Shown here in pieces: positions 1 through 64,000 of a DNA stretch of 64,000 nucleotides. The stretch lies in NCBI RefSeq assembly GCF_001305595.1, contig NZ_CP012401.1:1623001-1687000 (forward strand), read 5' to 3'. Within the stretch, counting starts at the first letter, position 1, and every line of letters begins with the position of its first letter. The position numbers and the translations under genes are program-made. The stretch is from Azospirillum thiophilum. GTDB lineage: Bacteria; Pseudomonadota; Alphaproteobacteria; Azospirillales; Azospirillaceae. The notes under the pieces were generated by a model that had not been told where the DNA came from, did not search any database, and saw only the letters and a program-made list of their open reading frames with translations.

Positions 1-240
1 ACCCCGCCGGTGAAGCGGCTGGAACAGGTCGGACTGTTGGAAAGGCAGCGCAGCCGGCTCGACGAGCGGCAGGTCCAGGTCTGGCTGACCGATGCCGGCC
101 GCAGCCTGCTGGGTGAGAGCCGCTGCCTGGGGGACACGCTGGTCGAACGGTCCGGCATGGACCGCGAGCAGATCGACACGCTGAACCGGCAGGTGCGTAC
201 CTTGAACAAGACGCTCGGCGACCGGCCCGGACCGGTCTGA
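1..240 (+). CDS. MarR-family transcriptional regulator, C-terminal part (cut by window edge)
   Basis: The frame is already open at base 1 and stops at 240, so this is the last 79 codons of a longer gene. It reads [18 protein letters not shown] and then [17 protein letters not shown]. This is the end of the recognition helix plus the beta-wing of MarR winged-helix proteins, with the family's typical D-E-R turn. The remaining helices form the C-terminal dimerisation region. The wing resembles OhrR-type peroxide sensors, but the sensing N-terminus lies outside the window, so the ligand cannot be assigned. A GC-rich hairpin (243-260) follows the stop and may be a weak transcription end. Confidence 0.75.
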
Positions 241-343
241 ACGCCGGCCTGAGGGCCGGCTGCGGCACTTCCGGCCGGCGGTCCGGCATGCTAGGACAGC
301 GCACCCCTTCGTCCGGGTCAGTCCGTTTCAAGCGAGTCCCGCC

Positions 344-1702
344 ATGACCAGCACCGCCATGCCCACAGCCGTCCGTTTCGCCCCCAGCCCGACCGGCCGC
401 ATCCATGTCGGCAATGTGCGACTGGCCCTGGTCAACTGGCTGTTCGCGCGCAAAACGGGCGGCAGCTTCATGTTCCGGCTGGACGACACCGACGAGGAGC
501 GTTCGACCCAGGAATTCGCCGACGCCATCGCGGCGGACCTGACCTGGCTCGGCCTGAGCTGGGATCGTTTCGCCCGCGAAAGCGACCGCTATCCGCGCTA
601 TGACCAGGCTGCCGCCGCGCTGAAGGCCGCCGGCCGGCTCTATCCCTGCTACGAGACTCCGGAGGAACTGAGCCTCAAGCGCGCCAGCCTGGTGTCGCAG
701 GGGCGTCCGCCGATCTACGACCGTGCGGCGCTGCGCCTGACCGACGCCGACCGCGCCCGGCTGGAAGCCGAGGGACGCAAGCCCCATTGGCGCTTCATGC
801 TGACCCCGACGCCGGTGGAATGGACCGACCTCGTCCGCGGACCGGTGCATTTCGAGGGCACGGCGCTGAGCGACCCGGTGCTGATCCGCGAGGATGGCCG
901 GCCACTCTACACCCTGACCAGCGTGGTGGACGATGCAGACTTCGCCATCACCCACATCATCCGCGGCGAGGATCATGTCGCCAACACCGCGGTGCAGAGC
1001 CAGATTTTCCAGGCAATCGGCGCCGCGGTGCCGTCCTTCGCCCATCTGCCGCTGCTGACCGATGCCGGCGGGCAGGGGCTGTCGAAGCGGTTGGGCAGCC
1101 TGTCGGTCGCCAGCCTGCGCGATGAGGACGGCATCGAGCGGATGGCGGTCAACAGCCTGCTGGCCAAGCTCGGCACCTCCGACCCGATCGAGGCGCGGCT
1201 GACCCTGGACGAGCTGGTGGCCGAGTTCGACCTGTCCAAGATCGCCCGCGGCACGCCGAAATTCGATCCGGAGGAGCTGGGCCGGCTGAACGCCCGCATC
1301 CTGCACCTGACCCCGTTCGACGCGGTTGCCGGTCGGCTGGAGGCGCTGGGGCTGGCCGGGGTCGACCCCGTCTTCTGGGAGGCGGTGCGGCCGAACCTGT
1401 CGCGGCTGGCCGATGCCGGCGACTGGTGGGCGGTCACCCATGCGCCGGTGGCGCCGCTGGTGGAGGATGCCGCCTTCCTGGCGCAGGCGGCGGATCTCCT
1501 GCCCGCCGAACCGTGGGATACCGCCACCTGGGGCGCCTGGACCAATGCGGTGAAGGCGGCGACCGGCCGCAAGGGCAAGGACCTGTTCCTCCCTCTGCGC
1601 CGGGCGCTGACCGGGCGCGACCATGGACCGGAGTTGAAGAACCTGCTACCCCTGATCGGGCGCGCGCGGGCGCTTCGCCGGCTGGGCGGAGAGACCGCAT
1701 AA
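344..1702 (+). CDS. gltX: Glutamyl-tRNA synthetase (class I)
   Basis: Charges tRNA-Glu with glutamate using ATP in the cytoplasm. The N-terminus has [14 protein letters not shown], the HIGH-type signature of GluRS (around residues 11-24). The KMSKS equivalent is GLSKRLGS near residue 245. The 452-residue length fits a bacterial GluRS, slightly on the short side. The start at 344 may instead be the ATG at 359, which begins right before the conserved TAVRFAPSP stretch. Many alphaproteobacteria have two GluRS paralogues, one of which can charge tRNA-Gln as well; which one this is cannot be told from this sequence alone. cysS follows 41 bases downstream in the same direction, so the two are probably co-transcribed. 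Confidence 0.93.
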
Positions 1703-1743
1703 CCCTTTCTTTTCCAGACCCTTCTTTCCCGGGAGTTCGGATC

Positions 1744-3120
1744 GTGCCGTTGGACCTCTACAACACGCTGACCCGCCGCAAGGAGCGCTTCGAGCCGCTT
1801 CGCCCGGACCATGTCGGCATGTATGTCTGTGGTCCGACGGTCTACGACACCGCCCATATCGGCAACGCCCGGCCGGTGGTGGTGTTCGACCTGCTGTTCC
1901 GGCTGCTGTCGCGGCTCTATCCGGCGGTGACCTATGTCCGCAACATCACCGACGTGGACGACAAGATCATCGACCGCGCGCGCGACAGCGGTGAGCCGAT
2001 CGACGCGCTGACCACCCGCACCACCGACCTGTTCCATGCCGACATGGACGCGCTGAACGCCCGGCGCCCGACCATCGAGCCGCGGGCGACCCAGCATATC
2101 GGCCAGATGATCGCGCTGATCGCGACGCTGATCGAGCGCGGCAACGCCTATGCCGCCGAAGGCCATGCGCTGTTCTCGGTGCCGTCGATGCCGAGCTACG
2201 GCCAGCTGTCCCGCCGCTCGCTGGACGACATGATCGCTGGCGCGCGGGTGGAGGTGGCACCCTACAAGCGCGACGCCTCCGACTTCGTGCTGTGGAAGCC
2301 GAGCAGCCCCGATCAGCCCGGCTGGGACAGCCCGTGGGGCCGCGGGCGGCCGGGCTGGCACATCGAATGCTCGGCCATGGCGAAGGAGCATCTGGGCGCC
2401 ACCTTCGACATCCATGGCGGCGGGCTGGACCTGATCTTCCCGCACCATGAGAACGAGATCGCGCAGAGCTGCTGCGCCAACGGCACCGACCGGCTGGCCC
2501 GCTATTGGGTCCACAACGGCTTCGTGACGGTCGAAGGCGAGAAGATGTCGAAGTCGCTCGGCAACTTCTTCACCGTGCATGACCTGCTGGACGAGTTCCC
2601 CGGCGAGGCGATCCGCCTGACCCTGTTGAGCGCACATTACCGCCAGCCGCTGGATTTCACTCGCGAGGGCATCCGCCAGGCCAAGGGCACGCTCGACCGC
2701 TGGTATCAGGCGCTGCGCGGCGATCCGGCTCCGGCCGTCGCCGAGGTGCCGTTCGACGTGCTCGCTGCGCTGGAAGACGATCTGAACAGCCCGCTCGCCA
2801 TCGCCCACCTGCACGAGCTGGCAACCGCCGTGAACAAGACGAAGAGCGACGCCGAGAAGGCCGCTGCCAAGGGGGCCCTGCTGGGGGCCGGCCAGCAGCT
2901 CGGCCTGTTGCAGCAGGATCCGGAGGCGTGGTTCCGCTGGGCTCCGGCCGGTGGCGCCGAGGGGTTGAGCGACGCGGACGTCGAGCAGTTGATCGCCGGC
3001 CGCAAGGCCGCCCGCGCGGCAAAGAACTTCGCCGAGGCCGACCGCATCCGCAAGGAGCTGGCCGACAAGGGCATCGTGCTGGAAGACGGGCCGCAGGGCA
3101 CCACCTGGAAGCGGGGGTGA
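1744..3120 (+). CDS. cysS: Cysteinyl-tRNA synthetase
   Basis: Charges tRNA-Cys with cysteine. The 458-residue protein begins [14 protein letters not shown] and has the CysRS zinc cysteine in [10 protein letters not shown] (C29), the HIGH box HIGN at residues 38-41, the later zinc ligands in ECSAMA and HHENE, and an intact KMSKS loop in EKMSKSLGN. The GTG start is chosen because GGGAG lies just upstream and the protein then begins exactly where CysRS proteins begin. The open frame runs further upstream only as an overlap with gltX. The C-terminal segment ([17 protein letters not shown]) is the usual CysRS anticodon-side helix. A hairpin follows the stop. Confidence 0.96.
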
Positions 3121-3131
3121 GGGACCGAATT

Positions 3132-3156
3132 GCCCTCTCCCGAGTCGGGAGAGGGC
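3132..3156 (+). terminator. Hairpin after cysS, terminator-like
   Basis: GCCCTCTCCCGA (3132-3143) is the exact reverse complement of 3145-3156, giving a 12-base inverted repeat with almost no spacer. No U-tract follows, so termination strength is uncertain. Close relatives of this palindrome occur at 9723, 44061 and 58779. Confidence 0.5.
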
Positions 3157-3308
3157 ACCGCTCCGCTGAATTGTCCTTCTATTTACAACAAACCATCGCG
3201 AACTCCGCGGATTATCACGCCCACGGAACCGGCTAATCTCCTCTTCAGACGAAACGCGGCCCCCACCCAGCTTGGACCCGCCGCCCTGAATTTGAGGAGA
3301 CCCTGGCC

Positions 3309-3740
3309 ATGATCGACATCCGCACCGCTCTCTATGCCGCCTTCCTTCTGCGTGTCGCGCTCGGCATGCTGTTCCTGGCCCACGGGCTGGTCCTGAAGGT
3401 GTTGACCTTCACCATTCCCGGCACCGTCGGCTATTTCGAGAGCATCGGTTACCCCGGCGCCTTCGCCTATCTGGTGATCCTGGGCGAGATCGGCGGCGGG
3501 CTTCTGCTGATCGCCGGTGTCTATACCCGCTGGATTGCGCTTGCCCTGCTGCCCATCCTGATTGGCGCGACCCTCCAGCATGCGGGCAACGGCTGGGTCT
3601 TCAATGCGCCGGGCGGCGGTTGGGAGTTTCCGGCCTTCTGGACCCTGCTGCTGGTCGTGCAGTCGCTGCTGGGTGACGGCGCCTTCGCCCTGAAGGTTCC
3701 GGCGCTGAACGCCCCGGTCTGCCGGCGCGAACTGGCCTGA
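3309..3740 (+). CDS. DoxX-family membrane protein
   Basis: A 143-residue integral membrane protein with about four hydrophobic segments. It has the DoxX hallmarks: an early AHGLVLKV after the first helix, GYFESIGYPG in the first loop, and LVILGEIGGGLLLIAG in the second helix. DoxX proteins are small quinone-associated or redox-linked inner-membrane proteins whose exact reaction is often unknown. The ATG is preceded by GAGGAGACC, a reasonable ribosome binding site. The gene stands alone between cysS and pmbA, so the context does not identify a partner. Confidence 0.85.
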   Translation: MIDIRTALYAAFLLRVALGMLFLAHGLVLKVLTFTIPGTVGYFESIGYPGAFAYLVILGEIGGGLLLIAGVYTRWIALALLPILIGATLQHAGNGWVFNAPGGGWEFPAFWTLLLVVQSLLGDGAFALKVPALNAPVCRRELA

Positions 3741-3762
3741 TCCCCCAACCGGGGACGGTATC

Positions 3763-3821
3763 GACGGCGACGCGGAGCGGGGAGGGGGCATTTCGCCTCT
3801 TCCCCGTTCCGCGTCGCCGTC
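3763..3821. repeat. Long hairpin between the DoxX gene and pmbA
   Basis: GACGGCGACGCGGA (3763-3776) is the exact reverse complement of TCCGCGTCGCCGTC (3808-3821). The inner bases (CGGGGAGG against CCTCTTCCCCG) extend the stem imperfectly. It may end the DoxX transcript or fold in the pmbA leader; there is no clean U-tract. Confidence 0.5.
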
Positions 3822-3861
3822 CCATTTGGTAGACAAGGACGGAGACCAACCGGAGAGCCTG

Positions 3862-5232
3862 ATGACCGTTTCGCCGAACGACCAGCACAAGACGGATTCG
3901 TCCGGGGTCCTGAACCTGCTGGACGACCTGATCGCCAAGGCGCGCGCCGCCGGGGCGGATGCAGCCGACGCCGTGCTGTTCGACAGCGCGTCCGTCTCCC
4001 TCGCCCAGCGGCTGGGCAGCACCGAGAAGCTGGAGCGCTCGGAGTCGGGCGATCTCGGCCTTCGGGTGTTCATCGGCAAGCGGCAGGCCATCGTCTCCTC
4101 CACCGACCGTAGCGCCAAGGCGCTGGGCGAACTGGTCGAGCGCGCCATCGCCATGGCCCGCGTGGTGCCGGAGGACGGCTTTGCCGGAATCGCCGACCCG
4201 GAGCAGCTGGCCCGCAGTTGGCCCGACCTCGACATCTGCGATGCTGAGGAGCCGTCGTCGGAAACACTGATCGAGCGCGCCCGTATCGCCGAAGAGGCCG
4301 CGCTGGCCGTCGAGGGCGTCACCAATTCCGAAGGGGCCGATGCCAGCTGGAGCCGCTCGACCATCGCCATCGCCGCGTCCAACGGCTTTGCCGGCAGCTA
4401 CGGCGTGTCGCGCCAGTCGCTGTCGGCCTCCGTCATCGTCGGGACCGGCACCGGGATGGAGCGTGACTATGATTATGACAGCAAGGTCTATGGCGGCGAC
4501 CTGCGCGCCCCCGCCGAGATCGGCCGCGAGGCCGGCGAGCGCGCGGTGCGCCGCCTGAATCCACGCCGGGTCAAGAGCTGCAAGGTGCCGGTGCTGTTCG
4601 ACCCGCGGGTGTCGCGCGGTCTGCTCGGCCACCTGACCGGCGCCATCAGCGGTCCCAGCATCGCCCGCGGCACCAGCTTCCTCAAGGACCGGATGGGGCA
4701 GCAGATTTTCGCCTCCTCCATCACCATCGTCGACGATCCGCATGTGAAGCGCGGCCTGCGCTCCCGCCCCTTCGATGCCGAGGGCGTCGAAGTGTCGCGC
4801 CGCACCCTGATCGAGGACGGCGTGCTCACCACCTGGCTGCTCGACCTGCGCTCGGCCCGGCAGCTCGGCCTGCAGACCACCGGCCATGCCGCCCGCGGCA
4901 CCTCCGGCCCGCCCGGCCCGGCCCCCGCCAACGTCTACATGGCCGCCGGCAAGCGCAGCCGCGCCGACATGCTGGCGGAGATCAAGGACGGCTTCTATGT
5001 CACCGACCTGATGGGCATGGGCGTCAACGGCGTCACCGGCGATTACAGCCGCGGCGCCGGCGGTTTCTGGATCGAGAACGGCCAGATCTCCTATCCGGTC
5101 AACGAGATCACCATCGCCGGCAACCTCAAGGACATGTTCCTCAACATGGAGGCCGCCGACGATTTGGAGCTGCGTTTTGGGATGGATGCGCCGACCGTGC
5201 GCATCGACGGCATGACCATCGCCGGGCTGTAA
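3862..5232 (+). CDS. pmbA: PmbA/TldE, metallopeptidase partner subunit
   Basis: A PmbA (TldE) protein of 456 residues. In Escherichia coli, TldD and TldE form a heterodimeric zinc protease that matures microcin B17 and degrades the CcdA antitoxin. TldE lacks the HExxxH metal site and is the structural partner; I see no HExxxH here. Family signatures are SESGDLGLRVFIGKRQA near the N-terminus and, towards the C-terminus, NVYMAAG, GVNGVTGDYSRGAGGFWIENG and YPVNEITIAGNL. The ATG at 3862 is preferred over an in-frame ATG at 3826 because GGAGAG lies just upstream. No tldD is in the window. TldD/E can trim peptides, so a role in maturing the RiPP at 18-20 kb is conceivable but unsupported by linkage. 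Confidence 0.92.
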   Translation: MTVSPNDQHKTDSSGVLNLLDDLIAKARAAGADAADAVLFDSASVSLAQRLGSTEKLERSESGDLGLRVFIGKRQAIVSSTDRSAKALGELVERAIAMARVVPEDGFAGIADPEQLARSWPDLDICDAEEPSSETLIERARIAEEAALAVEGVTNSEGADASWSRSTIAIAASNGFAGSYGVSRQSLSASVIVGTGTGMERDYDYDSKVYGGDLRAPAEIGREAGERAVRRLNPRRVKSCKVPVLFDPRVSRGLLGHLTGAISGPSIARGTSFLKDRMGQQIFASSITIVDDPHVKRGLRSRPFDAEGVEVSRRTLIEDGVLTTWLLDLRSARQLGLQTTGHAARGTSGPPGPAPANVYMAAGKRSRADMLAEIKDGFYVTDLMGMGVNGVTGDYSRGAGGFWIENGQISYPVNEITIAGNLKDMFLNMEAADDLELRFGMDAPTVRIDGMTIAGL

Positions 5233-5251
5233 CGCCTCCCTCTTCATCATC

Positions 5252-5267
5252 TGGCATCGTTCTTGCG
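5252..5267 (+). promoter_or_regulatory. Sigma-54 promoter of the ammonium transporter gene
   Basis: TGGCATCGTTCTTGCG matches the -24/-12 consensus TGGCAC-N5-TTGC(A/T). The invariant GG (5253-5254) and GC (5265-5266) are separated by exactly 10 bases. The expected start is near 5278, about 145 bases before the amt ATG. This fits nitrogen control through an NtrC-type activator. The promoter overlaps the terminator placed behind pmbA. Confidence 0.8.
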
Positions 5268-5273
5268 CAGACA

Positions 5274-5306
5274 GCGGGCAACCCAAAGTGGGTTCGCCCG
5301 CTTTTT
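5274..5306 (+). terminator. Intrinsic terminator of pmbA, overlapping the amt start region
   Basis: GCGGGCAACCCA (5274-5285), loop AAG, then TGGGTTCGCCCGC (5289-5301, one bulged base) followed by TTTTT (5302-5306). It would stop pmbA transcripts. The predicted sigma-54 start near 5278 falls inside the left arm, so amt transcripts would lack the first bases of the stem and could escape termination. Confidence 0.8.
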
Positions 5307-5422
5307 GTGCTGTATTTCCGCCACGCTGCCCACCCGAACGTCAGCTACGCCCTTGCGCATATCTGCCTTATCTGTTAGCAGTTCGCCGCTTTTTTAGGCG
5401 AAATGCTGAAGGTTTATGCAGA

Positions 5423-6649
5423 ATGGATGCGGCAAAGACGGGTGGCGACGTCCTTTTCGTGCTGATGGGCGCGGTGATGGTGCTGGCGATGCATTGCGGC
5501 TTCGCCCTGCTGGAGGTCGGGACGGTCCGGCGCAAGAACCAGGTCAACGCATTGGTGAAGATTCTGTCCGACTTCGCCATGTCGACCATCGCCTATTTCC
5601 TCGTCGGCTATGCCGTCGCCTACGGCGTCGACTTCTTTGCCGACGCCCGTACGCTGGTCGGCAAGGGAAGCGGCGGCTTTGCCGCCTATGGCTACGATCT
5701 GGTGAAGTTCTTCTTCCTGGCGACCTTCGCCGCCGCGGTGCCGGCCATCGTGTCGGGCGGCATCGCCGAGCGCGCCCGCTTTTGGCCGCAGGCCGGGGCG
5801 ACGCTGGCGCTGATCGCGCTGTTCTACCCGCTGCTCGAAGGTACGGTGTGGGGCACCCGCTTCGGCCTGCAGGGCTGGATGGCGGCGAGCTTCGGCCAGC
5901 CCTTCCACGATTTCGCCGGATCGGTCGTGGTCCATGCCTTCGGCGGCTGGGTGGCGCTGGGCGCGGTGCTGAACCTTGGCAACCGCCGCGGCCGCTACCG
6001 TGCCAACGGTTCGCTGATCGCCATCCCGCCGTCGAACATCCCCTTCCTGGCTCTGGGCGCCTGGATCCTGTGCGTCGGCTGGTTCGGCTTCAACGTGATG
6101 AGCGCGCAGGCGCTGGACGGCGTGTCCGGTCTGGTCGCGCTGAACTCGCTGATGGCGATGGTCGGCGGCATCGTCACCTCGTTGGTGATCAGCCGCACCG
6201 ACCCCGGCTTCGTCCATAACGGCGCGCTGGCCGGTCTGGTGGCGGTCTGCGCCGGGTCCGACGTCATGCACCCGCTGGGCGCGCTGGTCACCGGCGGCGT
6301 CGCCGGGCTGCTGTTCGTCTGGGCCTTCAACAAGTGCCAGATCGATTGGAAGATCGACGACGTGCTGGGCGTCTGGCCGTTGCACGGGCTGTGCGGCCTG
6401 ACCGGCGGCCTGCTGGCCGGCATTTTCGGGCAGGAGGCGCTGGGCGGGCTGGGCGGCGTATCGTTGCTGAGCCAGACCGTCGGTACGCTGGGCGGTGCTG
6501 CCTTCGGCCTCGCGTCGGGGCTGGCGGTCTACGGCCTGCTGCGCGTCACCGTCGGCATCCGCCTCGACCCCGAACAGGAGTACAAGGGCGCCGACCTGTC
6601 GTTGCACCGCATCACCGCCTACCCGGAGGAGGATGCGCCCACCCTGTAA
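5423..6649 (+). CDS. amt: Ammonium transporter, Amt/MEP/Rh family
   Basis: A 408-residue Amt-type transporter with about eleven hydrophobic helices. It moves ammonium across the inner membrane. The key residues are visible: D163 and H171 in DFAGSVVVH, and the second pore histidine H321 in WPLHGLCGLTGG. The signature SGGIAERARFW is at residues 111-121. The ATG at 5423 is chosen because it opens directly on the first transmembrane region; the longer open frame to 5288 would add a Cys/Pro-rich non-membrane stretch. There is no predicted signal peptide beyond the first helix and no glnK/glnZ PII gene beside it, so this is not the classical glnK-amtB pair. The upstream sigma-54 promoter implies induction under nitrogen limitation. 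Confidence 0.93.
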   Translation: MDAAKTGGDVLFVLMGAVMVLAMHCGFALLEVGTVRRKNQVNALVKILSDFAMSTIAYFLVGYAVAYGVDFFADARTLVGKGSGGFAAYGYDLVKFFFLATFAAAVPAIVSGGIAERARFWPQAGATLALIALFYPLLEGTVWGTRFGLQGWMAASFGQPFHDFAGSVVVHAFGGWVALGAVLNLGNRRGRYRANGSLIAIPPSNIPFLALGAWILCVGWFGFNVMSAQALDGVSGLVALNSLMAMVGGIVTSLVISRTDPGFVHNGALAGLVAVCAGSDVMHPLGALVTGGVAGLLFVWAFNKCQIDWKIDDVLGVWPLHGLCGLTGGLLAGIFGQEALGGLGGVSLLSQTVGTLGGAAFGLASGLAVYGLLRVTVGIRLDPEQEYKGADLSLHRITAYPEEDAPTL

Positions 6650-6774
6650 CGCGCTCCCTGTAATGCGCTGCCGACAAGTCCGCCGCCCCTGGCCGACTCT
6701 TGCTTTGCCGGGGCGGCGGCTTTAGTGTCCGGCGCGAACTCCTCCCCCTCACGACGCCGGATTTTGACCGCCCC

Positions 6775-7460
6775 ATGAAGGCCGCCATCGTCGTTTTCCC
6801 CGGCTCCAACCGCGAACGCGACGCCGTCGCCGCGCTGGAGGCCGTCAGCGGGACCAAGCCGCATCTGGTCTGGCACCGCGACACCGAACTGCCCAAGGTC
6901 GACCTGATCGTCGTGCCCGGCGGCTTCTCCTATGGCGACTATCTGCGCTCCGGCGCCATGGCGGCGCATTCGCCGATCATGCGCGAGGTCAAGGCGCGGG
7001 CCGACCAGGGCGTCCGCGTTCTCGGCGTCTGCAACGGCTTCCAGATCATCACCGAGGCCGGGCTGCTGCCCGGCGCGCTGATGCGCAACGGCGCCCTGAA
7101 GTTCGTCTGCCGCGTCCAGCATCTGCGGGTGGAGAACACCGACAGCCCCTTCACGAAGAAATACGCGAAGGGCCAGATCGTCCGCTTCCCGGTCGCCCAT
7201 GGCGACGGCAACTACTGGACCGACGCGGAGACGGTGAAGCGGCTGGACGGCGAGGGGCAGGTGGCCTTCCGCTATGTCGGCGACGAGGCGCGGGCCGACC
7301 CGCGCGGCAACCCGAACGGCTCGGTGTCCGACATCGCCGGCATCTTCAACGCCAAGCGCACCGTGCTCGGCCTGATGCCGCACCCCGAAGACGCGGTGGA
7401 GGCCCTGCACGGCAACACCGACGGCAAGCCGATGTTCGAAGGTCTGGTGGAGGCCCTGTC

Positions 7461-7464
<4 letters not shown>
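6775..7464 (+). CDS. purQ: Phosphoribosylformylglycinamidine synthase, glutaminase subunit
   Basis: PurQ supplies ammonia from glutamine to PurL in step four of purine synthesis. The 229-residue protein has the class I glutaminase nucleophile in VLGVCNGFQ and the His-Glu pair in LMPHPEDAV, as well as FPGSNRERD at the N-terminus and [13 protein letters not shown]. It begins at the ATG at 6775, directly at the conserved [11 protein letters not shown]. Its stop overlaps the purL start as GTGA, so the two subunits are translationally coupled. A separate PurS subunit, usual in this complex type, is not seen in this window. Confidence 0.96.
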
Positions 7465-9698
<2,234 letters not shown>

Positions 9699-9722
9699 CC
9701 GGCCCCGCAGCGCTGAACGCAG

Positions 9723-9752
9723 AAGGCCCTCTCCGATTGGAGAGGGCCTTTT
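9723..9752. terminator. Terminator after purL, works in both directions
   Basis: AAGGCCCTCTCC (9723-9734), loop GATT, then GGAGAGGGCCTT and more T. The stem is flanked by A on the left and T on the right, so it can also serve the convergent DedA-type gene. Confidence 0.85.
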
Positions 9753-9810
9753 CGTTTGCGGTGCCGTCCACGTCGCCGGGAGAGGCAGTGAACCGGAAGC
9801 GGGGGGCTGT

Positions 9811-10398
9811 CTATTCCGCGGCGTTGGTCGCGGCGAGCGCGCGGCGGCGGACCCAGCGGATGCTCTTGATGGCAAGCCACAGGCCGCCGATGGCGAGGCC
9901 GGTCAGCAGCAGGATCTTCGGGCCGTTCTCGCCCATGGCTGCAGCGGCTTCGCCGAACATGTAACCGGCGCCGGCGAAGCTCCAGGCCCAGATGCCGGCA
10001 GCGATGAAGTTCCAGAACAGGAAGCGCGACCAGGGCATGCGCGAGGTGCCGATGGCGACCGATGCGATGTTCCGCACGCCATAGAGGAAGCGGAAGACCA
10101 GGATGAAGGCCACGCCGTATTTTTCAAGCCAGCGCAGCACCCGGCTGGCATGAACCTCGGCCGACGGGAAGCGGGCAAGCGCCTTGGAGCCCCAGCGGCG
10201 GCCGAGCCAGAACCACAGCTGGTCGCCCATGAAGCTGCCGACCCACACGGTGCCGACCAGCCAATAGAGATTGACGATCCCGAGCTTGGCACCCATCCCG
10301 CCGAAGATTACAAATGTTTCACCTTCAAAAAAGGCCCAGACAAAGGCCAGCGGGTAAAAGGCATTCCCCCATTCCTGCAACCAAGATATCCAGTCCAA
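9811..10398 (-). CDS. DedA-family (SNARE-associated/VTT) membrane protein
   Basis: A 195-residue inner-membrane protein of the DedA family, whose members are linked to envelope homeostasis and lipid-carrier flipping. Landmarks are the N-terminal FFEGETFVIFGG, the conserved GDQLWFWLGRRWG loop with its acidic residue, and the downstream RFLYGVRNIASVAIG followed by FLFWNFIAAGIWAW, which carry the conserved arginines and the re-entrant motif. Four to five hydrophobic segments are present and the C-terminus is basic (IRWVRRRALAATNAAE). It is monocistronic, convergent with purL. Confidence 0.88.
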   Translation of the reverse strand: MDWISWLQEWGNAFYPLAFVWAFFEGETFVIFGGMGAKLGIVNLYWLVGTVWVGSFMGDQLWFWLGRRWGSKALARFPSAEVHASRVLRWLEKYGVAFILVFRFLYGVRNIASVAIGTSRMPWSRFLFWNFIAAGIWAWSFAGAGYMFGEAAAAMGENGPKILLLTGLAIGGLWLAIKSIRWVRRRALAATNAAE

Positions 10399-10574
10399 AG
10401 CCCCCTCCGGGAGACGTCGCTTATGGGTTCGGCGGGCCCGGTGGCGTCTGGCGGCCGCTTTATTGTGCGATGCGGCAGGTACAGCGCGGGCTGGGAAGGA
10501 TCATGACATAAAGCCGCGCGTTTTGTCTCGGAAACTTTATTGGCTAAGGAGTCACCCCGACAGTGGAGCCGGGG

Positions 10575-11021
10575 TCAGAATTCATCGCCGGAGAGGTCGC
10601 CGACCACCTGTTGCGCAGCGCGCAGCAGGGCGGGATTGGGCTGCTGCGGCATATCGTCGTATTCACCATCCGGGTCGCCGCGGTCGGGCATGGCGCGGTG
10701 CTTCAGCTCCCGCGCAGCCTCGATCAGCAGATGGGCGAGGCGCTGGTCCGGCAAGGCCTGCACCAGCGCCCGCATCTCGGCGTTCGACAATGCCGCCGGA
10801 TCGAAGGCGGGCGGAGGAGGGGGCGGTGGTGGCGGCGCGAGCGGCAGGGTGGCGGCGGCCACCAAGGCCGGGGTCTTCGGCAAGGGGGCAGCCCCACGCA
10901 CCATGTCGACCGCGACCTGTGCCGCCATGACAGCCGCAGTGCCTGCGGCCCGCGGACGGCGCGGCTTGCGCGTCGGCTCCGTTACCGGCAGGTCGTCGAA
11001 CAGAAGCCGTTGGACGCTCAT
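10575..11021 (-). CDS. Hypothetical protein with polyproline linker
   Basis: I do not recognise this 148-residue protein. It starts MSVQRLLFDDLPVTEP, then has a basic segment (TRKPRRPRAAG), an alanine-rich stretch, an uninterrupted run of nine prolines near residues 63-71, and a helical, charged C-terminal half (LSNAEMRALVQALPDQRLAHLLIEAARELKH). The acidic end (GEYDDMPQ, VGDLSGDEF) is typical of a soluble protein. It has no membrane segment or signal peptide. It is monocistronic, and reading frame and codon use look genuine. The function is unknown. Confidence 0.55.
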   Translation of the reverse strand: MSVQRLLFDDLPVTEPTRKPRRPRAAGTAAVMAAQVAVDMVRGAAPLPKTPALVAAATLPLAPPPPPPPPPAFDPAALSNAEMRALVQALPDQRLAHLLIEAARELKHRAMPDRGDPDGEYDDMPQQPNPALLRAAQQVVGDLSGDEF

Positions 11022-11166
11022 CGCTGCAGATGCCCCCTGCGCATCATCAAAGCCGATGCCATAACCGGCCTGCGGCCATTGCCGTTCACTCGCAGTTTGC
11101 GATGTGTTCCCTTTTCATTCTAGAAACCGCATCTGGTTTGTCTAGGAGAATCTGGCGGGCATCGGC

Positions 11167-11655
11167 TCAGGCCACGGCGTTCAGGAAGCGTTCGGGCCGC
11201 AGCACGCGGGTCTCGCCGGCCTTACGCACCGACAGGAGCTGGCGGTCGACCGTCACGAGCCAGGGCACGGCTCCGCCGATGGCGGCAGCCAGGAACATGT
11301 CGTCCTCGGGATCGCGGCACAGGCGTCCGACCGTGGCCGGAGCGACCAGAACCGTCTCCGCCGCGACGGCATCCAGGAACCGGCGCCGGTCCGCGGTCGC
11401 GGCGTAGCGGTCGAAGGTGGGACGCATCAGCACTTCGGCCAACTCGGCCAGCGTCTCGGCGCTGCCGACCAGCCCGCGGTCGCCGCGCACCCGCTCGACG
11501 CACTGGCGGATCGCGCCGTACCGTCCGCCCTGACTGCGTCCCGCGCCGCTGTCCAACAGGGCGTAGGCGACCAGGATGTTGGTGTCGAGCACGGCGCGGA
11601 CCGGGACCGGTGGAGACGTTTCGTGGGTGAGCATCACCATGTCGGCAGGCCGCAT
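11167..11655 (-). CDS. PIN-domain protein, probable toxin-type ribonuclease
   Basis: A 162-residue PIN-fold protein. The first metal-binding aspartate is in AVLDTNILVAY, a conserved glutamate follows in SAETLAELAEVL, and the later acidic residues are in CRDPEDDMFLAAAIGG and LVTVDRQLL. This arrangement matches the family often annotated as PIN-type toxin component of toxin-antitoxin systems. The start may be one of the later ATGs at 11640 or 11634, which begin closer to the domain. No antitoxin-like small gene lies upstream on the same strand, so its role as a toxin is only inferred from the fold. Confidence 0.8.
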   Translation of the reverse strand: MRPADMVMLTHETSPPVPVRAVLDTNILVAYALLDSGAGRSQGGRYGAIRQCVERVRGDRGLVGSAETLAELAEVLMRPTFDRYAATADRRRFLDAVAAETVLVAPATVGRLCRDPEDDMFLAAAIGGAVPWLVTVDRQLLSVRKAGETRVLRPERFLNAVA

Positions 11656-11689
11656 CGATCGAAGATACCGGACATGTCGTGGGCCTCTG

Positions 11690-11718
11690 TTGTGACAAGG
11701 GGCGCTTTGCGGTAAGAA
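11690..11718 (+). promoter_or_regulatory. Possible sigma-70-type promoter for the receiver/CheC pair
   Basis: TTGTGA (11690-11695) and TAAGAA (11713-11718) are separated by 17 bases, 43 bases before the receiver ATG. The match is moderate and unproven. Confidence 0.35.
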
Positions 11719-11761
11719 ACCAACAGGTATAAACGTGACTCTTTATGGCGGAAGTAACCGT

Positions 11762-12121
11762 ATGACCAGCATCCTCGTCGTGGACGACAGCAGACTGGCG
11801 CGCAACATGGTCTCCAGCGTCATCGCCTCTCTGCGGCCGGACTGGACCATCGTCACCGCGGCGAGCGGCGAGGAGGCTCTGGAGATCGTCGGCGAGGCGC
11901 CGCCGGTCGCCGCCATCGTCGACTACAACATGCCGGGCATGGACGGGCTGGTTCTCGCCGAACGGCTGAAGGAGCGGTTCACCGGCCTGCCCATCGGGCT
12001 GCTGACCGCCAATGTCCAGGATGCGCTGCGGCGCAAGGCGGAGGCTTTGGGCATCCGCTTCATCGCCAAGCCGATCACCTCGGACAAGATCCGCGACTTC
12101 CTCGCCGCGGCCGGGCAGTGA
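11762..12121 (+). CDS. Single-domain CheY-like response regulator
   Basis: A 119-residue stand-alone receiver. The acidic pocket is in LVVDDSR (D9 and D10), the phosphoacceptor aspartate is in IVDYNMPGMDG, the switch threonine is in GLLTANVQ, and the lysine is in FIAKPITSDK. There is no output domain, so it must act by protein contact. The next gene overlaps the stop codon and encodes a CheC-type phosphatase, which is known to dephosphorylate CheY-like proteins; the two probably form a functional pair. The ATG at 11762 is chosen because it opens directly on the first beta strand (TSILVVDD). No kinase is adjacent. Confidence 0.9.
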   Translation: MTSILVVDDSRLARNMVSSVIASLRPDWTIVTAASGEEALEIVGEAPPVAAIVDYNMPGMDGLVLAERLKERFTGLPIGLLTANVQDALRRKAEALGIRFIAKPITSDKIRDFLAAAGQ

Positions 12122-12765
12122 TGGCGATGGACGAGTCGCCATCGGTTCCGGCATCCGCGGATCCGCTGCGCTTCGACGCCGACGAGGCCGATGCCATCGC
12201 CGAGCTGTTCAACATCGGCATGGGCGAGCCGGCGGCCGCCCTCAGCTCCATGCTGGGGGAGGAGGTGCATCTGTCGGTGCCGTCCTTCGCCGTGTCGACC
12301 CGCGCTCGCATCACCCGGGAGGTCGGCGGCGACCTGGAGGACGGCTCGCCCGTCTGCGCGGTGCGTGGCGCCTTCACCGGCCCCTTCACCGGCGAAGCGA
12401 TGCTGATCTTTCCCGAACGTGGCACGCTGGCCCTGGTCGGCCGGCTGATACCGGTCGATCCGGATGCCGAGGCCCCGGGCGAGATGGAGCAGGATGCGCT
12501 GACCGAGATCGGCAACATCATCCTGAACGGCTGCCTCGCCAGTCTGTCGAACCTGATCGGTGGCGAGTTGTCGGGCGCGGTTCCCGGCTATGGCTCCGGT
12601 GCGCCGGAGGCGGTCATCGGCTCGGCCACCGACCCGGTGCTGTTCGTGCGCATCGACATGGCGCTGGCTGCCGGCGACGCCCGCGGACATACGCTGTTCC
12701 TGCTCGACATCGCCTCGATGGACGCCTTCCGGATGGCGATCCGGCGGGCCTTGGCGGGGCTGTGA
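12121..12765 (+). CDS. cheC: CheC-family CheY-P phosphatase
   Basis: A 214-residue CheC/CheX-type protein that removes phosphate from phosphorylated CheY-like receivers. Both active-site helices are intact and fit the D-x3-E-x2-N-x22-P consensus exactly. The first is DAIAELFN with proline 23 residues after the Asn (LSVP); the second is DALTEIGN with proline at the same distance (GAVP). Having both sites resembles active CheC. The ATG overlaps the receiver's TGA by one base; a GTG three bases upstream is also possible. No chemotaxis operon surrounds it, so the pair may serve a pathway other than flagellar taxis. Confidence 0.88.
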   Translation: MAMDESPSVPASADPLRFDADEADAIAELFNIGMGEPAAALSSMLGEEVHLSVPSFAVSTRARITREVGGDLEDGSPVCAVRGAFTGPFTGEAMLIFPERGTLALVGRLIPVDPDAEAPGEMEQDALTEIGNIILNGCLASLSNLIGGELSGAVPGYGSGAPEAVIGSATDPVLFVRIDMALAAGDARGHTLFLLDIASMDAFRMAIRRALAGL

Positions 12766-12792
12766 GCGGTAAGGTCGGGGGCGCGTCTTTTG

Positions 12793-12940
12793 CCCCCTCC
12801 CTAACCCTCCCCCGCCCTCGGCCGGCCGAAGGCCGGTCCGATCGCGGGAGAGGGGACTGCCGCCGCTTTGGCATTTCAGTAACGCGGACAAGCGTCCCGC
12901 CCCCTCCACCGCCGAAGGCGGGGGAGGGATGGGGAGGGGG
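12793..12940. repeat. Interspersed inverted-repeat element between cheC and glyS
   Basis: A pyrimidine-rich 24-base arm at 12793-12816 (CCCCCTCCCTAACCCTCCCC and on) is nearly the reverse complement of the purine-rich arm at 12917-12940. The roughly 100 bases between contain smaller palindromes (GGCCGGCCGAAGGCCGG; CCGCCGAAGGCGG). It lies between convergent genes, a common position for REP/BIME-like elements. Confidence 0.6.
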
Positions 12941-12973
12941 CCGTCGGCTTGAGGGGGCTGATGCCCCCCGCAC

Positions 12974-15061
12974 TCACCCCTCGATCTTCGAGAACTCTGC
13001 GACCGCGTTCAGCGTCCTGCGGATCTGCGTCAGCAGGCGCAGGCGGTTGGCGCGCAACTCCTTATCCTCGGCGTTCACCGTCACCTTGTCGAAGAAGGCG
13101 TCCACCGGGCCGCGCAGCTTCGCCAGAGCTGCCATGGTGCCGGCGAAGTCTTCTTTAGCAATATACGGTTCTGCAATGTCGTCAACTTCTCCCAACGAAC
13201 TATAAAGAGCCTGCTCTTCGGCAGTGACAAGCTGAGAAATGTCAATCTGACCTTCATAGCTGCGGCCGTCCTTCTTCTCCTCGATGCGGACGATGTTGGA
13301 GGCGCGCTTGTAGGCCGCCAGCAGGTTGGCGCCCTCCTCGGAGCCGACGAAGGCCTGCAGAGCCTTCACGCGGGCGAGCAGCCGCACCAGATCGTCCTCG
13401 CCGCCGAGCGCGAACACCGCATCCACCAGATCGTGGCGCACGCCCTGCTCACGCAGCACCACCTTGAGGCGGTCGGCGAAGAAGGACATCAGGTCGCCGC
13501 CGACACTGCCGGCGGGGGCGAAGCCGCTGACCTTGTAGGCGCTGTGCGCCGCAGCGAACACCTCCGCCAGCTTCACCCGCAGCCCGTTCTCCAGCACCAG
13601 TCGGATCACGCCCAGCGCGGCACGGCGCAGCGCGTAGGGATCCTTCGAGCCCGTCGGCTTCTCGTCGATGGCGAAGAAGCCGACCAGCGTGTCGATCTTG
13701 TCGGCCAGCGCCACCGCCACCGCCACCGGCGCGGTCGGGCAACTGTCGGACGGGCCAAGCGGCTTGTAATGGTCGGCGATCGCATTGGCGACTTCGGCGC
13801 TCTCGCCCTGGCCGAGCGCGTAGTAGCGGCCCATGATCCCCTGCACCTCGGGGAACTCGCCGACCACCTCGGTCACCAGATCGGCCTTGCACAGCAGGGC
13901 GGCGCGGCTGGCGGCGTCGCTGTCCGCACCGATCGCGCGGGCGATCTCGGCGGCCAGCAGTTGAACGCGGGTGACCTTCTCGGCCACCGTGCCCAGCTTG
14001 GCATGGAAGGTGATCTTCTCCAGCGCCGGGACGCGGGCTTCCAGCTTGGTCTTGCGATCCTGGTCCCAGAAGAACTTGGCATCGGACAGGCGGGCGCGCA
14101 GCACGCGCTCGTTGCCGGCGACCACGGCCTTGCCGCCGTCCACCGTCTCGGTGTTGGCGACGACGATGAAGCGCGGGGCCATCCTGCCGGCCGCATCCAG
14201 CACGGCGAAATATTTCTGGTGCGTGCGCATGGAGGTGATGAGGACCTCCGACGGCACGTCCATGAAGCTCTCGTCGATGCTGCCCATCAGCACGACGGGC
14301 CATTCGACGAGGCCGGCGACCTCCTCCAGCAGCGCGTCGTCGGGCGACAGGGTCAGGCCCTGGGAGGCGGCCAGCGCCTCGGCATCGGCCTTGATCCTGG
14401 CCTTGCGCTCCTCGCGGTCGAGCACGACCTTGGCGGCCAGCAACTTTTCCCGATAATCGGCGAAGCTCTCGACTGTGAAAGCGTCAGGCGCAAGGAAACG
14501 GTGGCCGCGGGTGCTGTTTCCAAAGGCGATGCGGCCCTGGGTGCCGCCGATCTCATAGCCGCCGTCGAGCACGCGCCCGCCGAACAGGGCGATGATCGAG
14601 TGCAGCGGACGGACCCAGCGCACGGTGCCGGTGCCCCAGCGCATCGATTTCGGCCAGGGCAGTTCGGCCATGGCGGCGGGGATGATCTCCGCCAGCACGT
14701 CGGCGGTCTCGCGGCCCTTCTTCTCGGTCACCGCGAAATAGAACACGCCCTTGCCGGTGTCGCGCTGCTCGCACTGGTCGAGGCTGTCGAGACCGGCCGA
14801 CTTCAGGAAGCCGGCGACCGCCTGCTCGGGCGAGCCGAGGCGCGGACCCTTCTTCTCCTCGCGCACGTCGGCGGTGCGTTCGGCCAGCCCGTCGACCACC
14901 AGGGCCAGACGGCGCGGGGTGGAGTGCGCTTCGGCCCTGGTGAAGGCCAGGCCGTTGGCTGCCAGCTTGTCGGTGACGAGGCGCTTGAGGTCGTCGGCGG
15001 CCCGCGCCTGCATGCGGGCGGGGATCTCTTCGGAGAAGAATTCGATCAGAAGTTCGGTCAT
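12974..15061 (-). CDS. glyS: Glycyl-tRNA synthetase beta subunit
   Basis: The 695-residue beta subunit of the tetrameric bacterial-type glycyl-tRNA synthetase. It begins [18 protein letters not shown], the standard GlyS N-terminus, and includes [26 protein letters not shown] and [18 protein letters not shown]. The HD-like region ends in [12 protein letters not shown], followed by [15 protein letters not shown] and [15 protein letters not shown], then the anticodon-binding end with [14 protein letters not shown]. The start at 15061 is chosen by family alignment; the frame is open further upstream into glyQ only as overlap. It lies five bases behind glyQ and is surely co-transcribed with it. 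Confidence 0.96.
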
Positions 15062-15066
15062 GGGAT

Positions 15067-15963
15067 TCACTTCGCCCCCGTCCAGGCTTCGCAGCAGGCC
15101 TTGGCCAGCGCGCGCACGCGGCCGATATAGGCGGCGCGCTCGACGACGCTGATCACGCCGCGGGCGTCCAGCAGGTTGAACAGATGCGACGCCTTGATGC
15201 ACTGGTCATAGGCGGGCAGCGCAAGGTTCTGCGCCACCAGCGCCTGACACTCGGCCTCGGCGTCCTTGAAATGCTGGAGCAGCATGTCGGTGTTGGAGAA
15301 CTCGAAATTGTGCTTCGAGTATTCGATCTCGGCGCGCTTGAAGATGTCGCCGTACTTCACCCCCTGGCCGTTGAAGTCCAGGTCGTAGACATTCTCCACG
15401 CCCTGCACATACATGGCCAGCCGCTCCAGCCCATAGGTCAGCTCGACCGCGACCGGATCGCATTCGATGCCGCCGACCTGCTGGAAATAGGTGTACTGCG
15501 TCACCTCCATGCCGTCGCACCACACTTCCCAGCCGAGACCCCAGGCGCCCAGCGTCGGGCTTTCCCAATCATCCTCGACGAAGCGGATGTCGTGCAGCGC
15601 CGGATCGATGCCGATGGCACGCAGGCTGTCCAGATACAGTTCCTGCGGGTTGGCCGGCGACGGCTTCATGATCACCTGATACTGGTAATAATGCTGAAGC
15701 CGGTTCGGGTTCTCGCCATAACGGCCGTCCTTGGGCCGGCGCGACGGCTGGACATAGGCGGCCTTCCAGGGATCGGGACCGAGCGCACGCAGCGTGGTCG
15801 CCGGATGGAAGGTGCCGGCGCCGACCTCCATGTCGTAGGGCTGCAGGATGACGCAACCCTGCTCCGACCAGAACTGGTGGAGCTTGAGGATCAGGGCCTG
15901 GAACGACAGGCCGCGGCGGTCGGCGGAGTTTCCGCCGTCGGAAGTCCCGATCTGGGAGGCCAT
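15067..15963 (-). CDS. glyQ: Glycyl-tRNA synthetase alpha subunit
   Basis: The 298-residue catalytic alpha subunit of glycyl-tRNA synthetase. It has the class II core: [54 protein letters not shown] (motif 2) and the C-terminal [11 protein letters not shown] (motif 3). The ATG at 15963 ([10 protein letters not shown]) is preferred; an in-frame start at 16023 would add 20 residues not usual in the family. No strong Shine-Dalgarno is visible at either. The first gene of the glyQ-glyS operon. Confidence 0.95.
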
Positions 15964-16092
15964 GGACGGTCCACAATGAGAAGTGTTGAAACGCGCCGCA
16001 CGATAGGCGGGCGCAACCGTCAAATCAAGCCGCAGCGCGGCAACGGCGCGGTCAGGGCCGTCGGGCCGGGAAAAAGGGAGCCGGCCGGGACG

Positions 16093-16377
16093 TCAGCGGC
16101 CGTAGGGGCATGAGGGCCGGCCGCAGGACACGGCGGAGCGGGGTGCGACATAGGCGCCGCATTCCGGGCATTTCTCCATGTCCTCCGCCTCCATGGCGGC
16201 GGGGTGGGGCCTTGCGTCGCGCGCGGCGGGGCCGGCGGCAGCGTCGCGGCGCCCATCCTGCCGGCGGGGGGCGGAGCGGGCGCGGCCGATTGCCTGGATG
16301 CGGTTGACCCAGCGCCAACCGAACCATACGACGCCGATCACCAGCGCCAAAAGGAGGATCTTGGACAAGGATATCAT
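16093..16377 (-). CDS. Membrane-anchored zinc-ribbon-like small protein
   Basis: A 94-residue protein with one N-terminal hydrophobic helix (ISLSKILLLALVIGVVWFGW) and then a basic, Gln/Pro/Ala-rich linker. The C-terminus, MEKCPECGAYV with SCGRPSCPYG, holds four or five cysteines spaced like a zinc ribbon. The ATG at 16377 is preferred over a TTG at 16386. Similar small anchored ribbons are common in proteobacteria with no assigned role. I do not assign a function. Confidence 0.6.
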   Translation of the reverse strand: MISLSKILLLALVIGVVWFGWRWVNRIQAIGRARSAPRRQDGRRDAAAGPAARDARPHPAAMEAEDMEKCPECGAYVAPRSAVSCGRPSCPYGR

Positions 16378-16503
16378 CGCCGGCAACCCGTCTGGTCTTT
16401 GGGCATTCAGCCCGCGGCCGACGGGAAGTCAAGGGAATAGGGAAGAGACGGACGGGGCCGCCGCGCCGCCGGGCGGGCGGCCCCGTCCGTCATTCGGCAC
16501 CGC

Positions 16504-16947
16504 TCACTTGGCGGCGACGGCCGGGCGCCAGCTGTAGACCGGGGTGATGCCGTAGGTCCGGGTCATGTCGGCCTGGCGCAGGCTGCGCACCAGCACCTCC
16601 GCCCCGGTGGCGACGCGGACGTCGGTGCCGAGCAGGCCGCAATCCTCCGGCGCGATGTTCATGCACTGGGTGGCGTCGACCCGCGTCAGCACGATGTCGA
16701 AGGGCAGGCCGTTGCGGGCATAGACGCCGAGGATCCCAGGGGCCGAGGTCGCCGTGCGCAGCGTCACCACGCCGGCAGGCAGGGCGCGGTCGCTGACCGC
16801 AGTCGGTCGCTGGTTATGGCTTTCGTCCCAAACCGGCTGACCCGAGGAATCCAGCTTGGACTGGGCCGCGGCCCCGCCGCTCCAACCCGCCATCGCCGCA
16901 CCGCTCACCGCCGCCAGGGCCAGGATCGCCATCCGAAACCGCAACAT
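16504..16947 (-). CDS. Exported hypothetical protein
   Basis: A 147-residue protein with a clear signal peptide: a basic start MLRFRM, a hydrophobic AILALAAVSGAAMAG core and a likely cleavage after AAAQS near residue 29. The mature part has two cysteines (QCMNIAPEDCGLLG) that could pair in the periplasm, and the conserved-looking RALPAGVVTLRTATSAPGILGVYARNGLP is broken by no low-complexity sequence. I do not recognise a family. The ATG at 16947 is chosen because it starts the signal peptide; an upstream GTG-type start would precede it with charged sequence. Confidence 0.65.
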   Translation of the reverse strand: MLRFRMAILALAAVSGAAMAGWSGGAAAQSKLDSSGQPVWDESHNQRPTAVSDRALPAGVVTLRTATSAPGILGVYARNGLPFDIVLTRVDATQCMNIAPEDCGLLGTDVRVATGAEVLVRSLRQADMTRTYGITPVYSWRPAVAAK

Positions 16948-17335
16948 CGTCGTGCTCCGTTCTTGTCTCTGTTCTTTTTGCCCGCCCGTCCGCAGGTTGC
17001 GGCAGGGCATCACCCAATCATATGGGGATGCGGGAGCGTGGTTGCCCTAGCCCAGAATGCCTAGGCAGGTTTTCCGGATCGGGCCAGGGATCCGGACGCG
17101 TGAATTCGGATTTGGGGCATTCGGTTGTTGCGGATGGGGCAGCGGCAGTGCCGACAGTTCGCGCTGGACGCGGGTCCGGTGCTTGTGAATGATATTTCTT
17201 GCGACCGTTGACGAAGGCGGTTCCGCCTTGTTCCTTCGGTTGTGAAGCGATTGTCCGGACGCGTCATTCGGGCCGTATGGTAGGAGGGTGTTCGCGCTGA
17301 TGGTTGCGCTTCTTGGCGATGGTTGGGGCAGGGCG
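16948..17335. other. Intergenic region with one perfect hairpin
   Basis: No convincing gene is seen in these 388 bases between the divergent exported-protein and acetyltransferase genes. TCCGGATC (17073-17080) pairs perfectly with GATCCGGA (17089-17096) over an 8-base loop. Promoters for both neighbours must lie here, but I could not pick convincing boxes. Confidence 0.5.
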
Positions 17336-17905
17336 ATGATGGCCTTCACGGATGAACCTGTGTTGGAGACGGCTCGGCTGATCCTGCGTCCCACCCGGGC
17401 GGAGGACTTCGACGCCTGGGCGGCGATGATGGCAGATCCGGAAGCCACCGAATTCATTGGCGGCCTGCAATCGCGCCCGATCGCCTGGCGTGGGTTCCTG
17501 TCCATGGCCGGCGCCTGGTCGATCCAGGGCTTCGCCATGTTCTCGGTCATCGAGAGGGAAACCGGACGCTGGGTCGGTCGCGTCGGTCCCTGGGTGCCTG
17601 AAGGCTGGCCTGGGCCGGAAGTCGGCTGGGCGGTCATGCGCGACTGCTGGGGCCAAGGCTATGCGGTGGAAAGCGCGACAGCCGCCATCGACTGGGTGTT
17701 CGATCGTCTCGGCTGGACCGAGGTCATCCACACCATCCACCCCCGCAACATCGCCTCGCAGGCTGTTGCGCGCAAGTTGGGGGCGGAAATGCGTGGCACC
17801 ACTCTGCTGCCCGAGCCGGTGAATCCGCCGGAGGCGGATGTCTGGCACCAGACGCGCGATGAGTGGCGTGCGCGGCGTCTCAAAGCGGGTGTCGGCAGGT
17901 TCTGA
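17336..17905 (+). CDS. GNAT-family N-acetyltransferase (RimJ/RimL-like)
   Basis: A 189-residue acetyltransferase using acetyl-CoA. It has the RimJ/RimL-type opening LETARLILRPTRAEDFDAW, then EVGWAVMRDCWGQGYAVESA, which carries the acetyl-CoA pyrophosphate-binding Q/R-x2-G-x-A-type loop (QGYAVE), and the final HPRNIASQAVARKLG strand-helix typical of the family. The start at 17336 (ATGATG) is preferred, since the preceding in-frame residues do not fit the fold. Substrate unknown. It is transcribed toward the RiPP cluster but ends 160 bases before it, so co-regulation is not indicated. Confidence 0.85.
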   Translation: MMAFTDEPVLETARLILRPTRAEDFDAWAAMMADPEATEFIGGLQSRPIAWRGFLSMAGAWSIQGFAMFSVIERETGRWVGRVGPWVPEGWPGPEVGWAVMRDCWGQGYAVESATAAIDWVFDRLGWTEVIHTIHPRNIASQAVARKLGAEMRGTTLLPEPVNPPEADVWHQTRDEWRARRLKAGVGRF

Positions 17906-18067
17906 CATCTTCTTGCTGGCATGGGTCTGGGATTGAGCGTACGGAAAATGGTTCATCAATGCAAAAAATCCCGCATAAGGAGTGTTTGCGATTGAGTGGG
18001 TGAGTGTTACCGGATAACCTTCTCCTATCGGCCGGATCGGTTCGGCCCTTCAGAAACGGGAGTGGTC

Positions 18068-18526
18068 ATGGCACTGACGACTGCATTCGACTTGATAAAG
18101 CGTCTCGCCACCGACGGCGAATTCCGCAAACGTTTGAACAGCGAGGGTTCCCAAGGTAAGCGTGCCCTTCTGGCAACCGAAGGATTTGCGGATCTCGCAG
18201 CCGACGACGTCCGTAAGGCTGTGCCGCCGGCCATGCAGCATCCGCTTGCCGCGGTTCGGGCCGACCAAGCCGTGACCGGCATTGCGGCCATGTCCGTGGC
18301 AGGGATCAGCGGCCCGGCCGACACCGCGGGGATCAGTGGTCCGGCCGACACTGCAGGCATCAGCGGGCCGGCTGCTACTGCGGCCATCAGCGTGCCGGCC
18401 ATCGCGTCGGCTGGTTTCAGCGCCCCGGCCTTTGCCGCCCCGGCCTTTGCGGCTCCTGCTTTCAGTGCTCCTGCTTTCGGCGCCGTTTTGGGTGCCAAGG
18501 CGTCGGCTGACGTAGTCCCTGCCTGA
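18068..18526 (+). CDS. Nif11-like leader RiPP precursor, short repetitive tail (precursor 1)
   Basis: A 152-residue peptide that I read as a RiPP precursor. The first about 50 residues (MALTTAFDLIKRLATDGEFR and on) resemble the Nif11/N11P leader fold. The segment LIKRLATDGEFR is identical in the second precursor at 18767. The tail is compositionally different: GISGPADTA occurs three times in tandem (18302-18382, the third copy altered), followed by alternating PAF motifs (FSAPAFAAPAFAAPAFSAPA). There is no Cys and little charge. The ATG at 18068 follows GGGAG by six bases; the upstream GTG at 17996 is not needed. A hairpin with a T-tract follows, so this gene is separately transcribed. The modifying enzymes are presumably those at 20312-24503. 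Confidence 0.78.
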   Translation: MALTTAFDLIKRLATDGEFRKRLNSEGSQGKRALLATEGFADLAADDVRKAVPPAMQHPLAAVRADQAVTGIAAMSVAGISGPADTAGISGPADTAGISGPAATAAISVPAIASAGFSAPAFAAPAFAAPAFSAPAFGAVLGAKASADVVPA

Positions 18527-18552
18527 AGCCGGTCACGTTCGCCTGTCGACGG

Positions 18553-18603
18553 CGGTGCATGGCTCCAGCGGCCAACGGCAACCGGGCCATGCACCGGGTT
18601 TTT
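18553..18603 (+). terminator. Intrinsic terminator after precursor 1
   Basis: CGGTGCATGGC (18553-18563) pairs with GCCATGCACCG (18586-18596), followed by GGTTTTT. It separates precursor 1 from precursor 2. Confidence 0.8.
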
Positions 18604-18766
18604 CCATAATCTTGTTGCCGTGACGCAGCATTAAATTTCGATGGCAATCGCACTTTCTTGTGCATTTTCACTAGAAATTTTACGGATTGCGTATGCTATT
18701 GGTTTAGCTGTTGCTTCCCATTCGCAGCAATCCTAATGGCAGACCGATTGCAGGAGGGGCCCTTAA

Positions 18767-20197
18767 ATGGCCAACGAACAGGCACTCGCCCTCATTAAGC
18801 GTCTTGCTACCGACGGCGAATTCCGTAATCAATTGAACGCACTCGATATTTCGGGCAAGCAGGCGCTGCTGGCCCAGGGTGGGTTCGGCGGTGTCAGCGC
18901 CGAGCATGTTCGCGCCGCTGCCGCGGACGCCTTCAAGCACCTGACCAGTCAGGAAGGCGGACTGGACAGTGGCCTCGCTGTCGAGTCGATCGCAACCGCC
19001 GCCTCGGCCTCCGCGACCTCGGCTTCGGCACAGTCCGCGTCTGCCACCTCCGCTTCCGCAACGTCTGCTTCTGCCAGCTCCGCCTCCGCCCAGTCGGCAT
19101 CGGCCTTCTCGGCGTCCGCGTCCGCTTCGGCGTTCCCGGCACCCGGCTTCTCGGCTTCCGCCCAGTCGGCTGCGGCGCAGTCGGCCTCTGCTACTTCGGC
19201 TGCGGCGCAGTCGGCTTCGGCGGTCCCGGCACCGGCCTTCTCCGCATCGGCGCAATCCGCATCGGCGACCTCGGCTGCGGCGCAGTCGGCGTCCGCGGTT
19301 CCGGCGCCTGCCTTCTCTGCGGTTGCGGCTCCGGCGTCGGCCTTCTCGGCTGCGGCGCAGTCGGCGTCCGCGGTTCCGGCGCCTGCCTTCTCTGCGGTTG
19401 CGGCTCCGGCGCCTGCCTTCTCTGCGGTTGCGGCTCCGGCGTCGGCCTTCTCGGCTGCGGCGCAGTCGGCGTCCGCGGTTCCGGCGCCTGCCTTCTCTGC
19501 GGTTGCGGCTCCGGCGTCGGCCTTCTCGGCTGCGGCGCAGTCGGCATCCGCGGTTCCGGCGCCTGCCTTCTCTGCGGTTGCGGCTCCGGCGTCGGCCTTC
19601 TCGGCTGCGGCGCAGTCGGCGTCCGCGGTTCCGGCGCCTGCCTTCTCTGCGGTTGCGGCTCCGGCGTCGGCCTTCTCGGCTGCGGCGCAGTCGGCGTCCG
19701 CGGTTCCGGCGCCTGCCTTCTCTGCGGTTGCGGCTCCGGCATCGGCCTTCTCGGCTGCGGCGCAGTCGGCGTCCGCGGTTCCGGCGCCTGCCTTCTCTGC
19801 GGTTGCGGCTCCGGCGTCGGCCTTCTCGGCTGCGGCGCAGTCGGCGTCCGCGGTTCCGGCGCCTGCCTTCTCTGCGGTTGCGGCTCCGGCGTCGGCCTTC
19901 TCGGCTGCGGCGCAGTCGGTGTCCGCGGTTCCGGCGCCTGCCTTCTCGGCGGTTGCCGCTCCGGCGTCGGCCTTCTCTGCTGCGGCGCAGTCGGCGTCCG
20001 CGGTCCCGAACCCGGCCTTCTCGGCGTCTGCCTTCTCGGCGTCCGCACAGTCGGCTTCGGGGATGTCCGCGACGTCTGCCTCTGCGACGTCCGCTGCTGC
20101 CCAGTCGGCGTCGGCGACCCCCGCCGCCCCCGCGGCTTCGGCATCCGCATCGCCTGCTCCGGCAGCGCCGAGCGACGATCCCACGGCCGAGGCTTGA
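18767..20197 (+). CDS. Nif11-like leader RiPP precursor with giant tandem-repeat core (precursor 2)
   Basis: A 476-residue protein with an N11P-like leader (MANEQALALIKRLATDGEFR, residues 1-20, and on to about 60). A possible GG boundary follows in TSQEGGLDSG, near residue 65. The remaining about 400 residues are almost only Ala, Ser, Pro, Phe, Val, Gln and Thr, with no Cys. An early zone of SATSASAQSASA-type repeats gives way to nine copies of a 25-residue unit starting SAVPAPAFSAV and ending SAFSAAAQSA (one copy has 10 extra residues). The end is acidic (APSDDPTAEA). AGGAGG sits eight bases before the ATG. It is 114 bases upstream of ycaO with no clear terminator. The core could carry many identical modification sites. 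An unmodified structural or surface protein is the alternative. Confidence 0.8.
   Translation: MANEQALALIKRLATDGEFRNQLNALDISGKQALLAQGGFGGVSAEHVRAAAADAFKHLTSQEGGLDSGLAVESIATAASASATSASAQSASATSASATSASASSASAQSASAFSASASASAFPAPGFSASAQSAAAQSASATSAAAQSASAVPAPAFSASAQSASATSAAAQSASAVPAPAFSAVAAPASAFSAAAQSASAVPAPAFSAVAAPAPAFSAVAAPASAFSAAAQSASAVPAPAFSAVAAPASAFSAAAQSASAVPAPAFSAVAAPASAFSAAAQSASAVPAPAFSAVAAPASAFSAAAQSASAVPAPAFSAVAAPASAFSAAAQSASAVPAPAFSAVAAPASAFSAAAQSASAVPAPAFSAVAAPASAFSAAAQSVSAVPAPAFSAVAAPASAFSAAAQSASAVPNPAFSASAFSASAQSASGMSATSASATSAAAQSASATPAAPAASASASPAPAAPSDDPTAEA
19292..19996 (+). repeat. 75-bp tandem repeat, nine units, in the precursor 2 core
   Basis: Units begin TCCGCGGTTCCGGCGCC at 19292, 19367, 19472, 19547, 19622, 19697, 19772, 19847 and 19922, with the next boundary at 19997. 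Spacing is exactly 75 bases except for the second unit (105 bases, an internal duplication of a 30-base piece). Units differ by only a few bases, so the array is recent or kept homogeneous by recombination. All steps are multiples of three. Confidence 0.95.
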
Positions 20198-20311
20198 TCG
20201 GGTTGGGGCCGATCTTTTCTCTTTCGAGAGAGGGCCGGCCCCGCCCCCTGCCTTGCAGCACAGCGACCACCCCACCCGAACCGGCCGGAGCAGCGAGTCC
20301 TGACCCATCCC

Positions 20312-21646
20312 ATGGCTGACAGCGCATCTCCCGAAACCGTCTATCCGGAGTTTCCCGGCATCCGCCTGGGCGACACCGTCCACCGCGCCGCCAAGCGCTT
20401 CTTCATCGGTACGCACCGCACGGCAACGCCGGAAGAAACCCTGGCCCGCATCTCGCCCCATTTCGCCAGTTGCGGCATCACGCGGCTGGCCGACGTGACC
20501 GGGCTCGACCGTCTGGGCATCCATACGGTCATTGGGCACCGCCCCAACAGCCCGACCCTGTCCGGCAGCGCCGGCAAGGGCTTCAGCCTGGCAGCGGCCA
20601 CCGTTTCTGCCGCAATGGAGGCGATCGAGTTCCATCACGCCGAACATCTGCGGCTGCCTCATATCGAGGCGACCTGGAACGACCTGCCTGCCGATGGGCG
20701 CATCCCGGTGGACCGGCTGGCGGGAACCAAGCACGGCTCTTTCCGCCCCGACCGTCCGGAGATCTGGACCTGGGGCTGGGATCTGATGGGCGGGCGTCCG
20801 GTTGCCGCCCCCTGGACGGCGGTCGGGCTGCACAGCATGCCGCCGGGTACCAAGCCGGGCGCGCGCAGCTTCTACGCCATGGGTACCAACGGGCTGGCCA
20901 GCGGCAACCACATCCTGGAAGCCGTCGCCTCCGGCCTCTACGAGGTGATCGAGCGCGATTCCGTCGCTTGCTGGCGCTATGCCGGCGACAAGCTGCGCTG
21001 GCCGACGCCGCGGGTCGACCTGGACAGTGTCGACGCGCCCACCGTGCGCGACCTGCTGCACCGGTTCGAGCTGGCCGGCATCCGTCCGCTGCTGTTCGAC
21101 GTGACCACCGACCTCGGCGTGCCCAGCTACATGGCGATCGTCTATGACCGCGAGATGCGCAAGACCGGCATGAACCGCGGGTACGGCAGCCACCTGGAAC
21201 CGGCCGTCGCCATGTGCCGCGCCTTGACCGAAGCGGTGCAGTCGCGTCTCGTGCTGATCGCCGGATCGCGCGACGATTTTTTCCGCCGCGACCTGATCCG
21301 TAACCAGAACGCCGACGGCAACGCGGAAATCGCGGCGTTGGAAGCGACGCCGATCACCATCGACGGCCGCCGCCATGTCAACCACGCCACCCCGAGCTTC
21401 GAGGGTGACATCACGGTCCTGCTGACCGTGCTGCGCCGTGCCGGGATCGAACAGGCGCTGGTCTTCGACCTGACCCTCCCGGAAATCGGCATTCCGGTGG
21501 TGCGGCTGCTCGTGCCGGGGCTGGAGGGGTACCAGTTCGACTTCTACACTCCGGGGGCCCGGCCGCTGGCCTTTACCGAGGCGCTGCAGGCGCATGCCTC
21601 TCACGCGCCGCAGGCGCATCCGGGCCAGATGGGGTCGGTCGCATGA
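20312..21646 (+). CDS. ycaO: YcaO-domain peptide-modifying enzyme
   Basis: A 444-residue YcaO-family enzyme. YcaO proteins use ATP to activate peptide backbone amides. They form azolines, or thioamides when paired with TfuA. The ATP-site signatures are visible as SAAMEAIEFHHAE (the S-x3-E-x2-E element, about residue 97), EAVASGLYEVIERD and RALTEAVQSRL. The C-terminus (SHAPQAHPGQMGSVA) lacks the PxPxP tail of azoline-forming YcaOs. There is no fused E1-like or leader-binding domain. Its stop overlaps the tfuA ATG (ATGA), so translation is coupled. It lies directly behind the repeat precursor, which is the obvious substrate. An azoline-forming role is less likely given TfuA and the Cys-free substrate. 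Confidence 0.92.
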   Translation: MADSASPETVYPEFPGIRLGDTVHRAAKRFFIGTHRTATPEETLARISPHFASCGITRLADVTGLDRLGIHTVIGHRPNSPTLSGSAGKGFSLAAATVSAAMEAIEFHHAEHLRLPHIEATWNDLPADGRIPVDRLAGTKHGSFRPDRPEIWTWGWDLMGGRPVAAPWTAVGLHSMPPGTKPGARSFYAMGTNGLASGNHILEAVASGLYEVIERDSVACWRYAGDKLRWPTPRVDLDSVDAPTVRDLLHRFELAGIRPLLFDVTTDLGVPSYMAIVYDREMRKTGMNRGYGSHLEPAVAMCRALTEAVQSRLVLIAGSRDDFFRRDLIRNQNADGNAEIAALEATPITIDGRRHVNHATPSFEGDITVLLTVLRRAGIEQALVFDLTLPEIGIPVVRLLVPGLEGYQFDFYTPGARPLAFTEALQAHASHAPQAHPGQMGSVA

Positions 21647-23055
21647 AGATCTGTGTGTTCCTGGGTCCGACCATGCCGGCGGAGGATGCCCGCGCAATCC
21701 TGCCGGGCGCGGTCTATCTGGCGCCGGCTGCGCAGGCCGATATCATCAGCGCCATGACCATCCATCGGCCCGACGTGATCGCCCTGATCGATGGGGTGTT
21801 CGGCCAGTCGCTGTCGGTGTGGCACAAGGAAATCCTGTTCGCCCTGCACAAGGGGGTGGCGGTCTACGGCGCCTCCAGCATGGGGGCGCTGCGGGCGGCC
21901 GAGTGCCATCCCTTCGGCATGGTGCCTGTGGGCGAGGTGGCGCGCGGCTATGTCGACGGCCGGCTGACCGGCGACGACGAGGTGGCGCTGGCCCATGCCG
22001 GCCCGGAGGACGGCTACTTTCCGCTCTCCGAGCCGCTGGTGAATCTGCGCGCCAGCATGGCCGCCACGCTGGCCGCCGGGGTGGTGGACAAGGCCGTGCA
22101 CGACCGCGTGATCGCCGCGGCCAAGGCCCTCTACTTCACCGAGCGGACCCGGGACCGCGTCTTCGCCGAAGCCGGATTGACTGCGGAGGAGACGGAGCGG
22201 CTGGAGCGTTTCCTGGAAACCGGCTCGGTCGACCAGAAGCGTCGCGATGCAGAGGCTCTGCTAGGCCATCTCGCCAGCCTCATCACGCCGCCGCGGCTGG
22301 CCCCCTTCGACTTCAATGCGTCCCATTACTTCGATGTGTTGTACGAGCGCGACCGCCGTGTCTGTCATGGCGGCAACACTGTGCCGCTGTCCGAGATCGC
22401 CACCCACGCTGCCCTGCACCGGCCGGACTTCGCGGAGATCAACAACGCCGCGCTCGGCCGGCTGCTGATCCGCCAGTTCGCGGAGGTGATGGGGGTCTCG
22501 GTGGACGAGACGGCGGTGCGGACCGAGACGCAACGCTTTTGCGCGATGCGCGGGCTCGGCGGGGCCGGGGCGCTGGCCGACTGGTGCCGCCGCAACGACC
22601 TGACCGACGCCGAGTTCTCCGAATTGATGACCGAACTGGCCATCGAACGGGCGATGCGGCTGTGGTTGATCCCCCGCCGGTTCCTGGCGCGCACGACCAA
22701 GCCGGTGCTGAACGAGTTGCGTCTGCGCGGCCTCTACGAGTCGACCGCCGAAGAGGCGGCGCTGATCGAACGCGTGATGGAGCTGCATTTCGCCGACGCC
22801 AGCCGTCAGCCGACGAACTCGGTGGAGGAACTGATCGCCGACCATCTCGGCAGCACCGCTTGCCGGATGGATGCGGCGGCCGACGTATGGGCGTATGAAT
22901 ATGGCTTCAAGGATCTGCTCGACTTGCGCATCGACCTGATGCGGGCCAAGCAGGTGCGAGACCTGTTCCGCCAGTTGGCGGGGGAGGCGGAAGCGGCGCT
23001 GGCGTCCGACCCGGCGCCGGCGGAACCCGTGCCGGAAGAGGAGATGCAGACGTGA
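21643..23055 (+). CDS. tfuA: TfuA-domain protein with long C-terminal extension
   Basis: A 470-residue protein whose first about 200 residues are a TfuA core: KICVFLGPTMP, VIALIDGVFGQSLSVWHKEIL, GVAVYGASSMGALRAAEC and DDEVALAHAGPEDG. TfuA works with YcaO in backbone thioamidation and has been linked to releasing sulfide from a ThiS thiocarboxylate for YcaO. Known archaeal TfuA proteins are about half this length; the extra C-terminal part here is helical and charged, with no domain I recognise. It may bind the leader or the YcaO. It overlaps ycaO by four bases and the next gene by four bases. No signal peptide. Confidence 0.9.
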   Translation: MKICVFLGPTMPAEDARAILPGAVYLAPAAQADIISAMTIHRPDVIALIDGVFGQSLSVWHKEILFALHKGVAVYGASSMGALRAAECHPFGMVPVGEVARGYVDGRLTGDDEVALAHAGPEDGYFPLSEPLVNLRASMAATLAAGVVDKAVHDRVIAAAKALYFTERTRDRVFAEAGLTAEETERLERFLETGSVDQKRRDAEALLGHLASLITPPRLAPFDFNASHYFDVLYERDRRVCHGGNTVPLSEIATHAALHRPDFAEINNAALGRLLIRQFAEVMGVSVDETAVRTETQRFCAMRGLGGAGALADWCRRNDLTDAEFSELMTELAIERAMRLWLIPRRFLARTTKPVLNELRLRGLYESTAEEAALIERVMELHFADASRQPTNSVEELIADHLGSTACRMDAAADVWAYEYGFKDLLDLRIDLMRAKQVRDLFRQLAGEAEAALASDPAPAEPVPEEEMQT

Positions 23056-23336
23056 CCAACGCAGAAGTGATCATCCGCGTGCCGACTCCGCTGCGCGGCT
23101 TCGTCGGCGGCAGCGATCAGGTGACGGTTCCCGGTACCACGGTGCGCGAAGCCCTGGCGGCTTTGACCGCCGGGCAGGAGGCGTTCAGAGACCGCTTGTT
23201 CACCGCGGAAGGCGATCTGCGCCGCTTCGTGAACGTCTATCTCGGCCGCGATGACGTGCGACGGCTGGGTGGATTGGAGGCGGCGCTGCCGGCCGGTGCC
23301 ACCCTGACCCTGATGGTCGCCCTGGCGGGCGGTTGA
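23052..23336 (+). CDS. ThiS/MoaD-like ubiquitin-fold sulfur carrier
   Basis: A 94-residue beta-grasp protein ending in VALAGG. The terminal Gly-Gly is the site that ThiF/MoeB-type enzymes adenylate and convert to a thiocarboxylate. Internal features fit MoaD/ThiS: VIIRVPTPLRGFVGG, VPGTTVREALAAL and FVNVYLGRDDVRRLGGLEAAL. The GTG start overlaps the tfuA stop. Its position between tfuA and a rhodanese-ThiF gene strongly suggests it is the dedicated sulfur donor of this pathway. A housekeeping molybdopterin or thiamin role is less likely, since no moa or thi genes are nearby. Confidence 0.9.
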   Translation: MTNAEVIIRVPTPLRGFVGGSDQVTVPGTTVREALAALTAGQEAFRDRLFTAEGDLRRFVNVYLGRDDVRRLGGLEAALPAGATLTLMVALAGG

Positions 23337-23348
23337 GGAGTTCGCGTG

Positions 23349-24503
23349 ATGAGCCTGAAGGACCGTCGTCTGTCCGAGCTGCGCGCCCGCATTCCGGAAG
23401 TCACCGCGGCCGACGCGCTCGCTCTGCAGCGTGGCGGTGCTCTGCTGGTCGATGTCCGTGAGGACGAGGAGACGGTGACCGGCACTCCCGTCGGGGCGCT
23501 GCGCCTGCCGCGCGGTTTCCTGGAATTGCGGATCGAGGACAAGGCGTCCGATCCGGCACGCACCCTGCTGCTGATGTGCGCCGGCGGCACCCGGTCGCTG
23601 TTCGCGGCCGAGGATCTGCTGCGGCTGGGCTATGGCGACGTGCGGTCGGTGGCCGGCGGCTTCTCCGCCTGGAAGGCGGCGGGCCTGCCGGTGGAGGTGC
23701 CGCCGCAACTCGATGCCGCCCAGCGTGAGCGCTACCGCCGCCACCTGACCATGCCCGAGGTGGGAGAGGTAGGTCAGCACAGGCTGCTGCGTAGCCGTGT
23801 CGCCCTGATCGGTGCGGGCGGGCTCGGCTCGCCCATCGCGCTGTATCTGGCCGCCGCCGGGGTGGGGCATCTGACCCTGATCGACGACGACCGGGTCGAG
23901 CGCAGCAACCTCCAGCGCCAGATCCTGCATGCCGAAAGCCGGCTGGGACAGCGCAAGGTCGAGAGCGGGCGCGCCGCCCTGCTCGACCTCAACCCGACCA
24001 TCGAAGTGGTGAGCCACGACACGCGGTTGGAGGCCGCCAACGTGCTCGACCTTTTGGCCGGTCACGACGTGGTGGTCGACGGGTCCGACAATCTGCCGAC
24101 GCGCTATCTGGTCAACGACGCCTGCCTGCGGCTGGGCGTGCCCAACGTCTACGGCGCCATCTTCCGGTTCGAAGGACAGGTGTCGGTGTTCGGCGGCGCC
24201 GCGGGCGTGCGTCCGTGCTACCGTTGCCTGTTTCCGGAACCGCCGCCGGCCGAATATGCCCCGTCCTGCGCCGAGGCTGGCGTATTGGGCGTTCTGCCCG
24301 GCGTGATCGGTACCATCATGGCGGCCGAGACGATCAAGCTGCTGTTGGGGTTGGGCGAACCTCTGGCTGGCCGTCTGCTGCTCTATGACGGACTGCGCGG
24401 CGAGTTCAACGAGATCGCGGTGCCGGTCGATCCCGACTGTCCGTCCTGTTCGCATGGTGCGCGGCCGGAACTGAGCGATATCGCGGCGGTATGCGGTGTC
24501 TGA
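23349..24503 (+). CDS. Rhodanese-ThiF/MoeB fusion, sulfur-carrier activating enzyme
   Basis: A 384-residue fusion. Residues about 10-118 are a rhodanese domain with active-site C77 in CAGGTR, able to carry a persulfide. Residues about 125-370 are a ThiF/MoeB E1-like domain: nucleotide loop GAGGLGS (155-161), NLQRQILH, DGSDNLPTRYLVND, the catalytic-region C307 (SCAEAGVLG), and zinc pairs C290/C293 and C364/C367. The usual Uba4/MOCS3 order is ThiF first, rhodanese last; here it is reversed. It should adenylate the GG end of the preceding carrier and transfer sulfur to it. GAGGAG precedes the ATG at 23349. A terminator follows. Confidence 0.92.
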   Translation: MSLKDRRLSELRARIPEVTAADALALQRGGALLVDVREDEETVTGTPVGALRLPRGFLELRIEDKASDPARTLLLMCAGGTRSLFAAEDLLRLGYGDVRSVAGGFSAWKAAGLPVEVPPQLDAAQRERYRRHLTMPEVGEVGQHRLLRSRVALIGAGGLGSPIALYLAAAGVGHLTLIDDDRVERSNLQRQILHAESRLGQRKVESGRAALLDLNPTIEVVSHDTRLEAANVLDLLAGHDVVVDGSDNLPTRYLVNDACLRLGVPNVYGAIFRFEGQVSVFGGAAGVRPCYRCLFPEPPPAEYAPSCAEAGVLGVLPGVIGTIMAAETIKLLLGLGEPLAGRLLLYDGLRGEFNEIAVPVDPDCPSCSHGARPELSDIAAVCGV

Positions 24504-24520
24504 CAGAGGAAAGCGGAAGG

Positions 24521-24549
24521 GCGCCGCCTCGTGTCAGGCGGCGCTCTTT
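24521..24549 (+). terminator. Terminator of the YcaO-TfuA operon
   Basis: GCGCCGCCT (24521-24529), loop CGTGTC, AGGCGGCGC (24536-24544), then TCTTTT. It overlaps the end of the convergent receiver gene and marks the end of the RiPP operon. Confidence 0.8.
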
Positions 24550-24929
24550 TGTTCGATGACGCTGTGCACGAGTTTCTTCAGGGCGACAAAATCGACCGGC
24601 TTGGTCACCAGTTCGGCCGCACCGATGTCCAGTGCGCGCCGGCGGTTTTCCGTGTCACCGTAGGCGGTGACCATGATGACCGGAACATGCGGCACTTTTG
24701 CACGCAGGCATTGCAGAAGATCAAGGCCGCTCATGCCCGGCATGTTTATGTCGCTAAGGACAAGAACAGCCTCCGGTTGTAGCCCAGTGTTCAGGCTTTC
24801 AAGGGCTTTCTCCGCCGACGCGGCGAAATGAAGCACGAGTTCACCACGGCGCAACTCGGCGCGGAAACGCTGGCGGAAGAGATCCTCGATATCCGGTTCG
24901 TCGTCGACGACGAGGATTCCCAGGGTCAT
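24534..24929 (-). CDS. Single-domain response regulator
   Basis: A 131-residue receiver. It has the acidic pocket LVVDDEPDIED, phosphoacceptor D in LSDINMPGMSG, VTAYGD for the switch Thr, and TKPVDF with the conserved Lys. There is no DNA-binding domain. The ATG overlaps the stop of the upstream PAS histidine kinase, its obvious phosphodonor. The sequence is close to the receiver domain of the hybrid at 26724 (both have INMPGM and KP-DF), suggesting duplication. The gene ends inside the terminator of the RiPP operon. Confidence 0.88.
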   Translation of the reverse strand: MTLGILVVDDEPDIEDLFRQRFRAELRRGELVLHFAASAEKALESLNTGLQPEAVLVLSDINMPGMSGLDLLQCLRAKVPHVPVIMVTAYGDTENRRRALDIGAAELVTKPVDFVALKKLVHSVIEQKSAA

Positions 24930-26650
24930 GTCTTGCGGCGCTCCCCTAGCGACATTGCCGTCACCGTGCGTGGCAGCGTGATCGTGAACTCGGCATGCTC
25001 GTTTTCGACGCTGGATACGTCGAATCGGCCCCTGTGTTGATGTACCACGATGTCATAGCTCAGCGAAAGGCCTAAGCCCGTTCCCTCGCCGGTGGGCTTC
25101 GTCGTGAAGAATGGGGTGAATAGTTTGTCGACCACCGCAGGCGGCATGCCGACGCCATTGTCGTGAATTCTGATCGATACTTCGGAAATGCTCGCTTCAG
25201 TTGTGACTGTGAGCCGCGGTTCATAGCCGGGGTCGCCTGAGGCCAGCTGGCGTTTGCGCACGGCGTAGAAGCTGTTGGTGAACAGGTTCACCAGGACGCG
25301 CGACATGTCCTGAGGAACCAGTTTGACGTCGCCCACCTTCGGGTCGAAGCGGTGCTCCAAGGTGGCGTTGAAAGCGCGGTCCTGGGCGCGCACCGCATGG
25401 TAGGACAGAGCCAGCGCCTCTTCGACCAGCGCATTGAGGTCGGTGGCCTGCCATTCGCCGCCGCCGCCGCGCGAATGGGCCAGCATGCTCTTGACGATGT
25501 TGTCGGCGCGCCTGCCATGGTCCGCGATCTTGCGCAGGTTGCTTTGCAGGCTGTCGACCAGTTCGTCGACGTCGGCGCGGGTGGCCTCGTCGAGATGGCC
25601 ATCGAGCGGTCCCAGCAATTCCAACAGCTCGTCCAGCAATTCGCCTGACAGCTCGGCGAAGTTGTTGACGAAGTTCAGCGGGTTCTTCAGCTCATGGGCA
25701 ATTCCGGCGGTCAACTGGCCGAGCGACGCCATCTTCTCCTGAACGATCAGCTGTTGCTGGGTGTCGCGCAGCTCCTTCAGGATCGCTTCGGCGCGTTCCT
25801 TGGCTTGGCGCAGTTCGTCCTCGATGCGCTTGCGGTCGGTGATGTCGTGGTGGGTGATGACATAGCCGCCGTCGGCGCGCGGAGCGGTGCGGATGTCCAG
25901 GATGCGGCCGTTGGAGGGAACCTGGCGTTCGGAATTGATGACCCCCTTCACCAGGAAACGGGTACACAGCTCCGCCACCGTCTCCTCGCAGGGGACGTCG
26001 CCGTAATCGCCGCGCTGGTGGTTGTAATAGAGGGTTTCGGCGACCGGCGTACCGGGCGGGAACATGCCGGGGGGGTAATCCCACAGCCGGAAATATTCGC
26101 TGTTGGCCCCTTCCAGCCGCAGGCCGCGGTCCAGCATCAGCACGCCGTTGGGCATGGCGTCGATCGCTGCCTGCAACAGCTGCCCCTGGTGCGGTACCTC
26201 GGCGTTGGCGGCCTGCGGGCGCATCTGGGTCAGCATCTCCATCACGGCGGGCGCGCCACCCCAATCCACCGGCTCCAGCAACTGGTCGAACCATTGCACG
26301 CTGGTGTCGGCACGGTGTCGCTTGATGCGGCGCGCTTGCGACTGGATCGGCCCTTGCAGGCAGCGGGCATAGGCGTTGCGTTCCGCCAGCCGGGCGTCCT
26401 CCGGCACCAGCTCCATGATGTCGGGCAAGGCCAGCACCTGTTCCACCGACTCATAACCCAGCAGGCGGGCCAGTGTGTTGCTGCAATGGAGGATGATGCC
26501 GTCGCGGTGGACGATCACGCCCGGCATCGCGGCGACCAGCTGGTCATGGTAAAGCCTCGCCCGGTCGGCCGCCGCCGACAGGGCCTCGCCCGGCGAAGAG
26601 TAGGATGACAGCGGTGGCAGGGCGCGGAACAGCTCGGTCTTGTCGTCCAT
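24926..26650 (-). CDS. PAS-domain sensor histidine kinase, cytoplasmic
   Basis: A 574-residue soluble kinase. A PAS domain occupies about residues 35-150, a second PAS-like sensor with the ANSEYFRLWDYPPGMFPPG segment about 160-280, then a coiled coil (DELRQAKERAEAILKELRD). The HisKA domain carries the phosphorylated histidine in GIAHELKNPL, and the ATP-binding domain has HDNGVGMPP, FTPFFTTKPTGEGTGLGLSL. There is no transmembrane segment. It overlaps the downstream receiver gene by four bases, so the two form an operon. The signal is unknown; a possible link to the adjacent peptide cluster is only by position. Confidence 0.9.
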   Translation of the reverse strand: MDDKTELFRALPPLSSYSSPGEALSAAADRARLYHDQLVAAMPGVIVHRDGIILHCSNTLARLLGYESVEQVLALPDIMELVPEDARLAERNAYARCLQGPIQSQARRIKRHRADTSVQWFDQLLEPVDWGGAPAVMEMLTQMRPQAANAEVPHQGQLLQAAIDAMPNGVLMLDRGLRLEGANSEYFRLWDYPPGMFPPGTPVAETLYYNHQRGDYGDVPCEETVAELCTRFLVKGVINSERQVPSNGRILDIRTAPRADGGYVITHHDITDRKRIEDELRQAKERAEAILKELRDTQQQLIVQEKMASLGQLTAGIAHELKNPLNFVNNFAELSGELLDELLELLGPLDGHLDEATRADVDELVDSLQSNLRKIADHGRRADNIVKSMLAHSRGGGGEWQATDLNALVEEALALSYHAVRAQDRAFNATLEHRFDPKVGDVKLVPQDMSRVLVNLFTNSFYAVRKRQLASGDPGYEPRLTVTTEASISEVSIRIHDNGVGMPPAVVDKLFTPFFTTKPTGEGTGLGLSLSYDIVVHQHRGRFDVSSVENEHAEFTITLPRTVTAMSLGERRKT

Positions 26651-26723
26651 ATATGATCGTCCCTGTGGATCGTCCTGTCGGGTGGGCGGTCGGTCAGGTC
26701 AGGCGGGCGGATGAGGGATGAAG

Positions 26724-28385
26724 TCAGGGGGCGTCCAGAGGCAGCCGCAGGATCACAGTGGTCCCGCGCCCGACCGAGCTGTCGATGTCGATCTCGCCGC
26801 CCAGCTTGCCGGTCACCAGGTTGAACACGGCATACAGGCCCAGCCCCATGCTGCCGGCACCGCGCCGCGTTGTGGTGAAGGGCTGGAACAGCCGCGGCTG
26901 GATGTCCGCCGGAATGCCGCGGCCATTGTCGGCGATGCGCAGCTCGACCCGCTCTTCGCCCAGCATACGGACCGACACGGTGACCCGGCCGGCCGGTCGC
27001 CCCCGTCCACCGCCCGGCATCTCGCCTTCATCCCCGTTCACGCCGGCTGCGACGACGGCTGCGACCGGCTCCGCCTCGAAGGCGTGGGCGAAGGCATTGG
27101 TCAGCAGGGCGAGAAGCACTTCGGTCAGCGCGCCGGGATAGGTGTCCAGTGCCAGCCCGTCCGGGCAATCCAGCGCCAGCCGATGGCCGGAGGCCGCCGG
27201 CTGCACCTGCACCGCCAGCACGATGTCGGACAGGTAGTCGCGCAGGTCGAATCGGCTGCGCGGGGAGCTGGCCTTGCCCTCCGTCACCAGCTTCAGGCTC
27301 TGGATCAGCGCGGCGGCGCGTTCGATGTTGGCGACCAGCAGGGTCGACACTTCGCTGGCGGTGCCGACATACTCCTGGAAGTCGCTCTTGCGCAGCTGTC
27401 CGCCCTTGAAGGTCATGATGATCGCATCCGACGCCGTCTGCAAATGGGTGGCGGCGGTCAGGGCGATGCCGACGGGTGTGTTGATCTCATGCGCGACCGC
27501 GGCGATCAGCTGGGCGATGACCGCCATCTTCTCCGCCCGGATCAGGTCGGACTGCATGCGCTCCAGATCGGCCAGGGCCTGTTCGGCCGAATCCTTGGCG
27601 GTCCGCAGCGCCTCGGCCTGCTCCTTGCGTTCGGTGATGTCGTAGAGCCAGACGATGAAGACGGGCTGGTTCTCGTAGCTGGTCCGGTCGACGGACATTG
27701 CCATCCACACCGTGCGCCCGTCCTCGCGCAGGTAATGGATCTCGTCGGAGGACGGGGCGATTTCCGGCAGCCGTTCGCCGACATGGCGGAACAACGCAGG
27801 TGCGCAGTGCTGATGCATCGCCTCCGAAGGCACGCCGAACAGTTCGATGCAGCGCTGGTTGCAATACAGCAGCTCGCCGGTCTCGGTGATGATCGACACG
27901 CCGATCGGGCTGCCGTCCAGCACCCGGCGCAGGCGGGCGGCCTGGGCGCGCGACGCCGCTTCCGCCGTCCGGGTTTCCTGCAGCGCGTCGCGCAGCCGTC
28001 GCACGGCGCGGCTCGCCTCCAGCGTCTTGTGGATGGTGGCTTCCAGGTCGGAGAAGTCGATGGGCTTGATGATGAAGTCGAAGGCGCCACGGTTCATCGC
28101 TGCGCGCACGTTGCCCAGGTCGCCATAGGCCGAGACCATGACCGCGCGGATATCGGCGTTCACCCGCGGCAGGTGGTCGAGGAGGGTCAACCCGTCCATG
28201 CCGGGCATGTTGATGTCGCTCAGCACCATGTCGATATCGGGCTGGGTGCGCAGAGTCTCCAACGCCTCCTGCCCGTCATGGGCGAACAGGAACTCCAGCT
28301 CGCCGGCGCGGACGGCGCGACGGAAGCGCTGCATGATCAGCGTTTCGACGTCCCGCTCGTCGTCGACAACCAGTATCTTGCCCAT
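26724..28385 (-). CDS. Receiver-PAS-histidine kinase protein
   Basis: A 553-residue soluble signalling protein with an N-terminal receiver (LVVDDERDVE, phosphoacceptor in LSDINMPGMDG, SAYGD, IKPIDF), a PAS domain (DGSPIGVSIITETGELLYCN, about 155-270, ending in YDITERKEQ), a coiled coil, and a histidine kinase core. The phosphoacceptor region is AAVAHEINTPVGIA. The ATPase has LRIADNGRGIPAD and GSMGLGLYAVFNL. The receiver at the front and kinase behind is the usual order for kinases that take signals from another phosphorelay. It precedes the PAS kinase/receiver pair on the same strand by about 70 bases. Confidence 0.9.
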   Translation of the reverse strand: MGKILVVDDERDVETLIMQRFRRAVRAGELEFLFAHDGQEALETLRTQPDIDMVLSDINMPGMDGLTLLDHLPRVNADIRAVMVSAYGDLGNVRAAMNRGAFDFIIKPIDFSDLEATIHKTLEASRAVRRLRDALQETRTAEAASRAQAARLRRVLDGSPIGVSIITETGELLYCNQRCIELFGVPSEAMHQHCAPALFRHVGERLPEIAPSSDEIHYLREDGRTVWMAMSVDRTSYENQPVFIVWLYDITERKEQAEALRTAKDSAEQALADLERMQSDLIRAEKMAVIAQLIAAVAHEINTPVGIALTAATHLQTASDAIIMTFKGGQLRKSDFQEYVGTASEVSTLLVANIERAAALIQSLKLVTEGKASSPRSRFDLRDYLSDIVLAVQVQPAASGHRLALDCPDGLALDTYPGALTEVLLALLTNAFAHAFEAEPVAAVVAAGVNGDEGEMPGGGRGRPAGRVTVSVRMLGEERVELRIADNGRGIPADIQPRLFQPFTTTRRGAGSMGLGLYAVFNLVTGKLGGEIDIDSSVGRGTTVILRLPLDAP

Positions 28386-28653
28386 CCCGCCTTCCTACCG
28401 CCAACCCGCCCGCCCGGCGGGCAACCCCGCCGGCATTCCGCAACAGCCGGAGCCGGGCGCCCCACCATAAGCGTGGATCGCGCCGACGGGAAGCACCGTG
28501 GCATGGGGCGCCCCATCGGTTGTGCGGCACTGTGGCAGCGAGGTCGGGATGGATCGCAAAACGGGTGCTCCCATTCGATGTCACGCACGGACAACGAGCA
28601 GGATAACATGGGATTGCAGTGCGGTGGGCCGCTTGTGCGGAAACCGTATGTGA

Positions 28654-31455
28654 TCATTCGGTGGAATCGCGCGCCGTCGATCCATCCGGTGCGGAACCGG
28701 CGAGCGGCAGCGTGAACCAGAAGGCGGCGCCGATCGAATCGCTCTTGTCCGTACCGCTCTCGCCCGAGCCGGCATCCGCCCCCCCCGGGGCGTCATCCAC
28801 CCCGATGTCGCCGCCCAGATGCTCGACGATGCGCTTGGCGATGGCCAGTCCAAGCCCGGTGCCGGCCGGCTTTCCGCTCAGCCTGTCACCGGCCTGGCGG
28901 AAGCGGTCGAACACCAGCTTGCGGTCCTTCGGCGCCACGCCGGGGCCGCTGTCGGTCACCGTCACCCGCAGCCGGCCGCCCTCCGGTCGGGCCTGCAGCC
29001 GGACCCTGCCGCCGGGTGGCGTGAATTTGGCGGCGTTGGACAGCAGGTTGACCGCGACCTGGATCACCCGGTCCTCGTCGCCGCGCACCAGCTGGAGGTG
29101 GCCGGGGATGTCGACCGACAGGGCGATGCCGCGTTCCAGGAACAGCGCCTCCGTCGCGGCCACGGCCTGGGTCAGCGCCTGGGCGGGATCGATGGACCCG
29201 ATCCGCCAGTCGAGCAGCCCGGCTTCGATCTTCGCCATGTCCAGCACCTGGTTGATCAACCGGGTCAGCCGCTCGCTCTCCTTGATGATGACGGCCAGGA
29301 ATTCCTGCCTCTGGCCGGAGTCGAGACCGGGATCGTCGTGCAGGATTTCGCTCAATGCGCGGATCGAGGTCAGTGGTGTGCGCAGCTCGTGGGTCACGGT
29401 GGACAGGAAATCGTCTTTCAGCCGGTCCAGCTCGGTCAGCCGCTCGTTGGCGGCGCGCAGTGCGTCGGTGGCGCGTTCCAGTTCCACGGTCTTCAGTTCC
29501 AGCTGGCGGCTGTGGGCGATGACGTCGCTGGTCTCGTCCAGCATGCGCAGCAGCTCCGCCGCCTCCACCGCCCCGGCGGAGACGGAGGAGGCGAGCGCCA
29601 CCCGCGCCGACGCCCCGCCGATGGCGCCGGCCAGCAGCCGCTCGGCCAGCCGCAGCCGCTCGGGCCCCGCAGGCTCCTCCGGGGCGGCGCCGACGAAGGC
29701 CTGTTCGGCGCGCTGGAGGCCGAGGAAACGGGCGACCACGCGGGTGAGATCGCCGACGCTAGCCTCGCTGCGCCAGTCCTCCGGCGCTGCCGGGATGCTG
29801 GTGGACCCAGACGACTCGAAGACGTCGACGAAGGCGACGGCCTGCGCCCGCTCCGCCGCGCCCGGCCGGTCGAACAGCGACAGGGCGACATAGGTGCCGA
29901 TGTTGGCCAGCGCGCTCCAGAACAGGGCATGGGCCAGCGGGTCCCAGCCTTCCAGGCCGAGCAGGGCATAGGGGCGCAGTGCCGTCAGTCCCCACGGCCC
30001 GTCGGCGATGAAGGAAGCGGGCAGCCAGCCCGACCGCGCGAAGCTGGGCAGCAGCAGCGTGTAGGCCCAGACCAGGGTGCCGGCGGACACCCCGCCGATG
30101 GCACCGCGCCGAGTCGCGCCCCGCCAATAGAGCCCGCCGATCAGCGCCGGGGCGAACTGCGCCACCGCGGCGAAGGAGATCAGCCCGATCGATACCAGCG
30201 CATAAGCCGAACCAGCCAGCCGGAAATAGCCGTAGCCGAACAGCAGGATCGCCAGGATGGCGGCGCGGCGGACAGCCAGCAGCAGCGGCGCCAGATCGGC
30301 GGACCGCGCCAGCGCCTTGGGCCGGGTGCGCAGCAGCACCGGCATCACGAGATCGTTGCACAGCATGGTGGAGAGCGCCACCGACTCGACCACGATCATC
30401 CCGGCCGCCGCCGACAGGCCGCCGAGGAAGGCCAGCAGGGCCAGCCATTGCGCCCCGCCATGCAAGGGCAGGGCGACGACGAACAGGTCGGGGTCGACCC
30501 CTCCGCCGAAGGTGAGCAGCCCCGACAGGGCGACCGGCAGCACGAACAGGTTGATCAGCAGCAGATAGAGCGGGAACAGCCAGACGGCACGCTCCAGGTG
30601 CCGCTCGTCCACCGATTCGATCACCATCACCTGGAACTGGCGCGGCAGGCACAGCATCGCCGCCGCCGACAGGATGGTCGTGGTGACCCATGCCCCTCCC
30701 GCTCCGCCCAGCGCGGCCTCGCTGCCCAGCAGGCGGGCGATGTCGGGGCGGGATGCCGCGGCGTCGAACAACGCTCCCAACCCGCCGTGCAGTCCCCAGA
30801 CCACGAACAGCCCGACCGCCAGGAAGGCGACCAGCTTTACCAGCGATTCCAGCGCGATGGCCGCCACCATGCCGGGATGGTGCTCCGCCGCGTCGATCTG
30901 GCGGGCGCCGAAGACGATGGCGAACAGGGCCATCGCCGCCGCGATGAGGAAGCCGGAATCGAGGAAGGGCGGGGCGGTGCCCAGCCCGCCGCCGGTCAGC
31001 ACATCGAAGCTGACGGCGACCGCCTTCAATTGCAGCGCGATGTAGGGGGTGACGCCGACAGTGGCTGTCAGCGCCACCAGCCCGCCGAGCAACGGGCTGT
31101 GGCCGTAGCGGCTGGCCAGGAAATCGGCGATCGAGGTGATGCGCTGCGCCTTGGCGATGCGCAGGATCTTGCGGAGCACCAGCGGCGCCAGCAGCATCAG
31201 CAGGGTGGGGCCGAGATAGACCGGCAGGAAGCCGATGCCCAGCGTCGCCGCCCGCCCGACCGAGCCGTAGAAGGTCCAGGTGGTGCAGTAGACCGCCAGC
31301 GACAGGGCGAAGATGGTGGGCGACGCGATGACGCTGCGCCCGGCCGCCGCGCGGCGGTCGGCCCAATGGGCGATGGCGAACAGGACCGACAGATAGGCCA
31401 GGGCGGCGATCAGGACGGTGGCCCAGCCCATGCCGACGCCCAAGCCGCTGCCCAT
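28654..31455 (-). CDS. CbrA-like sodium/solute symporter-histidine kinase
   Basis: A 933-residue fusion. The first about 530 residues are a sodium:solute symporter fold with some 13 transmembrane helices (AVYCTTWTFYGSVGRAA, LADFLASRYGHSPL-type loop, GGLSAAAGMIVVESVALSTM). A linker and coiled coil lead to a HisKA domain with the phospho-histidine in STVTHELRTPLTS (around residue 690) and an HATPase domain ending in GTGLGLAIAKRIV. Such proteins sense or transport small nutrients and phosphorylate a response regulator, as CbrA does with CbrB. The start follows GGAAGAG. It is the last gene of an operon that begins with the receiver at 33959-34360. The nutrient is unknown. Confidence 0.92.
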   Translation of the reverse strand: MGSGLGVGMGWATVLIAALAYLSVLFAIAHWADRRAAAGRSVIASPTIFALSLAVYCTTWTFYGSVGRAATLGIGFLPVYLGPTLLMLLAPLVLRKILRIAKAQRITSIADFLASRYGHSPLLGGLVALTATVGVTPYIALQLKAVAVSFDVLTGGGLGTAPPFLDSGFLIAAAMALFAIVFGARQIDAAEHHPGMVAAIALESLVKLVAFLAVGLFVVWGLHGGLGALFDAAASRPDIARLLGSEAALGGAGGAWVTTTILSAAAMLCLPRQFQVMVIESVDERHLERAVWLFPLYLLLINLFVLPVALSGLLTFGGGVDPDLFVVALPLHGGAQWLALLAFLGGLSAAAGMIVVESVALSTMLCNDLVMPVLLRTRPKALARSADLAPLLLAVRRAAILAILLFGYGYFRLAGSAYALVSIGLISFAAVAQFAPALIGGLYWRGATRRGAIGGVSAGTLVWAYTLLLPSFARSGWLPASFIADGPWGLTALRPYALLGLEGWDPLAHALFWSALANIGTYVALSLFDRPGAAERAQAVAFVDVFESSGSTSIPAAPEDWRSEASVGDLTRVVARFLGLQRAEQAFVGAAPEEPAGPERLRLAERLLAGAIGGASARVALASSVSAGAVEAAELLRMLDETSDVIAHSRQLELKTVELERATDALRAANERLTELDRLKDDFLSTVTHELRTPLTSIRALSEILHDDPGLDSGQRQEFLAVIIKESERLTRLINQVLDMAKIEAGLLDWRIGSIDPAQALTQAVAATEALFLERGIALSVDIPGHLQLVRGDEDRVIQVAVNLLSNAAKFTPPGGRVRLQARPEGGRLRVTVTDSGPGVAPKDRKLVFDRFRQAGDRLSGKPAGTGLGLAIAKRIVEHLGGDIGVDDAPGGADAGSGESGTDKSDSIGAAFWFTLPLAGSAPDGSTARDSTE

Positions 31456-31467
31456 CCGCGCTCTTCC

Positions 31468-31722
31468 CTAATGCGCCCGGCCGGCCAGCGCGGCCAGCGC
31501 GATCACCGCCGCCCAGACGCCGAACACCCAGGCATGGAACGCCGGCACCCCCAGCAGCCTGCCCTCCACCCCGAACAGGCCGAGCAGCGGCGGGTTGAAG
31601 AGCGCCGCGGCGAGCAGGAACAACCCGACAAGACGGTCGCGGCGCCGGCCGGCGTCAGGCGTCGCTTCCGCGCCCGGGTCCGGCCGCGGGTTCGGCCGCG
31701 CCGCCTGTTGCGGCGCGCTCAA
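31468..31722 (-). CDS. Small membrane protein, TTG start
   Basis: An 84-residue protein that begins at a TTG whose last two bases form part of the stop codon of the preceding gene (TTTTGA). It starts LSAPQQAARPNPRPDP in sequence, with the first residue presumably Met. Two hydrophobic segments follow: LVGLFLLAAALFNPPLLGLF and HAWVFGVWAAVIALAALAG. It ends 12 bases before the symporter-kinase start. Its place directly upstream of a symporter-type kinase, and its translational coupling, suggest an accessory subunit. I do not recognise a named family. Confidence 0.7.
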   Translation of the reverse strand: MSAPQQAARPNPRPDPGAEATPDAGRRRDRLVGLFLLAAALFNPPLLGLFGVEGRLLGVPAFHAWVFGVWAAVIALAALAGRAH

Positions 31723-33962
31723 AAGGCGCGTTCCCGTGCGGCGAGCTCGACCAGGATGTTGGCGCCGCGGATGGCGTCGTCCAGCGTCCGCACGTCGCGC
31801 TCGCGCAGCATCTCGATCATGCGCAGGAAGATTGCCGCTGTGACCAGGCTGTCGCCCAGCGCGGTATGGCGGTCGACCACGGCGATGCCCAGCCGTTCGG
31901 CGATGCCGTCCAGCGTGTGGTCGCCGTCGTTGCCCAGCAGCATGCGCGACAGCAGCATGGTGTCCAGCACCGGGCAATCGAAGGAAACGCCGGCCGCCCG
32001 TTCCTTCATCTTCAGGAATTTGAGGTCGAAGGCCGCATTGTGCGCCACCAGCACCGCGCCGGAGACGAAGCCGCGGAACTGCGGCAGCACGGCGTCGATG
32101 GTCGGCTTTCCCGCCACCATGGCGTCGCCGATGCCGTGGAAGGGGATCGATTCGGGCGGGATCGGCCGTTTCGGATCGACCAGCATGTTGAAGGTCTCGC
32201 CGGTCAGGATGCGCCCGCCGACGACGCGCACCGCGGCGATCTGGATGATCTCGTCGCCGGTGCTGGGCGACAGGCCGGTGGTCTCGGTGTCGAACACCAC
32301 GTAATGCAGCCGGTCGAGCGGCGTACGGCCCAGTTCGCTGGTCGCCAGCGGCTGGTGCAGCAGGCCGAAATCGAAGAATTCCGGACGCGCGCCGGCACGC
32401 GGGCGCGGATGGGCGGAGCGTGGCGACTGGGCCGGCGGCAGCGGCACCCGCAGCCGGGCGCGGGGCGTCCCGTCCACCATGGGCAGCGGCTCGCTCCAGG
32501 CGGTGCTGCGATGGTGCTGCAGCACGTCCCCGGCGCTCAGGCCGCCGAGGCCGCCCGGCAGGGCCTGCTCCAGCCAGCCGTCCAGCGTGGCGCTGGGCAC
32601 CGCCGCCCCTTCCCACACGAGATCGAGATAGACCCAGCGGTCGCCGTCCTGCGGCCCGGCCGCCTCCAGATCGAAGGCGGTGGCGCCGGTCAGCCCATGC
32701 ACCCGGCCGATCAGCTGGGCGAACAGCAGAACCAGGCTGTGGCTGTCGCCATGGACCCATTGCGGCAGGCCGGTCAGCGTCACCGCCAGCGGGTGGCCGG
32801 CCGGCTGGTCGGCACCGGCGCGATGGGCGACCAGGGTGATCAGGTTGTTGGAGTGGATGTCGCTCATCGGCCAGCTGCCGGTGACGACGTTGCGGTAGGA
32901 GGCGGTCACCCGTTCCAGCCGCTGGGACAGGCTGTCGCAGGATTCCAGCATGGCGCTTTCGAAGGCGGCACGCTCGCCGGGGCCGAGGTCGGGGGTGTCG
33001 TACAGCGTCTCCACCGCGGCGCGCAGGTTGGCGATGGGCGCGCGGAATCCCTCCGTCGCCTCGCGCAGCAGGGCGTCGCGCTGGCCGAGCGCCGCCAGTT
33101 CGCTGGTCGCGTCGGACAGGGTCAGGACATAGCCCGTGATGATCGGGCTCCCGAAGGCCGGCGGCCCGTCCGGTTCCGCTTCCGGCTCCTGCAGGATGGC
33201 GCTCATGCGGCCTTCCAGCAGGATGCGGCCATCGGTGGTGGCGCCGACGAACTGGGCGGTGGTGCCATGCTCGTGGGACAGGTGCCGCCCCTCGCGCACC
33301 CGCAGGCTCAGCCGTTCCAGCGTGTGGGTCACCGGCTCCGCCACCACGAAATGCAGCAGCGAGCGGCCAAGACCCAGATCCCCGGTCAGGTGCAGGATGT
33401 CGAGCGCGGTCTGGTTGTAGAGCAGGATCTGGTGTCGGGTGTTGCAGACCAGCACGCCTTCATGCAGGTCGCGCAGCACCGCGGCCAGCCGCGTCTTCTG
33501 CTCCTCCGCCGTGGCGGTCGATTCGGCGACGGTGTGGGCGATGTCCCGGCGGACCTGGGCCAGCTTGTCCGACAGGTCGTTGACCGCGCGGGCCATCGGC
33601 ACGAGGTCGCCGTAGCGGGCCAGCGGCACCCGGCCGCCGACCGCCCCCTCCGCATTGCCATGGGCGATCAGTCCGGCTTCGCGGCTCAGCGTCTCCGCGG
33701 CGCGCAGCAGACGGCGGTCGACCGTCAGCCACAGCCCCCAGACCGTGGCGGCGCAGGCCGCCGCCATCACCACCGCATAGGTCAGCAGCGGGTCCGCCGC
33801 GTCCGATCCGCGGACCGCCGCCGCCATCCCGGCCGCCAGCCCCACCAGCCCGAGGCCGGCGGCGAGGAAGGCGGGCTGCACCATGCGCCGGGGGCGGGGA
33901 GCGGTTCCGGGCTTACCGTCGGCGTCTGGACCTGCTGCGCTTTCCAGGGCCGGGATGGTCAT
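31719..33962 (-). CDS. Membrane pseudokinase-like sensor fused to a DEDDh 3'-5' exonuclease
   Basis: A 747-residue fusion. Two transmembrane helices (about 30-50 and 60-80) precede a HAMP-like segment, a PAS domain (LRDLHEGVLVCNTRHQILLY, about 160-285) and a HisKA-like stretch. There the phosphoacceptor position reads REATEGFRAP, so His is replaced by E304. After a degenerate ATPase-like region comes a DnaQ/epsilon-type exonuclease (about 552-735) with all DEDDh residues: D558 and E560 (FDTETTG), D646 (HNAAFD), H699 and D704 (HTALGD). So nuclease activity looks intact while kinase activity looks lost. It overlaps the upstream receiver gene by four bases and the downstream membrane gene. Its substrate, DNA or RNA, is unknown. 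Confidence 0.88.
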   Translation of the reverse strand: MTIPALESAAGPDADGKPGTAPRPRRMVQPAFLAAGLGLVGLAAGMAAAVRGSDAADPLLTYAVVMAAACAATVWGLWLTVDRRLLRAAETLSREAGLIAHGNAEGAVGGRVPLARYGDLVPMARAVNDLSDKLAQVRRDIAHTVAESTATAEEQKTRLAAVLRDLHEGVLVCNTRHQILLYNQTALDILHLTGDLGLGRSLLHFVVAEPVTHTLERLSLRVREGRHLSHEHGTTAQFVGATTDGRILLEGRMSAILQEPEAEPDGPPAFGSPIITGYVLTLSDATSELAALGQRDALLREATEGFRAPIANLRAAVETLYDTPDLGPGERAAFESAMLESCDSLSQRLERVTASYRNVVTGSWPMSDIHSNNLITLVAHRAGADQPAGHPLAVTLTGLPQWVHGDSHSLVLLFAQLIGRVHGLTGATAFDLEAAGPQDGDRWVYLDLVWEGAAVPSATLDGWLEQALPGGLGGLSAGDVLQHHRSTAWSEPLPMVDGTPRARLRVPLPPAQSPRSAHPRPRAGARPEFFDFGLLHQPLATSELGRTPLDRLHYVVFDTETTGLSPSTGDEIIQIAAVRVVGGRILTGETFNMLVDPKRPIPPESIPFHGIGDAMVAGKPTIDAVLPQFRGFVSGAVLVAHNAAFDLKFLKMKERAAGVSFDCPVLDTMLLSRMLLGNDGDHTLDGIAERLGIAVVDRHTALGDSLVTAAIFLRMIEMLRERDVRTLDDAIRGANILVELAARERAF

Positions 33963-34360
33963 CGGCTGGGCTCCACGGTGCCGGCCGTCGCCGGTATGCC
34001 CAGGTGGCGGCGGACGGTGGCCAGCAGGTCGCGGGTGGAGAATGGCTTGGTGATATAGTCGGTGGCGCCCAGCGCCAGACCCTTCTGCCGTTCGACGTCG
34101 CGGCTGCGCGCGGTCAGCATGATGATCGGCAGCGATTTCCAGGCCGGATTGGTCCGCAGCGTCTGGCAGACGTCGAAGCCGTCGCGCTTCGGCATCATGG
34201 CGTCGAGCAGGATCAGGTCGGGGGTGAAGGCCGCGACCGAACTCAGCGCCTCGTCCCCGTCATGGGCGATGCGCACGTCGAACCCGGCGCGCTGCATGAG
34301 GACCTGGAGCGACAGGAGGATGCTGGGTTCGTCGTCGACGACCAGGATGGTCGGCTTCAT
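33959..34360 (-). CDS. Single-domain response regulator
   Basis: A 133-residue receiver: LVVDDEPSILL, phosphoacceptor D in LLDAMMPKRDG, LTARSRD, TKPFSTRDLL. The Shine-Dalgarno CCGGAGGACG precedes the ATG at 34360. The stop overlaps the ATG of the exonuclease fusion. No output domain is present, so it probably relays phosphate from the symporter-kinase encoded at the end of this operon. The first gene of the operon. Confidence 0.9.
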   Translation of the reverse strand: MKPTILVVDDEPSILLSLQVLMQRAGFDVRIAHDGDEALSSVAAFTPDLILLDAMMPKRDGFDVCQTLRTNPAWKSLPIIMLTARSRDVERQKGLALGATDYITKPFSTRDLLATVRRHLGIPATAGTVEPSR

Positions 34361-34540
34361 GGCTGGGCGTCCTCCGGTTGCCGGTCTTGTGCCGGCTCGC
34401 TTGAATTGCGTTCGCGCCGATGATTGCGGCCGTATCGATGCGTTCGCGTCCTTGACTGTCGATGGTACAAGCAAAGAGAAGGAAGGATCAAGCCGGCCAC
34501 CCGGCTCCCCCGACCAAAGAACGGGGGTGGGAGCCCAAAG

Positions 34541-34579
34541 AAAAAGCCCGGCTGCGACCAAATGTCGCCGCCGGGCTTT
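34541..34579 (-). terminator. Terminator of the SPOR-protein gene
   Basis: On the minus strand the stem AAAGCCCGGC (34570-34579 read backward) pairs with 34543-34552 and runs into TTTTT at 34545-34541. It lies 60 bases after the stop at 34640. Confidence 0.8.
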
Positions 34580-34639
34580 CGGTTGGAGGACACGGTGTCG
34601 CAGGCGCGGAACCGATGCCGCGCCCGGCTCCGCCGCGGA

Positions 34640-35764
34640 TCAGCGGGCGGTCACGACGACCGGGTTGAGCCCCATCTTAGACTTCAACTGTTCCGCCTCG
34701 CGCTTGGCCGCGGCCGGATCGGCGAAGCCGCCGACGCGAACCGCGCGCCAGGACCGGTTGGACCCGTCGGTCCAGTCCACCGTATAGGCCTGGAACCCGC
34801 TGCCCTGCAGCCGATGCGCCAGCGAATCGGCGTTGGCCGTCATCTGGAAGGTGCCGACCTGAACGGTGTAGCGCCCGGCCGGCGGAGTTGCGGTGGCCGA
34901 GGCCTTGGCTGCCGGCGGCGCGGCGGGTGCGGCCGGCGTTGCGGTGGCGGCTGGCGGGCGCTTGGCCTCCTTCGGCGGTGCCAGCATCGCCTGGAGGGAG
35001 CCGGTGTCGGCCGACTCGCCTGCCGCCGTTTCCCTTGCCGGATCCTTTTGGGCGGGCTGGGCGGGCGCCGGTTCAGGCTTGGCTGCTTCCGGTTTCGGCG
35101 GGGGCGTGTCGGCCGGGGCGGCGGCGCGCGGCTTCGGGGCTGCGGCGGGTGCCGTGGCCGGAACCGACGGAGGTTCCGGCACCTTCAGCACCGGCGGCGG
35201 GTTGGCCGGCAGGGCGGCAACCGGCGGCGGCGGCGCGGCGGATGCCGCGGGCGGCGGTGCAGAGGGAGGCGCCGAATGCGGTGCTGCGGTCTGGCCCGCC
35301 GGCCGGCCGATCATCGCCTCCGGTGCGCCGCCATTGGATGCCGCGCCATTGGCCGGGGCCGCATTCGACGGTGCATTTGAAGGCGCGCGGGTGATGGCGG
35401 GGGCAGGCACCATCGGTGCCGAGGAGTCGGCCGTCGTCTCCGGCACGTCGCTGCCAGAACCGAGGACGACCACGGCGACGGCGATGCCGCCGGCAGCCAG
35501 CAGGGCCAGCGCGATCTTGCCCACCGGCAGGCTGCGGCCGGCCGGCTCCTCCTCCTCGTCCTCGATGTCGTCGGCCTGCGGATCGGCCCGCAGGTCCTCG
35601 TTCAAGGCGCGAAGCAGCTTGGCGATGTCCTCGTTCTCCGGCGGGGGAGCCTCGGAAGGTTTGCCGTTGGCCTTCATCTCGTCCTTGAAAGTCGGTGTCG
35701 TCAGGGTGGGGGCCTGACGGGGCGGGGGCTTGAGCGTCACGGGGGACCTGCGCTTGCCCGTCAC
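34640..35764 (-). CDS. SPOR-domain peptidoglycan-binding membrane protein
   Basis: A 374-residue bitopic protein. It has an acidic cytoplasmic region (ENEDIAKLLRALNEDLRADP, DIEDEEEEP), one transmembrane helix (GKIALALLAAGGIAVAVVVLG, about 83-103) and a long Pro/Ala-rich periplasmic linker. The C-terminal about 75 residues are a SPOR domain (YTVQVGTFQMTANADSLAHR, WRAVRVGGFADPAAAKREAE). SPOR domains bind denuded glycan at the septum, so this is a likely division or cell-wall protein. It is preceded by tatA and followed by a good terminator. Confidence 0.88.
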   Translation of the reverse strand: MTGKRRSPVTLKPPPRQAPTLTTPTFKDEMKANGKPSEAPPPENEDIAKLLRALNEDLRADPQADDIEDEEEEPAGRSLPVGKIALALLAAGGIAVAVVVLGSGSDVPETTADSSAPMVPAPAITRAPSNAPSNAAPANGAASNGGAPEAMIGRPAGQTAAPHSAPPSAPPPAASAAPPPPVAALPANPPPVLKVPEPPSVPATAPAAAPKPRAAAPADTPPPKPEAAKPEPAPAQPAQKDPARETAAGESADTGSLQAMLAPPKEAKRPPAATATPAAPAAPPAAKASATATPPAGRYTVQVGTFQMTANADSLAHRLQGSGFQAYTVDWTDGSNRSWRAVRVGGFADPAAAKREAEQLKSKMGLNPVVVTAR

Positions 35765-35949
35765 GGCGGGCCGGCTGGAAACGACAAGGGGCCTTCCGGC
35801 GGACGGGGCCGTGGGACACGGACCGGCGGCGGAAAGCCCCTTCTCCTTATCGTATTTTGCCGCCCCATCAAACCGCCAAGCGGTCGCGCCCGGCGGTCGG
35901 GCGATACGAAAGAAGGGACTTCCCGCCGGGGGTGTTCATCCCCGCCGGA

Positions 35950-36225
35950 TCAGCCCTGCTGCGGCTTGGCCGGGTCGGCCGGCGGCTGGGGCTGGGGCGC
36001 GGTGGACGCGGTCGGCTGGGCGGCCGGATTGATCGCGGCGGGCGGCACCTGGGTGGTGGCGTTCGTGGCCGCGGTCTTCTCGTCCTCCTCGTCCTTCAGG
36101 CCGGACTTGAAGGCCTTCACGCCCTTGGCGATGTCGCCCATCACGTTGGGCAGCTTGCCGGCGCCGAACAGGAGAAGCACGATGACCAGAACGATCAACC
36201 AGTGCCAGATGCTGAAACTGCCCAT
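35950..36225 (-). CDS. tatA: Sec-independent translocase subunit TatA
   Basis: A 91-residue TatA. The N-terminal membrane helix with the FG hinge ([22 protein letters not shown]) and the amphipathic helix ([20 protein letters not shown]) are diagnostic. The tail is Pro/Gln-rich and disordered. TatA forms the oligomeric pore with TatBC for export of folded, twin-arginine proteins. tatB and tatC are not in the next genes, which differs from the common tatABC operon. The Shine-Dalgarno is not strong; the ATG directly opens the helix. Confidence 0.93.
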
Positions 36226-36315
36226 CGATCAATACCTCTGCAATTCGGTCGGAGCGGACGACGTCGCGATCGTCCCCCCAATGTGAGTGCCTCCTCCGCG
36301 CCGCACAAGAGGCGG

Positions 36316-36882
36316 TCAGGCGGTCGGGCCGCTTTCCGCCGGTTCCTCCGGCACTTGGTGACGCATGATCAGCGGCGCCTGGAACGCACTGAACAGCAGG
36401 GTCAGCGGCATGATGCCGAACACCTTGAAGTTGACCCATATGTCGGTGGGAAAGTTCCGCCACACCGCCTCGTTCAGCACCGCCAGCACCAGGAAGAACC
36501 AGGCCCAGCGGATGCTGAGCGTCCGCCATCCCTCGTCCGACAGGTTCAGCACCGTGCCGAGCAGGCGCTTCATCACGTTGCGGCGCATCGCATGCGCGAC
36601 GAACAGCACGGCGGCGAACAGCAGGTTGACCAGCGTCGGCTTGATCTTGATGAACAGGTCGTCCTGCAGCCACAGCGTCAGGCCGCCGAACAGCAGCACG
36701 AAACCGGCACCGACCACCGGCATGATCGGAATCCGCCGCTCCAGCCGCCAGGACACCGCGACTGCGATGGTGATGGCGACCATGAAGACCGCGGTGCCGG
36801 TCATGATGCCGGCCTGGGAGTTGGCGACGAAGAAGGCGGCGAGCGGGCCGGCCTCGATCGCCAGTCGTGCGAACTGGTTCAT
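36316..36882 (-). CDS. yciB: YciB/IspZ-type inner membrane protein
   Basis: A 188-residue inner-membrane protein with about five helices, matching YciB (also called intracellular septation protein A or IspZ): LAIEAGPLAAFFVANSQAG, RIPIMPVVGAGFVLLFGGL, LWLQDDLFIKIKPTLVN and the late WVNFKVFGIMPLTLLF. YciB proteins affect cell-envelope integrity and division. Its ATG is preceded by AGGGGA. It lies upstream of tatA on the same strand. Confidence 0.88.
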   Translation of the reverse strand: MNQFARLAIEAGPLAAFFVANSQAGIMTGTAVFMVAITIAVAVSWRLERRIPIMPVVGAGFVLLFGGLTLWLQDDLFIKIKPTLVNLLFAAVLFVAHAMRRNVMKRLLGTVLNLSDEGWRTLSIRWAWFFLVLAVLNEAVWRNFPTDIWVNFKVFGIMPLTLLFSAFQAPLIMRHQVPEEPAESGPTA

Positions 36883-36964
36883 TCCCCTGACATAGCCCGA
36901 ACCGGCTCCCCGTGAAAGGGGCGAATGTTGGCGTGCGGGACATTCGGATGGGTGATGCCGGCTC

Positions 36965-38023
36965 TCAGAACTGCGCCGACAGCCGCAGCGAGCCGTAATT
37001 GGTCAGCGACTTCTGCCCGCGGAACTCCGGCGTCTGCAGCGTCTGGGCATAGGTCAGGCCGTAGCGCCCATAGCGCAGGGTCAGGCCGGCCTGCATGCTG
37101 CCGACCAGGGGGTGCTTGTCGACCGACCGGCTGTCGCGAAAGCTGTTGCCGTCCAGGAAGATGTTGCGCGCCACCGCCCGGCCCTCGGCGCTGGCGTAGA
37201 GATACCAGGAGAAGCGGCCCGGCCGTTCCGAATAGGGCGTGTCCTGATAGGGGATGCTGGCGGTCGGGCGGCTCACCAGAGCCCCTACCGGCGGCGGCAT
37301 GTTGCCGCCCAGCCGGACGGTGGCGCCCGCACCGGCGAAGGTCAGCACATTGCCAAGGCTGCCGGCGACATGGGGACTGACGTCCCATTCCAGCGCCCCG
37401 AGCGTGTTCGGCTTCTCGTTGCGCCAGACATGTTCGTAGCTCAGCACCACGCCCGGCTCGTCGCGCAGCTGGTAGTTCCAGCCCTCGGGGTATGTTGCAC
37501 CGTCGACGATCCTGTGGACCGCCTTCTGCGTCTGCTCCGCCAGCGAGGACGGACCGACGATGCCGAGATCGAGGTCGATGCGGTCCACCGCCGTCGGCGC
37601 CTCGTTCAGCACCGACACCCGGCCATAGAGCCAGCCGGCATAGGGCCGGTCGGTCGGATCGGGGTTGCGCGCCGACAGGCTGCTCGGCGTGTAGATGTTC
37701 TGGCCGAAGGCGAAGCCGTAGCGGCGCATCCCGCCCGGCTCGATCCACGGCACCAGATCGGCCAGCCAGTCGATGCTGCCGTAGGTCGGGCGCGCGCCGG
37801 AGAAATAATAGAACTGGAAACCGTTCGAGTAATAGCGGTCGGTGCCGCCGCCGAACAGGTCGTTGTCGATCCAGAAACCGATCGCCGGGCCGGAGGCGGC
37901 GGGCGCATCGCCGGACGGCGGGGCCGCTTCCTGTGCTCCCGCTTCCGGCACCGCCGCCAGCAGGGCCATTGCCGGCAGGACCACGGCCAACATTGCCGGC
38001 ACCCGGCCGCTGTTCATCACCAT
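36965..38023 (-). CDS. LpxR-like outer membrane lipid A 3'-O-deacylase
   Basis: A 352-residue exported beta-barrel. A signal peptide (MVMNSGRVPAMLAVVLPAMA, cleavage near EAGAQ) leads to the LpxR start, FWIDNDLFGGGTDRYYSNGF, the motif that holds the catalytic and calcium residues of LpxR. NPDPTDRPYAGWLYG and the SYEHVWRNEKPNTLGALEWDV stretch continue the family pattern, and the protein ends in the aromatic F typical of barrels. LpxR removes an acyl chain from lipid A. Other outer-membrane deacylases are possible but less likely. Confidence 0.82.
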   Translation of the reverse strand: MVMNSGRVPAMLAVVLPAMALLAAVPEAGAQEAAPPSGDAPAASGPAIGFWIDNDLFGGGTDRYYSNGFQFYYFSGARPTYGSIDWLADLVPWIEPGGMRRYGFAFGQNIYTPSSLSARNPDPTDRPYAGWLYGRVSVLNEAPTAVDRIDLDLGIVGPSSLAEQTQKAVHRIVDGATYPEGWNYQLRDEPGVVLSYEHVWRNEKPNTLGALEWDVSPHVAGSLGNVLTFAGAGATVRLGGNMPPPVGALVSRPTASIPYQDTPYSERPGRFSWYLYASAEGRAVARNIFLDGNSFRDSRSVDKHPLVGSMQAGLTLRYGRYGLTYAQTLQTPEFRGQKSLTNYGSLRLSAQF

Positions 38024-38123
38024 TCAGGCACGCTCCATCCGTTCCGCAGGATAACGGGGCAGATGGGGAGCATGTTGCGCCGGAATGCGACTTCTTTGGA
38101 GGTAGTGGCCGGCGGCGGTGGCC

Positions 38124-39011
38124 TCACACCGCCGCCTGCAGCACCGCCGCCGCCTCGTCCAATGTCATGTCGATGCGCCTGATGCCGTGCAGCTCCAGGA
38201 AGCGGGCCTCGTTCTTCGACAGCTCGCCGGGGATCACCGCCCAATGGCTGTCGGAGGAGCGCTTGGCGATCTGGCGGGCGAAGGTGCGCTGGATCTCATG
38301 GTCGAAGCGGCAGCCCAGGAACAGGAAATGGCGGCCGGCGCGGCGATCCTGGACGATGGCGGGAATCGGGGTCTGGATGTCGATCTCCGTCAGGATCTCG
38401 ACATAGTCGCTGTCGGAGATCAGGTAGTTGCCGGCCGGCGTCACCGCGCCCGACGGCTTGTAGAGCACCGTCTGCCAGCCCGCCGCCGCCTCGGCCGTTG
38501 TCTCCGACCCGTCGGGAGCGTAGTAGCGCACCCATTCGCCGGTCGATTGCGGATGGGACACGCCCTGGATCTGGCCCCAGGTCCGCTCAGTGGCCGCGCT
38601 CAGCAGCGTGTCCAGCACATTGTCGTACCACACGTCGACCACCAGCGGCGGGGCCGGGATCGCGGCCAGCAGGTTGTGGACGGCGGTGGCCGGCACCGTC
38701 TGGCGGAAGATCTCGTTGAGGATGATTTCCAGCGTCTTGCGGTGTTTGCGGGTTTCGATGAACTGGGCGACCGCGGTCAGGTTGCTGCGGATGCGGCCGG
38801 GGGCGGCGACCTTGGCGTTCAGCCGTTGCACCAGCTCCGCCGAGTTGCGCGGGATCGGGCATTGGTCCGGCGGCAGCAGGGAGAAGGCGCCCGGGCCGAG
38901 ATAGGGCACCACCTGCTGTGCGGCCAGCGCCGCCGCGATGTCGGCCAGCGCCGCCGCGGCGTCGGGGACCGTGACGGAGTCGGGGTCGGTTGCGATGGTG
39001 GTGTCGGTCAT
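38124..39011 (-). CDS. SIR2-like domain protein at the end of the nif operon
   Basis: A 295-residue protein that I place in the SIR2-like (SIR2_2) group. The glycine loop reads VVPYLGPGAFSLLP and the family's TNYD position reads VVDVWYDNVLD, so the usual active-site Asn has become Trp. Later comes GCRFDHEIQRTFARQIAKRS, as in the family's G-x3-D-x-E element. Classical SIR2-like domains bind NAD; with these changes NAD cleavage is doubtful. It lies 62 bases behind the DegT-like gene and in the same direction as the whole nif operon, so it is probably expressed with nitrogen fixation genes. No defence-gene partner is seen. Confidence 0.72.
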   Translation of the reverse strand: MTDTTIATDPDSVTVPDAAAALADIAAALAAQQVVPYLGPGAFSLLPPDQCPIPRNSAELVQRLNAKVAAPGRIRSNLTAVAQFIETRKHRKTLEIILNEIFRQTVPATAVHNLLAAIPAPPLVVDVWYDNVLDTLLSAATERTWGQIQGVSHPQSTGEWVRYYAPDGSETTAEAAAGWQTVLYKPSGAVTPAGNYLISDSDYVEILTEIDIQTPIPAIVQDRRAGRHFLFLGCRFDHEIQRTFARQIAKRSSDSHWAVIPGELSKNEARFLELHGIRRIDMTLDEAAAVLQAAV

Positions 39012-39073
39012 GGAAAACCCTTCCCTGATGTCTTCGGAGCCCTGGACCGAAATCCGGATTCAAAGCCCTGGTT

Positions 39074-40300
39074 TTAAAGGTAGATGGCGGCGCCGGCCCC
39101 GGTGTTGACGCTGGAGTCCTTCAGCGTCTCGACGATGAAGGCGACCTGGTCCCTGGTGATCTTGCGGTGCAGCGGCAGGGCCAGCACGCGGTCGGCCGTC
39201 TTGGTGCAGACCGGGCAGGCATGGCGGCCGGCGCCCTGGTTGCCCAACCGCTCGATGTAATATTGCTGGGTGTGCAGCGGCTGGCCGTAGTCGCTGGCGT
39301 CGACGTCGTGGGTGTCCAGATCCTCGATGATCGACCGGCGTCCCGACGCGGTGAAGCGGGTGCCGAGATGGACGCAATAGACCATCGGGTTGACCACCTC
39401 CGCCCCCGGACCGCGGTAGGGCGGCTTGATCCCCTCGAAACTCGCCATTGCCGTGTCGTAATAGGCGATGACCAGATTGCGGCGGGTCAGGATTTCCGGC
39501 AGCCGCTTCAACTGCACCAGCGCCAGCGCGGCGTTCAGGTCGCTCATCCCGGCCTGCCAGGGCAGGGTCCGGGTGATGACGACGGTGTTGCGGTGCTCCG
39601 TCTCGCGCCGGCGCATGTAGCGCAGCCGGTGGGCGAGGTCGCCGTCGTCGGTGACGATCATGCCGCCTTCGCCGGCCAGCAGCACGCCCGGCTCGGAAAA
39701 GTCGAAGACCGCGGCGTCGCCGAACGTCCCGACCATCCGCCCCTTGTAGACCGAGCCGATCGCTTCGCTCGAATCCTCCAGCAGGATCAGCCCTTTGGCG
39801 TCGACCAGCGCGCGCAGCTCGTCCCAATGGGCGGGGTGGCCGTTGACGTTGCCGGCCAGGATCGCCTTGGTCTTCGCCGATACCAGCGACGCCGCCTTTT
39901 CCGGATTGATCGTGTGCTGCCAGTAATCGATGTCGACCAGCACCGGGATGGCGCCGGCCAGCGCGACCGCATGCTGGACCTGATGCCAGCCGAAGGGGCT
40001 GCACAGCACCTCGTCCCCCTCGCCGATGCCGTACCCCTTCAGCATCAGCAGCGTGGCGGCGGTGCCGCTGGACACCGCCACCGCGTGGGCACGCCCGACA
40101 TAGGCGGCGAAGGCGCTCTCGAATGCCCGCACCATCCGGCCGTCGCTCAGGCCCCCCGACGACAGCACGCGGCCCAGGATCTCGACCTCGGCGCCTGAGA
40201 TGTCGGGGTCGGTCAGCGGGATGTAGTCGTCGAGCGCATCATCATCCGATGAGGCGTCCAACAAGGCGTCCGGTTCGATCGTGGCGGCGGCGCTGCTCAT
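39074..40300 (-). CDS. DegT/DnrJ/EryC1/StrS-fold protein lacking the PLP lysine
   Basis: A 408-residue member of the sugar-aminotransferase fold. The fold's landmarks are there: the SSGTAATLLML substrate loop, LILLEDSSEAIGSVYKGRMVG in place of the usual E-D-A-A-Q-A-x-G, and the glycine turn GEGGMIVT (210-217). Five residues before that turn, where family members carry the lysine that binds PLP, this protein has G205 (DFSEPGVLLAGEGG). The conserved Gln is also Glu. It may therefore use the cofactor differently, act as a dehydratase-like or binding protein, or be regulatory. Its ATG follows directly on the stop of the 94-residue gene in the nif operon. Confidence 0.85.
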   Translation of the reverse strand: MSSAAATIEPDALLDASSDDDALDDYIPLTDPDISGAEVEILGRVLSSGGLSDGRMVRAFESAFAAYVGRAHAVAVSSGTAATLLMLKGYGIGEGDEVLCSPFGWHQVQHAVALAGAIPVLVDIDYWQHTINPEKAASLVSAKTKAILAGNVNGHPAHWDELRALVDAKGLILLEDSSEAIGSVYKGRMVGTFGDAAVFDFSEPGVLLAGEGGMIVTDDGDLAHRLRYMRRRETEHRNTVVITRTLPWQAGMSDLNAALALVQLKRLPEILTRRNLVIAYYDTAMASFEGIKPPYRGPGAEVVNPMVYCVHLGTRFTASGRRSIIEDLDTHDVDASDYGQPLHTQQYYIERLGNQGAGRHACPVCTKTADRVLALPLHRKITRDQVAFIVETLKDSSVNTGAGAAIYL

Positions 40301-40585
40301 TCACTCGTCCTCGTCCCGTTGGGCGATCACGATGCCGGTCGCCAGATCCGGCTTGTCGGTGATGAGCCAGCAATGGTTGTTGCCGTCCACCAGATGCAGG
40401 TCGAAGCCCGCTCCTTCCCGGAAGGGGTCTTCCGCCATCACCGCGGCCATGGCGCCGGTGACGGTCTTCAGATCCGGGTTCGCCTCGCGGACGCCGCGGA
40501 CCACGCCGTCGAGGTTGAGGCCGTCGGCGAACAGCCGGCCGGCCAGCGTGGCGATGCTGTCGATGCGTTCGGACGATAGGGCCAT
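40301..40585 (-). CDS. Conserved small protein in the nif operon
   Basis: A 94-residue soluble protein I cannot name. It starts MALSSERIDSIATLAGRLFADG, helical, then GVVRGVREANPDLKTVTG, and ends in an acidic RDEDE. The segment NNHCWLITDKPDLATGIVIA has the one cysteine. It sits five bases behind nifT and directly before the DegT-like gene, so expression with nifT and the nif operon is certain from layout. There is no metal-binding cysteine cluster and no membrane segment. Confidence 0.72.
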   Translation of the reverse strand: MALSSERIDSIATLAGRLFADGLNLDGVVRGVREANPDLKTVTGAMAAVMAEDPFREGAGFDLHLVDGNNHCWLITDKPDLATGIVIAQRDEDE

Positions 40586-40590
40586 CGGTG

Positions 40591-40800
40591 TCACTCCGTG
40601 CCGCGTTTCTTGGCTTCGACGGTGATGGGCAGGCGGGTGTCCGCCGGCAACTCCGGCAGGTCGAGCGTCCAGCCGTTGGCGACCTTGACCCAGCCGCCCC
40701 ACAGTTCCGGCTTTTCCATCTCGACGATGGGTTCCTCCAGATCCTTCTTGGCGACGTAGATCGTGTACTGCTCGGCCACCTTGCGGATCATCACCTTCAT
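40591..40800 (-). CDS. nifT: Nitrogen fixation protein NifT/FixU
   Basis: A 69-residue NifT. The family pattern is complete: MKVMIRKVAEQYTIYVAKKD, EEPIVEMEK, WGGWVKVANGWTLDLP and LPITVEAKKRG. NifT is a small, basic protein of unknown biochemical role found in many nif clusters. It is 41 bases behind nifS. Confidence 0.92.
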   Translation of the reverse strand: MKVMIRKVAEQYTIYVAKKDLEEPIVEMEKPELWGGWVKVANGWTLDLPELPADTRLPITVEAKKRGTE

Positions 40801-40841
40801 AACCGACACTCCAGCCTGTTGTTCTGATTGTATTTTTTGTG

Positions 40842-41993
40842 TCAAGCAGCCACCAGCCGCGCATGCAGCGCCGGCATTTCCGACAGCACGGCGTCGATCT
40901 CGGCGGCGGTGGTGTAGCGGCCGAGCGAGAAGCGCAGGCTCGCCGCCGCCTCCGCCCCGCTCAGCCCCATGGCGGTCAGCACATGGCTCGGCTCGTTTCC
41001 GCCGGAGGAGCAGGCGGCGCCCATCGATACCGCGATGCCGGCCCGGTCGAGCCGCATCAGCAACTCCTCGGCATCGACCGGGCGGCCATGGCCGTCGGTG
41101 AAGCGGATGCTGCTGGTGTTGGGCAGCCGCGCCGCGCCGGCACCGTTGACCGCCGCGCCAGGCCAGCGGGCGAGGATGCCCTGTTCCAGCCGGTCGCGCA
41201 GGAAGGCGGTCAGGTCGCCCTCGTCCAGCCACAGGGCGGCCAGCGAGGCGGCGGCGCCGAAGCCGACGATGCCCGGCACATTCTCCGTCCCGCCGCGGCG
41301 GCGGCGTTCCTGATGGCCGTGGATCAGCGCATGGAAGGGGGCGCCCTTGCGGACATAGAGCGCACCGACGCCCTTCGGCCCGTGCATCTTGTGGGCGGAC
41401 AGCGTCAGGTAGTCGGCGATGCCGCAATCGACCCGCAACCGGCCGGCCGCCTGCACCGCGTCGGTGTGGAACAGCGCGCCATGGGCATGGGCGATGGCCG
41501 ACGCGCCTTCGACCGGCATCAGCACCCCGGTCTCGTTGTTGGCCCACATCATGGAGACCAGCGCCGTCGCCTCCGTCACCACGGCGGCCAGATCGACCAG
41601 CGAGGGCACGCCGTCACGGTTCACCGGCAGGATGGTGGTCCGCCAGCCGCGTTGGCGCAGGTCGTCGAACAGGGCCAGCGTCGCCGGATGCTCCACCGCG
41701 GTGGTCACGATGTGGTCGCGGCGGTGGTCGGTCTCCTCGATGACGCGAAGCGCGCCCAGGATGGCCGCATGTGTCGCCTCGGTGGCGCTGCCGGTCATCA
41801 CCATGTCGGCGGGCCTGGCGCCGATCAGCGCCGCCACTTGCGCCTTCGCCTCGCTCACCACGCGGCGGGCGGCCATGCCGGGGGAGTGGGGGCTGGACGG
41901 GTTGGCGAACTCGCCGAACAGGTGCGGCAGCATCGCCTCGCGCACCTCGGGCGCCAGTGCGGTGGTGGCGTTGTTGTCGAGATAGACCGTCAT
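40842..41993 (-). CDS. nifS: Cysteine desulfurase NifS
   Basis: A 383-residue class I cysteine desulfurase. It releases sulfur from cysteine for nitrogenase Fe-S clusters. K202 in SAHKMHGPKG binds PLP. C328 in MGAACSSGG is the catalytic cysteine on the mobile loop. The N-terminus YLDNNATTALAPEV and ANPSSPHSPG are standard NifS. Its start overlaps the stop of the first nifZ-type gene by four bases. NifU is not present in this window. Confidence 0.94.
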   Translation of the reverse strand: MTVYLDNNATTALAPEVREAMLPHLFGEFANPSSPHSPGMAARRVVSEAKAQVAALIGARPADMVMTGSATEATHAAILGALRVIEETDHRRDHIVTTAVEHPATLALFDDLRQRGWRTTILPVNRDGVPSLVDLAAVVTEATALVSMMWANNETGVLMPVEGASAIAHAHGALFHTDAVQAAGRLRVDCGIADYLTLSAHKMHGPKGVGALYVRKGAPFHALIHGHQERRRRGGTENVPGIVGFGAAASLAALWLDEGDLTAFLRDRLEQGILARWPGAAVNGAGAARLPNTSSIRFTDGHGRPVDAEELLMRLDRAGIAVSMGAACSSGGNEPSHVLTAMGLSGAEAAASLRFSLGRYTTAAEIDAVLSEMPALHARLVAA

Positions 41994-42298
41994 TCCATCA
42001 CCCCCGGCACGCCGCGGCGCGACCCGTCCGCCGGGGCGATCTCCTCCTCCAGGCAGCCGACGACGGTGCCGCCGGGGAATTCGACCAGATAGACCGGCAG
42101 GCTGCCCTCCTCGGTGCGGCCGACGCGGACGATGGTGCCGGGCGTGCCCTTGGGCGCCAGCAGCGCGCCGTCCGGCACCTGCGGATGGCTGCCGTCGTTG
42201 AACAGGTCCTCCTGTACCGTGACCCGCAGGCCCCAGTCGTACAGCGGTTCCCGCGGCGGGATGAAACCGGGCTTCTGGACGGTTTCGACGTCGGACAT
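41990..42298 (-). CDS. nifZ: NifZ-family protein (first of two)
   Basis: A 102-residue NifZ-type protein. NifZ helps assemble the MoFe protein P-clusters. The family core, VQEDLFNDGSHPQVPDGALLA, GTPGTIVRVGR and FPGGTVVGCLEEEI, is all present. Compared with the second copy at 42350 it is shorter and more divergent. Overlaps nifS by four bases. Confidence 0.85.
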   Translation of the reverse strand: MSDVETVQKPGFIPPREPLYDWGLRVTVQEDLFNDGSHPQVPDGALLAPKGTPGTIVRVGRTEEGSLPVYLVEFPGGTVVGCLEEEIAPADGSRRGVPGVME

Positions 42299-42349
42299 CG
42301 CGGAGGCTCCTTCAGCGTGGGGACCGGGGGTGGGAATGAGGCGGTGCGT

Positions 42350-42673
42350 TCACTGCGGGTCGTTGCAACGGGCGTCGACCACCTCCAGCTCGCGCGCCCG
42401 CATGCCGACGACGACCCGCTTTTCGTAAAAATCGACGGCGTAGATGTAATACATCTGCAGGTAGGTGCCGACGGAGATGACGTAGCCGACATCGCCCTCG
42501 CGGATCAGGAAATCGCCGACCGGCCGGCCCGGATAGGTGCCGTCGTTGCGCACGTCGCGCAGCGCCCGCACCTTGAACCCCTGTTCCAGTACCGGCGGGC
42601 CGACCAGTTCGTTGGCGTCCTCGGCGCTGCGGGCCCGCTCGCGGCGGTAAGGGGCGGCTGTTTCGGTGGTCAT
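42350..42673 (-). CDS. nifZ: NifZ-family protein (second copy)
   Basis: A 107-residue NifZ-type protein with FKVRALRDVRNDGTYPGR, GDFLIREGDVGYVISVGTYL, IYAVDFYEKRVVVGMRAREL. It keeps the SH3-like beta pattern of the family. It is the canonical-looking copy, with the VGYV and RELE elements. It is 30 bases behind the LRV gene. Confidence 0.86.
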   Translation of the reverse strand: MTTETAAPYRRERARSAEDANELVGPPVLEQGFKVRALRDVRNDGTYPGRPVGDFLIREGDVGYVISVGTYLQMYYIYAVDFYEKRVVVGMRARELEVVDARCNDPQ

Positions 42674-42703
42674 GGCGCTGGCGCTCCGTCTCTTGGGTGG
42701 CCG

Positions 42704-43513
42704 CTAGAGGGGCGGAAGGTCGTTGGCGATGGCGAGGCCGGCGGCACGCTGGCGGGCGATGGCGCGAACCTCCTCCTCGGGATCATCGGCCAGCGGGCCG
42801 AGTTGGGCGGTGTCGATGCGCCCGGCGACGGCGAGGCGGACCATCCAGTCGGGGTCGGGCACCAGCACATGCAGCTTGGACGGCGGCAGCCGCTGCGCCA
42901 CCACCAGCCGGACCCGCGGGCTGTCGTCCCAGGCCAGGCTGGGCAGCCAGTCCATGGCGAGCCGGCGGGCGACCTCGACCCGCACCTCCGGATCCTCGTC
43001 ATGCATCATCGCCGGCAGCATGCCGTCTGGAATGCGGCGAACGACGCGCAGGCGGACCGAACAGTCGGCGTCGCGCATCAGCGGGGCGAGGTCGGCATCC
43101 TCCAGCCGGGAGGCGACGGCGATCCGCACTTCGCGGTCGGGATCGTCGCGCAGCTTCAGCAGCAGCCGGCGCGGCAGCCGGCGGGCCAGGACCGAGCGGA
43201 CCGTCTCGTCCGGGTCGTTCATCAGCCGGGGGATTTGGAAGATCGGGGCGAAGCGCGCGGCATTGGCCCGCACCTCGAAATAGGGATGGTCGAGATGGTC
43301 CGCCGACAGGTCGGGGTTCCATTCGAAGAAGCGCTGGATCCGCTTGGCATAGCGGTCGTGGACGCAGGCCTTCGTCAGCAGGCAACGGCCCGGCAGCTTG
43401 GCGCCGGGAGCCGGGATGGTGCCGTCGTCCAGGCGGCGGTCGCGGTGGGCGCAGGCGGTGCAATCGACCGGTTCGCCGCGCCAGTCCAGCGTTTCGAGGA
43501 TGTCGTCGCTCAT
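42704..43513 (-). CDS. LRV-type Fe-S protein of the nif region
   Basis: A 269-residue leucine-rich-repeat-variant protein. An N-terminal cysteine cluster (CTACAHRDR, CLLTKACVHDRY; C18, C21, C44, C50) binds a probable 4Fe-4S. Eight or more imperfect 24-residue repeats follow, for example DPDREVRIAVASRLEDADLA and DEDPEVRVEVARRL. This matches the LRV protein first seen beside nif genes in Azotobacter vinelandii. Its role is not known; a scaffold for Fe-S donors is one guess. It overlaps the TPR-like gene by four bases. Confidence 0.88.
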   Translation of the reverse strand: MSDDILETLDWRGEPVDCTACAHRDRRLDDGTIPAPGAKLPGRCLLTKACVHDRYAKRIQRFFEWNPDLSADHLDHPYFEVRANAARFAPIFQIPRLMNDPDETVRSVLARRLPRRLLLKLRDDPDREVRIAVASRLEDADLAPLMRDADCSVRLRVVRRIPDGMLPAMMHDEDPEVRVEVARRLAMDWLPSLAWDDSPRVRLVVAQRLPPSKLHVLVPDPDWMVRLAVAGRIDTAQLGPLADDPEEEVRAIARQRAAGLAIANDLPPL

Positions 43514-44043
43514 GCGCCGGCCTCCTCGGGATCGAGCGCGCGTTCCTGCTCGTGCCGGTCGGCGACGGCGATCAGGCGGGCGGCGCCGAAGCGGTCGTCG
43601 GGGTCCAACTCGCAGACCTTGCCCAGCGCCTTGCGCCCGGCATCCAGCCGTCCGGTGCGCAGCAGCAGATAGCCGATGGCGACCAGGGCGAACAGGAACA
43701 GGCGGGGCGGCGGCTCCAGCCCGCGGAAATCGGCGGCGGCCGGGGTCACGGCGCGCCAATCGGCGTGATTGATGCCCAGCGCGGCCATGGCGTGGCCGAT
43801 CATGCGCTCGCCATAGACCAGCGCCTGGTCCAGGTTGGCCTTGTAGAAGTGGAACTTGTAATGGCCGAGATCGACCAGCCGGTGGCCGGGTGCGGCCTCG
43901 GCCGCGCGGGCGAGATGGGCGAGCGCCGCCTCGCCGTCGGCATAGCTGGCCGCGGCCAGATGCAGGCAGCGCTCCGCCTCGGGCGGAAGATCCCCGCCGT
44001 AGTAGCGGCGGGCCAGCCAGTCCTCATCCACCTCGTCCAGCAT
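43510..44043 (-). CDS. TPR-like helical protein of the nif operon
   Basis: A 177-residue helical protein. It has paired helices like TPR units: AERCLHLAAASYADGEAALA, GHRLVDLGHYKFHFYKANLD and FALVAIGYLLLRTGRLDAGR. The last helix ends in LGKVCELDPDDRFGAARLI. There is no catalytic motif. It is located between fdxN and the LRV gene in the nif operon, with a four-base overlap to the latter, so it is likely a nif accessory adaptor. The function is not established. Confidence 0.75.
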   Translation of the reverse strand: MLDEVDEDWLARRYYGGDLPPEAERCLHLAAASYADGEAALAHLARAAEAAPGHRLVDLGHYKFHFYKANLDQALVYGERMIGHAMAALGINHADWRAVTPAAADFRGLEPPPRLFLFALVAIGYLLLRTGRLDAGRKALGKVCELDPDDRFGAARLIAVADRHEQERALDPEEAGA

Positions 44044-44060
44044 GGCGGCGCTCCATGGTC

Positions 44061-44094
44061 TTTCCCTCTCCCATCCAGGGGTGGGAGAGGGAAA
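44061..44094. terminator. Hairpin between fdxN and the TPR-like gene
   Basis: TTTCCCTCTCCCA (44061-44073) is the exact reverse complement of TGGGAGAGGGAAA (44082-44094), with an 8-base loop. On the minus strand it follows fdxN by nine bases and ends in T, so it may attenuate or stabilise the nifB-fdxN part of the operon mRNA. Confidence 0.6.
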
Positions 44095-44103
44095 ATCGGG
44101 TCG

Positions 44104-44295
44104 TCACGCCGGGACGCAGCAGTCGGCCGGGCAGACGGCTGCGCATTGCGGGCTGTCGAACTGGCCCTGGCACTCGGTGCATTTGGCCGGGTCGATGACG
44201 TAGGTGCCCTTCTTCAGGCTGATGGCGATGTTCGGGCACTCGGCCTCGCAGGCGCCGCAGACGGTGCATTCGGCGGACTTGATCTTGTAGGCCAT
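44104..44295 (-). CDS. fdxN: 2[4Fe-4S] ferredoxin of the nif cluster
   Basis: A 63-residue ferredoxin. C10, C13, C16 and C20 ([11 protein letters not shown]) form the first cluster motif; the second motif is [17 protein letters not shown] with the inserted loop typical of FdxN, then CPADCC. FdxN ferredoxins donate electrons for nitrogenase cofactor assembly or nitrogenase reduction. It is 53 bases behind nifB. Confidence 0.93.
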
Positions 44296-44348
44296 GGCTC
44301 TCTCCTTCGATGAAATGACGGTTGGGGATGGCTGTGGTTGGGGAAGGG

Positions 44349-45911
44349 TCAGGCGCGCCTTGCGGTCAGCGCGCCGGTACGGATCACCGCATCCTGGCCG
44401 GCGCGCGACTGGACGACGCCCTGGCCGAGGCGCTCGGCATAGTCCTTGAAGTAGGCCAGCGCCGATTCCTCGATGTAGTCGAAGGCGAAGCGGTCGACCG
44501 GCTCGATCCCGGCATCGGCCAGCGACTTGGACGGGCAGCCGCCGATCTTGGCGACGAACACCGCGGTGCAATCGTTGATAGCCGCCAGCACGCCGTCCAA
44601 CGTGTCGACGTCGCCCGATCCGCCTTCGCAATACTGGTCGACGCGGCGATGGCCGACGAACTTGGCGCCGTTCGGGCCGACCTCGTAGATCTGGAATTCC
44701 TTGGCGTGGCCGAAATGTTCGTTGATGCGCTCGCCGCCCTTGGTGGCGACGGCGATCAGGATCGGATCGACCGCGAAGCCGATGCTCTCCTGGACGTCGG
44801 CCTGGGCCGCGGCCTTGGAGGCGTTGCGGCCGGCACGCTCGGCCTCGACATGCTCGCGGTAGGTGCGGCGGGCCTCGTCGTCATAGTCGGCGATGCCCAT
44901 CGCCTCGATCTTGTCGGCGGTGAATTCGTCGCCACGGTCCTCGCCGAGCAGGCCGACGGCGTCGGCACGGCACTGGCGGCAATGGCGCATCAGCTTGGCC
45001 CCGCCCTCGCAGGCGTCCTGCACCACCTTCAGTTCCTGCGCCGTCGGGCCGCGCTGGCCGTTCAGGCCGAAATACGTGCCGTGCGCCGGGTCGGAAATCA
45101 GCGGCATGATGTTGTGCAGGAAGGCGCCGCGCGACTTGACCGCCTTGTTCACTTCCAGCAGGTGTTCGTCGTTGACCCCGGGGATCATGACGGAATTCAC
45201 CTTCACCAGGATGCCGCGCGAGGTCAGCATCTCCAGACCCAGCATCTGCTGTTCATGCAGGATCTTGGCGGCGTCCAGCCCGGTCCAGCGCTTGTGCTTG
45301 TAGAAGATCCAGGGATAGATCTGCGCCCCGACCTCGGGATCGACCATGTTGATGGTGATGGTGACGTGGTCGATGTTGTACTGGGCGATGGTGTCCACCT
45401 GTTCGGGCAGGGCCAGCCCGTTGGTGGACAGGCACAGCTTCAGGTCCGGCGCTTTCTTCTGCAGCATCTCGAAGGTGGCGAAGGTGTTCTTCCCGGCGGC
45501 GGCCAGGCTGTCGCCCGGACCGGCGATGCCGATGACCGACAGCTGCGGAATTTCCTGGGCGACCGCGAGGATCTTCTTCAGCGCCTGATCGGGGGTCAGC
45601 TTCTCGGAAACCACGCCCGGCCGGCTCTCGTTCGAGCAATCATATTTCCGGTTGCAGTAGTTGCACTGGATGTTGCAGGCCGGGGCGACCGCGACATGCA
45701 TGCGGGCGAAGTAATGGTGCGCCTCTTCGGAATAGCAGGGGTGGTTCTTCACCTTCTCCCACACTGCCGGATCCATGTCGGCCGGACCGTCGGACGATCC
45801 GCAGGACGACGACGAACAGCCGGACGCCCCCTCGGGCGCGGTCGGCATCGTCTCGGGCGGGGCCAACTGCCCCAGACCGAAGATGCTGTCGAGCGAAACC
45901 ACGTTGCTCAT
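44349..45911 (-). CDS. nifB: FeMo-cofactor biosynthesis radical SAM protein NifB
   Basis: A 520-residue NifB. The radical SAM cysteines C79, C83 and C86 (CNIQCNYC) are followed by the [14 protein letters not shown] element and [11 protein letters not shown]. The C-terminal about 120 residues are a NifX-like domain ([33 protein letters not shown]). NifB fuses Fe-S precursors and inserts the central carbide to make NifB-co, the first FeMo-cofactor step. The second of two adjacent ATGs (45911) is chosen because it gives [13 protein letters not shown] and the better distance to AGGAG. It is the first gene of the nif operon, controlled by the sigma-54 site upstream. Confidence 0.96.
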
Positions 45912-45964
45912 CATCCACTCCTTCCCTGCCGTGCCGGACGACACCGTTGGACGAAGGAAGGAAG

Positions 45965-45980
45965 AGCAAATTCGGGGCCA
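45965..45980 (-). promoter_or_regulatory. Sigma-54 promoter of nifB
   Basis: On the minus strand TGGCCCCGAATTTGCT matches TGGCAC-N5-TTGCT, with GG and GC exactly 10 bases apart. The predicted start is near 45954, about 40 bases before the nifB ATG. No other gene lies between. Confidence 0.88.
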
Positions 45981-46037
45981 GTCTGAGGAACTCAGCCATT
46001 TCAAAGGCTTGCTGTGGATTGTCAGCCGTCCGGACGC

Positions 46038-46053
46038 TGTCGTCATTGCGACA
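46038..46053. promoter_or_regulatory. NifA upstream activator sequence (proximal)
   Basis: TGTCGTCATTGCGACA fits TGT-N10-ACA exactly. Its centre is about 90 bases upstream of the nifB start, a typical NifA position. Confidence 0.85.
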
Positions 46054-46088
46054 ATGGCGGGAGCGGCTGCGAGCATTGTCGGGACGGC

Positions 46089-46104
46089 TGTCGGGGAGTC
46101 GACA
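46089..46104. promoter_or_regulatory. NifA upstream activator sequence (distal)
   Basis: TGTCGGGGAGTCGACA fits TGT-N10-ACA exactly, about 140 bases upstream of the nifB start. It is 51 bases from the proximal site, nearly five helical turns, so both lie on the same face. Confidence 0.83.
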
Positions 46105-46126
46105 AGATCGCTGGGGCCGGATCCCG

Positions 46127-47059
46127 TCAGGCCAGCTCACCGCGGAAGGCGATGACATGGTCCTGGCTTTCGTCCTGCGCCTCCGCCCCGAAGCCGATCA
46201 GGCCGCTGCCGACCAGTTTGGTCGAATCGCGCCGCAGAACCACCGGCGGCGACCCGCCGCTGCGGATGAAGGTGCCGTTGGTGGAATGGTCGGTCAGCAG
46301 GAAGCTCTCGCGGGTGAAGTCGATCACCGCATGCTGGCGCGAGGTCTGGCGCGAGGCGATGCGCAGGCCGCTGCTGTCCTCCCGCCCGATGGTGACGCGG
46401 GGAAGCGCCCGGCTCATCGCGATCTCCTGCCCGCGGTAGGACAGATGCAGCGTCACCATGGCATCGCCGGCATCCGTCGCCATCGAAAAGCCCAGCGTGG
46501 TGCTCTCGACGGCGTCTTCGGTATCGTCGTCGGTGCGGATCTGGTGGACACGGATCGGTGCCGCCTTGCCCTTCATCGCGACATTGCTCAGCGGCTTGGT
46601 CCGGTTGCGCAGGTCGGGCGACAGGCCGGAGACCAGCGCCTGGGTCGCCAGGATTTCGCCGGCCCGCGCGATCTGCTGCACCCGTGCCGCCACGTTGCAG
46701 GCGTCGCCATAGAGGTCGCCCACCACCCCCTCGATCACCGTGCCGTAATGGATGCCGACGCGCAGCCGCAGCCCGTGCCGGTCCTGGGTGTCGATCATCG
46801 CGCAGGCGGCGCGAACACTGTCGTCGCAGACCGGGAAAGCGGCCAGCAAGCCGTCGCCCAGGCTCTTGATCACGCCGCCGCGGTTGTCCTCCACCAGATG
46901 CCGGAGATGCGCCAGCACCTGCTGCGTCTGCGCGGCGGCGGCGGCGTTGCCGATGCGCTCGTACAACATCGTGCTGTCCGCGATGTCGACGAACATCAGG
47001 GCGAGTGGCTTCTCAAGCGAGGGCAAGACGGGGATCCGTTCGACCGGGGGAACTGCCAT
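46127..47059 (-). CDS. Class III adenylate/guanylate cyclase with FHA domain
   Basis: A 310-residue cytoplasmic protein. The cyclase domain (about 15-185) keeps both metal aspartates (MFVDIADST; KSLGDGLLAAF, which also carries the purine-selecting Lys) and the transition-state Asn/Arg of the YGDACNVAARV helix, so it should be active. The C-terminal FHA domain (about 210-305) shows VTIGREDSSGLRI, SRQHAVIDF and TDHSTNGTFIRSG, the phosphothreonine pocket. The ATG at 47059 is chosen; a GTG at 47086 is possible. It lies 85 bases behind nifA, same strand, so it is probably co-transcribed. What phosphoprotein it binds is unknown. Confidence 0.88.
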   Translation of the reverse strand: MAVPPVERIPVLPSLEKPLALMFVDIADSTMLYERIGNAAAAAQTQQVLAHLRHLVEDNRGGVIKSLGDGLLAAFPVCDDSVRAACAMIDTQDRHGLRLRVGIHYGTVIEGVVGDLYGDACNVAARVQQIARAGEILATQALVSGLSPDLRNRTKPLSNVAMKGKAAPIRVHQIRTDDDTEDAVESTTLGFSMATDAGDAMVTLHLSYRGQEIAMSRALPRVTIGREDSSGLRIASRQTSRQHAVIDFTRESFLLTDHSTNGTFIRSGGSPPVVLRRDSTKLVGSGLIGFGAEAQDESQDHVIAFRGELA

Positions 47060-47143
47060 CGAACCGAAGGCCCGCAAGGGTAACACGAATTCGGGGCGTG
47101 GTGCGACGGGAGTGGTCGCCAGCGGTGGAGCGCCGGCTGCCTC

Positions 47144-49036
47144 CTAGAATCTCTTGATCTCGATATTGTACTTGCGCAGGGCGTAACTGACCTGGCGGGT
47201 GGTCATGCCCAGCAGGCGGGCGGCCTTGGCCTGGACCCAGCCGGTACGCTCCATCGCCCAGACCAGACGGTCGCGCAAGGGGCCCGACTCCGGCTCGTCG
47301 AGGGGCAGGTCGACGGCTGCGGTGCCGGCCGGCGCCGGCTGCGGCGCAGGGGCGGAGGGAATCGGCGGAGCGGACGCGGTCGGCTGTGGTGCGGGCAAGG
47401 GGGCGATGGCGTCCGGCGCCAGCGGCTTGGACGCGCTGCAACCCGGCGTCGGCCCGGCGGAACAGCCGGACGCGCAGGCCGGCCATTGCGCCCCGTTGGC
47501 AGGGGCGGGCACCGCCGGAGGCATGGCGGCGCCGTTCGATCCTGCCGGCTGCGGCCGGGCGAAGGATGGATTGCCCGGCGTCGGGGAGGGTGTCGTCGCG
47601 GTGCCGCTCATCGACGGAGCCAGCCCGCCGACCGCCGCACCCATCGTGCGGTATTGGAACAGGACCGACGAGTTGCACAGGTTCATGCTGCAGGACAGGT
47701 CGGGAACGCGGATGGTGCCGTTGCGGCATTGTGTCGCGGCGCGCTCGATGCAGTTCTCCAGCTCGCGCACGTTGCCGGGCCAGGTGCAGCGGTTCAGCAC
47801 CTCCAGCGCGTCATGGTCGATGTCCAGGTTCAGCCCGTTGTCGCGGCCGAACTTGCCGACGAAATGCTTGGCCAGCATCGCGATGTCGCCGCGCCGCTCG
47901 CGCAGCGGCGGCAGATGGATGGTCACCACGTTGATGCGGAAATACAGATCGGCGCGGAACTTGCCGTGACCGACCGCCTCCTCCAGGTTCAGGTTGGTGG
48001 CGCAGATCAGGCGGACGTCGGTCTTGATCGTCTTCGACCCGCCGACCCGCTCGAACTCCTGTTCCTGCAGCACGCGCAGCAACTTGGCCTGGAAGTTGGA
48101 GGAGATGTCGCCGATCTCGTCCAGGAACAGCGTGCCGCCGGACGCCAGCTCGAACCGGCCCTTGTGGTCCTTCTGCGCGCCGGTGAAGGATCCCTTCTCG
48201 TGGCCGAACAGCTCCGATTCCAGCAGCGATTCCGGAAGGGCGGCGCAGTTCACCCGGATGAAGGGGGCGTCCTTGCGCGGCGACAGGTTGTGGATGGCGC
48301 GGGCGATCAGTTCCTTGCCGGTGCCGCTCTCGCCGCGGATCAGCACGGTCGACTTGAAGGGCGCCACCCGGTGCACCTGGGCCAGCACGTCGACCATGTT
48401 GGGGCTGGTGCAGACGACGTCGTTGACCGGCGCCACCACCGGCCGCAGCTCCTTCTGGACACGGAAGGTTTCGCGCATCATGAAGCGGCGCTCTTCCGCA
48501 ACGGTGCGGTGCAGGCGCACGGTCTGGCCGATCAGGTTGGCGACCATGGTCAGGAAGCGCACATCGGCGCCGAAATGGCCGCTCGGCCCTTCGTCGGAGA
48601 TGCGGTCGATGGTCAGCACGCCGATGACGCTCCCAGCGGCCTTGATCGGCACGCCGACCAGCGAGGCCACCTGCTCGTCCAAATCGTCGCGCCCGCCGGA
48701 GCGGTTGTTGAACAGCGGCTCTTCGGCCAGATTTGGGACCACCGCCGGCATGCCGGTCTTCAGGATGCGGCCGCTGATGCCTTCGCCCTGGTTGTAGTCG
48801 ATCTCCTGTGCCGGCGACCCCTTGGGCAGCCCATGCGCGGCGACGAGCCGCAGCGCCGCGTCCTCGCCCTGGAGATAGACTCGGCCCCGATGCATCTGCA
48901 ACTGGTACGACAGCGCCCGCAGCACTTCGCGCAGGGTCTGCTCCAGATCCAGCGATGATCCGAGGATCTTGCTGACCTCGTAGATCGTCAGCAGCTCAAG
49001 GCTGGAGGATGAGGCGGATTGGGCGGCACTCGGCAT
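47144..49036 (-). CDS. nifA: Nitrogen fixation activator NifA
   Basis: A 630-residue sigma-54 enhancer-binding protein. A GAF domain (about 13-180) is followed by the AAA+ domain (about 205-440): Walker A GESGTGKE (235-242), GSFTGA (282-287, the sigma-54 loop, usually GAFTGA) and Walker [11 protein letters not shown] (301-310). Cysteines C417-x11-C429-x19-C449-x4-C454 match the redox/iron motif of oxygen-sensitive NifA. A long Pro/Ala linker (about 470-580) holds three more cysteines, C521, C525 and C533. The helix-turn-helix (about 590-625) reads [18 protein letters not shown]. It should activate nifB through the two UAS sites. No NifL is adjacent. Confidence 0.96.
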
Positions 49037-49394
49037 GATCGATCCCCTCGCTCGGCTGTGGACCCGGGCCGGCGCTTGGTCCGGACGGCTCGGCCCGGAC
49101 GCAGCGGCAGATCGGCTCCCGGCTTCGGCGCCTTGATCCGTTCCCCCAAGATCGCGGCTGCCGTTGATCCGGCAACCTTATTGGGCCCGCATGTTTTCGG
49201 GCATTTTCACGGGTCGAGCGTGGCCGCACTGTCTGTTCGTACGCTACCGGCCGGTGGAAAGTGTCTGTGACTGCTCGCGGAAAGGCAAGACTTTTTGCAT
49301 AGGTTCCGCTGCGTTGCACAATGACCTTCGCCGTTGGAGGCGGGGTGGGTTTCATGGTAATTACCGACCGGTCAGTCAGTAAAAGGGCCGCCCA
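49037..49394. other. Divergent control region of nifA and tetR
   Basis: The 358 bases between nifA (minus) and the TetR gene (plus) hold no gene that I support. I found no TGT-N10-ACA site and no correctly spaced sigma-54 promoter here; the nifA promoter is not recognised. The tetR-proximal end has the palindrome listed separately. Confidence 0.5.
49363..49376. promoter_or_regulatory. Likely TetR operator
   Basis: ACCGACCGGTCAGT is a near-perfect palindrome (central GACCGGTC perfect), 18 bases before the TetR-family ATG, followed by a repeated CAGTCAGT. Autoregulation is the simplest reading. Confidence 0.6.
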
Positions 49395-50069
49395 ATGCCC
49401 GATTTCGATTCCGCTTCCGATCCGGCCATCAAGCCGCACCGCCGCCGGCGAAAGGATGCCCGTCCGCAGGAAATCGTTGCCGCGGCGACCGACATCTTCG
49501 CCGAACGCGGCTTCGCAGCCGCAAGGCTGGAGGAGATCGCAGCGCGCGCCGGCATCGGCAAGGGCACGCTCTACCTCTATTTCCCCAGCAAGGAGGATCT
49601 GTTCAAGGCGGTGGTCCGCACCGCCATCCTGCCCAATCTGGAACAGGCCGAGGCATTGGCCGCGGCGGGGGAGGGACCCGCATTCCCGGTGCTGGAGCGG
49701 CTGTTGCGCATGGTGGCGCAACTGATCGCCACGACGCGGGCGGCGACCATTCCGCGGCTGGTGATCGCGGAGGCCGGCAATTTTCCCGAGCTCGCCGCCT
49801 TTTACCATCGCGAGGTGATCCGCCGAGGCTTCGGTGTGCTGGCCGGCCTGCTTCGGCGGGGGATCGGGCAGGGGGAATTCCGCCCGGTCGAGATCGACCA
49901 TGGCGTCCGGCTGATCGTGGCACCGCTGCTGATGAGCGCGGTATGGCGCGGCACCTTCGACGGTCTCGACGGAGCGGCGCCGCTGGATGTGCCGGCCCTG
50001 GTCGAAACCCACATCGACCACCTGCGCCGGGTGCTGCTGCAGGACGATGCGGGGGAGGGTGTGCCATGA
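49395..50069 (+). CDS. TetR/AcrR-family repressor
   Basis: A 224-residue TetR-family protein. The DNA-binding domain is standard: RPQEIVAAATDIFAERGFAA, LEEIAARAGIGKGTLYLYF, SKEDLFKAVV. A basic tail (KPHRRRRKDAR) precedes it. The ligand domain resembles regulators of multidrug or membrane-transport operons (the CecR/YbiH group). It overlaps the next gene, a HlyD-type periplasmic adaptor, by four bases; it therefore probably controls that transport operon through the palindrome at 49363. Confidence 0.9.
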   Translation: MPDFDSASDPAIKPHRRRRKDARPQEIVAAATDIFAERGFAAARLEEIAARAGIGKGTLYLYFPSKEDLFKAVVRTAILPNLEQAEALAAAGEGPAFPVLERLLRMVAQLIATTRAATIPRLVIAEAGNFPELAAFYHREVIRRGFGVLAGLLRRGIGQGEFRPVEIDHGVRLIVAPLLMSAVWRGTFDGLDGAAPLDVPALVETHIDHLRRVLLQDDAGEGVP

Positions 50070-51037
50070 GCGGCTTTCCGGACTGGCTGGCGGCGCTGGC
50101 CCTGGCCGTGGGGCTGCCCTTCGGCGGCGCCGGGCCGCCGCCGCTCGCACATGGCTATGTCGAGGGCGAGTATCTGCGCATCGCCGCGCCCAGCGCCGGC
50201 ACCTTGGAAAGCCTGTCGGTCGGCCGTGGCGCGCAGGTGGCGGCGGGGACACCGCTGTTCGCCATCGACCGTGCCACCGCCCGCGCCGAGCGCGACCGTC
50301 TGGCCGCGGCGCTGGCCCAGGCACGGGCGCAGCAGGCGGACCTCGCCACCGGCAAGCGGCCGCAGGAGGTGGCGGTGCTGGCGGCGCAGAAGGCGCGTGC
50401 CGAGGCGGCGCTGCGCTATTCCTCCGCCGAACTGGCCCGTCAGCGTGAACTGGTCGCCCGCAGGGTCAGCTCTCCTGACAAGCTCGACCAGGCGCTGGCG
50501 GCCTATGATCGCGACCGCGGCCAGTTGGCCGAGGCCGAGGCGCAATTGGACGTCGCCGCGCTGGCGGCCCGGCCGGAGCAGCGCCGGGCCGCCGACGAGG
50601 TTGTGACCCAGGCGGAAGCGGCGCTGGTCCAGGCAGACCGCCGGCTGGCCGATCTGGCGCCCGCCGCTCCGGTCGCGGGGCTGGTCGAAGACACGCTCTA
50701 CAATCCAGGCGAATGGGTGCCGGCCGGCTCCCCCGTCGTCTCGCTGCTGCCGCCGGAGCGGGTGAAGCTGGTCCTGTTCGTGGCGGAGACCGCCATGGCC
50801 GGGCTGGTGCCGGGGACGGAGCTGGCGGTGCGCTGCGACGGCTGTCCGCCGGGCCTGTCGGCGCGGGTCACCCGCATCGCCTCCCAGGCCGAATACACGC
50901 CGCCGGTGATCTACAGCGTAGGCAGCCGTGAGAAGCTGGTCTTCCGGGTGGAGGCCGCGCCCGGCCAGCCGCTGAACCCCGGCCTGCCGGTCGATGTCTG
51001 GCCGGTCGATCTCCAGCCGGTGGGGATGGACCGTTGA
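50066..51037 (+). CDS. HlyD/YbhG-type membrane fusion (adaptor) protein
   Basis: A 323-residue periplasmic adaptor. A short N-terminal hydrophobic segment (WLAALALAVGLPFGGAG) serves as signal or anchor. The lipoyl half-motifs are LRIAAPSAGTLESLSVGRG and APVAGLVEDTLYNPGEWV. Between them is a long alpha-helical hairpin (RAERDRLAAALAQARAQQAD and on to about residue 195), heavy in Ala, Glu and Arg. The last part is a beta-barrel. The ATG overlaps the TetR stop. With the next gene it resembles the YbhG-YbhF-YbhSR exporter. Confidence 0.87.
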   Translation: MSGFPDWLAALALAVGLPFGGAGPPPLAHGYVEGEYLRIAAPSAGTLESLSVGRGAQVAAGTPLFAIDRATARAERDRLAAALAQARAQQADLATGKRPQEVAVLAAQKARAEAALRYSSAELARQRELVARRVSSPDKLDQALAAYDRDRGQLAEAEAQLDVAALAARPEQRRAADEVVTQAEAALVQADRRLADLAPAAPVAGLVEDTLYNPGEWVPAGSPVVSLLPPERVKLVLFVAETAMAGLVPGTELAVRCDGCPPGLSARVTRIASQAEYTPPVIYSVGSREKLVFRVEAAPGQPLNPGLPVDVWPVDLQPVGMDR

Positions 51038-51966
51038 CCGCCGCGGACGCCCCGGCGATCGACGTGCGCGGGCTGGTCAAGCGCTTCGGCAGCAAGACCG
51101 TGGTCGACAACGTGTCGATCCGGGTCGAGACGGGGGAGATCTACGGCTTCCTCGGTCCCAACGGGTCGGGCAAGACCACGACGATCCGCCTGCTGTGCGG
51201 GCTGCTGACCCCGGATGCGGGAGAGGGAAGCTGCCTCGGCCTGGACATCCGGCGGCAGAGCGCGGCGATCAAGCGCCAAGTCGGTTACATGACCCAGAAA
51301 TTCAGCTTCTGGGACGATCTGAGCATCACCGAGAATCTTGACTTCGTCGCACGCATGTACGGCCTGTCCGACCGTCGCCGCCGGGTGGCGGATGCGCTGG
51401 ACCGGCTTGGGCTCGCCAACCGCCGCAAACAGCTGGCCGGCGAATTGTCCGGCGGATGGAAACAGCGCCTGGCGCTGGCCGCCTGCATCCTGCACGAGCC
51501 GAAGCTGCTGCTGCTCGACGAGCCGACGGCCGGCGTCGATCCCAAGGCGCGGCGGGAATTCTGGGACGAGATCCACCGGCTGGCCGGGGAGGGGCTGACC
51601 GTGCTGGTCAGCACGCATTACATGGACGAGGCGGAACGCTGCCACCGCATCGCCTACATCGCCTACGGCGCGCTGATGGTGGATGGACCGATCGAGCGGG
51701 TGATCGCCGAGTCCGGCCTGCACACCCGTCTGGTCAGCGGCAACGGCCTGCACCGCATCGCCGCCGCGCTGGAAGGCCGGCCGGGGGTGGAGATGGTCGC
51801 GGTCTTCGGCAGCCGCCTGCATATCAGCGGCACCGACGCCGCCGCGCTGGACCGGGCGCTTGCTCCCTGGCTCGGCCAGCCGGACCTGCGGATCACCATG
51901 ACGGACCCGACGCTGGAAGACGTCTTCATCCACCTGATGAACCGCAGCACCGACAATTTCCGCTGA
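51034..51966 (+). CDS. ABC transporter ATP-binding protein
   Basis: A 310-residue ABC ATPase. Walker A is GPNGSGKTTT (about residues 43-52), the signature is LSGGWKQRL, Walker B is LLLLDEPTAGVDP with the catalytic Glu, and the switch His is in VSTHYMDEAE. The C-terminal about 80 residues are a DrrA/CcmA-type regulatory tail. A TTG start overlaps the adaptor stop (TTGA). No ABC-2 permease follows; the next gene is on the other strand. The permease must be elsewhere or has been lost. Confidence 0.9.
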   Translation: MTAADAPAIDVRGLVKRFGSKTVVDNVSIRVETGEIYGFLGPNGSGKTTTIRLLCGLLTPDAGEGSCLGLDIRRQSAAIKRQVGYMTQKFSFWDDLSITENLDFVARMYGLSDRRRRVADALDRLGLANRRKQLAGELSGGWKQRLALAACILHEPKLLLLDEPTAGVDPKARREFWDEIHRLAGEGLTVLVSTHYMDEAERCHRIAYIAYGALMVDGPIERVIAESGLHTRLVSGNGLHRIAAALEGRPGVEMVAVFGSRLHISGTDAAALDRALAPWLGQPDLRITMTDPTLEDVFIHLMNRSTDNFR

Positions 51967-52002
51967 CGGGAAGCCAAGGCGGAAGGGCTCACCTGCCGGG
52001 CA

Positions 52003-52371
52003 TCACTCCTTGATGGCGGAGGTCACACCGGTGTTCTTGTTCCACTTCAGGGTCAGCTTGGAGATCTTGCAGAGGTCGAGGGCCTCCCAGACGGCGGTCT
52101 CACCGTCGTCATAGGCGACCTTCATGTCCCATTTGCAGGTCTTCTCGCCCTTGCCGAAGGATACTTCGAAATACTCGCCGTCGTTCAGGACGTCACGGCC
52201 GAGGATGTCTTCGTCCCAGCTGTCGCTCTTCGCCTCCGATACGTAGATATGCTTCAGCGGATAGCCGGTCTTGTTGACGATGGTGAAGTCCTGGTCCCCG
52301 GCGAGCGCGGCGCCATGCATCAGAAACAGCGAGGACGCAAAAAGAAGGGCCTTCGCAGCGACGTGCTTCAA
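52003..52371 (-). CDS. Exported small hypothetical protein
   Basis: A 122-residue protein, with TTG start after GGAG. A signal peptide (KHVAAKALLFASSLFLMHGA, cleavage after ALAG) precedes a mature domain with DQDFTIVNKTGYPLKHIYVS, a GEYFEVSFG turn and two cysteines (KTCKWDMKVAYDDG, ALDLCKISKL) that probably form a disulfide. The fold looks like a small beta sandwich common to uncharacterised exported alphaproteobacterial proteins. An ATG-start version would put charged sequence before the signal, so TTG is preferred. Function unknown. Confidence 0.68.
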   Translation of the reverse strand: MKHVAAKALLFASSLFLMHGAALAGDQDFTIVNKTGYPLKHIYVSEAKSDSWDEDILGRDVLNDGEYFEVSFGKGEKTCKWDMKVAYDDGETAVWEALDLCKISKLTLKWNKNTGVTSAIKE

Positions 52372-52830
52372 GATAGTCTCCGTTTGGGAAAAACAGTTTG
52401 TGGCGAATTCTGGGCATCGCAATCGATATACGTCAATAGTCGAGATATCCGGAATATTAGATACGACCCTGAACGATTATTTCTTTCGTATGAAAGAAAT
52501 AAACTGCCGAGAGTCTCTCGTTTCGCGTGAATGGTCTCCACATCCGGCCGCGTTCAGGTTTCAATCCGTCGATCTTGCCGGCGCGGCCAACCTCGAGGCG
52601 GCCTCGTAGGGAAGGTGAACGGGGTGCCGGGGGTTGGGGGAAGGCCGTTCGGCGGTTGCAAGAGGCCAATGGTCGCAAGCGCTTGACGCGTCGGGAACTT
52701 TGTCGCGGCGCACAAGATGTGGTACATGATGGGCACCGGCCTTCGGGGCCGGCCAGGATCATGACCAAAGTTCTGGACCGCAGCCGGTCCCGTTCCGGGG
52801 CGGTCCCAAATCCAGGGGAAGGAACAACGC
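52372..52830. other. Intergenic region without a supported gene
   Basis: 459 bases between the exported protein (minus) and the 74-residue protein (plus). The first half is unusually AT-rich for this DNA and holds no credible coding frame. A possible plus-strand promoter is listed at 52700. Confidence 0.4.
52700..52728 (+). promoter_or_regulatory. Possible sigma-70-type promoter
   Basis: TTGTCG (52700-52705) and TACATG (52723-52728) are 17 bases apart, about 100 bases before the next start codon. Match is moderate. Confidence 0.35.
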
Positions 52831-53055
52831 ATGTCGGGATTCAAGGACGCGCCGCCGGATGACCGTTCGGAGCTGACGCCGGAACAGGAAAGCGCCATCC
52901 GCATCGTCGCCAACAACCTGCATCGCCTGAACGACGCCGTCGTCAAGGCGGTCGAGGCCGGCGTGACGGTCGAGCTGATGCGCACCGCCCGCTACCACAA
53001 TGAAACCGGCAACTGGGGCGACCAGCTGACCCCGGTGATCCGTCCCGGCAAGTGA
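52831..53055 (+). CDS. Small acidic hypothetical protein
   Basis: A 74-residue protein (MSGFKDAPPDDRSELTPEQE, then a long helix RIVANNLHRLNDAVVKAVEA, ending in GDQLTPVIRPGK). It is preceded by GGGGAAGGAA and followed by a strong terminator, so it is a real, separately transcribed gene. It has no cysteine, membrane segment or known motif. I do not recognise a family. Confidence 0.68.
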   Translation: MSGFKDAPPDDRSELTPEQESAIRIVANNLHRLNDAVVKAVEAGVTVELMRTARYHNETGNWGDQLTPVIRPGK

Positions 53056-53090
53056 CCGGCATCCGCCGCACCGGTCGGTGATGTACGGAA

Positions 53091-53127
53091 AAGGCCGTCG
53101 CCCGTCCAGCGGGCGGCGGCCTTTTTT
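53091..53127 (+). terminator. Intrinsic terminator
   Basis: AAGGCCGTCGCCCG (53091-53104), a 5-base loop, CGGGCGGCGGCCTT (one G-U pair) and a run of T to 53127. Confidence 0.88.
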
Positions 53128-53229
53128 CGTATGCCGACAAAATTCCGCAGATGACGGAAGACAGGGTGGCGGGAAGCCGCGGAGCGAACAAGTTACCTGG
53201 GCATTCCGCTTTCGATGCGAGGCCCAGCC

Positions 53230-53472
53230 ATGCCGTCACCCGACCCAGATCGGCGCGCAGCCGCATACCGTGACCGGGGCGATCCCCGGACCGACCGAAC
53301 TGCCCAGCCGGAGGCCGGAAACCAGCCGCCGACGCCGGGCGAACTGAACGCGATGTGGCGCATGCATCGCCTGGAGTCGCCAACCTTCGACGATTTGACG
53401 CGCGGCCTGTGCCTGGGCCTGGTCTGGTGCATGGCCTTGTGGACGCCGATGTTCATCAGCGCCCTGGCCTGA
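53230..53472 (+). CDS. Small hypothetical protein with C-terminal membrane helix
   Basis: An 80-residue protein. The N-terminal half is hydrophilic and charged (DRRAAAYRDRGDPRTDRTAQ); the C-terminal helix (GLCLGLVWCMALWTPMFISA) should anchor it. The ATG at 53230 has GAGG eight bases upstream; an ATG at 53215 is in frame too. It may be a real gene, but coding evidence is weaker than for its neighbours. Confidence 0.42.
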   Translation: MPSPDPDRRAAAYRDRGDPRTDRTAQPEAGNQPPTPGELNAMWRMHRLESPTFDDLTRGLCLGLVWCMALWTPMFISALA

Positions 53473-53538
53473 ACGGGGAGCCGGCTGCCTTCGATGGCGG
53501 CCGGTCACAAGCCGGGGTCGCGATTGCCGGGGAGTTGC

Positions 53539-55734
53539 TCATGCGCTTCCTGTCTTGTCCGGACCCTCGCCCGGGCCGGCCAGGGCGCGGATGCGCGCGG
53601 CCAACTGGTCGGGTGTGAAGGGCTTCGCCAGCACCGACGCGGTGTCGGCCCCCATGCTCGCCAGCGACTCCGGGCTGTAGCCGGAGGCCAGCAGCACCCG
53701 CAGGGCCGGCCAGCGCTCGCGGATGCGCCGGGCGAGGTCGATGCCCGATACGCCGTGTGGCATGACCACGTCCGAGACCACAAGATCGAAGTCCTGGTCG
53801 GCCTCCAGCAGGTCCAGCGCGGCGACGCCATGCTCGGCGGTCTCCACGATGAAGCCATCCTCGGTCAGCCCCTCGACCGTTGCCATCAGGACCAGTGCGT
53901 TGTCCTCCACCACCAGGATGCGCAGTGGCCGGCGTTCCATCACCGGTTCGACCGTGGCGGGGACTGCCGGGATCGGCCGGGCCTCGGTCAGCGGCAGATC
54001 GATGCAGACCCGCGTGCCGGCGCCGGGCCGGCTGTCGATGGTGGCGTTGCCGCCCGACTGGCGGGCGAAGCCGTAGACCATCGACAGGCCCAGCCCGGTG
54101 CCCTTGCCCACGCCCTTGGTGGTGAAGAAGGGGTCGAAGGCGCGCTCCATCACCTCCGGCGGCATGCCGGCGCCGGTATCCGACACGGCGATCCTTGCGG
54201 TCCGCGGTTCCGGACCAAGGGCCGCGGCGATGCGGATACGCCCGCCGCCGGCCATGGCGTCGCGGGCGTTCAGCACCAGATTCAGCACCGCCATTTCCAA
54301 CTGCACCGGATCGACGGCGACCGCCATCGGCACCGGCGCGATGTCCCAGTCCAGCGCGATGTCGGCGCGGACGGACCGTTCCAGCAGATCGCCCATCCGC
54401 CGCAGGCTGTCGCCGAGGTCGACCACTGACAGGTTCACCGCCTCCTGCCGCGAGAAGGACAGCAGTTGCCGTGTCAGCTTCTCCGCCCGTTCAAGCGCGG
54501 TGTTGGCGCCGGCCAGGAAGCGCTGTCCCTCCGGCGGCAGGTGGCGGCCCAGCAGATGCATGTTCGCCAGCGCCGCGGTCAGCAGATTGTTGAAGTCGTG
54601 CGCGACTCCGCCGGTCAACTGCCCCAGCGCCTCCATCTTCTGGCTTTGGCGCAGCGCCTCCTCGAGCCTCTCGCGGTTGCGCACCTCTTCCGCCCATCGG
54701 CGGACGGCGCTGTCCTCCGACACGGCGCGGCCATAGGCCAGCCAGGCGATCAGCGCCAATGCCAGCGTCGCCGGTGCGACGAAGGCGGCGTCCAGCGCCA
54801 TGTTGCGCAACCAGGCCTGCGTCACCTGCCTCTGGTCCAGGCCATAGACGACATAGACCGGGAAATCGCCGACACGTTTGTAGGCGAACACCCGCGACAG
54901 CCCCTGGATACCGCTGTTGTCGGTGCGGAAGACCCCTTCATCCGGCTGCTTGCGGATTTCTGCGCGCAGGCCGCGGTCGGCAGGAAGGGGATCCGGCATC
55001 TCCCAGCCGAGCGGCGGGTAGCGCATCAGCATCCGTCCATCGTCACGGAACAGCGTGATCGATTCGCCTTCGCTGCCAATGACCTTCCGGTAGAAGCTGG
55101 AGAAATACTCGGGATCGACCGTGGCGTTGATCACCCCGTCGAAGTCGCCGTCGGGCCCGCCGGGCCCGCTGCGGCGCCTGCCGATACCGAAGCTTGGTTT
55201 GCCGGTGACGGGGTCGGCGATCGGGCCGGCGACGGCCAGCCCGGCGTCGCGCTCCCGCTGTTCGTGGAAATCGGCACGGTCGCCGATATAAGTGGACTCC
55301 ACCGGAAAGGTCAGGCTGGAATTGCGCATCGTTCCGTCGGGATCGATCAGCCCGATGGCGCCGATCTGCTCCAGTTCGCCTTCAAGTGTCCGCAGATAGC
55401 GGTGCAGAGTGTCCGATTCGGCGATCTCGCGCCAGCCGCGGCCGTGAATGCGCTCGTCCACACGGTCCAGCGCCTGCGCCATGGTGTCGAACACCTTCAG
55501 CATATGCTCGTGCAGGATCAGCGCGTTCTTGCGTCCACTCTGCTCGGCCTCCTCCTGCGCCTCCCACCGTTCGCGCCAGCCGATGCCGGCGAACAGCACC
55601 AGGGGCAGCGCCACCGATACCGCGAGCAGAAGGCGCAGCAGCCGCAGGGAGCCCCTGCGGTCGGTCCGGCTGTCGAGGCTGCGAAAGGGCATCGCCATCC
55701 AGTGCTTGAAAATCGAATCGGGCCGGCCTCGCAT
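53539..55734 (-). CDS. Membrane hybrid histidine kinase with periplasmic PDC/Cache-like sensor
   Basis: A 731-residue hybrid kinase. Two transmembrane helices (LRLLRLLLAVSVALPLVLFA near the N-terminus and AAFVAPATLALALIAWLAYG near residue 330) enclose a periplasmic double-Cache-like domain (SSLTFPVESTYIGDRADFHE, KPSFGIGRRRSG, GVINATVDPEYFSSFY). The kinase core has GGVAHDFNNLLTAALANMHL with phospho-His, and ATPase boxes VSDTGAGMPPE and KGTGLGLSMVYGF. A receiver at the end has D in VVSDVVMPHGVSG. The start is uncertain: ATG at 55734 or 55698. The ligand is unknown. Nothing in the neighbourhood identifies a target. Confidence 0.86.
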   Translation of the reverse strand: MRGRPDSIFKHWMAMPFRSLDSRTDRRGSLRLLRLLLAVSVALPLVLFAGIGWRERWEAQEEAEQSGRKNALILHEHMLKVFDTMAQALDRVDERIHGRGWREIAESDTLHRYLRTLEGELEQIGAIGLIDPDGTMRNSSLTFPVESTYIGDRADFHEQRERDAGLAVAGPIADPVTGKPSFGIGRRRSGPGGPDGDFDGVINATVDPEYFSSFYRKVIGSEGESITLFRDDGRMLMRYPPLGWEMPDPLPADRGLRAEIRKQPDEGVFRTDNSGIQGLSRVFAYKRVGDFPVYVVYGLDQRQVTQAWLRNMALDAAFVAPATLALALIAWLAYGRAVSEDSAVRRWAEEVRNRERLEEALRQSQKMEALGQLTGGVAHDFNNLLTAALANMHLLGRHLPPEGQRFLAGANTALERAEKLTRQLLSFSRQEAVNLSVVDLGDSLRRMGDLLERSVRADIALDWDIAPVPMAVAVDPVQLEMAVLNLVLNARDAMAGGGRIRIAAALGPEPRTARIAVSDTGAGMPPEVMERAFDPFFTTKGVGKGTGLGLSMVYGFARQSGGNATIDSRPGAGTRVCIDLPLTEARPIPAVPATVEPVMERRPLRILVVEDNALVLMATVEGLTEDGFIVETAEHGVAALDLLEADQDFDLVVSDVVMPHGVSGIDLARRIRERWPALRVLLASGYSPESLASMGADTASVLAKPFTPDQLAARIRALAGPGEGPDKTGSA

Positions 55735-55889
55735 CGTGCCGGCGCTGCCGGCATCGATCCGGTCACCATGGCCGAAGCATCGAAGCGGGGGCAACTCCGA
55801 CTTTCCGGCAGTGGCGATTTTGCCGACAGGACCGGCAGGCGCCGCTGCGGCCGGCGGCTCCTCGAACTGAGGTGGTTTTTCGGCAGAGG

Positions 55890-56669
55890 TTACGGATCGC
55901 AGGCGCAGGCACGGGGGAAGCGGCCCTCCGTCCATCGGCGGCGGCGGATGTCGGACCCGTCGTCGTTGGCGCGCGGCAGGCCGCAGGCGGCGCCGAGCCG
56001 GTCGCGCAGATGGTCGAGATGCGCATTGGTCAGGATGGCGACGCCGGCGAAGAACGGCTCGCGGCACCGGGTGGCGATCCGGCTGCAAAAGCCGGGAACC
56101 CAGCGCAACGGATGGCGATCGAGAAAGCGGACGGCGTCTGCCGGCCGGCCCCGGTCGAGCAGGAGGGCCAGCAGCGCCAGTTCAGCCGCGACATGGTCCT
56201 CGGGCAGCCGGTCCAGCGGCGGGCGCCGCAGGTCCCACTCCAACCCGGCGCGCCAGCACTGCAGAGAGGCGGCTGCATCGGGCCGCGCCCCTTCGTCGAG
56301 CCAGGGGGATTCCGTCGGACAGGCGCCCAGGTCGCCGCTGCGGTGGATGGCGGCGAAATCGGCGGCCAGTGGCACCAGGCTGCGGCGGGTGATCCGCTGC
56401 GGCAGGTCGCTCACCACCTCGTCGATCAGGGCCGCGGCCTGGATGGCGTCGTCGCGGTCGAGCGCCAGCGGGCCGCGGCTGACGGGAATCTTGCGCAGGG
56501 CAGCCAACAGGGATGGGGTAGGCTCCTCGGCCTGGAAGCGGACGAGATGGCGCAACGCCTCCGCCGCATCCGCAAAGGCCGGTTCGTCCGCACGGACGCG
56601 GGCATCCGGGATGGAGGGCTCGCCCCGGCAGGGCGGCAAGGCGGCCGTCTCGAGAACCGTGCTCTCCAC
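55890..56669 (-). CDS. TorD/DmsD-like chaperone
   Basis: A 259-residue all-helical protein that matches the TorD family: EDHVAAELALLALLLDRGRPA, then FLDRHPLRWVPGFCSRIATR and EPFFAGVAILTNAHLDHL, the E-L-A and H-x-W-x-P helices typical for binding signal peptides of molybdoenzymes. The GTG start is supported by GGGAGGAA just upstream. The C-terminus is basic with two cysteines (RACACDP). No molybdoenzyme gene is adjacent in the window. The next gene, downstream on this strand, is the hybrid kinase. Confidence 0.78.
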   Translation of the reverse strand: MESTVLETAALPPCRGEPSIPDARVRADEPAFADAAEALRHLVRFQAEEPTPSLLAALRKIPVSRGPLALDRDDAIQAAALIDEVVSDLPQRITRRSLVPLAADFAAIHRSGDLGACPTESPWLDEGARPDAAASLQCWRAGLEWDLRRPPLDRLPEDHVAAELALLALLLDRGRPADAVRFLDRHPLRWVPGFCSRIATRCREPFFAGVAILTNAHLDHLRDRLGAACGLPRANDDGSDIRRRRWTEGRFPRACACDP

Positions 56670-57000
56670 GCTGTTCCTCCCGGCATTCGGGCCGGGCCGG
56701 GCGCGTGCCGGAACCGGTCCGTGTGGGAACGCTTCACGAATGGATTTCGTGTCTTGGCGACTTTCCTGGCTTTGCCGGGCCTTTGGCGGGATGTCCGCCG
56801 ATCTTCGGCTCTGGCCGGATCGCTGCCCGAACGATCATTGCCCGAACGTTTGCGCGACCTTGCCCCTGGTCTTACCAGTGTGACGGGTGGCGGTCAACGC
56901 AGCCGATGGATGCGATGCAGGCATAGGCCGATGGTTGCCTTGCGGCACATTGTCCGGCCTTATCGTCGGATCCCCAATTCCCTTCAGGAGGCTTGCCGCC
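56670..57000. other. Divergent intergenic region
   Basis: 331 bases between the TorD-like gene and the AhpD-like gene. The motif GCCCGAACG occurs twice near 56825-56850. I see no clear promoter boxes or gene. Confidence 0.4.
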
Positions 57001-57390
57001 ATGCCGTTGACCCCGATCGAACAGGCCGACGCCGGCCCCGAGGTGCGCGCCGTCTACGAAGACATCAAGGCGGCGCGCAATGTCCCGGACGTGAACAATT
57101 TCTGGAAGATGATCGCCCACCACCCGCCGACCCTGGCGCGGACCTGGGACAGCCTGAAGGAGGTCATGGCCCCCGGCGCGCTGGATGCGCTGGTGAAGGA
57201 GATGGTCTTCGTCGCGGTCAGCGTCACCAACAACTGCCAGTACTGCATCCGCTCGCACGAGGCGGCGGCGCGACGGCTGGGAATGACGGATGCCCAGTTC
57301 GGCGAGTTGATGGCGGTGGTGGGCATGGCCAACGAGACCAACCGGCTCGCCGTCGGCTATCAGGTGGAGCTGGATGAGCGGCTGAAGTGA
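57001..57390 (+). CDS. AhpD/carboxymuconolactone decarboxylase-family protein
   Basis: A 129-residue protein with the AhpD-like redox site CQYCIRSHEAAARRLG (the C-x2-C pair and proton-relay His). The helix LVKEMVFVAVSVTNNCQYCI is typical. Such proteins reduce peroxides or act on small ring substrates; with the complete CxxCxxxH motif a peroxidase-type role is likely. The ATG at 57001 begins PLTPIEQADAG and follows AGGAGG. It ends eight bases from the convergent 91-residue gene. Confidence 0.9.
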   Translation: MPLTPIEQADAGPEVRAVYEDIKAARNVPDVNNFWKMIAHHPPTLARTWDSLKEVMAPGALDALVKEMVFVAVSVTNNCQYCIRSHEAAARRLGMTDAQFGELMAVVGMANETNRLAVGYQVELDERLK

Positions 57391-57397
57391 GGTGCTG

Positions 57398-57673
57398 TCA
57401 GGCGGCCCGCGCCCGCGGCACCGGCGCCGACCGGTCCAGGCGCCGTTGCGGCAGGCCGTTGACCAGATCGCTGCGGACGGTGAAATGGGCGATGCTGCGC
57501 CCGTCGCCCAGCTCTTCGCTGGCGATCCGTTCGACCCTGACCTCGACGTCCCAGCCGATGCGCGCCCAGGCGGAGCGGATGCGGTTGGCCAGCTCGCGGG
57601 CGCCGCGTTCGCTGAAGCCATCGAGTCGGCCGCCCGACGGGCCGGGGTGGAAGCGGGGATAGGGCTGGGGCAT
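57398..57673 (-). CDS. Small hypothetical protein
   Basis: A 91-residue protein, MPQPYPRFHPGPSGGRLDGF, with one amphipathic helix (ARELANRIRSAWARIGWD) and beta strands (VEVRVERIASEEL, SIAHFTVRSDLVNGL). The mix of strands and a conserved-looking D-V-E-V-R-V pattern suggests a small globular protein. AAGGAG precedes the ATG. I do not recognise the family. Confidence 0.6.
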   Translation of the reverse strand: MPQPYPRFHPGPSGGRLDGFSERGARELANRIRSAWARIGWDVEVRVERIASEELGDGRSIAHFTVRSDLVNGLPQRRLDRSAPVPRARAA

Positions 57674-57794
57674 GGGCGGGGTCTCCTTGGCTTGGGCGGC
57701 GCGCTGAAACGAAAGGCGGGCCGCTGATGCACAAGGAATAATCCATAATGGACTTATTCTGACATGAAAACCTGATACCGGAACGGTATGCCGC

Positions 57795-58469
57795 TCAGGG
57801 TTCCTGCAGCCCGACGACGGTGTGCAGGGTGTCGAGTTCCTCCAGGGGCACGGCGAATTCGCGGTCCGCCGGATTGTATTCGCGCAAGACCACGGCCTCC
57901 GGGCCGCGGCGGACGAACTCCTTCACCAGCACGGCCTTGTTGCGCTTGACAACCACCACCCCGGCGCCTGGCGCCGGCGGCTTGTGCGGGTTGACGTGCA
58001 GCAACTGCGCCGGGCGGAAGCGTGGCATCATCGATTCGCCCACCACGTACATGGCGTAGGGATCGCGCGCATTCTTCAGGTAATCCGGCCGGACGATCCA
58101 GTCGATGGGGCCGTCCTCCAGGAACATCTCCTGATCCACCCCGCCGCGGGCCGCCGCCCGCACCGGCATGGAGGCGGATTTTCCGGGCTGCTGTGCAGCC
58201 GTCGCCGGTGTTCGCACCAGCGGCGGGGCCGTGGCACGGGACGGCCGCGGCATCGTACCGCCGGCGGCTCCGACCGGAGGAAAGTCGAGGCCGAGCAGGG
58301 CTGCCGGCTCCACCCCCAGGGGATGGGCGAGCTTGACCGCCCAGTCGACGGTCATCTTGCGCTGGCCGGTCTCGAGCTTGTTGATCTGGGGCTGGGAGGT
58401 GCCCGCCAGTTCAGCCAGCCTCTCCTGGCTCAGTCCGGCGGCCTGCCGCAGTTCGCGCATGGTGGTCAT
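57795..58469 (-). CDS. CI-like repressor: XRE helix-turn-helix plus S24/LexA-type peptidase domain
   Basis: A 224-residue phage-repressor-type regulator. An N-terminal XRE helix-turn-helix (MRELRQAAGLSQERLAELAG, SQPQINKLETGQRK) leads over a Pro/Ala linker to an S24 domain with the Ser of the Ser-Lys dyad in VGESMMPRFRPAQ and the Lys region VVVVKRNKAVLVKEF. No Ala-Gly cleavage pair is obvious; the linker contains AAARGG. The ATG at 58469 is preferred; the one at 58511 would overlap the operator. It is divergent from a small Cro-like gene, with palindromic operators between. It may regulate a prophage-derived or a stress switch. Confidence 0.85.
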   Translation of the reverse strand: MTTMRELRQAAGLSQERLAELAGTSQPQINKLETGQRKMTVDWAVKLAHPLGVEPAALLGLDFPPVGAAGGTMPRPSRATAPPLVRTPATAAQQPGKSASMPVRAAARGGVDQEMFLEDGPIDWIVRPDYLKNARDPYAMYVVGESMMPRFRPAQLLHVNPHKPPAPGAGVVVVKRNKAVLVKEFVRRGPEAVVLREYNPADREFAVPLEELDTLHTVVGLQEP

Positions 58470-58481
58470 GCGGCTTTCATA

Positions 58482-58496
58482 CCAAAACGGCTTTGG
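58482..58496. promoter_or_regulatory. Candidate operator 1 between CI-like and Cro-like genes
   Basis: CCAAAACGGCTTTGG is an inverted repeat, CCAAA-N5-TTTGG, next to the repressor gene. Together with the site at 58540 it fits a divergent CI/Cro control region. Confidence 0.5.
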
Positions 58497-58539
58497 AAAG
58501 TCCAATGCCATGGAATAAATCCAGTTGCGAGCAGAAGCC

Positions 58540-58554
58540 GGTTTGGTCTAAACC
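58540..58554. promoter_or_regulatory. Candidate operator 2 between CI-like and Cro-like genes
   Basis: GGTTTGGTCTAAACC is an inverted repeat, GGTTT-N5-AAACC, nine bases before the Cro-like ATG. It also contains TGGT-N4-ACCA. Confidence 0.5.
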
Positions 58555-58562
58555 ATTGCGGT

Positions 58563-58763
58563 ATGACGCTCGACGACTGGCTCACCAGCACCGCAACCAA
58601 GGAAGAGGCCTTCGCCGCCCTGATCGGGACGAGCCAGGCGACGGTCAACCGCTACCGCCATGGCCGCCGGGTTCCCCGTCCTGCCGTGATGGTCCGCATC
58701 GTCGCCGTGACCGGCGGACAGGTGACTGCGAACGACTTCCACGGGCTGGCGGGAGGGGAGTAG
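58563..58763 (+). CDS. Cro-like small helix-turn-helix protein
   Basis: A 66-residue protein: MTLDDWLTSTATKEEAFAAL, then IGTSQATVNRYRHGRRVPRP, which is the helix-turn-helix, and a C-terminal strand region (VMVRIVAVTGGQVTANDFHG). It is the size and form of YdaS/Cro proteins. It is divergent from the CI-like repressor gene. A leaderless or weak ribosome site; start is the first ATG of the domain. The terminator at 58779 follows. Confidence 0.82.
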   Translation: MTLDDWLTSTATKEEAFAALIGTSQATVNRYRHGRRVPRPAVMVRIVAVTGGQVTANDFHGLAGGE

Positions 58764-58778
58764 GACGCTCCGCCAACG

Positions 58779-58813
58779 AAAAAGGCCCTCTCCCGGCGGG
58801 AGAGGGCCTTTTT
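58779..58813. terminator. Bidirectional terminator between the Cro-like gene and prs
   Basis: AAAAAGGCCCTCTCCCG (58779-58795) is the exact reverse complement of 58797-58813: a 17-base perfect inverted repeat with T on the right and A on the left, ending both convergent genes. Confidence 0.9.
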
Positions 58814-58828
58814 CGGAAAACGTGTCCC

Positions 58829-59764
58829 TTACGAGAACAGGCTCGACACCGACCGTTCCTCGCTGATGCGCATGATCGCTTCGGCGAGCAGCGGGGCGAT
58901 GGTCAGCTGGCGGATGTTGCGCGACCCGCGCACCGCCTCGGTCGCCTGGATGCTGTCGGTGGTCACCAGCTGCTCCAGCGGCGACACGGCGACGCGGGCG
59001 ACCGCACCGCCGGACAGGACGCCATGGGTGCAGAAGGCGTGGACCGACTTGGCGCCGGCTTCCATCAGCGCCACCGCGGCGTTGCACAGCGTGCCGCCCG
59101 AGTCGACGATGTCGTCCAGCAGGATGCAGCGGCGACCATCGGCATCGCCGATGATGTTCATCACCTCCGACACGCCGGCGCGCTCGCGCCGCTTGTCGAT
59201 GATGGCGAGGTCGACGTCCAGCCGCTTGGCCAAGGCGCGGGCACGCACCACGCCACCGACGTCCGGCGACACGATGGTGACCTCGTTGATGTCCGCGAAG
59301 GACTGGCGGATGTCCTTCTCGAAGACCGGGGCGGCCATCAAATTGTCGGTGGGGATGTCGAAGAAGCCCTGGATCTGGCCTGCATGCAGGTCCATCGTCA
59401 GCACGCGGTTGGCGCCGGCCTGGGTGATCAGGTTGGCGACCAGCTTGGCCGAGATCGGCGTGCGCGGACCGGTCTTGCGATCCTGCCGGGCATAGCCGTA
59501 ATAGGGGAGGACCGCAGTGATGCGCCGGGCCGACCCGCGCCGCAGCGCGTCGATCGTCACCAGCAGTTCCATCAGGTTGTCGTTGGCCGGGAACGACGTC
59601 GACTGGACGACGAACACGTCCTCGCCGCGCACGTTCTCCAGGATTTCGACGAACACCTCCATGTCGGAGAAACGGCGGACGCTCGCTTTCGTCAGCGGCA
59701 CGCCGAGACAGGTGGAGATCGCCTCGGCCAGCGGACGGTTGCTGTTGCCGGCAAGCACCTTCAT
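58829..59764 (-). CDS. prs: Ribose-phosphate pyrophosphokinase
   Basis: A 311-residue PRPP synthase (ribose 5-phosphate plus ATP gives PRPP), which feeds purine, pyrimidine, His and Trp synthesis. Motifs: [37 protein letters not shown] (ATP loop), [15 protein letters not shown], and the PRPP-binding [13 protein letters not shown]. The ATG at 59764 opens on [15 protein letters not shown]. It is monocistronic, convergent to the Cro-like gene. Confidence 0.97.
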
Positions 59765-59967
59765 CGGGGTCGGCTCTCTTTGCAGGGGTACGGCTCAAGG
59801 CACGCCCGCGCGCTTGCGCGCCGCCGGCCCTTGAAAACGGGGCGGACCATAACAAAGGGTCGTGCGCATGTAAACGTTCCATGACGGTCGGGGATTCCCT
59901 CATCGGGGAATGCCGCCCTGCGCGGGCGGCATGACCATGGTGCCGCCGCCCGCCCGTCCGCGCCGGA

Positions 59968-60735
59968 TCAGCCCTGCAAGACGATGGCCGAAAGACCGCG
60001 GCCGTAATCCGCCTCGCCGCGCAGGCAGGAGCGGCGGTAGCTGAAGAAGCGGTCCTCCTCGGCCACCGTGTCGTTGGGGCAGCGCTGGATCACCGTGACC
60101 CCAGAGTCGCCGAGGCGCCGGGTAACAAAGGCGGCCAGATCGAACAGGAAGTGGCCGGGCTTGCGGGACGGGGCGAAATAGTCGCGGTTGCGCTCGTCCT
60201 CCTCCTCGAACGGGGCGGGGAACTCCGGCCCCACCTCGTAGGAACGCTGAGCGATGCAGGGACCGATGCAGGCGACGATGCGGCCGGGCTTGGCCCCCAG
60301 CTCCACCATGCGGGCGACGGTCGCCTCGACGACGCCGGCCTTGGCGCCCTTCCAGCCGGCATGGGCGGCGCCGATCACCCGCGCCTTGCTGTCGGCGAAC
60401 AGGACGGGTGCGCAGTCCGCGGTCAGGATGCCCAGCGCGATGCCCGGATTGCGGGTGGCCATGGCGTCGGCCCGGGGCGCCGTGTCCGGTGTCCACGGCT
60501 CCTCCACGACGACGCAGGTCGGGCTGTGGATTTGATGGCAGGTGACGAGATGGCCGGGCGGCACTTCCATCCGGGCAGCGGCGCGGGCGCGGTTCTCATG
60601 CACCGCCGCCGGCGAATCGTTGGATCCGAGCCCGCAGTTCAGCGAATCGTACAGTCCGGTCGAGACGCCGCCGGTGCGGGTGAAAAAGGCGTGGCGGATA
60701 TGGGTGATGTCGTTCAGCGCGCCGAGTGTGATCAC
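59968..60735 (-). CDS. pgeF: PgeF/YfiH-type purine nucleoside phosphorylase (laccase-domain) protein
   Basis: A 255-residue YfiH/PgeF protein. Family members bind zinc or copper and act on purine nucleosides; in E. coli PgeF also edits peptidoglycan synthesis. The metal ligands are in TCHQIHS, LTADCAPVLF and GAAHAGWKGA. The start with FFTRTGGVSTGLYDSLNCG agrees with the family. The GTG at 60735 is chosen since the region before it is rich in His/Arg and not conserved. It is preceded by the methyltransferase, lgt and hldD genes on the same strand. Confidence 0.9.
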   Translation of the reverse strand: MITLGALNDITHIRHAFFTRTGGVSTGLYDSLNCGLGSNDSPAAVHENRARAAARMEVPPGHLVTCHQIHSPTCVVVEEPWTPDTAPRADAMATRNPGIALGILTADCAPVLFADSKARVIGAAHAGWKGAKAGVVEATVARMVELGAKPGRIVACIGPCIAQRSYEVGPEFPAPFEEEDERNRDYFAPSRKPGHFLFDLAAFVTRRLGDSGVTVIQRCPNDTVAEEDRFFSYRRSCLRGEADYGRGLSAIVLQG

Positions 60736-60890
60736 GAACGCCGTCCTTCCCTGTTCAATGGCTCCCGATGCCCGATGGGGCAGGGGGCCGCGATGCACGG
60801 TCCGCCCGGTTGGTTGTTGCGGCGGTTATGGTGCGGTGTCTCCAACCCCGGCTTCGTCAGCCTCGGGGGCCGTCTCCCCGGCCACGCCGG

Positions 60891-62027
60891 TCAGAAGCCG
60901 GCCGGCGGGGCGTCGGTGAAGGCTCCGGGCGTGGCCAGTGCGACCAGCTTGAACAGCCTGCCCATTTGCGCCGGATCGATCAAGCGGTCCAGCGCGCCGC
61001 CGATGTCCCGCGCCTGATCATGCCTGGCCTTGGCCGCCAGGGCGGCGGCCCTCTGCCGGATGCCCAGGCGGGTCAGCCATTCCCCCTGCTCCACCGGGCC
61101 GAAGCACTGGGCGCCGCCCTGCTTCGCCGCGGCGGCGATGGCGGCGAAATCGACATGCGCGGTCAGGTCGGCCTCGCCCGGCGCCTCCAGCACGGGCGCG
61201 AAGGCGTGGCGGCGCAGCGCCTGCAGCGTGTCGCCGACCGCCGGGCCATCGGCATGGCCGTAGTCGATGGCCAGCGCCGCGCCGGGCGCCGCCGCCAGCC
61301 GGGCGCCGATGGTCCGGGCCACCGCCTGTGATGCGGGGGAAACCTCGACCACGCTGCCCTCCGGTGCGTCGCGCAGGGCGTCCGGCACCAGCCGGCTGCC
61401 GGAACTGCCGAAGGCCTCCAGCACGAAGCGGAAGCGCGGATCGGAGTCGCTGCTGTCCGGCTCCAGATCCACCAGCCGCTCGAACCAGCCATGATTGGTC
61501 TTCTGCACCTGACGGATCGGCAGGGCGTCGAAGAACTCGTTGGCGATCAGGATGGTCGGGCCGTCGAGCACATCCTCCAGCCGGTCGTGCCACTGGATGG
61601 CGTCGCCCAGAATGGGCTGCAGGGTCTGGCGCTGCCGCTCGCGCATGGCCGGGCTGGTCTCCACCAGATGCACCGTCGCGTTGTCGCGGAACAGCGGCAG
61701 CACCGCCGCCGCCCGCAGCGCGTCGGCCATCAGCGTGCCGCGGCCGGGACCCAACTCGACCAGATGGAAGGGACCGGGGCCGCCCAGCCGCGCCCAGCTG
61801 TCGACGCACCACAGCCCGACCAGCTCGCCGAACATCTGGCTGATTTCCGGCGCGGTGGTGAAGTCGCCGCCGCTGCCGAAGGGATCCCGGCGCATGTAGT
61901 AGCCGAAGCGCGGATGGCCCAGCGCCTCCGCCATGAAGGCGCCGACGCTGAGCGGCCCGTCGATCAGGATGCGGCGGGCCAGCAGGCGGGCCAGTGCTCC
62001 GTCTCCCGCGCTTTCTTCTCCGGCCAT
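60891..62027 (-). CDS. NDUFAF7/MidA-type SAM-dependent methyltransferase
   Basis: A 378-residue class I methyltransferase of the NDUFAF7/MidA (formerly DUF185) family. The N-terminal GHPRFGYYMRRDPFGSGGDF and TTAPEISQMFGELVGLW are diagnostic, and HLVELGPGRGTLMADALR is the SAM loop. Mitochondrial NDUFAF7 methylates an arginine in a complex I subunit; bacterial members are less known. It lies four bases behind lgt. Confidence 0.9.
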   Translation of the reverse strand: MAGEESAGDGALARLLARRILIDGPLSVGAFMAEALGHPRFGYYMRRDPFGSGGDFTTAPEISQMFGELVGLWCVDSWARLGGPGPFHLVELGPGRGTLMADALRAAAVLPLFRDNATVHLVETSPAMRERQRQTLQPILGDAIQWHDRLEDVLDGPTILIANEFFDALPIRQVQKTNHGWFERLVDLEPDSSDSDPRFRFVLEAFGSSGSRLVPDALRDAPEGSVVEVSPASQAVARTIGARLAAAPGAALAIDYGHADGPAVGDTLQALRRHAFAPVLEAPGEADLTAHVDFAAIAAAAKQGGAQCFGPVEQGEWLTRLGIRQRAAALAAKARHDQARDIGGALDRLIDPAQMGRLFKLVALATPGAFTDAPPAGF

Positions 62028-62031
62028 GGCG

Positions 62032-62853
62032 TCAGGCCGGGATGGGGTGGCGCCGGCCGCGCAGGACCAGCCACAGGCCGATCGCCACCATCGGCAGCGA
62101 CAGCAGCTGACCCATCGTCGCCCCGGCGAACAGGAAGCCCAGCTGCGGGTCGGGCTCTCGGAAGAACTCCACGACGATGCGCGACAGGCCGTAGCCGATC
62201 AGGAACAGCCCGCCGATCGTGCCGGGCCGGTTGCGCAGCGCCGGCGTGCGGATGGCAACCGCCAGCAGGATGAACAGCAGCAGCCCTTCCAGCGCCGCTT
62301 CGTAGAGCTGGCTGGGATGGCGCGGGACCTGGAGCGGGTCGCGCGGGAACACCATGGCATAGGCGAAATCCGGCGCCGGCCGGCCATACAGCTCGCCATT
62401 GATGAAGTTGGCGATGCGGCCGAAGAACAGGCCGATGGGGGCGCAGGCCGCGATGATGTCGCCGAAGACGAAGGGCGAGATGCCGCGGCGCCAGCAGAAC
62501 AGCCCGATGGCCGTCAGCACGCCGACCATGCCGCCGTGGAAGGACATGCCCCCATGCCAGACCTGCAGGGCGTCCAGCGGATTTTCCAGATAATAGGGCA
62601 GATTGTAGAACAGCACATAGCCGAGCCGCCCGCCCAGGATGGTGCCGATCACCGCCCAGGTCAGGAAATCGTCGAATTCCTCCGGCTTGGGACGCCGGTC
62701 GGGATCGAGCCGTGCCAGCCCCAGGCAATAGCGCCAGCCCAGCACGAATCCGGCCAGATAGGCCAGCGCGTACCAGCGGACGATGACGGGGCCGACGGCG
62801 AAGGCCACCGGGTCGATGGTGGGAAAGGCTACGACAGGCAGGGCGGCGAACAT
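62032..62853 (-). CDS. lgt: Prolipoprotein diacylglyceryl transferase
   Basis: A 273-residue inner-membrane enzyme that moves diacylglyceryl from phosphatidylglycerol to the lipobox Cys of prolipoproteins. The catalytic and signature regions are HGGMSFHGGMVG and GRIANFINGELYGRP (usually GRIGNFINGE), and PRHPSQLYEA and GLFLIGYGLSRI complete the family set. Seven helices are evident. It lies 11 bases behind hldD and 4 before the methyltransferase. Confidence 0.96.
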   Translation of the reverse strand: MFAALPVVAFPTIDPVAFAVGPVIVRWYALAYLAGFVLGWRYCLGLARLDPDRRPKPEEFDDFLTWAVIGTILGGRLGYVLFYNLPYYLENPLDALQVWHGGMSFHGGMVGVLTAIGLFCWRRGISPFVFGDIIAACAPIGLFFGRIANFINGELYGRPAPDFAYAMVFPRDPLQVPRHPSQLYEAALEGLLLFILLAVAIRTPALRNRPGTIGGLFLIGYGLSRIVVEFFREPDPQLGFLFAGATMGQLLSLPMVAIGLWLVLRGRRHPIPA

Positions 62854-62864
62854 GGGGGCTCCGG

Positions 62865-63851
62865 TCAGCGATACGGGTCGGGCTGCGACAGGAAATCCTG
62901 CACATAGCTCCGGACACCCTCTTCCAGCTCGGTGAAGGGCTGGTCGAATCCGGCGGCGCGCAGGCGATCCGTCGTCGCCTGCGTGAAATATTGGTATTTG
63001 CCGCGCAAATGCCCGGGCATGTCGAAGTACTCAATCCGGGGGGGCAGCCCCAGCGCGGCGAAGGTCGCCAGCGCCAGATCCCTGAAGCTGCGCGCCTTGC
63101 CGGTTCCGACATTGAACAGGCCGCTCACCTCGGGATGGTCGTGCAGCCACAGCATCACGGCGACACAGTCGTCGACATGGATGAAGTCGCGCAACTGGCC
63201 GCCATCCTCGAAACCGTCCTTGTGCGACTTGAACAGGCGCGCCGGCTCGCCTGCCGTCAGCTGCGGGTGGAGCTTGGCGACCACGCTCATCATGTCGCCC
63301 TTGTGGGCCTCGTTGGGACCGTAGACGTTGAAGAACTTCAGGCCGGCCCATTGCGGCGGCACCAGGTCGCCGCCGGCCACCGAGCGGGCTATCCGGCGGT
63401 CGACCAGATGCTTGGACCAGCCATAGGCGTTCAGCGGTCGCAGCCGTGCCAGCCCCTCGCAGCATCCGTCATCGTCGAAACCGGCCGATCCATCGCCATA
63501 GGTTGCGGCGGAGGAGGCGTAGATCAGCCGGCAGCCGCGCCAGGAACACCAGCGCCACAGGTCCAGCGTCAGCGCCACATTGTTGGCGACGATCTTGTCG
63601 ACGTCCCGCTCGGTGGTGGCGGAGATGGCGCCGAGATGGAAGACGGTGTCGATCTCCGCCGCATGCTGGTCGAGGAAGGCCAGCGTCTGTTCGGGCGGCA
63701 CCAGGGCCGCGACCTCGCGCTTGGCGAGGTTCTGCCACTTCTCGCCATCGCGGAAGCGGTCGACGACCGCCACGTCGGTGATGCCGCGCGCAGCCAGCGC
63801 CGCGACAAGGTTGGACCCGATGAAGCCGGCCCCGCCGGTGACCACGATCAT
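62865..63851 (-). CDS. hldD: ADP-L-glycero-D-manno-heptose 6-epimerase
   Basis: A 328-residue extended SDR enzyme making ADP-L-glycero-D-manno-heptose for the LPS inner core. The NAD loop is VTGGAGFIGSNLV; the catalytic set is the Ser in IYASSAATYG and the Tyr/Lys in NAYGWSKHLVD. FFNVYGPNEAHKGDMMSVV and FKSHKDGFEDGGQLRDFIHV are HldD-specific. The ATG opens on IVVTGGAGF. It is the first gene of the lgt/methyltransferase set on this strand. The 149 bases to the window end hold no further gene on it. Confidence 0.95.
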   Translation of the reverse strand: MIVVTGGAGFIGSNLVAALAARGITDVAVVDRFRDGEKWQNLAKREVAALVPPEQTLAFLDQHAAEIDTVFHLGAISATTERDVDKIVANNVALTLDLWRWCSWRGCRLIYASSAATYGDGSAGFDDDGCCEGLARLRPLNAYGWSKHLVDRRIARSVAGGDLVPPQWAGLKFFNVYGPNEAHKGDMMSVVAKLHPQLTAGEPARLFKSHKDGFEDGGQLRDFIHVDDCVAVMLWLHDHPEVSGLFNVGTGKARSFRDLALATFAALGLPPRIEYFDMPGHLRGKYQYFTQATTDRLRAAGFDQPFTELEEGVRSYVQDFLSQPDPYR

Positions 63852-64000
63852 ACCGATGTCCCTGCTGTCCGCTGCGGCCCGAAGTCCCAGCCCTTATAGG
63901 CAGTGGCGGAGACGGTCGCAAGCGTCGGGGCATGTCGTCCCGGGGCAACGGGGCAACGCAGTTTTTGCGCAATATCAGGAAAGAATGCGCCGCATGAACT

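Follow-up and report, generated by a model that had tools for sequence, protein, structure and literature searches.

A cluster of six genes in Azospirillum thiophilum probably directs the introduction of backbone thioamides into the repeat tails of two precursor proteins, likely with sulfur from a predicted carrier of its own. The genes lie on the forward strand of the window, the 64,000-nucleotide stretch of DNA that was analyzed. Two tandem precursor genes, precursor 1 (18068-18526, 152 residues) and precursor 2 (18767-20197, 476 residues), are followed by four packed genes encoding YcaO (20312-21646, 444 residues), TfuA (21643-23055, 470 residues), a ThiS/CysO-like sulfur carrier with the C-terminus AGG (23052-23336, 94 residues) and a MoeB-type rhodanese-ThiF fusion (23349-24503). 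The ycaO and tfuA genes overlap by ATGA (21643-21646), tfuA and the carrier gene overlap by GTGA (23052-23055), and 12 bases separate the carrier stop codon from the ATG of rhodanese-ThiF at 23349, with an in-frame GTG one codon earlier (23346). The gene set, order, strand and spacing given in a preliminary description of this DNA were thus confirmed from the sequence, as was, by folding, the terminator that it placed at the end of the set: a terminator-like hairpin with a T-rich tail lies between convergent genes at 24512-24553 (-31.5 kcal/mol, z -6.2). A weak hairpin with a T-rich tail on the forward strand between precursor 2 and ycaO (20196-20214, z -0.45) did not surpass shuffles. The terminator scan found 3 terminator-like sites compared with a mean of 4.5 in shuffles, and only the folding result therefore carries weight. 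The promoter scan found no promoter, and there was no match to Rfam. The set is flanked directly by GNAT and response regulator genes, with neither a protease nor an exporter there. The upstream GNAT gene (17288-17905) was considered as an additional modifying enzyme and rejected; close copies (E < 1e-70) occur in 20 of the 24 genomes that carry the cluster and also in 3 of the 21 others, and in 2 of those 20 genomes the GNAT and leader genes are on different contigs.

YcaO matches PF02624 over the whole domain (E 2.6e-76). The nearest curated model is that for McrA-glycine thioamidation, TIGR03266, which it matches with 209 bits, below the cut-off of 365. Residues Gly194-Asn199, Glu211/Glu214/Arg215 and Arg303/Glu307/Gln310/Arg312, groups that we take to be the ATP-binding motifs, are kept in at least 75 of 80 aligned YcaO sequences. 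In the first motif, which reads EAIEF, another residue takes the place of Arg, a substitution shared by many of the TfuA-linked YcaO proteins in the same alignment. TfuA matches PF07812 (E 1.4e-41) and falls below the cut-off of the McrA-specific model. Ser79 and Lys199 are invariant, so that the Ser-Lys pair, reportedly from Liu et al. 2021, is present. The TfuA fold occupies residues 1-216 and is followed by an extra helical domain (approximately 228-454); in structure alignment with VIA-align, all of the 50 matches listed span the N-terminal part only. The extra domain has no Pfam match above cut-off, the weak ones being Trigger_C (0.034, locus L019), DUF6683 (0.0076) and SurA_N (0.23), the last two at L037. 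Weak matches to TIGR04500, a PpiC-related peptide maturation model, were obtained with TfuA relatives (L022, 9e-8; L019, 9.8e-5; L018, 5.1e-4; L037, 0.0045), and none with the TfuA of the window.

The carrier exceeds the cut-off of the ThiS family PF02597 (E 8.4e-6, 26.7 bits, cut-off 22.5) and matches structures 4n6e and 3dwg, presumably CysO, over almost its full length. CysO and ThiS are sulfur carriers, and enzymes of the MoeB/MoeZ type activate them. The fusion protein has a rhodanese domain (PF00581, 2.3e-11) and a ThiF domain (PF00899, 1.4e-77). Numbered from the GTG at 23346, its rhodanese loop, CAGGTR, lies at Cys78; further cysteines are the pairs 291/294 and 365/368 and Cys308. The carrier with its C-terminal GG and the adenylyltransferase with its sulfurtransferase domain are a CysO-/ThiS-type pair, the activity of which is predicted from these features.

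The precursors consist of a leader, approximately residues 1-60 in precursor 1 and 1-78 in precursor 2 (18767-19000), and a tail. The element LIKRLATDGEFR is common to both leaders. The preliminary description had called them N11P or Nif11-like, and the likeness stands in a weaker form: with an E limit of 1, 12 of 15 leaders match PF07862 (Nif11; lowest E 3.5e-4) and 11 of 15 match TIGR03798 (lowest 1.5e-4), but both leaders of the window are below the PF07862 cut-off, that of precursor 2 scoring 15.8 bits against 23.8, and precursor 1 had no TIGR03798 match in the NCBIfam profile search. Because the curated cut-off is missed, the precursors are described as weakly Nif11-like on the strength of these profile matches and are not assigned to either family. 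Homologous leaders at loci L018 and L019 do exceed the Nif11-leader cut-off. Among 17 trimmed leaders, a GG cleavage motif in context was found only in that of a Gemmatimonadota genome, at position 70; Azospirillum leaders have GG pairs at internal positions (17, 38 and 41) or at position 64, where the motif context is missing. In the AlphaFold2 model the leader is folded and the tail, modelled with low confidence, is predicted to be disordered; searched for similar folds, this model had no match at E <= 0.001. A search of 5.8 billion proteins with precursor 1, in which candidates were 0.55-1.75 times its length, gave 4 matches; the two with a source name are both from Azospirillum.

The tails of both window precursors are Cys-free, repetitive and rich in Ala, Ser, Pro and Gly. 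The 90-residue tail of precursor 1 has 9- and 5-residue repeats, and that of precursor 2 is built of [S/P]-A-x-A-y pentads, mostly grouped as 25-residue units and encoded in part by a tandem array on the forward strand (19400-20026; 75-bp unit, 8.4 copies, 97% matches). Given the 5-residue register, a pentapeptide-repeat (Rfr) fold was weighed and rejected, since Pfam gave nothing up to E 0.1 and the tail model is of low confidence. The absence of Cys, which the preliminary description took as a property of the repeats, holds for the two window proteins but not for all relatives, since 4 of 32 tails contain Cys (two with 4 and 6, two with 1). Apart from tails shorter than 40 residues and one Arg-rich, frame-slipped sequence, 31 of 34 distinct precursors were grouped by tail into 15 families, and no motif common to all 15 was found.

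The possibility was considered that the enzymes thioamidate another substrate and that the repeat proteins merely travel along. That substrate could be a short, hidden peptide or, as uL16 is for EcYcaO, a housekeeping protein. YcaO enzymes able to modify intact proteins are described in the available text of PMC13063428 and PMC5589413. Moreover, a strong intrinsic terminator-like hairpin with a T run lies 3' of precursor 1 on the forward strand (18553-18601, -30.3 kcal/mol, z -3.1, a level reached by 2 of 200 shuffles), so that precursor 1 and the enzymes may be transcribed separately. However, the rare co-occurrence of precursors and YcaO-TfuA that the preliminary description named as refuting was not observed: among 45 genomes in the genus, the same 24 have both the leader family and the long form of TfuA, and the remaining 21 have neither, counts that ignore kinship. 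The split may reflect few gains or losses, and a single ancestral linkage could yield such co-occurrence; the named loci L001-L017 overlap these genomes and are not separate evidence. The same leader family is nevertheless found beside YcaO and a long TfuA in two other phyla, in a myxobacterium and in a Gemmatimonadota MAG, whose leaders exceed the Nif11-leader cut-off. Furthermore, the leader of precursor 2 is conserved relative to two relatives (pN 0.09-0.10, pS 0.46-0.52) while the tails change between species. Action on another substrate is improbable on this evidence. Of 80 TfuA loci, 61 yielded no leader, some of them with little upstream DNA, indicating that TfuA and YcaO in general do not need it. 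Among 353 plasmid records with a TfuA match, none reached 60% identity.

A different backbone chemistry was also considered. YcaO enzymes make several product types, and the one encoded here could form azolines (oxazoline from Ser or Thr) or another change such as amidine in the tails, the sulfur genes serving otherwise. The tail of precursor 2 is approximately 24% Ser, and YcaO also matches the SagD model with 130 bits. However, several tail families are Ser-poor (3-9% in L009b, L011, L017, L010b and L110, although Thr reaches 21% in L110), and tfuA overlaps ycaO. The ThiF protein, with its N-terminal rhodanese domain, passes the MoeB model NF006444 (576 bits, cut-off 449); its best solved relatives are MoeB, ThiF and Uba4, and no azoline-partner (E1-like/ocin-ThiF) model was among the best 25 of 39 NCBIfam families. 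TfuA-linked YcaO enzymes make thioamides, according to the available text of PMC13174530, PMC6511847 and PMC5589413. Azoline formation is quite improbable. Finally, a low-complexity structural or surface role for the repeat proteins, with an N-terminal domain merely resembling a RiPP leader and any thioamidation being minor, is very improbable. In its favor, the tails are long, Ala/Ser/Gly/Pro-rich and predicted to be disordered, and IniB_NTERM weakly matches 7 of 15 leaders (best E 0.0088) and, in addition, those from Minicystis and Gemmatimonadota, with every score below cut-off. Against it, the strict co-occurrence with YcaO, TfuA and the carrier is left unexplained, and the tails of the relatives at L018 and L019 are short and resemble those of precursors.

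The preferred reading is thioamidation of the repeat tails. By homology, Cys78 of the rhodanese domain would take up sulfur as a persulfide, and the C-terminal Gly of the carrier would be adenylated by the ThiF domain and then receive the sulfur as a thiocarboxylate. TfuA, with its invariant Ser79 and Lys199, would bind YcaO and hydrolyze the thiocarboxylate to sulfide. The leader would guide YcaO, perhaps via the extra C-terminal domain of TfuA, and chosen amide oxygens in the repeats would be phosphorylated by YcaO and then replaced by sulfur. Since each tail has many near-identical sites, several to many thioamides per chain would be expected. A thioamide in every unit is conceivable and rather unlikely; the product would be a genetically encoded poly-thioamide, a repeat protein of 150-500 residues with tens of backbone sulfurs that lacks a cleavage site and is used whole. 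It might bind soft metals or form a protease-proof coat, its leader being gripped by the second TfuA domain.

The action of the four proteins on adjacent precursors, as the preliminary description envisaged it, is favored by the co-occurrence, the gene order and the conserved active-site residues, but its term self-contained is too strong. The set does include its own carrier and activating enzyme, and a close carrier is present in the same 24 genomes; the close rhodanese-ThiF fusion, however, is found in 22 and lacking in 2. A second MoeB-like ThiF with 51-56% identity occurs in all 45 genomes and could stand in for the missing fusion. Points running against the thioamide reading are the missing common tail motif, the missed Nif11 cut-off, the GG site absent from the trimmed leaders, the two genomes without the fusion, the missed McrA-model cut-offs, the 24/21 split that takes no account of kinship and the many TfuA loci that yielded no leader.

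The thiovarsolins of the actinobacterium Streptomyces varsoviensis, as presented in the available text of PMC6511847, likewise combine YcaO and TfuA with a repeating-core precursor and no specific protease in the cluster; five repeats yield acetylated APR tripeptides with a Pro-Arg thioamide. Here, in contrast, the tails belong to a proteobacterium, reach about 430 residues and are built of other units; the leader is Nif11-like and predicted to be folded, the cluster has its own carrier and activating enzyme, and the six genes include no APR/GPR units and no ATP-grasp, amidinotransferase or heme-oxygenase-like genes. Malit et al. (2021; PMC8120280) predicted Nif11-type precursors in TfuA clusters, with MoeB among the genes annotated in the Figure 4 legend. 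Those clusters also have Nif11-related leaders near YcaO-TfuA, but in the text available their precursors are associated with lanthionine enzymes and contain a GG motif for cleavage, whereas the present ones have long repeat tails and no GG site; the main text does not mention Azospirillum. The methanogen system that thioamidates McrA shares the overlapping ycaO-tfuA genes, the TfuA fold of 6xp8 and, in several archaea, nearby thiF, moaD, moeB or rhodanese genes (PMC5589413, available text). It differs in modifying a large enzyme at one Gly, without a leader and with a short TfuA (217 residues in 6xp8, compared with 470 here). CysO/ThiS pairs with MoeB/MoeZ-type enzymes share the GG-ending carrier and the adenylyltransferase with a rhodanese partner; here the rhodanese domain is N-terminal and the carrier gene is inside the ycaO-tfuA operon. 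A 2026 preprint (PMC13174530) lists four YcaO-TfuA RiPP classes (thioviridamide-like, thiovarsolins, thiopeptides and chimeric lanthipeptides) besides its own, none of which, as far as its available text goes, combines a folded leader with long repeat tails. Among the matches listed in a literature search that left subscription journals mostly outside, none joined Azospirillum and TfuA. The statement that no product with this precursor type has been characterized agrees with the literature searched, but Nif11-type precursors had been predicted in 2021 and repeats were known from thiovarsolins. Earlier reports cover each of three elements on its own: precursors of the Nif11 type close to YcaO-TfuA, thioamide precursors with repeats, and sulfur carriers encoded next to ycaO-tfuA. 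What looks new is their joint occurrence, together with the length of the tails and the lack of a GG site for cleavage.

If the thioamide reading is true, the product is likely to represent a new class of thioamide natural product. One operon would offer a test ground for the sulfur supply of TfuA, having its own carrier and activating enzyme, with two genomes that do without the latter, and would bear on the role of the extra TfuA domain and on the number of backbone thioamides per chain. As the set is kept in 24 of the 45 genomes while the tails diversify, it probably does something useful in this plant-associated genus.

The six genes of the set lie on the plus strand. Precursor 1 (18068-18526, 152 aa) and precursor 2 (18767-20197, 476 aa) are arranged in tandem and are followed by genes for YcaO (20312-21646), TfuA (21643-23055), a ThiS-family carrier of 94 residues with a C-terminal AGG (23052-23336) and a rhodanese-ThiF fusion that starts at 23349 or 23346 and ends at 24503. 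The gene coordinates bear out the gene overlaps and 12-base gap of the preliminary description. The 3' end of the set is marked by a strong hairpin that runs into a T-rich tail. Precursor 1 is also followed by a strong hairpin of its own and precursor 2 by a weak one. A sigma-70 promoter scan and an Rfam search of the window each gave zero matches.

Co-occurrence was evaluated in 45 Azospirillum genomes. The leader family, the common N-terminal part of the two precursors, was present in 24, and TfuA at E < 1e-200 was found in the identical 24; the chance of identical sets would be about 3e-13 if the genomes were independent, a figure that is a guide only since the genomes are related. A close carrier was found in the same 24, with one weak extra match (36%) in another genome. 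In 15 of the 24, leader and TfuA are no more than about 7 kb apart on the same strand of one contig. They are split in nine (G013, G016, G020, G022, G026, G030, G033, G035 and G042); a contig end or N run cuts the tail in eight of these, and in the ninth a contig ends 372 bases from the leader. A search of 37 further genomes of the family, in which up to 73 candidates were scored for each, found no leader; the wider order contributes no genome beyond the family. Among the 17 Azospirillum loci (L001-L017), the response regulator and kinases of the window lie downstream in 15, glyS-glyQ lies upstream in seven, and both flanks are as in the window in six, the labels glyS, glyQ and kinase being assigned by reading the sequence. 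L011 has different DNA downstream and L017 different DNA upstream; at the remaining loci a flank is missing through contig ends or N runs.

A search of 84,980 species genomes gave 256 TfuA relatives, and the best 80 loci were analyzed. The match spans residues 1 to 440 or more at 19 of these 80. The leader was detected at 10 of the 19; at the remaining nine, the upstream DNA is interrupted by a contig end or an N run. In the fetched DNA, which is short at some loci, the leader was found at none of the remaining 61. Full-length conservation of TfuA accompanies the leader, and the extra TfuA domain may bind it. Two of the ten leader loci, from Minicystis rosea (L018) and a Gemmatimonadota MAG (L019), show that the pairing of leader and long TfuA extends outside the genus. 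The leader profile was built with both included; the window leader as query already recovers them (E 1.6e-9 and 8e-7, respectively), and both exceed the Nif11-leader cut-off.

At L018:7410-10392, a Nif11-leader precursor with a short Thr-rich tail precedes YcaO and long TfuA; carrier and ThiF matches were sought at this locus and none was found. L019:2788-17250 encodes two Nif11-leader precursors with a GG motif, two YcaO proteins, long TfuA and LanM, along with a divergent carrier and a ThiF-rhodanese protein with its domains in the opposite order, possibly a thioamide-lanthipeptide hybrid cluster. In a Legionellales MAG (L033:6428-10614), carrier, ThiF, YcaO and TfuA lie in a row and a leader search found none, indicating that the sulfur cassette also exists apart from the leader.

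The first 58 columns are gap-free in 14 of 15 aligned leaders, and AlphaFold2 predicts residues 1-60 of precursor 2 as a confident helical leader and the tail as unstructured. The IniB N-terminal domain model weakly matches 7 of the 15 leaders (alignment A1); IniB is another protein with a low-complexity tail, and a distant link is possible. In all, 34 distinct precursors were found. Among the 32 tails tabled, 31 contain 25-49% Ala and the remaining one is frame-slipped; grouping 31 tails gave 15 families. Tandem periods are most commonly multiples of five residues, and 9, 18, 29 or 44 also occur. The repeat unit of precursor 2 in the window is [S/P]-A-x-A-y, two of the five positions being Ala in 65/77 and 62/76 cells, and its register slips close to the start and end. 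Most differences among repeat copies fall at third codon positions (in L017 the excess is slight: 142, 138, 178), and pN/pS is 0.57 for precursor 2 units 25 codons apart, as expected under selection on the precursor reading frame. The long antisense frames across the repeats are therefore read as side effects of composition.

In A. cavernae precursor 2 (L013:5395-6771), the reading frame changes within the tail from Ala/Gly-rich to Arg-rich, through either an assembly indel or a real frameshift. At loci L100, L107, L094, L095, L101, L103, L104 and L106, draft assemblies break or are N-joined inside repeat tails, so that precursors in those records are cut short and easily missed in genome mining.

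The separate parts are already known. The portions of the sources consulted describe sulfur genes adjoining archaeal ycaO-tfuA (PMC5589413), TfuA clusters with Nif11-type precursors, a GG motif and lanthionine enzymes in 2021 (PMC8120280), and the repeating precursors of thiovarsolins (PMC6511847). For Azospirillum sp. B510, the corresponding portion of an early paper gives different precursors (NHLP), together with a docking protein and a cyclodehydratase that are not fused, and does not name TfuA (PMC2887384). In the literature searched, no report was found of the combination, of the very long Cys-free repeat tails, of the missing cleavage site, or of a two-domain TfuA tied to the leader and its Azospirillum distribution.

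Another ycaO-tfuA pair, whose TfuA is short (254 aa), lies at L148:6449-8843 (G000:C4:108448-110842), and a similar short TfuA match occurs in 44 of the 45 genomes. A regulator-like gene, of CRP type by reading of the sequence, lies downstream of the pair. A small open frame (8601-8843) immediately upstream of ycaO could encode its precursor, and a C39 peptidase match (C4:98198) lies about 10 kb away. Exporters of the C39 peptidase type use a GG site; the leaders of the set under study are without one, and five C39 peptidase matches lie elsewhere in the genome.

Sulfur would first be carried as a persulfide on the rhodanese, and ThiF would activate the carrier to a thiocarboxylate. TfuA would hydrolyse this thiocarboxylate, and the sulfur would attack an amide activated by YcaO. 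Work of Liu et al. is reportedly also a basis for these steps. The proposed scheme is modelled on studied relatives, as described in the portions consulted of PMC13063428 and PMC5589413. The rhodanese-ThiF fusion is present in 22 of the 24 cluster genomes, the G030 copy being cut by the contig start, and is absent from G029 and G044. At the A. soli locus L017 (after 10703), the flanking response-regulator gene lies directly behind the carrier gene; on a shared precursor, L017 and G029 are apparently the same genome. L017, G029 and G044 provide a natural test of whether the MoeB-like ThiF can charge the carrier.
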